DNA from: Burkholderiales bacterium
GTDB lineage: Bacteria; Pseudomonadota; Gammaproteobacteria; Burkholderiales; Burkholderiaceae
Assembly (NCBI GenBank): GCA_026225455.1
Contig: JAMFSV010000025.1
Coordinates: forward strand, 1 to 32,762
Reading direction: 5' to 3'
DNA length: 32,762 nt
Part shown: positions 1-32,762 of the stretch, piece after piece
Numbering within the stretch: the first letter of the stretch is position 1
Layout: every line of letters begins with the position of its first letter
Program-made: the position numbers and the translations under genes
The notes under the pieces: model-generated
Databases searched by the model: none
Seen by the model: the letters and a program-made list of their open reading frames with translations, nothing else
What the model was told of the DNA's origin: nothing

Positions 1-874
1 CGGCGGTAAACCCCGGGCAAAATACGTCCACCCGGCGAATTCCGGCCGCGCCCAATTCCGCCAAAGTCGGCGCGGTATAGGGCTGAAGCCACTGAGCCGG
101 GCCAAAACGCGATTGGAAAGTCACCCGGCATTCAAGCGGAGTCAGCCCCAACGCCTGCGTCAACAAGGCACCGGTCTGCTGGCACTGGTCGTGATAGGGG
201 TCGCCGAGATCCAGGGAGCGCTTGGGAATGCCGTGAAAACTCAACAGGATGCGCTCGCCCGCGGCGAAATCCGGAGTCCCGTGAGCGGCCCAATAACCGC
301 GCACCTGTTCGGCCAGCGCCTGGATATAACCGGCATCGTCGTGATATTGCTTGATCAGCCGCAATTCGGGCTGATTGCGCATGCGTTTCAAGCTATCGAA
401 GGTAGCATCGAAGACGGTGGCGGTGGTCGAGGCGGAATACTGGGGGTACATCGGCACCACCAAAATCTTGTCGACCCCGGCATGCTTGAATTGGTCCAAC
501 ATCGAGGCGAGGCCCGGAGTGCCATAACGCATCGCGTAATCGACCACCACTTGATACCCGTTCGACAGCAGCAATTGCCGCAGTTGCGTGGTTTGCGCCT
601 GGGTATAGACACGTAGCGGCGAACCTTCAGGGGTCCAGACCGCGGCATATTTTTTGGCCGAGGCCCGCGATCGGAACGGCAAGATAAACAAACGCAGGAT
701 CACCTGCCAGACCACAGCCGGAATTTCGACCACACGCGGGTCGGACAGGAATTGGGCGAGGTAGCGGCGCACGGCGGCGGGGGTCGGCGCATCGGGCGTA
801 CCGAGATTCACCAATAACACACCGACACGGGGCGCAGCGGAAACCTGCGGGGGTAATTCACGAGCAAAACGCAT
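1..874 (-). CDS. hemH: Ferrochelatase (HemH), C-terminal end truncated by the window edge
   Basis: Reverse-strand translation from the ATG at 874: [57 protein letters not shown]..., with later [11 protein letters not shown] and [10 protein letters not shown] motifs; typical ferrochelatase. Open to position 1. Confidence 0.93.
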
Positions 875-909
875 GGCGGCCTGGAACAGGAAGACTTGAT
901 GTTGTGAAC

Positions 910-1929
910 TTAATGTTGTGAAAGCGCGTGCGACAGCAGCCGGGCGGTAATATCGACGATCGGGATCACGCGGTTATAGGCCATCCGGGTTGGGCCGATC
1001 ACCCCCAAAGTACCGACAATCTGGCCGTCCACCTTATACGGGGCGGTCACTACGCTCATTTCTTCGATCGGCACCAGGGTCGATTCGCCGCCGATAAAGA
1101 TCTGCACCCCTTGCGCATGACTGGACACGTCAAGCAATTGCAACAGGCTGGTTTTCTGGTCGAACACATCGAATAATTTACGCAGCCGCCCCATATTGGA
1201 CGACAGGTCGGCAACTTCAAGCAAATTGCGTTCGCCCGAAATCAGCACCGTTTCACCGGTATCGGTGTCGTCCGTGCTGGCCACCACCGCGGCATGCATC
1301 AATTGCGTCATATCGCCGCGCAAGGCATTGATTTCGGCCAGCAGGCGCTTGCGCACATCATCGAAGGACAGCCCGGCGTAATGGGCATTGATATAGTTTG
1401 AGGCTTCGATCAGTTGCGACGAGCTGTATTCGCGCTGGGTTGCCATGATGCGGTTTTGCACGTCGCCTTCCGGCGTGACGATAATCAACAAGATGCGGCT
1501 TTCCGACAAACGCATGAATTCGATTTGCTTGAACACATGGCTGCGGCGCGGCGTCAGGACCACGCCGGCGAATTGCGACAGACTCGACAACACGCTGGCG
1601 GCAGCGGCCACCAGCTTTTGCGGTTCGCCCGGCTGCAATTGACGGGCCACGTTACGTTCGACCTGCTCCGCATCGAGCACCGGCTGTACCGTCAACATGG
1701 TGTCGACAAACAAACGGTAGCCGCGCGGCGTCGGAATCCGCCCCGCCGAGGTATGCGGGCTCGCCACCAAGCCCATCTCTTCGAGATCGGACATGACGTT
1801 GCGGATCGTCGCCGGGCTCAGTTCGAGACCGGAATATTTCGACAAAGTCCGCGAGCCGACAGGTTGACCTTCCGCGATATAGCGTTCGATCAGAGTCTTC
1901 AGCAGGGTCTGGGCACGAGGATCTAACAT
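910..1929 (-). CDS. hrcA: Heat-inducible transcription repressor HrcA
   Basis: [76 protein letters not shown] is HrcA-like. The ORF track extends to 2001 but the family start fits the ATG at 1929. Confidence 0.95.
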
Positions 1930-2145
1930 GCTAAGCCGGAGTAGTCGAAGTGATTCATAGCCTTGACAAACCAGGGTTGGCGCCGACTGTATGGGGCGCA
2001 ATCAGGGAGCGCAGGCACTAGGGACCTATTCTACCGAGAAATCCGCGCCAAGCTGGTGTGGATTCGCGCAAGCATAGTCCGGCAACGGGTTAAGCCCGAA
2101 TTTACCGCGTTTTGTACCTAAAATGCCAAAACCGGCCAAACGGCG

Positions 2146-2171
2146 GATGCACCGCCCGATCCCGGTGCATC
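2146..2171. repeat. Inverted repeat GATGCACC-N10-GGTGCATC in the hrcA/nadK divergent intergenic region
   Basis: Perfect 8-nt arms 2146-2153 and 2164-2171 read directly; a further GATGCAC occurs about 15 nt downstream. Confidence 0.5.
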
Positions 2172-2310
2172 AAACGTGCTAGCGATGATGCACGCCGGCG
2201 TCGCGTCCAGCCTCGCAGACTAAGTCTATCGGCCAATTTTTTTAAAAATCGCCGGAACCGGCCCGGATTAGGCGACGTGCGGATTCTTTAATCGGGCCAG
2301 CTATGGTGTA

Positions 2311-3219
2311 ATGCGGAGCATGGAAACAGGCACTCACTTCAAAACGGTAGCGCTAATCGGCCGTTACAACACGCCGGGCGTGCGCGACCCGCTGCTCACG
2401 CTCGCCGCGTGTATCGCCAAGCGCGGCTTCGACGTGGTATTCGAGGCGGAAACCGCCTTGGGCATCGGCTCGACCGACTATCCGGCACTCACCCCGGTGG
2501 AAATCGGCGAACGCGCCGATGTTGCGGTGGTCCTGGGCGGCGACGGCACCATGCTCGGCATCGGCCGGCAGTTAGCGCCCTACAACACCCCGTTGATCGG
2601 GATCAACCACGGGCGGCTGGGCTTTATTACCGATATCCCGATCAGCGAAATGCAACATCTGGTACCGGCGATGCTGGCCGGCAGCTTCGAACGCGAAGAG
2701 CGTACCCTGCTCGAAGCGCGCATTGTCCGCGGCGGCCAACCCATTTATGCCGCGCTGGCCTTGAACGATGTAGTAGTCAACCGCAGCGGTTTTTCCGGCA
2801 TGGTCGAACTGCGAGTCCGGGTCGACGGCCGCTTTATGTACAACCAGCGCTCGGACGGACTGATTGTCGCCACCCCCACCGGCTCAACCGCGTACGCACT
2901 GTCATCGCAGGGGCCTATACTGCATCCGCAAATGAAGGGATTTGTGTTGGTGCCGATCGCGCCGCATTCGCTGTCGAATCGGCCTATCGTGCTGCCTGAA
3001 GACTCCCATTGCAGCATCCAGGTGGTCAGCGGGCGCGATGTGAACGTCAATTTCGACATGCAGTCGTTCACCTCCGTCGAGCTGGGCGACACCATCGAGG
3101 TCCAGCGCTCGCGTTATACCGTGCCGTTCCTGCACCCGGTCGGCTATAGTTATTTCGCCACGCTGCGCAACAAGATGCATTGGAACGAACACCCGTCCCA
3201 TGAGGACGACGCCCTCTGA
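2311..3219 (+). CDS. nadK: NAD kinase
   Basis: [38 protein letters not shown] and [26 protein letters not shown] are NAD kinase signatures. Start may be the internal ATG at 2320. Confidence 0.95.
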
Positions 3220-3346
3220 ATCGCACCGTCCAGGCGGCACGATCTCGGGGACCCGGCTGTGGCGTCGATACGCGACCCGTCATCCGCGCGGTTACGTCGT
3301 GGTTACCCGTCAACCCATTTCGGCCGCGAGCCTATTTCCGCAGAAG

Positions 3347-5011
3347 ATGCTACGACACCTCTCGATTCGCGACTTCGTTATCGTCGCCGCACTGGATATC
3401 GAATTTGACGCCGGGTTCTCGGTGTTCTCGGGCGAAACAGGTGCCGGCAAGTCGATCCTCGTCGATGCGCTGGCGCTGACTTTAGGCGCACGCGCCGACG
3501 CCGGCGGCGTGGTGCGTACCGGTCAGCAACGCGCCGACATCACCGCCGAATTCGCCACCTCCGCCCAAACCGAACACTGGCTGGCCGAGCAAGCACTTGA
3601 TGGCGGCGCAGCCGATCACGGCAGCGTGCTGCTGCGCCGCGCGATCGATGCCGGCGGCCGCTCGCGGGCGTTTATCAACGGCATGCCGGCGACCCTGACC
3701 CAATTGCGCGAGATCGGCGAAATGCTGGTCGATATTCACGGCCAGCACGCCCATCAGTTGCTGATGCGCGCCGATGCCCAACGCGATTTGTTCGACACCC
3801 ATTCCGGCTTGAGTGCCACCTCAGCCGCTGTCGCACTTGCCTGGCGCGTCTGGCGCGAGGCGAGCGCCGCCACCCAGGCAGCGCACAGCCGCGAGCGCGA
3901 ACTGCAACTTGAGCGTGAACGCCTGGCCTGGCAGTTATCCGAACTCGACAAACTCGCCCCGCAAGCCGGGGAATGGGAAGAGATCAATGCCGAGCACCGC
4001 CGCTTGTCGCATGCGGCGAGTTTGATCGACGGCGTGCAGGCTTCGCTGGATGTCTTGACCGAAACCGATGGCGCGGTGATCGAGCAAGTCTCGGCCGTGA
4101 TCACCCGCCTGCGATCCTTGGCCGACATCGACCAGGGCCTCACCGATGTGCTGGCGGCATTGGAACCGGCGGAAATCCAGTTACAGGAAGCCGCGTATTC
4201 GCTGTCGCATTACGTGCAAAAACTCGATCTCGACCCGGCCCGTCTGAGTGCCGTCGAAGCCCGCCTGGACGCTCTGCATTCAACCGCACGCAAATTCCGC
4301 CTGCAAGCCGAGTCTTTACCCGCCGAACTTGAGGCGCGGCATCAACAACTCGCAGCCCTCGATGCTGCGACCGACCTGGCGGCGCTGCAAGCCGCCGAGC
4401 AACGTGCCCAGGCCGAATACCTGAAACTGGCGCAGCAATTGTCGATCGCCCGTCACGGCGCTGCCCGCGCCTTGGGCTGCGCGGTCACAATCGGCATGCA
4501 GGAATTGGCCATGGCAGGCGGCAGCTTTGAAGTGGCCTTGGTGCCGCTGGAAGCGGGCGGCGCGCATGGTCTGGAGCAAGTCGAATTTCGGGTTGCCGGA
4601 CATGCAGGGGTACCTCTGCGCCCGCTCGCCAAAACTGCTTCGGGCGGTGAACTTGCCCGCATCAGCCTGGCCTTGTCGGTGATCGCCAGCACCGCCAGTC
4701 CGACTCCGACACTGATTTTCGACGAAGTGGACAGCGGTATCGGCGGCGGTGTGGCTGAAGTCGTCGGGCGTTTGCTGCAACAACTGGGCCATAACCGCCA
4801 GGTGTTATGCGTAACCCATTTGCCGCAAGTCGCGGCCCGCGGCGATCAACACTACCGGGTCGCCAAGGCCACCCAGGATGACGGACAGACCGTGTCCAGC
4901 GTCACCCCGCTGGATAAACCGAACCGTGTCGAGGAAGTGGCGCGGATGCTGGGTGGGTTGGCGATTACGGCAACCACACGCAAACATGCGAAGGAAATGT
5001 TGAACGCTTGA
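3347..5011 (+). CDS. recN: DNA repair protein RecN
   Basis: From the ATG at 3347: MLRHLSIRDFVIVAALDIEFDAGFSVFSGETGAGKSILVDAL (Walker A); later LAKTASGGELARISLALSVI and LIFDEVDSGIGGGVAEVVGRLL. The ORF track starts upstream at 3200. Confidence 0.95.
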   Translation: MLRHLSIRDFVIVAALDIEFDAGFSVFSGETGAGKSILVDALALTLGARADAGGVVRTGQQRADITAEFATSAQTEHWLAEQALDGGAADHGSVLLRRAIDAGGRSRAFINGMPATLTQLREIGEMLVDIHGQHAHQLLMRADAQRDLFDTHSGLSATSAAVALAWRVWREASAATQAAHSRERELQLERERLAWQLSELDKLAPQAGEWEEINAEHRRLSHAASLIDGVQASLDVLTETDGAVIEQVSAVITRLRSLADIDQGLTDVLAALEPAEIQLQEAAYSLSHYVQKLDLDPARLSAVEARLDALHSTARKFRLQAESLPAELEARHQQLAALDAATDLAALQAAEQRAQAEYLKLAQQLSIARHGAARALGCAVTIGMQELAMAGGSFEVALVPLEAGGAHGLEQVEFRVAGHAGVPLRPLAKTASGGELARISLALSVIASTASPTPTLIFDEVDSGIGGGVAEVVGRLLQQLGHNRQVLCVTHLPQVAARGDQHYRVAKATQDDGQTVSSVTPLDKPNRVEEVARMLGGLAITATTRKHAKEMLNA

Positions 5012-5036
5012 TGTTGTGACGGGCAGCGTTATCGAA

Positions 5037-5480
5037 TCATAGAAAAAGATCAACGCGGACATGGAAACGCCGCGCGAGCCGCTTGGCGATTTCTTTACTG
5101 ATTGACCGCTTGCCATTGAGTATGTCGGAGATACGACTTTGCGGGGCACAGTCACTCAAACTATCTTGCTTGAGGCCGTGCTGCTCCATCAGGAAACGCA
5201 GGACTTCGCGCGGTGGTGCATCAGGAATGACGAAATGCTCATCTTCGTAGGCTTTCGCCTGATCCGCGAGATAGTCCAGCACATCCATCAGAGGATGATT
5301 TTCATTGTCGCCCACTTCATCAAGTAGAGCCTCAATTGTGGCGCGAGCCTGAGCATAATCCTCCTGGGTACGAACGGAGGTCACGCCCATGAGTTGCTTG
5401 AACGGAATCCATGCCTGGAGAATGGCTTTCGGGTCCGCTACTATTTTGACTGCGTATCCCATCATTTCCTTCGTTTCCAA
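5037..5480 (-). CDS. higA: HigA-type antitoxin / XRE-family HTH regulator
   Basis: C-terminal HTH: PREVLRFLMEQHGLKQDSLSDCAPQSRISDILNGKRSISKEIAKRLARRFHVRVDLFL; directly downstream of and overlapping a HigB-type ORF. Confidence 0.85.
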   Translation of the reverse strand: METKEMMGYAVKIVADPKAILQAWIPFKQLMGVTSVRTQEDYAQARATIEALLDEVGDNENHPLMDVLDYLADQAKAYEDEHFVIPDAPPREVLRFLMEQHGLKQDSLSDCAPQSRISDILNGKRSISKEIAKRLARRFHVRVDLFL

Positions 5481-5755
5481 TCACCGCGATCATATTCTGA
5501 GTGGGTCAGTATCCCGCGAATGAATACCTTATGCCGGTTATAGTGGATCGAGGCAATCAACCGGTACTTATGGCCCCCAATATTAAACACCGTCAAACCG
5601 TCAACGTAATCGGCACTGGCAAACGTCGCTCTCAGGTGATTGAAATCAGCAAAAAACTCGCTTCCCATTGTGCGATACCAAGCCGCCAAAGGACCTTCAG
5701 CGTCTGGGTGTTTTGCCTAGAACTCAATGAGTACGGGCTTGGCGATCACATGCAT
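5462..5755 (-). pseudogene. higB: HigB-type mRNA interferase toxin interrupted by an in-frame amber codon
   Basis: From the ATG at 5755: MHVIAKPVLIEF*AKHPDAEGPLAAWYRTMGSEFFADFNHLRATFASADYVDGLTVFNIGGHKYRLIASIHYNRHKVFIRGILTHSEYDRGDWKRRK. TAG is at plus positions 5717-5719. The ORF track lists only the fragment from a TTG at 5689. Confidence 0.8.
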
Positions 5756-5764
5756 AGGCTATTT

Positions 5765-5781
5765 TATACCTAAATGGTATA
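5765..5781. promoter_or_regulatory. Inverted repeat TATACC-N5-GGTATA at the higBA promoter, candidate HigA operator
   Basis: Arms 5765-5770 and 5776-5781, 10 nt upstream of the higB ATG (5755). On the minus strand it lies between a -35-like TTGAGA (5789-5784) and a -10-like TAAAAT (5766-5761), spacing 17. Confidence 0.5.
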
Positions 5782-6148
5782 TTTCTCAAATTGAGATCGG
5801 TATGGAAACGGAACTGCAGGCACTGAGACAGGAAATCCCCGAAGCGAAGGGAGTCATGTCAGCAATGTTGGGCTACAGCAGATCAATACGAATGCCTGGA
5901 GGGTTACAACACATAGGCTCTATATTTCGTTAATTGCAACATCCATAAAGCTATAGTGAGCCTCGGCTTGCCACCTGACTCACTCACCAAATCGGCCGCA
6001 GCAGTTGCCAAGCACAGCGCAACCACCGCGGCCTTTCCGGTACCGCCGACTACCCCCAAGCAATATCATCCATCACGGCAAAAAATTAATCGCAGCGGCC
6101 GGCTTAAATAAGACCTGTCTTAGCCTTGAGCAGGCTCGGGCTTGATCT

Positions 6149-9061
6149 TCAAGACAATACCGCAAAAGTCCGGCCCCATAACGCCAGCACCGCAGCCCGT
6201 TCCGCCGTCATGCTGGCCGGGTCGACGCGCGCCGCTTCGACTCCATCCAGGCGCATTTTATGTTGCAGCTTGCGGTATATGCGGTAGACATTGCCGACCT
6301 GTTCGGCTTGGTCGGCAGCAATCAGTCCCAATTGCGCCAGATCGCGCAACAAGCTGATATTGCCCGCATTGCGCAGCAAGGCCGGGTGCGTCGAGGCATG
6401 CAGCAAGATCAGGTATTGCACGGTGAATTCGATATCGACCATGCCGCCGCGATCATGCTTTAAATCGAACAAAGCGCTGCGATTCGGATGGCCTTCGGCC
6501 ACCCGGGTACGCATCGCGATAATTTCGGCCGCCAGCGATGCCGCGTCGCGCGGCAAGGCCAGCACCCGGGTGCGGATCGCCTCAAACGCGGTGCCGATGG
6601 CCGGATCGCCCGCGCTATAGCGAGCTCGCGATAAGGCCTGGTGTTCCCAGACCCAGGCGGTGTTGGCGCCATCGCCTTCACGCAATTGGTAGGCACGAAA
6701 CGCATCGAGCGAGGTGACCATCAGGCCCGAGGCGCCGTTGGGCCGCAAGCGCAGATCGATATCGAACAAGGTGCCGGCGCCGGTGGCGGTGGTAAGCCAC
6801 ATCACCAGACGGCGCGCAAAGTTCGCATAGATTTCCGCTGCGTCCTCGGCGTCGTCATATAAGAAGATGATGTCCAGATCGGAGGCGTAACCGAGTTCTT
6901 TGCCGCCCAATTTACCGTAAGCAATCACGGCAAATTGCGGCACCTCGCGATGCCGGCGCGGCAAGGTTTTCCATACCGCTTCCAGCGTCACATCGAGCAC
7001 CGCGTCGGCCAGCTCGGAGAGGCGGTCGCTGATCACTTCAACCGTCAAATGTCCGGCCAGGTCCAGTAATAGAATGCGAAAAACCTCGGCGTGATGCGCG
7101 TGGCGCAGCAGATCCATTTGCTGCTCGACCCCGTCGGCCGCGGCAATTCGTTTGCGCAGCAGGAGTTTGAAGGCATCCCAGTCGAATGGAGTGGCGAGCG
7201 CTTCGTCGTCAAGCAGTTCGTCGAGCAATTGCGGATGGCTGTTCAGATAACCGGCGGCCCAGCGCGAACCGCCCAACACCTCCAGCACCCGCTCCAGGGC
7301 GGCAGGATATTCGGACAACAACGCCAGGTAAGCACCGCGCCGGCTGATCGCTTCGAGCAAGTCGAGAAACCGCGTCAGCATCGCATCGGGCTTAAGCGGC
7401 AACACCCCCGTGCCGGGCTGACCGCAGCGCGAGGCGCTCAGCAGAGCGCGCTGCACCAAGGCGTTAAAACGTTGTTTGCTGATGGCGGGCAAGCCTTGAT
7501 AGCGGCTGGACATGCGCGTCGCGCGCAGGCGCTCGCGCAACGCGACCGGGTCGGCGATACCCAGTTGCGTGAGTTGTGCATCAAGCCGGGCATTAAACTC
7601 ATCGCGCGCCTCGTCGGCATCGTGATGGTCACGCTCATCGCGCTCAAGATCGCTGCCGGCGGCGGTGTCGGAGGGTGGACCATCCGCATCGGCCAATGCA
7701 TCGCACCAGATCCAGCTCAGGTCCTCAAGTTCGACGCCATTCGTTTCGACGGCCGAGGCCGATTCGATTTTATCGGCGAAAATCTGATCGAACTCCTGTT
7801 CGACACAGGCCCGATGCCGGTCGAGCACGCTTTGAAACGCGGCGTAATCGGCAAAGCCCAGCGAACGGGCCAAGCTCGCCCGCACCTGCGGATCGACCGG
7901 TAAGGCATGAGTCTGCGCGTCATCGATATATTGCAGACGATGTTCGACCTGGCGCAAAAACCGGTAGGCCTGTGCCAATTGTTCGCACACCGATTGCGCC
8001 AGCAAGCCGCGTGAGGCGGCCAGTTGCAGCACTTGCAAGGTGGGCCGAATGCGAAACGCCGCGTCCTGGCCGCCGCGGATCAACTGGAACACTTGCGCAC
8101 TAAACTCGATTTCACGGATTCCGCCGCGACCGAGCTTCACGTCGTCGGCTTTTTCCGGCCGCATCAGCGCCCGCCGCGCAGCTTCCTGCCGGATCTGCTG
8201 GTGCAGCGAACGAATCGCCCCGATCACGCCATAATCGAGGTAACGGCGATAGACAAAGGGCTTGACCCGCGCCTCAAGCTGAGCCGCCAGCCTGAGTGCG
8301 GCGGGACTGTCCAGCTCCGACACCAGCCGGCCTTTGATCCAGGCATAACGTTCCCACTCGCGCCCTTGCACATAGAAATATTCTTCCAGCATGCCGATGC
8401 TGCAGACCAGCGGCCCGGAGTCGCCGTTCGGCCGCAAACGCATATCCACCCGGAACACATACCCGTCGGCGGTGATCTCAGCCAAAGCACCGATCAGGCG
8501 GCGCCCCAGCCGCGAAAAATATTCCTGGTTCGAAATCGCCGCACGCAACCCGCCCGCCGTCTCGCCATCGTCCTCATAGACCAGGATCAGGTCGATATCG
8601 GAAGAGACATTCAGCTCGCGCCCGCCCAGCTTACCCATGCCCACCACGCCCAGCGTCGCCCGCAGCGCCGGTGTGCCGTCGTCGGGCTGAACTTGCGGCG
8701 CACCGAACAGGGCTTCGAGTTCCGCCGACAGAGGCGCTAGTGCGCGTTGTATGGACAGTTCGGCCAGGTCGCTCATCGCCGCCGTGACTTCGGCGACATC
8801 GGCCGCGCCCCGCAGGTCGCGCTCCATCAGCGTGCAAAAAACTTCGATGCGCAACTGCCGCAAGGCCCGGCGCAAATCGTCCTCCGGCATGGCCGGCGCA
8901 TCCTGCGGCAGCCCCAATTCGGCCAGGCGGCGTGCCATCCAGTCACGCGTTACGGGCGCCGCCGCCAGTTGCACGATGCCGGCCTGCAACTCCGGACGAG
9001 CCTGGAACTGGCGGCTCGCGTAACGTGAATAGGCGGAACTCAAAGCAGCGATATCGGTCAT
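6149..9061 (-). CDS. glnE: Bifunctional glutamine synthetase adenylyltransferase / adenylyl-removing enzyme
   Basis: Two nucleotidyltransferase motifs: VVGMGKLGGRELNVSSDIDLILVYEDD and VIAYGKLGGKELGYASDLDIIFLYDD; length 970 aa is typical of GlnE. Confidence 0.96.
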   Translation of the reverse strand: MTDIAALSSAYSRYASRQFQARPELQAGIVQLAAAPVTRDWMARRLAELGLPQDAPAMPEDDLRRALRQLRIEVFCTLMERDLRGAADVAEVTAAMSDLAELSIQRALAPLSAELEALFGAPQVQPDDGTPALRATLGVVGMGKLGGRELNVSSDIDLILVYEDDGETAGGLRAAISNQEYFSRLGRRLIGALAEITADGYVFRVDMRLRPNGDSGPLVCSIGMLEEYFYVQGREWERYAWIKGRLVSELDSPAALRLAAQLEARVKPFVYRRYLDYGVIGAIRSLHQQIRQEAARRALMRPEKADDVKLGRGGIREIEFSAQVFQLIRGGQDAAFRIRPTLQVLQLAASRGLLAQSVCEQLAQAYRFLRQVEHRLQYIDDAQTHALPVDPQVRASLARSLGFADYAAFQSVLDRHRACVEQEFDQIFADKIESASAVETNGVELEDLSWIWCDALADADGPPSDTAAGSDLERDERDHHDADEARDEFNARLDAQLTQLGIADPVALRERLRATRMSSRYQGLPAISKQRFNALVQRALLSASRCGQPGTGVLPLKPDAMLTRFLDLLEAISRRGAYLALLSEYPAALERVLEVLGGSRWAAGYLNSHPQLLDELLDDEALATPFDWDAFKLLLRKRIAAADGVEQQMDLLRHAHHAEVFRILLLDLAGHLTVEVISDRLSELADAVLDVTLEAVWKTLPRRHREVPQFAVIAYGKLGGKELGYASDLDIIFLYDDAEDAAEIYANFARRLVMWLTTATGAGTLFDIDLRLRPNGASGLMVTSLDAFRAYQLREGDGANTAWVWEHQALSRARYSAGDPAIGTAFEAIRTRVLALPRDAASLAAEIIAMRTRVAEGHPNRSALFDLKHDRGGMVDIEFTVQYLILLHASTHPALLRNAGNISLLRDLAQLGLIAADQAEQVGNVYRIYRKLQHKMRLDGVEAARVDPASMTAERAAVLALWGRTFAVLS

Positions 9062-9142
9062 TTAAGCTAGTTCTATTTAAGCGGCGGAGAAATCGAGGTG
9101 CGCGGATCGATCGGGCGACACCCGTCGAGGCACGATAAAAAT

Positions 9143-9165
9143 GCCGCCGGGACAGCCCCGGCGGC
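9143..9165 (-). terminator. Stem-loop GCCGCCGGG-ACAGC-CCCGGCGGC with a T-tract in the minus orientation
   Basis: 9-bp perfect arms 9143-9151 and 9157-9165. On the minus strand the hairpin is followed by ATTTTTATCG. Confidence 0.55.
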
Positions 9166-9225
9166 TAAAATCCGGCCTTGCCTGAAAGGTAAATATAGCC
9201 TCGCCGGCATCCTCCTTCAATTAGG

Positions 9226-9369
9226 TCATTTAGATATACCGCCAAGCTGGAGTCCGTCCATACTGCAAGCAATCTGGTTCGACCCCATCAGAGTACCATT
9301 TGGCGCAATCACGGCCTGTGTTACATTCGCTTGTCCCGTAAGCAAACTAATACCGTCCGCAAAAGCCAT
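9226..9369 (-). CDS. Candidate small ORF, 47 aa, no recognised family
   Basis: MAFADGISLLTGQANVTQAVIAPNGTLMGSNQIACSMDGLQLGGISK*, minus strand, occupying the glnE/yhdP intergenic region with a terminator-like hairpin downstream. No strong RBS seen. Confidence 0.25.
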   Translation of the reverse strand: MAFADGISLLTGQANVTQAVIAPNGTLMGSNQIACSMDGLQLGGISK

Positions 9370-9374
9370 GCAGC

Positions 9375-12300
9375 ATGCCTGATCGACTGGACCCGTCGGA
9401 CCCGGCCGAGATTCGCCACGAGCATCCGGAGCGGAATGACCTGATTAAATCGGGCTCTGAAACATCCTCTGAGAACGTATCTCAGGTGCTGTGGCGCGTC
9501 TTCAGTATGCGGTTTCTGCGCGGTGCGCTCACCGCGGTGATTGTGCTCGCGCTGATATTGTATTTCGGCGTGGCGGCTACCGCGCTGGCACTGCGCTTCG
9601 TGGTGATGCCGCGCATCGATTCGTTCCGGCCCAACATCGAGGCCGCAGCATCCGAGGCGCTGGGGGCCCAAGTATCGATTGTCGCGCTCTCGGCACATTG
9701 GCAAGGTTTGTCGCCCGACATCGAAATCTTCGGCCTGACCGTGCGCAATACCCACGGCACAGTCGCGCTGTCGGTGCCGCATGCCAGTGCCGTCGCTGCC
9801 TGGCGCTCATTGGTGCGCTTCAAACCCCTGCTGACCAGTCTGCAAATCGAACATCCCGATGTGCTGGCGATCCGTCATGCCGACGGCACTTTCGAAATAG
9901 CGGGGGTGCCGCTCAAAATCGGCGGCGGCAATAAAAATCAGTTGGCGCATTGGCTGTTCACCCAAGATGTCATCGTTCTGCGCGGCGGGACCTTGCACTG
10001 GCAGGACGAAACCCGCTCGGCACCCAATCTCACGGTGCACAACATCAAGCTGGCGGTATTCAATTTTGGCCATGCACATCGAGTCGGGATACAAGCCGAC
10101 GGAGACGGTATGGTGCTGCGCGGCCCGCTGGACTTCCGCGCCAATTTCCGCAACGGTGTGCTGGCCGACCCCGGCGCGGCCGATGGTTGGCTCGGACGCG
10201 CCTACCTGAAAACCGGCGCGCTCGATCTGCCCAGCCTGAGCAATTACCTCAACTTGCCGATCGAAGCCGTGCAAGGACAAGTCAGCGGATCGGCCACTTT
10301 CGCCTTTGCGCAGATGAAACTCACCTCGGTGCAAGGCGAGCTGTCCGGCAATTCGCTGTTGCTGCGCGCCAATCCCCAATTGCCGCTGATCGATTCGCCC
10401 TCGGCGTCGCTGCACTTCGATTTGCGGCACAACGACAATGTCTATCAATTGGGAGTGCGCAATCTGTCGATGACACTCGCCGATGAAACCCCGCTGTCGG
10501 ACGGCACGCCGGTCGACCGCCTGCTGACGGTGAACCAGTTCGATGCGGTGTATAAAAACCCGATTACCGGCCATGGACAAATCTTCAGTATCAAAGGCGA
10601 TTTGGCCGATGTCGGTTTGCTGGCCAGCTTGTCGCGCAAATTACCGTTGCCGCGCAGCTTGATCGATCAACTGACCACCTTCGACCCACGCGGTGTGATT
10701 CGCAATTACACGGTTGCCTGGGAGCGTGCGGCGCCGTCCGCCGGGGCCCCCTCCAGTGCCGCAGTTGCCGGCGATAGCGAAGCGAACGGCAATGCGCCGG
10801 TGATCCATTTTCAACTCAAGGCGGCACTGGACAACCTCAGCATTGCACCGCAAATGCCGCCCGCGGGCTTGACCTCACAAGGCCACAAACGTGTCGGACT
10901 GCCGGGTTTTGACAATCTGAGCGGGGTCCTCGAAACCACCGAAAAAAAGGGTACGCTGACCCTGGACTCACACCACTCGGCAGTCACTATCCCGGGTCTG
11001 CTGGACGCGCCGCAAATCGATTTCGATGCACTGAGCGGCCATATCAATTGGGTGATCGGGCAAAATTCGGGGCATAGCTCGGGGCAAAACGGCACGCAAC
11101 GCACGATTGCCGTTCACGTCGCCGACCTGGCGCTGGACAATGCCGATCTCTCGGCCACCACGCAAGTCGACTACGCCAACGACGGCACCGGGTGCGGCAC
11201 GCTGGACCTGCTCTCGCACATCGATCAGATGAATCTCACGGCGGTAGCGCGTTACCTGCCCAGCAGCCTGAATCAGGATTTGCGGGATTATCTCGGTCAT
11301 GCACTGCGCAGTGGCACGGCGCATGACGCCACGATCCAAGTACAAGGTAAGCTGGAAGATTTCCCCTTCTCGCGCAAAGATAAGCCGGGCATCTTTCATA
11401 TCGTCGCGCCTTTCATCGACGGCAGCTTCGACCCCACACCAGTGCCGGCGGTACTCATGGGCAACGGTCGCGCTCAGCAATGGCCACCGCTGGAGCAAAT
11501 CAGCGGGACATTCGAATTGAACCGCGAAAAGCTCGACGTGACGGTAGCCGATGCGCGCTATAAAAACGTGATGCTGACCAACGTGCGCGCCCACATCGAC
11601 GATCTGTCCACGCCGAATAATCCGCTGATTGTGGCGGGCGGCGGCGAAGGACCGGTAGGCGATCTACTCGCTTACATCGATGCCAGCCCGGTCTCGTTCT
11701 GGACCGGCCATATCGTTGACAAGTTGAATGGACGCGGCCCCGCCGCCTTGGCCCTCAGGCTTGAATTGCCACGGGAAAAAGGCGGCCAGACGCACGTGAG
11801 CGGCACCGTCGGTTTGCGCGGCGATACCCTGAACTACCCAGTGGGACCTGCTCTTAGCCAGACCACCGGGCAACTCCAGTTCACCGAACATAGTTTGACG
11901 CTGCAACGCATCACCGGTCAGTTCCTCGGCGACACCCTCAATGCCCAGGGCGGCATCAATCCGGACGGCACGATTGCCGCCACCGTCTCCGGCCGTCTCA
12001 ATGCGGCAGTATTGCGTGGTGAACTGAGCCAGGACACGCTGGGCCGGCTCGCGGGCAAATTGTCCGGCACGGCCGCCTATTCGGTGAGTTTTCGCGCCGC
12101 CCACCCGGGCCTGCCCGAAATCACCGGCAACGCCGACTTGAGCGGGCTGGCCATCGACCTGCCCGCGCCGCTGGGCAAAGCGCAGGGTGCGGAAATGCCC
12201 TTGCGCTTCGAAATCCGTCCCCAGGGAATGGACAACAACCCGGGCGCCATGGGTGCCGAAGCGACCAACACCACCCACGTCAAAGGCACTTTTATCCCGC

Positions 12301-13895
12301 TGCCGGTCAAACCTCCGCTGACCCAAATCGAAGCGCAGATTGGGCCGGTGTCGCTGGCCTATCTAGTGCACGCCGGGGACAATGCCGACATGCGGCCCAG
12401 CGAGCCCGCCACCTGGGCCGCGCCCGTGGTGGTAAAAGGCGCGATCGGGATCAATCGGCCGGCGGTGATGCCCGCCCACGGTGTCATTGCGGCGGTCACC
12501 TTGAATACACTCGACCTCGACGCATGGCGCACGGCGCTGGCGCAATTGTTTCCGGCAGCGCCCGCGGTTCCACTGGCCAAAACCGCCGGCAGCGATACGG
12601 TTAATAGCACCGCCGCTGGCCCGACCGGTAGTCCAGCCAGCGGCCCGGGGAATACCATGGCGGATTTTTTGCCGACCCAGCTTAAAGCCCATATAAGCAG
12701 CCTGGATCTGCTCGCCCGCACTTGGGACAATGTCAACCTGGAAGGTTCGCATCTGAGCGACGCATGGCAGGCGGAAATAAGCTCGGACCAGCTCGCCGGC
12801 CGTCTCGCCTGGCACCCGCAAAGTACGCTGAGTGCCGCGGGCGCATTCGAAGCGCACCTGTCCAAACTGGTGATTCCACCGCAGCATGAAGGCACGCCGT
12901 TGATGCAAACCCTGCGCACCCAACCGCATCTGTTGCCGGCGGTCGATGTGGTGATCGACGATTTCACCGCCTCCAATCATGCAATCGGCAAATTCGAATT
13001 GCAGGCCCGCAATCTGCAACGCGATGGGGTCCCGGTGTGGCAAATCGACCAGCTCAAAATCAGCAATCCGGCCGCCAAGCTCAGCGCCACCGGCAACTGG
13101 CGGCTGGCGGCTGGCGAGCCGGCCCCGGATGCACCCGGCACGCCGGATCCGGGGAGCCGCCCCAGCGCAGCACAAGCGACCGCGACCGATCCGCGACGCA
13201 CCGAACTCGATTTCAAACTCGATATCAGCGACGGCGGCGCCCTGCTCAACCGGCTCGGTTTACCGCGCACACTGAAAGATGGCAAAGGCCTGCTGGCCGG
13301 TCACATCGACTGGCGCGGCAGCCCGGACACCATCGATGCGCCGACGCTGGCCGGCAATTTGTCGCTGGACTTGCGTCATGGTCAGATCCTCAAGGTCGAC
13401 CCAGGTATCGGCAAACTGCTGGGAGTGCTCAGCCTGCAAAGCCTGGTGCGCTTTATTACCTTCGACTTCCGCGGCGTGGTGGGCAGCGGGCTCGCGTTCG
13501 ACTCGATCACCGCCAGCAGCAAAATCGCGCAAGGCGTGGCGCGCAGCGACGATTTCAAGATCAATAGTTCGGTCGCCCACGTTGCGATCCAAGGCAGTGC
13601 CGACATTCCGCACGAAACCCAAAACCTCGAGGTCACGGTTGTGCCGACCTTGAGCGCCAGTTCGGCCGCGCTGGCGGCGACCGTGGTCAACCCATTACTG
13701 GGTTTGAGCACCTTCGTGGCCCAGTTGGTCTTGTCGGATTCGCTGTCGAAAGCGCTGGCCGTGGAGTATTCGGTCACAGGCTCCTGGGCCGCGCCCGAGA
13801 TTCGCCAGATCAAAGGCAAAGACAGCAAAACGCCGTTTACCAATCCGGCACGTTCCGCCGCCCCCTCAGGTCCGGTCGCCGCAGCAGGGCAATAA
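9375..13895 (+). CDS. YhdP family protein (DUF3971 / AsmA-like, predicted envelope lipid transport)
   Basis: 1506 aa; N-terminal TM (LRGALTAVIVLALILYFGVAATALALRFVVMPRIDSFRPNIEAAASEALGAQVSI); C-terminal GIGKLLGVLSLQSLVRFITFDFRGVVGSGLAFDSITASSKIAQGVARSDDFKINSSVAHVAIQGSADI is typical of YhdP. Confidence 0.9.
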   Translation: MPDRLDPSDPAEIRHEHPERNDLIKSGSETSSENVSQVLWRVFSMRFLRGALTAVIVLALILYFGVAATALALRFVVMPRIDSFRPNIEAAASEALGAQVSIVALSAHWQGLSPDIEIFGLTVRNTHGTVALSVPHASAVAAWRSLVRFKPLLTSLQIEHPDVLAIRHADGTFEIAGVPLKIGGGNKNQLAHWLFTQDVIVLRGGTLHWQDETRSAPNLTVHNIKLAVFNFGHAHRVGIQADGDGMVLRGPLDFRANFRNGVLADPGAADGWLGRAYLKTGALDLPSLSNYLNLPIEAVQGQVSGSATFAFAQMKLTSVQGELSGNSLLLRANPQLPLIDSPSASLHFDLRHNDNVYQLGVRNLSMTLADETPLSDGTPVDRLLTVNQFDAVYKNPITGHGQIFSIKGDLADVGLLASLSRKLPLPRSLIDQLTTFDPRGVIRNYTVAWERAAPSAGAPSSAAVAGDSEANGNAPVIHFQLKAALDNLSIAPQMPPAGLTSQGHKRVGLPGFDNLSGVLETTEKKGTLTLDSHHSAVTIPGLLDAPQIDFDALSGHINWVIGQNSGHSSGQNGTQRTIAVHVADLALDNADLSATTQVDYANDGTGCGTLDLLSHIDQMNLTAVARYLPSSLNQDLRDYLGHALRSGTAHDATIQVQGKLEDFPFSRKDKPGIFHIVAPFIDGSFDPTPVPAVLMGNGRAQQWPPLEQISGTFELNREKLDVTVADARYKNVMLTNVRAHIDDLSTPNNPLIVAGGGEGPVGDLLAYIDASPVSFWTGHIVDKLNGRGPAALALRLELPREKGGQTHVSGTVGLRGDTLNYPVGPALSQTTGQLQFTEHSLTLQRITGQFLGDTLNAQGGINPDGTIAATVSGRLNAAVLRGELSQDTLGRLAGKLSGTAAYSVSFRAAHPGLPEITGNADLSGLAIDLPAPLGKAQGAEMPLRFEIRPQGMDNNPGAMGAEATNTTHVKGTFIPLPVKPPLTQIEAQIGPVSLAYLVHAGDNADMRPSEPATWAAPVVVKGAIGINRPAVMPAHGVIAAVTLNTLDLDAWRTALAQLFPAAPAVPLAKTAGSDTVNSTAAGPTGSPASGPGNTMADFLPTQLKAHISSLDLLARTWDNVNLEGSHLSDAWQAEISSDQLAGRLAWHPQSTLSAAGAFEAHLSKLVIPPQHEGTPLMQTLRTQPHLLPAVDVVIDDFTASNHAIGKFELQARNLQRDGVPVWQIDQLKISNPAAKLSATGNWRLAAGEPAPDAPGTPDPGSRPSAAQATATDPRRTELDFKLDISDGGALLNRLGLPRTLKDGKGLLAGHIDWRGSPDTIDAPTLAGNLSLDLRHGQILKVDPGIGKLLGVLSLQSLVRFITFDFRGVVGSGLAFDSITASSKIAQGVARSDDFKINSSVAHVAIQGSADIPHETQNLEVTVVPTLSASSAALAATVVNPLLGLSTFVAQLVLSDSLSKALAVEYSVTGSWAAPEIRQIKGKDSKTPFTNPARSAAPSGPVAAAGQ

Positions 13896-14011
13896 ATCAT
13901 CGCTGAGCGACGCTGCGCGGCCTGAGTTACCGGGCCTGGCAGTGGTTGCCGCCCAGCCAGGCAACGGGCCGCCCAAGCTTCATGCAGTTTGCACCACTCT
14001 TTGCAACTCGC

Positions 14012-14914
14012 TCACATTGGGTCGAGTTCGGTATGCCAGCGCTGCGCCATAAATTCGATAAAACAACTTACCCGGGCGGACAACGCGGTGTCGCGGTAAT
14101 ACACCGCGCTGATCGTCTGCCGATGCTCGCTCAGCAGGGCCGGCAGGACACATTTGAGCCGCCCGGCGCGGATATCGCCGTCGCTCATAAACGCCGATAA
14201 CGCAACGATACCGAGCCCAGCCAAGGCCAGGTGGCGCAAGGTTTCGCCACTGGAGGCAGCGAGGTCGGGGACGATTTTCAGGCGCTCGGCGCCGGCCAGG
14301 CGCAAAGGCCAGTGATTCAATACTTCAGGATCGGTAAAACCGAGTAGCCGATGCTGCGCCAAGGCCGCGACATCCTGCGGCTCGCCGTGGGCCGCCAGGT
14401 AAGCGGGGCTCGCCAGCAAGCGCACTTGGCTAGTGCCCAGGACCCGCGCGTGCAAGCTTGAGTCGGCCAGGGTACCGATACGCAAGGCAATGTCGGTGCG
14501 CTGCTCCAGCAGGTCGACATTGCGCTCATGACTGGTCAATTCCAAGCGGATGTCCGGGTACAAACGGGTGAATTCGGCCATCAGCGGCACCACGCAGTGC
14601 AGCATGAAAGGCGAGGCGGCATCGACCCGCAGCCGCCCGGCCAGTTTGTTGCGCCGCACCGCCAGGGTTTCCTCGGCCTGCGCCATGGCGCGCAGGATAG
14701 TCCGGGCGCCGTCGAGAAACAACGCCCCATCCTCGGTCAAGCTCAGCCGCCGCGTGGTCCGTTGCAGCAATGTAGCCGCCAGCCTCTGCTCCAAACGGCT
14801 CAAGGCGCGGCTAACGCCGGAGGTGGTTTGCCCTAATTGTTCGGCCGCCGCAGTGATCGAACCGCTGTCGACCACGGTCACAAAAGCCAGCAATTCATCG
14901 GTGGAAAAGGTCAT
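14012..14914 (-). CDS. LysR-family transcriptional regulator
   Basis: N-terminal wHTH: MTFSTDELLAFVTVVDSGSITAAAEQLGQTTSGVSRALSRLEQRLAATLLQRTTRRLSLTEDG; 300 aa with an LTTR effector domain. Confidence 0.93.
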   Translation of the reverse strand: MTFSTDELLAFVTVVDSGSITAAAEQLGQTTSGVSRALSRLEQRLAATLLQRTTRRLSLTEDGALFLDGARTILRAMAQAEETLAVRRNKLAGRLRVDAASPFMLHCVVPLMAEFTRLYPDIRLELTSHERNVDLLEQRTDIALRIGTLADSSLHARVLGTSQVRLLASPAYLAAHGEPQDVAALAQHRLLGFTDPEVLNHWPLRLAGAERLKIVPDLAASSGETLRHLALAGLGIVALSAFMSDGDIRAGRLKCVLPALLSEHRQTISAVYYRDTALSARVSCFIEFMAQRWHTELDPM

Positions 14915-14935
14915 TAGCAGCGCATTTGTTGATTT

Positions 14936-14960
14936 TTAATCAAGTATGTTTTGAGATTAA
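14936..14960. promoter_or_regulatory. Candidate LysR-type operator TTAATC-N13-GATTAA
   Basis: Inverted repeat arms 14936-14941 and 14955-14960 in the 111-nt intergenic region between the divergent LysR gene and the epimerase. Confidence 0.45.
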
Positions 14961-15025
14961 CACGGTTTTTGCCTTGAATTAAATCCGGAGAATGACTGCA
15001 TCGAGATCCCAACAGGAGCAGGACG

Positions 15026-15919
15026 ATGAATATATTTGTTACGGGTGCAGCAGGTTTTATCGGCGGTTCCGTCGCCGTGGGCATGGTCCGCGCCGGACAC
15101 CAAGTCAGCGGCCTGGTGCGCCATGCCGGGCAGGCCGACGCATTGGCCGAGCTGGGCATTACGCCGGTGCTCGGCGACCTGGATCAAGCCGACCTGCTGA
15201 TCGAGCAGGCACGCGGAGCCGACGCTGTGATCAATGCCGCGAGCAGCGACCATGCGGGCGCCGTTGACGCTCTCATCGAAGGGTTGCGCGATTCGGGCAA
15301 AGTGCTGCTGCATACCAGCGGCTCCAGCATCGTCGGCGACGCCTCGGGGGGCCTGGCCAGCGACAAAGTCTATGACGAAGACACGCTGCCGACGCCGACA
15401 GCAGATAAAGCCGCGCGAGTCGCCATCGACCAACAGGTGCTGGCGGCAGCGCAACTCGGCATCCGCACCGCCGTGCTGTGCAATACGCTGATCTACGGCA
15501 CTGGGCTGGCACTGTCGCGCGACAGCGTGCAACTGCCGCGCTTGATCCACCAGGCACACCAGAGCGGCGTGGTACGCCACGTCGGTCCCGGTCTCAATAT
15601 CTGGTCGACCGTGCATATCGAAGACGTGGTCCAGCTCTATCGCCTGGCGCTGGAAAAAAGCCCGGCCGGCACCTTCTATTTTGTCGAAAATGGCGAAGCG
15701 TCGTTTCGCGACATGAGCGCGGCGATCGCCACCGCGCTCAAGCTGGGACCGGCACAGGATTGGCCGCTGCAGGATGCGATCGCCGCCTGGGGCTATGAAA
15801 TGGCCTCCTACGCTTTGGGCTCGAATAGCCGGGTACGCGGCACGCGCGCCCGCACGCTGCTGGGCTGGTCGCCCCGACATGCGTCGGTGCTCGACTGGAT
15901 CGCGACCGAAGTACGTTAA
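15026..15919 (+). CDS. NAD(P)-dependent epimerase/dehydratase (extended SDR)
   Basis: MNIFVTGAAGFIGGSVAVGMVRAGHQVSGLVRH: Rossmann TGxxGFIG motif; 297 aa. Confidence 0.92.
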   Translation: MNIFVTGAAGFIGGSVAVGMVRAGHQVSGLVRHAGQADALAELGITPVLGDLDQADLLIEQARGADAVINAASSDHAGAVDALIEGLRDSGKVLLHTSGSSIVGDASGGLASDKVYDEDTLPTPTADKAARVAIDQQVLAAAQLGIRTAVLCNTLIYGTGLALSRDSVQLPRLIHQAHQSGVVRHVGPGLNIWSTVHIEDVVQLYRLALEKSPAGTFYFVENGEASFRDMSAAIATALKLGPAQDWPLQDAIAAWGYEMASYALGSNSRVRGTRARTLLGWSPRHASVLDWIATEVR

Positions 15920-16043
15920 ATGTGGGCCGCCCATTCAGTGCACCGAGTACGCCCACAGTTAAACCCATGGGCGTCGGGCGGACTCTCCTGCAAGCGCGTT
16001 ACACTCACGTTAAGCCCACCCTTGAGCGTGACCATCCGCCCCC

Positions 16044-16928
16044 ATGAACTCCTCTGCCGCCACCGTGTCCGCTGCTTTATCAGCTTCACTGCCCGCTTCA
16101 TTGTCCACCTCGCTGCCGCCCGCGCCCGTCAAAGTCGCAGCCTTGCAAATGGTCAGCGTCCCTGACGTGCAGGCCAACCTGGCCCAGGCCGGCGAGTTGA
16201 TTGCCCAAGCCGCGGCCGACGGCGCGCAGATGGTGCTGCTGCCTGAATATTTTTGCTTTATGGGTTTCAAGGACACCGATAAGGTTGCGCTGCGGGAAAC
16301 CCCAGGCGACGGTCCGATCCAGTCATTTTTATCGCACGCGGCGCAAACTCATGGCGTGTGGGTAGTGGGCGGCACCTTGCCGCTGGTAGCCCCCGAAGCC
16401 GGACGCGTGCTGAATACCACCTTGGTGTTCGACCCGCACGGCGTGCAAGTCGCGCGCTACGACAAAATCCACCTGTTCAGTTTTTCCAAAGGCCAGGATC
16501 AATTCGACGAAGCGCGCACTATCCGGCCCGGCGACCAGCCCCCCTGCAGCTTTGTCTCACCGGCCGGCCGCGTGGGTTTGTCGATCTGCTACGACCTGCG
16601 TTTTCCCGAACTGTATCGCGCCCTGGGCGACTGCGCGCTGATGCTGGTGCCCGCCGCCTTTACTTACACCACCGGCCGCGCCCATTGGGAATTGCTGCTG
16701 CGCGCACGCGCCGTGGAAAACCAGTGTTATGTCCTGGCAGCCGCCCAAGGCGGAACCCACCCGACCGGACGTAGAACCTGGGGTCATAGCATGTTGATCG
16801 ACCCGTGGGGCGAGATCGTCGCCGAACTCGACGAGGGCCCCGGCGTGGTGCTGGGCGAACTCGATCCGCAACGGATTATCGAGGTCAGAGCCAGCCTCCC
16901 GGCCCTGCGGCATCGTGTTCTGCTCTAG
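16044..16928 (+). CDS. Carbon-nitrogen hydrolase, nitrilase superfamily (Nit1-like deaminated-glutathione amidase)
   Basis: VVLLPEYFCFMGF-like MVLLPEYFCFMGFKDTDK, KIHLFSF, GLSICYDLRFPELYRALGDCALMLVPAAFTYTTGRAHWELLLRARAVENQCYVLAAAQGG: the Glu-Lys-Cys triad contexts of the family. Confidence 0.93.
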   Translation: MNSSAATVSAALSASLPASLSTSLPPAPVKVAALQMVSVPDVQANLAQAGELIAQAAADGAQMVLLPEYFCFMGFKDTDKVALRETPGDGPIQSFLSHAAQTHGVWVVGGTLPLVAPEAGRVLNTTLVFDPHGVQVARYDKIHLFSFSKGQDQFDEARTIRPGDQPPCSFVSPAGRVGLSICYDLRFPELYRALGDCALMLVPAAFTYTTGRAHWELLLRARAVENQCYVLAAAQGGTHPTGRRTWGHSMLIDPWGEIVAELDEGPGVVLGELDPQRIIEVRASLPALRHRVLL

Positions 16929-17174
16929 ACCGCAGTGAATTCAAACGCCCGGCGCATACCGCGACACCTTGTACAATCGTTATCCGGCGGCATATAGACG
17001 GTAATCCAGGCACGCCGGGCAAGGCTCGCCCGCGTAAGCAAGCACGGCATTTTCCGGCTCCCAAGCCGTAAAGCGCCGATTGGTGTAACTTATAGGGTAT
17101 TAGGTATAAAACAGGGCAAGCGATCCTCTTGCCGTGTCACCCCATCACGCCGAACTCACTCAAAAATCGTACGC

Positions 17175-18641
17175 ATGAATATTATCGAACCGGGTATCCG
17201 CAATCTGGCAACCGCCAAAGAGCTCCTGCTAACGCCTTATGGACTGGACGAGGCAATACTGACGCGTGTACTCGCCGATATATTTACCCATCGGGTCGAC
17301 TACGCCGATCTGTATTTCCAGACCACCCGCAGCGAGGCCTGGAGCCTGGAAGAAGGCATCGTCAAATCGGGCAGCTTCAGTATCGACCAAGGTGTCGGCG
17401 TGCGCGCCATCGCCGGCGATCGGACCGCCTTTGCTTATTCGGACGATCTTTCGGCAGAAGCCATCCAGCAGGCAGCCGCCGCGACCCGCGCGATTGCCAA
17501 AGCCGGCGGCGGGCGGCAACGGATCAAGGTGGCCAGCTCCCTGAAAGGCTCATTCGGGCGCGATCTTTATCTGCCATCCGACCCCTTGCAATCGCTGGAC
17601 GCCACGGCCAAGGTGAAACTGCTGGAGCGCATCGAAAAGATGGCGCGCAGCCGCGACCCCCGCATCACACAAGTGATGGCAGGCCTGGCCGGCGACTATG
17701 ACGTGGTACTGGTGGCACGCAGCGACGGCGTGCTGGCGGCCGATATCCGGCCGCTGGTGCGGGTTTCCGTGACGGTGATTGCGGAACAAAACGGCCGCCG
17801 CGAAATCGGCAGCGCCGGCGGCGGCGGTCGCTACGACTACAACTATTTCACCGACGCGCGCTTGTCGTCGTTTGTCGACGAAGCGGTGCGTTCAGCCTTG
17901 GTCAATCTCGACGCACGCCCGGCACCGGCCGGCGCGATGACGGTGGTACTCGGACCGGGCTGGCCCGGGATCCTGCTGCACGAAGCCATCGGCCACGGCC
18001 TGGAAGGCGATTTCAACCGCAAAGGTTCGTCCGCGTTTGCCGGGCAAATCGGCGAGCGGGTGGCCGCCAAAGGCGTCACCGTGGTCGACGACGGCACGCT
18101 GCCGAATCGGCGCGGCTCGCTCAATATCGACGACGAGGGCAATCCCACGCAGTGCACCACCTTGATCGAGGACGGCATCCTGAAGGGTTATATCCAGGAC
18201 ACGCTCAACGCGCGCCTGATGAAAATGCCGGTTACCGGCAATGCGCGCCGCGAATCCTACGCCGCCCTGCCGATGCCGCGCATGACCAACACCTATATGC
18301 TGAACGGCGAGCGCGACCCGCAAGAAATTATCGAGTCGGTCAAACACGGTTTATATGCGGTTAATTTCGGTGGCGGCCAGGTCGACATCACCAACGGCAA
18401 ATTTGTGTTCTCGGCTTCCGAGGCTTATATGATCGAAGACGGCAAGATCACCTACCCGGTGAAAGGCGCCACTTTGATCGGCAGCGGCCCGGAATCGCTG
18501 AAAGACGTCAGCATGATCGGCAACGATATGGCGCTGGACACCGGTATCGGCGTTTGCGGCAAAGAGGGCCAGAGTGTGCCGGTAGGCGTAGGCCAACCGA
18601 CTTTGCGCATCGACCGGATGACGGTAGGCGGAACCGCTTAA
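17175..18641 (+). CDS. tldD: Metalloprotease TldD
   Basis: [85 protein letters not shown] (HExxxH); 488 aa. Confidence 0.96.
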
Positions 18642-18661
18642 AAACTGAAAAAGCAGCATGG

Positions 18662-18700
18662 AATGCACGTTTCGCGCCAAAAAACAGCTAAACGTGCATT
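18662..18700 (+). terminator. Inverted repeat AATGCACGTTT-N17-AAACGTGCATT followed by TTC, probable tldD terminator
   Basis: 11-nt perfect arms 18662-18672 and 18690-18700, 20 nt after the tldD stop. Confidence 0.55.
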
Positions 18701-18726
18701 TTCTCCGCATTTTATATCCCAAGAGC

Positions 18727-18755
18727 TTGTCAGCTTCGCTGGCACGCGTTATAAA
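18727..18755 (+). promoter_or_regulatory. Sigma70-like promoter for the aroG leader: TTGTCA-N17-TATAAA
   Basis: -35 TTGTCA at 18727-18732, 17-nt spacer, -10 TATAAA at 18750-18755; predicted start near 18762. Confidence 0.7.
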
Positions 18756-18789
18756 GCAATACTGAATTCATAGCCCGGATCGCCTTGCC

Positions 18790-18861
18790 ATGTTTGCCTC
18801 CTCCTTCTGGTTTTATTTTTATAGCTATCTCGAACCGCTGGCGGAAGGAGAGGATCGGTAA
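18790..18861 (+). CDS. Aromatic leader peptide (candidate attenuator peptide of aroG)
   Basis: ATG TTT GCC TCC TCC TTC TGG TTT TAT TTT TAT AGC TAT CTC GAA CCG CTG GCG GAA GGA GAG GAT CGG TAA = MFASSFWFYFYSYLEPLAEGEDR*; codons 6-13 are F W F Y F Y S Y. Below the ORF track size cutoff. SD sequence is weak. Confidence 0.75.
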   Translation: MFASSFWFYFYSYLEPLAEGEDR

Positions 18862-18879
18862 CGGTCCTAAAAAGATCCC

Positions 18880-18911
18880 AAAAAACCGCCAGCCACCCTG
18901 GCGGTTTTTTT
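18880..18911 (+). terminator. Intrinsic terminator (attenuator stem) upstream of aroG
   Basis: AAAAAA CCGCCAG-CCACC-CTGGCGG TTTTTTT: arms 18886-18892 and 18898-18904, T-run 18905-18911. Confidence 0.85.
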
Positions 18912-19000
18912 ATTGCTTTTTTCGGCGTAGCGCATGGGCCCAACCTCTAGCGCCCGCCAAACCGACAAACAGATTAGCGACATCCCTTTTGGAGCTTTAA

Positions 19001-20074
19001 ATGCCACCGCATAACACCGACGACGTTCGCATCCGTGAATTAAAAGAACTCGTTCCGCCCGCGCACCTGATCCGCGAATTCCCTTGCGAAGAAGACGTGT
19101 CCGAATTGATCTACTCTTCACGCCGGGCCATGCACCGTATTTTGCACGGCATGGACGATCGTTTGATCGTGATCATCGGGCCGTGCTCGATCCACGATCC
19201 GCAAGCCGCGCTGGAATATGCCGCCAAATTGGTGGAGCAGCGCAAGCACTTTGCCGGCGAGCTGGAAGTGGTGATGCGGGTGTACTTTGAAAAACCGCGC
19301 ACCACGGTAGGCTGGAAGGGCTTGATCAACGATCCGCATATGGACAACAGCTTCAAGATCAACGACGGCCTGCGCATGGCGCGCGAGCTGCTGTTCAAGA
19401 TCAACACGCTGGGCTTGCCGGCCGGCACCGAATACCTGGACGTGATCAGCCCGCAATATATCGCCGACCTGGTGTCATGGGGTGCCATCGGCGCACGCAC
19501 CACGGAGTCGCAGGTGCACCGCGAATTGGCTTCAGGACTGTCCTGTCCGATCGGCTTCAAAAACGGTACCGACGGTAATGTGAAAATTGCCGTCGATGCG
19601 ATCAAAGCCGCATCGCAGCCCCACCATTTCCTGTCGGTGACGAAAGGCGGACACTCGGCCATCGTCTCGACCTCGGGCAATGAGGACTGCCATATTATTT
19701 TGCGCGGCGGGAAACAGCCCAACTATGATGCGGCCAGTGTCGACGCGGCTTGCGCCGACATCAGCCGCGCCGGTCTTGCGGCCCGGCTGATGATCGATGC
19801 CAGTCATGCCAACAGCCAGAAGAACCCGGAAAACCAGATCCCGGTCTGTGCCGATATCGCGCGCCAGATTGCGGCAGGCGACGAACGCATTATCGGCGCC
19901 ATGGTCGAATCGCATCTGGTGGCGGGCCGCCAGGACCTGGTGCCCGGCGAACCGCTGGTCTACGGTCAAAGCATTACGGACGGCTGCATTTCATGGGATG
20001 CCAGCCTGGGCGTGCTGGAAACCTTGGCCGCGGCAGTCAAGCAACGCCGCCTGGCACGCGGCAGCGGTAATTAA
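19001..20074 (+). CDS. aroG: 3-deoxy-7-phosphoheptulonate (DAHP) synthase, class I
   Basis: LIVIIGPCSIHDPQAALEYA, MRVYFEKPRTTVGWKGLINDPHMDNSFKINDGLRMARELL, GARTTESQVHRELASGLSCPIGFKNGTDG, MIDASHANSQKNP. RBS-like TTTGGAGCTTTAA before the ATG. Isozyme letter is not certain. Confidence 0.95.
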   Translation: MPPHNTDDVRIRELKELVPPAHLIREFPCEEDVSELIYSSRRAMHRILHGMDDRLIVIIGPCSIHDPQAALEYAAKLVEQRKHFAGELEVVMRVYFEKPRTTVGWKGLINDPHMDNSFKINDGLRMARELLFKINTLGLPAGTEYLDVISPQYIADLVSWGAIGARTTESQVHRELASGLSCPIGFKNGTDGNVKIAVDAIKAASQPHHFLSVTKGGHSAIVSTSGNEDCHIILRGGKQPNYDAASVDAACADISRAGLAARLMIDASHANSQKNPENQIPVCADIARQIAAGDERIIGAMVESHLVAGRQDLVPGEPLVYGQSITDGCISWDASLGVLETLAAAVKQRRLARGSGN

Positions 20075-20080
20075 TACCGC

Positions 20081-20108
20081 GCATGGGCCGTCCCGGGACG
20101 GCCCATGC
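20081..20108. terminator. 28-bp perfect palindrome between convergent genes, probable bidirectional terminator
   Basis: GCATGGGCCGTCCC|GGGACGGCCCATGC at 20081-20108, between the aroG stop (20074) and the stop of the minus gene (20114). No T-tract. Confidence 0.5.
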
Positions 20109-20113
20109 CGCAG

Positions 20114-20662
20114 CTACGCCCGGGTGTTGTGCCATAAAACATCGGTGCCGCCCGCGGCGCGGTTCAACACGCGCGACAGCACAAATAACAAATCGGACAA
20201 ACGATTCACATAGCGGCCTGGCGCCGCATTGAGCGTTTCCTCGCGCCCAAGCGCCACCATGGTGCGCTCGGCACGCCGGCATACGGTACGGCACACGTGG
20301 GCCAGTGCCGCCGCGCGCGCGCCGCCCGGCAAAATAAACTCTTTGAGCGGCGGCAGGGTCGCATTGTATTCGGCCAGCCAACGATCCAGTTGGGCGATCT
20401 GCGCTTCGCCTATCATGCTGTGTCCGGGGATGCACAACTCGCCGCCCAGATCGAACAAGTCGTGCTGAATCGCGGTCAAGGCCGCGTGCACCTCGGGCGG
20501 CAGCGGCTCGGCAAGCAACACGCCCAGATGCGAATTCAGTTCATCGACGTCGCCGATGGCCGCGATCCGCAGCGCATCCTTACCGACTCGCCGGCCGTCA
20601 CCCAAGCCGGTGCTGCCGTCGTCACCCGTGCGGGTGGTGATCTTGCTTAATCGATTGCCCAT
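20114..20662 (-). CDS. ATP:cob(I)alamin adenosyltransferase, PduO/MMAB type
   Basis: From the ATG at 20662: MGNRLSKITTRTGDDGSTGLGDGRRVGKDALRIAAIGDVDELNSHLGVLL ... CRTVCRRAERTMVALGREE ... YVNRLSDLLFVLSRVLNR. Confidence 0.94.
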   Translation of the reverse strand: MGNRLSKITTRTGDDGSTGLGDGRRVGKDALRIAAIGDVDELNSHLGVLLAEPLPPEVHAALTAIQHDLFDLGGELCIPGHSMIGEAQIAQLDRWLAEYNATLPPLKEFILPGGARAAALAHVCRTVCRRAERTMVALGREETLNAAPGRYVNRLSDLLFVLSRVLNRAAGGTDVLWHNTRA

Positions 20663-20874
20663 ACCAATCCTGTAACGCGTGAGTGTTTTGCGCTGCGGCA
20701 AAGTGCCCCGCAGCGCCGGCAGGCAGTGGCGCAGATGGGCCGCAATCCAGCCGGGGCGGGCCTCTATTATAGGTTCCACGGCACCTTGCGAACGGCGGTA
20801 GAATGGGATCATCCCATTTATAAAAACCGGCTGACCTGGTACACCGGAGATTACGGTGCGGTCCAGCCGGACCT

Positions 20875-22365
20875 GTGACCTCGAAAGGGGTGCTGGAGAC
20901 ACGCTTGAACCATCCCGTTCCACCGTCGGCTATCGGAAACCCGCAAGGAAGCTCACCTGGCACCGCGCAGGCCGCGCCGCGCGTGGCGCGCGTGACGTTT
21001 CCCCCCGCCCTGCTGCTGGCACTGCAAACGGCCTTCGGCACACGGGTTTCAATCGCCGCGGCGGTGCGCGAACATCATGGCCGGGACGAATCCCCTTTCG
21101 ACCCGCAATTGCCTGACGCGGTGGTGTTCGCGCTCAGCGCGGCGGACGTGATCACGGTAGTGCAGCTTTGCGCGCAATATCGCGTGCCGGTGATTCCCTA
21201 CGGCAGCGGCTCGTCGCTGGAAGGACATTTGCTGGCGATACGCGGCGGGGTTTCGCTCGACGTTTCGGGGATGAACCGGGTGCTGGCGATCAATGCCGAA
21301 GACCTGACCGCCACCGTCGAGCCCGGCCTCACGCGTAAAGCGCTCAACGAAGCACTGCGCGACACCGGGCTGTTCTTCCCGATCGACCCCGGCGCCGATG
21401 CCAGCATCGGCGGCATGGCGGCCACCCGCGCCTCGGGCACCAACGCCGTGCGCTACGGCACCATGCGCGAGAACGTGCTGGCTTTGGGGGTGGTGCTGGC
21501 CGACGGCCGCCTGATCAAAACCGGGACCCGCGCGCGCAAGTCGTCCGCGGGTTACGACCTGACCCGCCTGATGGTCGGTTCCGAAGGCACACTGGGTGTG
21601 ATTACCGAAGTGACGGTGCGGCTCTACCCGCAACCGGAAGCGGTATCGGCCGCGGTCTGCGCCTTCCCCTCGATGGGCGACGCGGTGCAAGCGGTGATCG
21701 AAACCATTCAACTCGGCGTGCCGGTAGCGCGAGTCGAGTTTGTCGATGCGCTGGCGGTGCGCGCCATCAACCGGCATTCGAAACTGAGTTTGCGCGAGTC
21801 GCCGACCCTGTTTTTTGAATTCCACGGCACCGACGCCGGCGTCGCGGAACAAGCGCAACGCGTCCAGGAAATTGCGGCGGACCATCACGGCGAAGATTTC
21901 GAATGGTCGGTGCGGCCCGAGGATCGCAGCCGCTTGTGGAATGCCCGTCACAACGCTTATTTCGCCATGTTGCAACTCAAGCCCGGTTGCCGCGCGGTCA
22001 CCACCGATGTGTGCGTGCCGATCTCCCGGCTGGCCGAATGTGTGATCGAAACCGAACGCGATTTACAACGGTCGTCGCTGCCCTGCCCCATCGTCGGCCA
22101 CGTCGGCGACGGCAATTTCCATGTGGCGATTCTGATCGACCCGGAGCGGCCCGAAGAACTGCAGGAGGCCGAACAGATCAACCAGCGCATCGTCAGGCGC
22201 GCGTTGGCGATGGACGGCACCTGCACCGGCGAGCACGGCGTGGGTCTGCATAAAATGGGCTTTATGCTGGAAGAGCATGGCAACGACGCGGTTTCCGTGA
22301 TGCGCGCCATCAAACAAGCGCTGGATCCGCTGAATTTGATGAACCCCGGCAAGATTTTCGACTAA
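20875..22365 (+). CDS. FAD-binding oxidoreductase, D-lactate dehydrogenase (cytochrome)-like
   Basis: VIPYGSGSSLEGHLLAIRGGVSLDVSGMNRVLAINAEDLTATVEPG, GGMAATRASGTNAVRYGTMRENVLALGVVLADG, HVGDGNFHVAILID, GTCTGEHGVGLHKMGFM: FAD_binding_4 and FAD-oxidase C domains. Confidence 0.9.
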   Translation: MTSKGVLETRLNHPVPPSAIGNPQGSSPGTAQAAPRVARVTFPPALLLALQTAFGTRVSIAAAVREHHGRDESPFDPQLPDAVVFALSAADVITVVQLCAQYRVPVIPYGSGSSLEGHLLAIRGGVSLDVSGMNRVLAINAEDLTATVEPGLTRKALNEALRDTGLFFPIDPGADASIGGMAATRASGTNAVRYGTMRENVLALGVVLADGRLIKTGTRARKSSAGYDLTRLMVGSEGTLGVITEVTVRLYPQPEAVSAAVCAFPSMGDAVQAVIETIQLGVPVARVEFVDALAVRAINRHSKLSLRESPTLFFEFHGTDAGVAEQAQRVQEIAADHHGEDFEWSVRPEDRSRLWNARHNAYFAMLQLKPGCRAVTTDVCVPISRLAECVIETERDLQRSSLPCPIVGHVGDGNFHVAILIDPERPEELQEAEQINQRIVRRALAMDGTCTGEHGVGLHKMGFMLEEHGNDAVSVMRAIKQALDPLNLMNPGKIFD

Positions 22366-22373
22366 AACTCCGG

Positions 22374-22422
22374 CCCCGGCTTCTTCGCTTGCCGCCAAGA
22401 TGCGGCAAAACCGAAGCCGGGG
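22374..22422 (+). terminator. Nested stem-loop downstream of the D-lactate dehydrogenase-like gene
   Basis: Outer arms CCCCGGCTTC (22374-22383) and GAAGCCGGGG (22413-22422); inner arms TTGCCGC (22389-22395) and GCGGCAA (22402-22408). Confidence 0.5.
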
Positions 22423-22507
22423 GCCGGGGCCGGGTATCGCCGGGTATCGCATCGTTCCCCTTGTCATTAGCATATAAGACACAGACCCTGTTTCAGGCCC
22501 CTTTCCT

Positions 22508-24034
22508 ATGGTTGAAAGCAGCACGTACAAGGAGATGGCCGTGAATGCACCTGCCGAATTGCCGGCCGAAAAGCTCGAAGCCCGCCAGCGTGAACTGGTC
22601 CAGGCGTTGAATGCCTGCCTGCCCAGCCATTGCGTGCTGCATCGCAGCGAAGACACCACCCCTTATGAATGCGATGGGCTCGCCGCCTATCGCACCTTGC
22701 CGCTGGCCGTCGCCTTGCCCGAAACCGAAATCCAGGTGCAACGCGTGTTGCAAGCCTGTCATCGGCTCGGCGTACCGGTCGTGCCGCGCGGCGCGGGTAC
22801 GGGCCTGTCCGGGGGCGCCATGCCGATCCGCGAAGGCTTGGTGATGTCGCTGGCCCGCTTCAAGAAAATCCTCAATGTCGATTCGTATGCGCGCACCGCG
22901 ACGGTTCAACCCGGTGTGCGTAACCTGGCGATTTCCGAAGCGGCGGCCCCCTATGGCCTGTATTACGCACCCGACCCGTCGTCGCAAATCGCCTGTTCAA
23001 TCGGCGGTAACGTAGCCGAAAATTCCGGCGGTGTGCATTGCCTGAAATATGGGCTGACCGTCCACAACGTGCTGCGCGTGCGCGCCGTCACCATGGAAGG
23101 CGAGATCGTCGAATTCGGCTCGCTGGCGCTGGACTCGCCCGGGCTCGACCTGCTCTCGGTCTTTGTCGGCAGTGAAGGCATGTTTGCGGTGGTGACCGAA
23201 GTCACGGTCAAGCTGATTCCAAAACCGCAAACCGCCCAGGTCATCCTGGCCAGTTTCGACGACCTCGAAAAAGGCGGCGATGCGGTGGCCGGCATTATTG
23301 CCGCGGGCATTATTCCGGCCGGGCTGGAAATGATGGACAAACCCGCCACCCGCGCCGTCGAAGAGTTCGTCAAGGCGGGCTACGACCTCGATGCGGCGGC
23401 AATTTTATTGTGCGAATCGGACGGCACGCCGGCCGAAGTAGCGGAGGAAATCGAACGCGTCAGCGCGGTGCTGACACGCTACGGCGCGACCCGCATCCAG
23501 ATCTCCCGCTCCGAAGCCGAACGCTTGCGTTTCTGGTCGGGCCGCAAGAATGCCTTTCCCGCCGCCGGACGCATGTCGCCCGACTACTATTGCATGGACG
23601 GCACCATTCCGCGTCGCAGTATCGGCACACTGCTAAAACGCATCGGCCTGATGGAGGAGCGTTACCAGTTGCGCTGCATGAACGTGTTTCATGCCGGCGA
23701 CGGCAATATGCATCCGCTGATCCTGTTCAACGGCAACGATCACGACGAATGGCTGCGCGCCGAAGCATTCGGCGCCGACATCCTCGAAGCCTGCGTCGAA
23801 CTGGGCGGCACTATCACCGGCGAACATGGCGTCGGCGTCGAAAAAATCAATTCGATGTGCGTACAGTTTTCGCCCGAAGAACGCGATACCTTTTTCGCCA
23901 TCAAGCATGCTTTCGATCCGGCCCGTTTGCTGAACCCGGACAAGGCCATCCCGACTCGCGCCAGATGCGCGGACTATGGCCGTTTGCACGTACGCGGCGG
24001 TCTGCTGCCGCACCCCGAGTTACCGAGATTTTAA
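22508..24034 (+). CDS. glcD: Glycolate oxidase subunit GlcD
   Basis: VPVVPRGAGTGLSGGAMPIREGLVMSLARFKKIL, GGNVAENSGGVHCLKYGLTVHNVLRVRAVTMEGEIVEFG, FHAGDGNMHPLILF, GTITGEHGVGVEKI; followed by glcE and glcF. Start codon uncertain. Confidence 0.94.
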   Translation: MVESSTYKEMAVNAPAELPAEKLEARQRELVQALNACLPSHCVLHRSEDTTPYECDGLAAYRTLPLAVALPETEIQVQRVLQACHRLGVPVVPRGAGTGLSGGAMPIREGLVMSLARFKKILNVDSYARTATVQPGVRNLAISEAAAPYGLYYAPDPSSQIACSIGGNVAENSGGVHCLKYGLTVHNVLRVRAVTMEGEIVEFGSLALDSPGLDLLSVFVGSEGMFAVVTEVTVKLIPKPQTAQVILASFDDLEKGGDAVAGIIAAGIIPAGLEMMDKPATRAVEEFVKAGYDLDAAAILLCESDGTPAEVAEEIERVSAVLTRYGATRIQISRSEAERLRFWSGRKNAFPAAGRMSPDYYCMDGTIPRRSIGTLLKRIGLMEERYQLRCMNVFHAGDGNMHPLILFNGNDHDEWLRAEAFGADILEACVELGGTITGEHGVGVEKINSMCVQFSPEERDTFFAIKHAFDPARLLNPDKAIPTRARCADYGRLHVRGGLLPHPELPRF

Positions 24035-25131
24035 TGACTGACCAGATCGAAGTATTAGAGCAATTTCGCACGCAAGTGGTCCACGCCACCGAGCGGCAAC
24101 AACCGCTGCAAATCCGCGGCGGCGGTACCAAGGACTGGTATGGCCAAAGCATTGAAGGCGAGTTGCTGAACACCCGCGGTTATCAGGGCGTACTGGCTTA
24201 CGACCCGGCTGAACTGGTAATCACCGCACGTTGCGGCACCCGTCTCGAAGATATTGAAGAGCTGCTGGCCCGGCACAATCAGATGCTGCCGTTCGAGCCG
24301 CCGCATTTCGGCCCCGACGCGACTTTGGGCGGTTGTATCGCGGCCGGCCTGGCCGGCCCGCGCCGTAGCGCGGCCGGCGCCGCGCGGGACTTTATGCTGG
24401 GCGCGGTGGTGATGAACGGCCGCGGCGAAGTATTGCATTTCGGCGGACAGGTGATGAAAAATGTCGCCGGTTACGACGTCTCGCGACTGATGGCAGGTTC
24501 GCTCGGCACTCTGGGACTGATGCTGGAGCTCTCGGTCAAAGTGTTGCCCAGGCCGTTTGCCGAGACCACCTTGCAATTCGACACGAATGCCACCGATGCC
24601 GTGCGCAAGCTCAACGAATGGGCCGGCAGGCCTTTGCCCATTACCGCCAGCGCCTGGCGCGACGGGACCCTGGCGTTGCGCCTGGCCGGTGCCGAAGCGG
24701 CGGTCAAGGCGGCCCGCGCCGCTCTCGGCGGCGAAGCGGTCGATGTGATCGAAGCCGCACACTTTTGGCAAGGCTTGCGCGAACAAACCGATGCGTTTTT
24801 CACGCATATCGAACCTAATGCCGCCCTTTGGCGGCTGTCACTGCCGTCGATTACCGAACCGCTGCCGTTGCCCGGCACGCAGTTAATGGAATGGGGCGGC
24901 GCGCAACGCTGGTGGATCACCGAAACCGATGCGCCGCTGGTACGCATGGCGGCCCGTCAGGCGGGCGGTCACGCGACCTTGTTCCGGCCCGGTCCGGGCA
25001 ACGGCAACCTGCGGCAAGCCGGAGTATTTACCCCGCTGCCAGCCCCACTGATGAAAATCCACCGGGGCCTGAAAACCGCCTTCGATCCGGCGCACATTTT
25101 CAACCGGGGCAGGCTTTATCCTGATTTCTAA
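24034..25131 (+). CDS. glcE: Glycolate oxidase subunit GlcE
   Basis: ATG at 24034 overlaps the glcD stop (TAATG). MTDQIEVLEQFRTQVVHATERQQPLQIRGGGTKDWYGQ ... GARDFMLGAVVMNGRGEVLHFGGQVMKNVAGYDVSRLMAGSLGTLG-like segment. The ORF track extension to 23410 is out-of-frame read-through of glcD. Confidence 0.93.
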   Translation: MTDQIEVLEQFRTQVVHATERQQPLQIRGGGTKDWYGQSIEGELLNTRGYQGVLAYDPAELVITARCGTRLEDIEELLARHNQMLPFEPPHFGPDATLGGCIAAGLAGPRRSAAGAARDFMLGAVVMNGRGEVLHFGGQVMKNVAGYDVSRLMAGSLGTLGLMLELSVKVLPRPFAETTLQFDTNATDAVRKLNEWAGRPLPITASAWRDGTLALRLAGAEAAVKAARAALGGEAVDVIEAAHFWQGLREQTDAFFTHIEPNAALWRLSLPSITEPLPLPGTQLMEWGGAQRWWITETDAPLVRMAARQAGGHATLFRPGPGNGNLRQAGVFTPLPAPLMKIHRGLKTAFDPAHIFNRGRLYPDF

Positions 25132-25224
25132 AAGCATTGTGTGACCCGTCTTGCGCCCAGTGCGCCGAATTGGACGATAAGGCACTCCCGGAACCCGCAT
25201 CAGGAATTTACTGGCTTAGCCCGC

Positions 25225-26448
25225 ATGCAAACCAATCTTGCCGATTTCATCCGCAACACCCCTGACGGCGACGAAGCCGAAGCGATTTTGCGTAAATGTG
25301 TACATTGCGGTTTTTGTACCGCAACCTGCCCCACCTATCAGCTCCTGGGCGACGAGCTGGATGGACCGCGCGGCCGCATTTACCTGATCAAGCAAATGGT
25401 CGAAGGGGCGGAAGTCACGCACCGCACACAATTGCATCTGGACCGTTGCCTGACGTGCCGCAATTGCGAAACCACCTGCCCCTCCGGAGTCCAGTACGGA
25501 CGCCTGATCGAAATCGGCCGCAAAGTGGCCGAAACCCAGGTGACGCGTGCACCTGGCCAACGCCTGCTAAGGCGCACGCTGGCTAATGTGCTGCCCAATC
25601 AGCATCTGTTTTCGCCGCTGATGAAGCTGGGCCAGCGCTTTCGCCCGCTGTTGCCCAAGAAGTTGCGCGATAAAGTGCCGCCGCGGCAAAACCCCGGCCT
25701 GTGGCCCACCGGAGAACATCTGCGCAAAATGCTGATGCTGGCCGGTTGTGTCCAACCCGCAATGATGCCCAACGTCAATTCGGCCACGGCCCGGGTGCTC
25801 GACAAATTAGGTATTCAAACTCTGGTCGCGCCCGATGCCGGCTGTTGCGGGGCGATTCGCCTGCACCTCGGTTATCACGACGACGGCCTGGCCGACATCC
25901 GGCGCAATATCGATGCCTGGTGGCCTTATGTCGAACAGGGCGTCGAAGCGATCGTGATGAATGCCTCCGGCTGCGGCGTCACGGTCAAGGAGTATGGTCA
26001 TCTGTTGCGCGATGACCCCGGCTATGCCGAAAAAGCGCAGCGCATTTCCGCTTTGACCCTGGACCTGTCCGAACTGCTGCCGAAATTCGAAACCGAGCTG
26101 GTATCGCGTTCGCTGCCGCGTGGGGTGCATACGGTCGCCTACCACCCGCCTTGCACCTTGCAGCACGGGCAGCAGATTCGCGATGGGGTCGAAAGCCTGC
26201 TCGGCGCCTTGGGCGTCGAGGTCCGTCTGCCCGCCGATGCCCATTTATGTTGCGGCTCGGCCGGCACCTATTCGGTACTGCAGGCCAAGCTTTCTTATAA
26301 GTTGCGCGCCCAAAAACTGGAAAAACTCGAAGCCACCGAGCCTCAGCTCATCGTCTCAGCCAACGTCGGCTGCATTGCCCATCTGCAAAGCGGCACCGCC
26401 ACGCCGGTGATGCACTGGATCGAATTGCTCGACCGCATGTTGACTTAA
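25225..26448 (+). CDS. glcF: Glycolate oxidase iron-sulfur subunit GlcF
   Basis: MQTNLADFIRNTPDGDEAEAILRKCVHCGFCTATCPTYQLLGDELDGPRGRIYLIKQM ... LDRCLTCRNCETTCPSGVQYG: two 4Fe-4S motifs plus CCG domains. ATG at 25225 preferred over the tracked 25141 start. Confidence 0.95.
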   Translation: MQTNLADFIRNTPDGDEAEAILRKCVHCGFCTATCPTYQLLGDELDGPRGRIYLIKQMVEGAEVTHRTQLHLDRCLTCRNCETTCPSGVQYGRLIEIGRKVAETQVTRAPGQRLLRRTLANVLPNQHLFSPLMKLGQRFRPLLPKKLRDKVPPRQNPGLWPTGEHLRKMLMLAGCVQPAMMPNVNSATARVLDKLGIQTLVAPDAGCCGAIRLHLGYHDDGLADIRRNIDAWWPYVEQGVEAIVMNASGCGVTVKEYGHLLRDDPGYAEKAQRISALTLDLSELLPKFETELVSRSLPRGVHTVAYHPPCTLQHGQQIRDGVESLLGALGVEVRLPADAHLCCGSAGTYSVLQAKLSYKLRAQKLEKLEATEPQLIVSANVGCIAHLQSGTATPVMHWIELLDRMLT

Positions 26449-26609
26449 GCGCAGGCGATGGCCGGCCGATGCACTGCTTGCGACAACTGGGCCGCAATCA
26501 GGCTGCAATCAGGCCGCCACCGGGCAAGCGCGTAGCCGTCATATAATCGGGTTCCCGCCGCCCGGCTATCGGGCAACGCCACCAAGTTAAGCCAGCCGTT
26601 CCAGAGCCC

Positions 26610-27329
26610 ATGTCAGAGATCGCCGTTCAATTGAAAATCACGCGGGCGCGCATCGCGCAGGCCGAGCACGCAGCGCGGCGCCCGGCCGGTTCGGTCGCAC
26701 TGCTGGCGGTATCAAAAACCTGTCCGGCGGAGGCCGTGCGCGAAGCTTTTGCCGCGGGTCAACGCGCTTTCGGCGAAAATTATGTGCAAGAGGCGCTGGA
26801 TAAAATCACCGCCTTGGCCGATTTGCGCGAGCAACTCGAATGGCATTTTATCGGACCGCTGCAAAGCAATAAAACGCGGGCGGTCGCCGAGCATTTCGAC
26901 TGGGTGCATTCGGTCGATCGGCTCAAGATCGCCCAGCGCCTGGCCGCACAACGCCCCGCCCACTTGCCGCCGCTGAATGTCTGCCTGCAAGTGAATATCA
27001 GCGGCGAAGCCAGCAAAAGCGGCGTCTCGGCGGCCGAGGCAAAGGCCACAGCCCATGCCATCGCCGCATTACCGGGGCTGCGCTTGCGCGGCCTGATGGC
27101 GATTCCCGAAGCCGCCGCCGAATTTGCCGCACAACGGCTGCCGCATCGCCGACTGAGCGATTTGTTCAAAGCCTTATGCGCCGATGGGCTCGATCTCGAT
27201 ACCTTGTCGGCCGGCATGTCGGCCGATCTTGAAGCCGCCGTGCTGGAAGGCGCGACCCTGGTGCGTATCGGCACCGCAATTTTCGGCGCGCGCACTTACC
27301 CGCCTGCTGCAGCTGATCCAGCAGCCTGA
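26610..27329 (+). CDS. YggS/PLPBP family pyridoxal phosphate homeostasis protein
   Basis: VALLAVSKTCPAEAVREAFAAGQRAFGENYVQEALDKI, WHFIGPLQSNKTRAVAEHFDWVHSVDRLKIA, LSAGMSADLEAAVLEGATLVRIGTAIFGAR. Confidence 0.94.
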   Translation: MSEIAVQLKITRARIAQAEHAARRPAGSVALLAVSKTCPAEAVREAFAAGQRAFGENYVQEALDKITALADLREQLEWHFIGPLQSNKTRAVAEHFDWVHSVDRLKIAQRLAAQRPAHLPPLNVCLQVNISGEASKSGVSAAEAKATAHAIAALPGLRLRGLMAIPEAAAEFAAQRLPHRRLSDLFKALCADGLDLDTLSAGMSADLEAAVLEGATLVRIGTAIFGARTYPPAAADPAA

Positions 27330-27370
27330 CCGCGTACCCGGAACTTGAATACTCTTCTCGGAACCTCATC

Positions 27371-28183
27371 ATGAAAATTGCATTTATCGGCGGCGGCAAT
27401 ATGGCCAGCGCACTGATCGGCGGCTTGTTACGCCGCGGCATCGCGGCCACCGACCTGGCCGTACTCGAAATCACGCCCGAAGCGCGCGCCCGCATCACGG
27501 CGGAATTCGGGGTGCAAACCCATGCCGAGGCAGATGATTATTTACGCGGTTTCGACGCGCTGGTGCTGGCGGTCAAGCCACAGGTGCTGAAAAGCGTGGC
27601 TGAGACGTTGGCACCTTATGTCAGCCAACAAGTGATTATCAGCATCGCCGCCGGCATCCGCGCCACGGATATCGCCCGCTGGCTGGGCGGTTATGACAAG
27701 ATTGTGCGGGCCATGCCCAACACCCCCGCGCTGATCGGCATGGGCGTGACCGGGGTCGCGGCGTTGCCGGGTGTAGCCCCGGCCGGGCGTGAATTGGCGC
27801 AAACCGTGCTGGCCGCAGTGGGGCAAGTGGTCTGGTGCGACAGCGAAAGCCGCATCGACGCCGTGACCGCCATTTCTGGAAGCGGGCCGGCCTACGTCTT
27901 TTATTTTATTGAAGCGTTGCAGCAAGCGGCTTTGCAAATGGGATTCGACGCAGATCAAGCCCGCGCCTTCGCGGTCTCGACCTTCACCGGCGCGGCACAA
28001 TTGGCGGCTACGTCGGATGAAGCGATCGGCACGCTGCGCGAACGGGTCACCTCCAAAGGCGGAACCACCGCGGCGGCACTGGCTTCGTTCGATGCGGACC
28101 AGATTGGGGCGGCGATTGTGCGCGGAGCATTGGCCGCCGAACAGCGCGCCAAAACCATGGGCGAAGAGATGGGACAAGGGTGA
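27371..28183 (+). CDS. proC: Pyrroline-5-carboxylate reductase
   Basis: MKIAFIGGGNMASALIGGLLRRGI, VRAMPNTPALIGMGVTGVAA, AISGSGPAYVFYFIEALQQAALQMG, SKGGTTAAALASFD. Confidence 0.96.
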   Translation: MKIAFIGGGNMASALIGGLLRRGIAATDLAVLEITPEARARITAEFGVQTHAEADDYLRGFDALVLAVKPQVLKSVAETLAPYVSQQVIISIAAGIRATDIARWLGGYDKIVRAMPNTPALIGMGVTGVAALPGVAPAGRELAQTVLAAVGQVVWCDSESRIDAVTAISGSGPAYVFYFIEALQQAALQMGFDADQARAFAVSTFTGAAQLAATSDEAIGTLRERVTSKGGTTAAALASFDADQIGAAIVRGALAAEQRAKTMGEEMGQG

Positions 28184-28200
28184 ACCGAATTTGAACAGCG

Positions 28201-28235
28201 CCCGATAAAGCACGCCCTTGGCATGCATTATCGGG
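28201..28235. terminator. Stem-loop CCCGATAA-N19-TTATCGGG between convergent proC and ubiA
   Basis: Perfect 8-bp arms 28201-28208 and 28228-28235, 17 nt after the proC stop. No strong T-tract. Confidence 0.45.
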
Positions 28236-28244
28236 CCTTAATCT

Positions 28245-28304
28245 ACGCATTCGTCCGCGCATTCGTTCGCGTATTTATCCGCGTATTTATCCGCTTATTT
28301 ATCC
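28245..28304. repeat. Five-unit degenerate 12-nt tandem repeat
   Basis: ACGCATTCGTCC / GCGCATTCGTTC / GCGTATTTATCC / GCGTATTTATCC / GCTTATTTATCC, contiguous 12-nt units. Confidence 0.8.
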
Positions 28305-28317
28305 CATCCAATACGCT

Positions 28318-29280
28318 TTAATGCATCAGGTCGCGCAGCGCATATTGCGCCGCAATCCCCGCAAACAAAATGCCGCCCAGCCAGTTGTTGTGACGAAATG
28401 CCGCAAAGCAGGCCATCCGTTCCCGCTCGCGAATCAGCGTGTAGTGATAAACCGCACAGGCGACAGCCCCCGCCAAACCGATCCAGAACGGCCAGATCCA
28501 ACCGAGTGCCACGCCGACCGCGGCGTAAATGCCAAGTGTCACCGCATAACACAGCATGATGGCCAAGACGTCATACCGGCCGAACGTGAGCGCCGAGGTG
28601 CGGATGCCGATCTTCAGGTCGTCGTCGCGATCGACCATGGCATAAGCCGTATCGTAAGCCACCGACCAGAATACATTCGCCGCCAACAAAACCCAGGCCA
28701 GTAGCGGCACATGCCCCAGCAATGCGGCAAAACCCATGGGGATGCCGAAGCCGAAAGCGATACCCAGATATGCCTGCGGAATGGCGAAAAAGCGCTTGGT
28801 AAAGGGGTAGCTGGCCGCCACCAGCACCGCGATAATCGATAATTCGCGGGTCAGCGTATTCAGCGGCAAGATCAGCAGAAACGCGAGTCCGGCCAATACC
28901 GCGGCCAGCGCCAGCGCTTCCCAGGCGCGGATTTTCCCGGAGGTCAGCGGCCGATTTTCGGTGCGTTTGACGTAACGATCGAAATCGCGATCGGCGTAAT
29001 CGTTGACGGCGCAGCCCGCCGAGCGCATCAGCACCGTACCTAAAACAAAGATCGCCAGCACCGTCAAGGGCGGCGGCCCGCCTGCGGCGATCCACAAGGC
29101 ATTGAGGGTCGGCCACAGCAGCAGCAGGCTGCCGATCGGCTTGTCCATGCGGATCAGCCGCCAATACAGCGGCAGGCGGGCATAAAGAGTGGCCAGGCGA
29201 GTAACCCGGCGCGGTGCGGTTCGTGAAACGGACATTAAGACCCAGGGCGGTATGAAAAAAATATAAGCAATAACGCTCAT
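28318..29280 (-). CDS. ubiA: 4-hydroxybenzoate octaprenyltransferase UbiA
   Basis: [84 protein letters not shown]; multiple TM segments. Start may be the internal ATG at 29235. Confidence 0.95.
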
Positions 29281-29486
29281 TTTAAATCGGAATGCACAAA
29301 ACCCGCAGTCAGACGATTAAATCTGAGGCAATCTATGCCAAACCGGGCAGACTAGTGAATACCCCTCTTAAACACGTCATCCGCAGGCCGTAAAGTAGTT
29401 AGTAGTCTTGCAAATGCAATTCACTCGCGGATACGGCGCCTGAGCCGCTCTGCCGCAGGCCTTTTCCATAATAACAAGGACAAAAC

Positions 29487-31076
29487 ATGAGCCGCCTGAG
29501 CCTGAATTCGAAATTGTGGCTGGCACTTGCCATAACCTGGCTGGGCCTGCTGATACTCGGCGGCTGGGCGGCATTGGAATCGCGCAGCACCATGCTTGCC
29601 GAACGCAAGATGGCAATTCAGGACGTGGTGGAAACCGCGTACGGCATCGTCGCCGACTACTCTAGCCTGGTCGACAACAAGACGCTGTCGCTGGACGATG
29701 CCCAGCATCAGGCGATGGCCCGCTTGTCGACCATGCGTTTTGGCTCCAACGGCTATATGATCATTACCAACGCCACGCCGGTGGTGTTGATGCACCCGAC
29801 CCTGGCCGACCTGCGCAACAAGGATGTCAGCGACTATAAAGATACCGACGGCAAACTGCTGTTTGTCGACATGGTCAAAGTGGCGCAGGCCGAGGGTCAA
29901 GGCTACGTCAACTATATGGCGCGGCTGCCGGGCGTCGAAGCTCATGTGCCCAAGATCAGCTTCGTCAAACGTTTTGCCCCATGGGACTGGTATTTGATCT
30001 CCGGCGTCTATCTGAACGACATCAACACCGCCTTCGAAGCCAACTTGCTCAAATACCTGATCGTGATCCTGGTGGTCGGTGCGGCCATCTCGGCCGCGAT
30101 GGTGCTGATCATCCGCAACGTCAAACGCAGCCTAGGCGGAGAACCGGCCTATGCCGCCGGGATCGCGGAGCAAATCGCCGCCGGCGAACTGATGACGCAT
30201 ATTGCCCTGAGCACCGATGATCGCAGCAGCATGCTGTACGCCATGAGCAATATGCAGGAAAAGCTGACGCGAACCATTACCCGGATCCATAGCGGCACCG
30301 AAACGATTACCGTGGCAAGCCAGGAAATCGCCGCCAGCAACCACGATTTATCGGTGCGCACCGAAGAACAAGCCGCCTCGCTCGCCGAAACGGCAGCCAG
30401 CATGGAACAACTCACCGCCACCGTCAAACAAAACGCCGAGAATGCGCGGCAGGCCAACCAGATGGGGGCCAGCGCTTCGCAAATCGCCGGCGAAGGCGGA
30501 GATGTGGTGCGTCAGGTGGTCGAAACCATGCATAACATCACCGCCAGCTCGAAGAAGATCGTCGATATTATTTCGGTGATTGAAGGCATTGCCTTTCAAA
30601 CCAATATTCTGGCGCTCAACGCAGCGGTCGAAGCAGCCCGCGCCGGCGAGCAGGGACGGGGTTTTGCCGTGGTGGCCGGCGAAGTCCGCAGCCTGGCCAG
30701 CCGCAGCGCCGATGCGGCCAAGGAAATCAAGGCCTTGATCGAAAATTCGGTGACCCAGGTAGATAACGGTTCGACCCTGGTTCAGCGAGCCGGGACCACG
30801 ATGGATTCAGTGGTGTCGGCGGTGCGGCGCGTGACCGATATCATCGGAGAAATCTCCGCCGCTTCCGAAGAGCAGAGCAAAGGCATCGAACAGGTCAATA
30901 TCGCGATCAATCAAATGGACCAGACCACCCAGCAGAACGCCGCCATGGTCGAACAGGCATCGGCAGCCGCTCATTCGCTCGAAGAGCAAGCGCAAGCCTT
31001 ACGCGATGCGGTCAATGTGTTCCATGTGTCGGATACGGCGGGGTCGGGGGCGGCAACGACTCAGCGACGCCGCTGA
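29487..31076 (+). CDS. Methyl-accepting chemotaxis protein with a Cache-type sensor domain
   Basis: N-terminal TM, Cache-like region ([29 protein letters not shown]...[15 protein letters not shown]), second TM, and the MCP signalling tip [51 protein letters not shown]. Confidence 0.94.
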
Positions 31077-31233
31077 AACCACACGTGCCGTCGAAGCGGG
31101 ATCCGCGAAGGCCGGGCCAAAAACAAGGCCGAAGACCAGACTGGGCAGATGACGGTGAATCGAGCCGGCGGATTCGAACATGAGGTGCGAACCCGCCGTC
31201 TGATTGATTTAAGTCGAAAGACGAAGCAAAGAT

Positions 31234-31734
31234 TTAACCCAGCATTGCACGCAACATCCATGCGGTTTTTTCGTGAATCTGCATGCGTTGGGTCAACAGA
31301 TCGGCGGTCGGTTCATCGTTGACTTCATCGGTCAGCGTAAAAATGCCGCGCGCGGTACGCACCACGGCTTCCTGGCCTTCCACCAATTGGCGGATCATTT
31401 CATTGGCTTCGGGCACACCGTCGGCTTCGGGGATCGAGGCTAATTTGGAAAATTCTTTATACGAGCCCGGCGCCGGGAAACCCAGGGCGCGAATGCGCTC
31501 GGCAATCGAATCGACGGCCAGCGCCAACTCGTTGTATTGCCCTTCGAACATCAGGTGCAGCGTGTTGAACATGGGACCCGTCACGTTCCAATGAAAATTA
31601 TGGGTCTTCAGATAAAGCGTGTACGTATCGGCCAATAAACGGCTCAGGCCATCGGCGATTTTCTTGCGATCTTTATCGTTGATGCCGATATTGACGCTGG
31701 GAATGCTACTTTGACTCGCACTTTTTTTAGCCAT
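31234..31734 (-). CDS. dps: Dps family DNA-binding ferritin-like protein
   Basis: From the ATG at 31734: [85 protein letters not shown]. Confidence 0.94.
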
Positions 31735-31893
31735 GACGACTCCAGTAGAAAAGCATGTATGAATGTGAGGGCGCGATAAAAGCGATGGTCGCATACCGGC
31801 GATGACAATGCGATGTAGCACCCGCTGCCGTCAAAGCATCGCACACGCAGAGCGAACCTTCCGTCTCGCGATAAGTGTATCCGACAATGACCC

Positions 31894-31936
31894 GGCCCCG
31901 CTGCATAACTCAAGCGTTATGCAGCGGGGCCTTTTT
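31894..31936 (+). terminator. Perfect 16-bp stem-loop with a T5 tail in the plus orientation
   Basis: GGCCCCGCTGCATAAC-TCAAGC-GTTATGCAGCGGGGCC-TTTTT: arms 31894-31909 and 31916-31931, T-tract 31932-31936. Confidence 0.75.
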
Positions 31937-32012
31937 GCCGTCATCTTCCGGCGGCCGCCTTCAGGGCATCATGATATCGCCCTGCGCGAAATCTCTCTAC
32001 CCCGCCCGCAGC

Positions 32013-32762
32013 TCAACGTGCCAATGCCGCTACCACGCCTGCTGCATACTCCGCATCGATTTTGCCGAAATGCTCAATGGCTCGCGCCACAATCTCCGGC
32101 GGCACACCCTGCATCGAAGCGGCAATATTGTTAAAGAAACGCTGACGTTGTGCCGCATCGAACAAACGGAACAAAGCGGCAGGCTGGCTGTAATAGTCCG
32201 TATCTTCGCGATGATCGTAGCGGGCCAAGGCGCCCGACAAAGCGAGATCGGGCTCGCCGGCGGCATTCTGGGCAAACTCACCATAACGATTCGGTTCGTA
32301 GTTCACCGTGCTGCCCAGGTTACCGTCGGCGCGCATCGCTCCATCGCGATGCGGCGCATGGAACGGACAGCGCGGTGCGTTGACCGGAATATGCGCGTGA
32401 TTCACCCCAAGGCGATAACGCTGCGCATCGCCGTACGAGAACAAACGGCCTTGCAACAAGCGGTCCGGTGAAAAATTGATGCCGGGCACCACGTTGGCCG
32501 GCGTAAAAGCCGCTTGCTCGACTTCGGCGAAATAGTTGGCCGGGTTGCGATTCAATTCCATCACACCCACGTCGATCAAGGGGTAATCGCGATAAGGCCA
32601 GACCTTGGTGATATCGAACGGATTTAAATGATAGGTCGCGGCATCGGCCTCGGGCATGATCTGGACACACAGCTTCCACTTGGGAAAATCGCCCGCTTCA
32701 ATATCCAGGAACAGGTCGCGCTGCGCACACTCGCGATCGTTGGAGATGACCTCCCCGGCTTC
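32013..32762 (-). CDS. katA: Monofunctional heme catalase, N-terminal part beyond the window edge
   Basis: [128 protein letters not shown]. Symbol chosen by family; paralog not resolved. Confidence 0.92.

Follow-up and report, generated by a model that had tools for sequence, protein, structure and literature searches.

What controls aroG, the first gene of the phenylalanine, tyrosine, and tryptophan pathway, in a bacterium of the order Burkholderiales? The window analyzed here, a stretch of 32,762 nucleotides from a draft genome (71% complete, 381 contigs), carries a short ORF and an intrinsic terminator between tldD and aroG (Table 1). A first-pass annotation had read this interval as an attenuator in which a ribosome on Phe, Trp, and Tyr codons selects between mutually exclusive antiterminator (2:3) and terminator (3:4) helices. 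Interpretation of the aroG leader as a ribosome-mediated attenuator is strongly supported by the analyses described below, and aroG very likely responds through it to the supply of charged tRNAs, those for Phe and Tyr and probably the one for Trp.

Anatomy of the aroG leader

The AroG protein matched NCBIfam NF006723 with 584 bits (cut-off 568), and its closest named relatives in the collection scanned were those of Trinickia, Paraburkholderia, and Caballeronia (85–87% identity). The leader ORF contains codons for amino acids made by the pathway to which aroG belongs, and the intrinsic terminator between ORF and gene consists of a 13-bp stem and a U tract. Antiterminator and terminator share a strand, because CTGGCGG occurs both inside the ORF (18838-18844) and in the terminator 3′ arm (18898-18904), and CCGCCAG (18886-18892) can pair with either copy; together with G18837:C18893 the 2:3 helix has eight perfect pairs. 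All positions and pairings listed in the first-pass annotation are present in the sequence. A covariance-model search found a single copy of the switch in the source genome. Owing to its symmetry, the terminator (18880-18910) also scores as one when the minus strand is read.

Table 1. Features of the aroG leader region, in window coordinates.
Feature	Position	Strand	Remarks
Likely sigma-70 promoter	18727-18755	+	TTGTCA (18727-18732), 17-nt spacer, TATAAA (18750-18755)
Leader ORF MFASSFWFYFYSYLEPLAEGEDR	18790-18861	+	23 codons; stop 18859-18861; homologous aromatic leaders precede aroG elsewhere
Segment 1 of the first-pass annotation CTCCTTCTG	18801-18809	+	can pair with 18842-18850; not conserved
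Sensor codons F W F Y F Y (S) Y	18805-18828	+	from leader ORF translation and footprint model
Local (1:2-like) hairpin, apparently conserved	18828-18851	+	-7.4 kcal/mol; UCUC (18828-18831) with GAGA (18848-18851), CCG (18835-18837) with CGG (18842-18844)
Segment 2 GCUGGCGG	18837-18844	+	antiterminator 5′ strand, within leader ORF
Antiterminator-loop hairpin AGGAUCGGUAACGGUCCU	18851-18868	+	-9.5 kcal/mol (folding)
Segment 3, terminator 5′ arm AAAAAACCGCCAG	18880-18892	+	segment 3 overall 18880-18893
Antiterminator 3′ strand CCGCCAGC	18886-18893	+	part of segment 3
Segment 4, terminator 3′ arm CTGGCGGTTTTTT	18898-18910	+	into U tract, to 18911
aroG, 3-deoxy-7-phosphoheptulonate (DAHP) synthase	19001-20074	+	NCBIfam NF006723 AroG; proposed regulated gene

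The promoter candidate was found by eye (score 10/12) and predicts a transcription start near 18762, which would give a 28-nt 5′ UTR. A locus of the same genus (L083) has identical hexamers at the same spacing, many other loci share a TTGTCA-17-TATAAA-like site, and the promoter score in related loci was 7.7 vs. 4.4 for shuffled sequences. A stricter promoter scan of this region of the window found nothing, since it accepts only T as the final base of the -10 hexamer and TATAAA ends in A.

Conservation of the competing helices

When the sequence upstream of the terminator was shuffled and searched for a perfect partner of at least 8 bp for the terminator 5′ arm, such a partner arose in about 0.3% of the trials. 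Perfect upstream partners of this length were found for 62% of the aroG-leader terminators vs. 6% of other terminators, the former figure being inflated by preselection of that group for GGCGG upstream. The 154-nt leader as a whole gave a folding z of -2.5. The rarity of a chance partner bears on a rival explanation, namely that the hairpin is the plain terminator of tldD (17175-18641), with the short ORF and the duplicated arm being incidental. The arrangement would allow this, as tldD is on the same strand and its stop codon lies 240–270 nt before the terminator; the low chance frequency, the promoter-like site between tldD and the leader, and the joint occurrence of the three elements (aromatic ORF, segment 2, terminator) ahead of aroG in many families make it extremely improbable.

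The attenuator reading predicts two alternative helices, and both are conserved with compensatory changes. In an alignment of 35 leaders, the 2:3 helix was paired in 93.8% of the cells (at most 49% when slid) and the 3:4 helix in 97.1%, with four pairs of the latter changed on both sides; many of the conserved pairs are invariant, and related sequences are not independent counts. The 35-row alignment alone contained no two-sided compensatory change in 2:3, and support of this kind came from a wider set of leaders. There the variable positions covary: among leaders whose segments 3 and 4 are CCGCCGG and CCGGCGG, respectively, four loci (L138, L140, L161, L163) have CCGGCGG as segment 2, and Burkholderia has the G-U-tolerant CTGGCGG. 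In L100, segment 2 has AA for GC with TT opposite, a change that serves the 2:3 helix only because the altered positions sit in the terminator loop. Native combinations of segments 2 and 3 also outperformed swapped partners, in a duplex swap (z = -3.1) as well as in a second test (z = -3.6; 1 of 5000 permutations).

A local hairpin around segment 2

The third pairing of the first-pass annotation fared differently. The proposed protector stem between CTCCTTCTG and CGGAAGGAG (18842-18850) does exist as 9 bp including one G-U, but it is no better conserved than slid controls (51.9% of cells paired across the 35 leaders vs. 39.5–57.3%), and in L083 CACGTTCTG replaces CTCCTTCTG and breaks the stem. 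On these grounds it was rejected as a general protector. The proposed closure of the antiterminator loop by GGATC (18852-18856) and GATCC (18874-18878) likewise has both of its strands in place, and in folding it is outcompeted by the hairpin at 18851-18868.

With moderate confidence, the local hairpin at 18828-18851 appears to be conserved instead of the 1:2 stem. It was paired in 92.6% of the cells (slid controls at most 64.5%), with two-sided changes at two pairs, and distant relatives have other sequences here that still pair, such as UUCUUUCUGCC/GGCGGAAGGAA in L106. In a chimera test with fixed geometry, native halves folded better than swapped ones (z = -2.5; 47–59 of 5000 permutations). 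When the flanks of segment 2 were subjected to a duplex swap test, no signal emerged (z = +1.2), because one flank is rich in pyrimidines and the other in purines and the two anneal whatever the register. Likewise, z-scores of the local hairpin from mononucleotide shuffling were uninformative (median z about 0).

Conservation of the RNA rather than the peptide

The segment 2 site lies within the leader ORF in 102 of 102 leaders, distributed over the three reading frames as 86, 10, and 6, and it is therefore the RNA rather than the peptide that is conserved; this applies to the conservation downstream of the aromatic run in general. Even where the peptide is kept, its Leu is always encoded by CTC (45/45) and the following Glu by GAG (45/45), counts that come from related and hence not independent sequences, compared to 24% CTC among Leu and 42% GAG among Glu codons in the aroG genes. 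These CTC and GAG codons make the base of the local hairpin. Four leaders (L017, L020, L022, L024) are frameshifted near the F/W codons and retain the RNA segments that follow. For some of them the frameshift may be a sequencing error, as it falls within or close to a T run in L020 and L024.

The same data bear on an additional role of the leader peptide or the terminated RNA in trans, for which the trp leader of Sinorhizobium meliloti is a reported precedent (PMC7298713). A short stable RNA and a peptide would indeed arise in rich conditions, but the peptide end is not conserved as a protein, being read in three frames and frameshifted in the four leaders mentioned, and such a role is very unlikely.

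Ribosome position and the state of the switch

The effect of a translating ribosome was modeled by equilibrium folding with a 30-nt footprint masked; as the footprint size was assumed, the results are those of a model and not measurements. For an RNA ending before segment 4 and free of ribosomes, the probability of 2:3 was 0.97 for this leader and on average 0.53 in 101 leaders, whereas in the complete leader RNA 3:4 reached 99.7%. Placing the A-site at codons 1–12 of the present leader left 2:3 free and placing it at codons 13–23 blocked it, with a value of 0.61 at the stop codon. The earlier caveat that a ribosome on the last Tyr codon (18826-18828) might cover part of segment 2 was well founded, as P(2:3) was 0.01 with codon 13 in the A-site.

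Averaged over the 101 leaders, P(2:3) was about 0.8–0.9 for A-sites three to eight codons short of the last aromatic codon. It was 0.67 one codon before that codon, 0.45 at it, 0.18 one codon past it, and at most 0.05 at 2–10 codons past; at the stop codon the block was incomplete (mean 0.31). Only in L075 and L107 did no aromatic stall exceed 0.5. The aromatic codons therefore occupy the stretch where stalling favors antitermination, and the change from on to off in the model falls at the last aromatic codon. In silico and with the assumed footprint, stalling frees the antiterminator and completion of the ORF blocks it; the step that clearly decides in the model is the ribosome covering segment 2, and the translating ribosome would probably be the main blocker of antitermination.

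At equilibrium, masking of segment 1 is not needed to free segment 2, contrary to what the first-pass annotation had assumed, since 2:3 already wins before segment 4 is made and with no ribosome present. For the same reason, kinetics rather than equilibrium folding would have to account for the off state when the leader is not translated. An attenuator exactly as first drawn, in which segment 1 is the protector and stalled ribosomes mask it, is unlikely. Its stem occurs in the minimum-energy fold of the full-length leader (75%) and could act in this species, but its population falls to 2% in an RNA that has segment 3 and still lacks segment 4, and in the model a ribosome initiating on the leader is enough to mask segment 1, leaving the local hairpin to form in its place; the lack of conservation and the broken stem in L083 argue in the same direction.

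Control of the same terminator by a small-molecule riboswitch or a bound protein, with a secondary role of the ORF, has next to no probability. Some RNA features beyond the ORF are conserved, as such a device would have it, but what is conserved comes down to the aromatic codons and the switching strands, the sensor codons lie exactly where stalling flips the model, and no Rfam family was found at threshold anywhere in the window.

For the ribosome-mediated attenuator, anatomy, conservation of 2:3 and 3:4, and sensor codon position relative to the switch were established in silico; we infer that the promoter is used and that the polymerase pauses and terminates, as well as how strongly and in which direction aroG responds and which of the amino acids counts most. 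Transcription would start at the predicted site, and a ribosome would enter the 23-codon leader. The small hairpin at 18828-18851 would probably pause RNA polymerase and hide segment 2 before and after passage of the ribosome. With aromatic tRNAs in short supply, the ribosome would stall in the F-W-F-Y-F-Y codons (18805-18822), leaving segment 2 (18837-18844) free to pair with segment 3 (18886-18893), and the polymerase would read into aroG. With ample aromatic tRNAs, the ribosome would move over the coding segment 2 and prevent 2:3, so that 3:4 would form and the RNA would end near 18911.

Distribution

Among 110 aroG loci retrieved by AroG protein similarity alone, all but three (L099, L102, L111) have an aromatic leader ORF and a terminator before aroG, and the same switch looks to be present before aroG across much of the Burkholderiales, as judged from these sequences. 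The leader is decayed in L099 (1.2-Mb genome) and absent from L102 (1.9 Mb) and L111 (2.3 Mb), as if the switch had been lost in genome reduction. Two divergent loci from the window's family (L108, L110; genomes of about 2 Mb) have CCGCTAA/TTAGCGG terminators and the leaders MNVMRHTRAYFFWYFTRTSG and MQHAQSFYFWHFTRTGGGSVR.

The covariance model matched 90 of 250 genomes of the order at E ≤ 0.01. Many weak matches were terminator-only or located away from aroG, and the strong full-length ones that were examined were all upstream of aroG. Weak matches (terminator-only or of about 27–37 bits) mostly did not lie upstream of aroG and were treated as chance.

A sample of 274 genomes from across the class contained six with a match at 1e-5, and three of these do not belong to the Burkholderiales. 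Among 27 aroG loci from other gammaproteobacteria, taken outside family f63, none had the leader–terminator pair. The loci of f63 (L189 in genome G444; L190 and L193 in G292) were the only non-Burkholderiales aroG loci found with the leader. Their peptide end PKPLAEEGLRSP resembles that of the Burkholderiales family f4, suggesting that aroG was transferred along with its leader.

In most leaders of five families a -10-like TAnnnT ends 6–8 nt before the leader ATG (f13: L106, L139, L152, L153, L160; f23: L136, L150, L164; f43: L124, L130, L157; f49: L159, L173; f4: L116, L125). This spacing suggests that the leader mRNAs of these families are leaderless; in the Burkholderiaceae, including the present locus, the promoter lies further upstream instead.

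Comparison with known attenuators

In kind the aroG switch is classical and works like known switches. The trpL, pheL, and hisL leaders of E. coli also combine an ORF rich in codons for the pathway amino acid, and a terminator and antiterminator with a shared strand, and they too are followed by a gene for biosynthesis. Segment 2 of trpL lies past the stop codon. Unlike these three leaders, the aroG switch would sense three aromatic amino acids and control DAHP synthase, and it has segment 2 wholly within the ORF. The Rfam 15 leader families (Trp, His, Leu, Thr, and others) had no match at gathering score in the window.

Other attenuators have been linked to DAHP synthase genes. In Corynebacterium glutamicum, according to the passages on aroR-aroF in PMC11802643 (citing Neshat et al., 2014) and PMC4046766 (prediction), a Phe-Tyr-Phe leader peptide precedes the gene, and Phe limitation raises expression while Tyr has no effect; this system belongs to an actinobacterium, has another sequence, and contains a single FYF motif. 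Acholeplasma uORFC-13-1 before aroF, known from 24 examples, was predicted as a uORF that contains Phe codons and is accompanied by a terminator, but differs in phylum, sequence, and structure (PMC8632094). Two candidate uORFs of shikimate genes with Phe and Tyr codons were predicted in five other genomes (PMC6429828, Fig. 6b), and the likeness rests on their description there. For the aroF leaders of E. coli and Shewanella, which have another 5′ UTR, attenuation was hypothesized by Camakaris et al. (1980), on evidence that is indirect in the passages citing it (PMC2659441, PMC8632094). A search of the open-access literature, with subscription papers outside its scope, found no description of a Burkholderiales aroG leader. 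Vitreschak and colleagues reportedly surveyed proteobacterial attenuators in 2004 (FEMS). Two papers on Burkholderia sRNAs have no mention of aroG in the main text (PMC5688073, PMC4035088).

We tentatively propose, as a serious possibility, that this is an order-wide and so far undescribed aromatic attenuator with fewer parts than trpL, in which one switch would read three amino acids at the entry of the pathway, and whose leader ORF would be leaderless in several families. As segment 2 is coding, the translating ribosome itself would replace the protector stem.

If this holds, an RNA switch that is absent from Rfam and missed by annotation pipelines would control the step that sets the flux through aromatic amino acid synthesis in the Burkholderiales, which include Burkholderia, Ralstonia, and Cupriavidus. 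It would account for the control of aroG in lineages outside the TyrR and TrpR regulons, which were reconstructed only in gammaproteobacterial groups (PMC5343134). The order would also offer more than 100 natural variants of one attenuator, from which its essential parts could be found.
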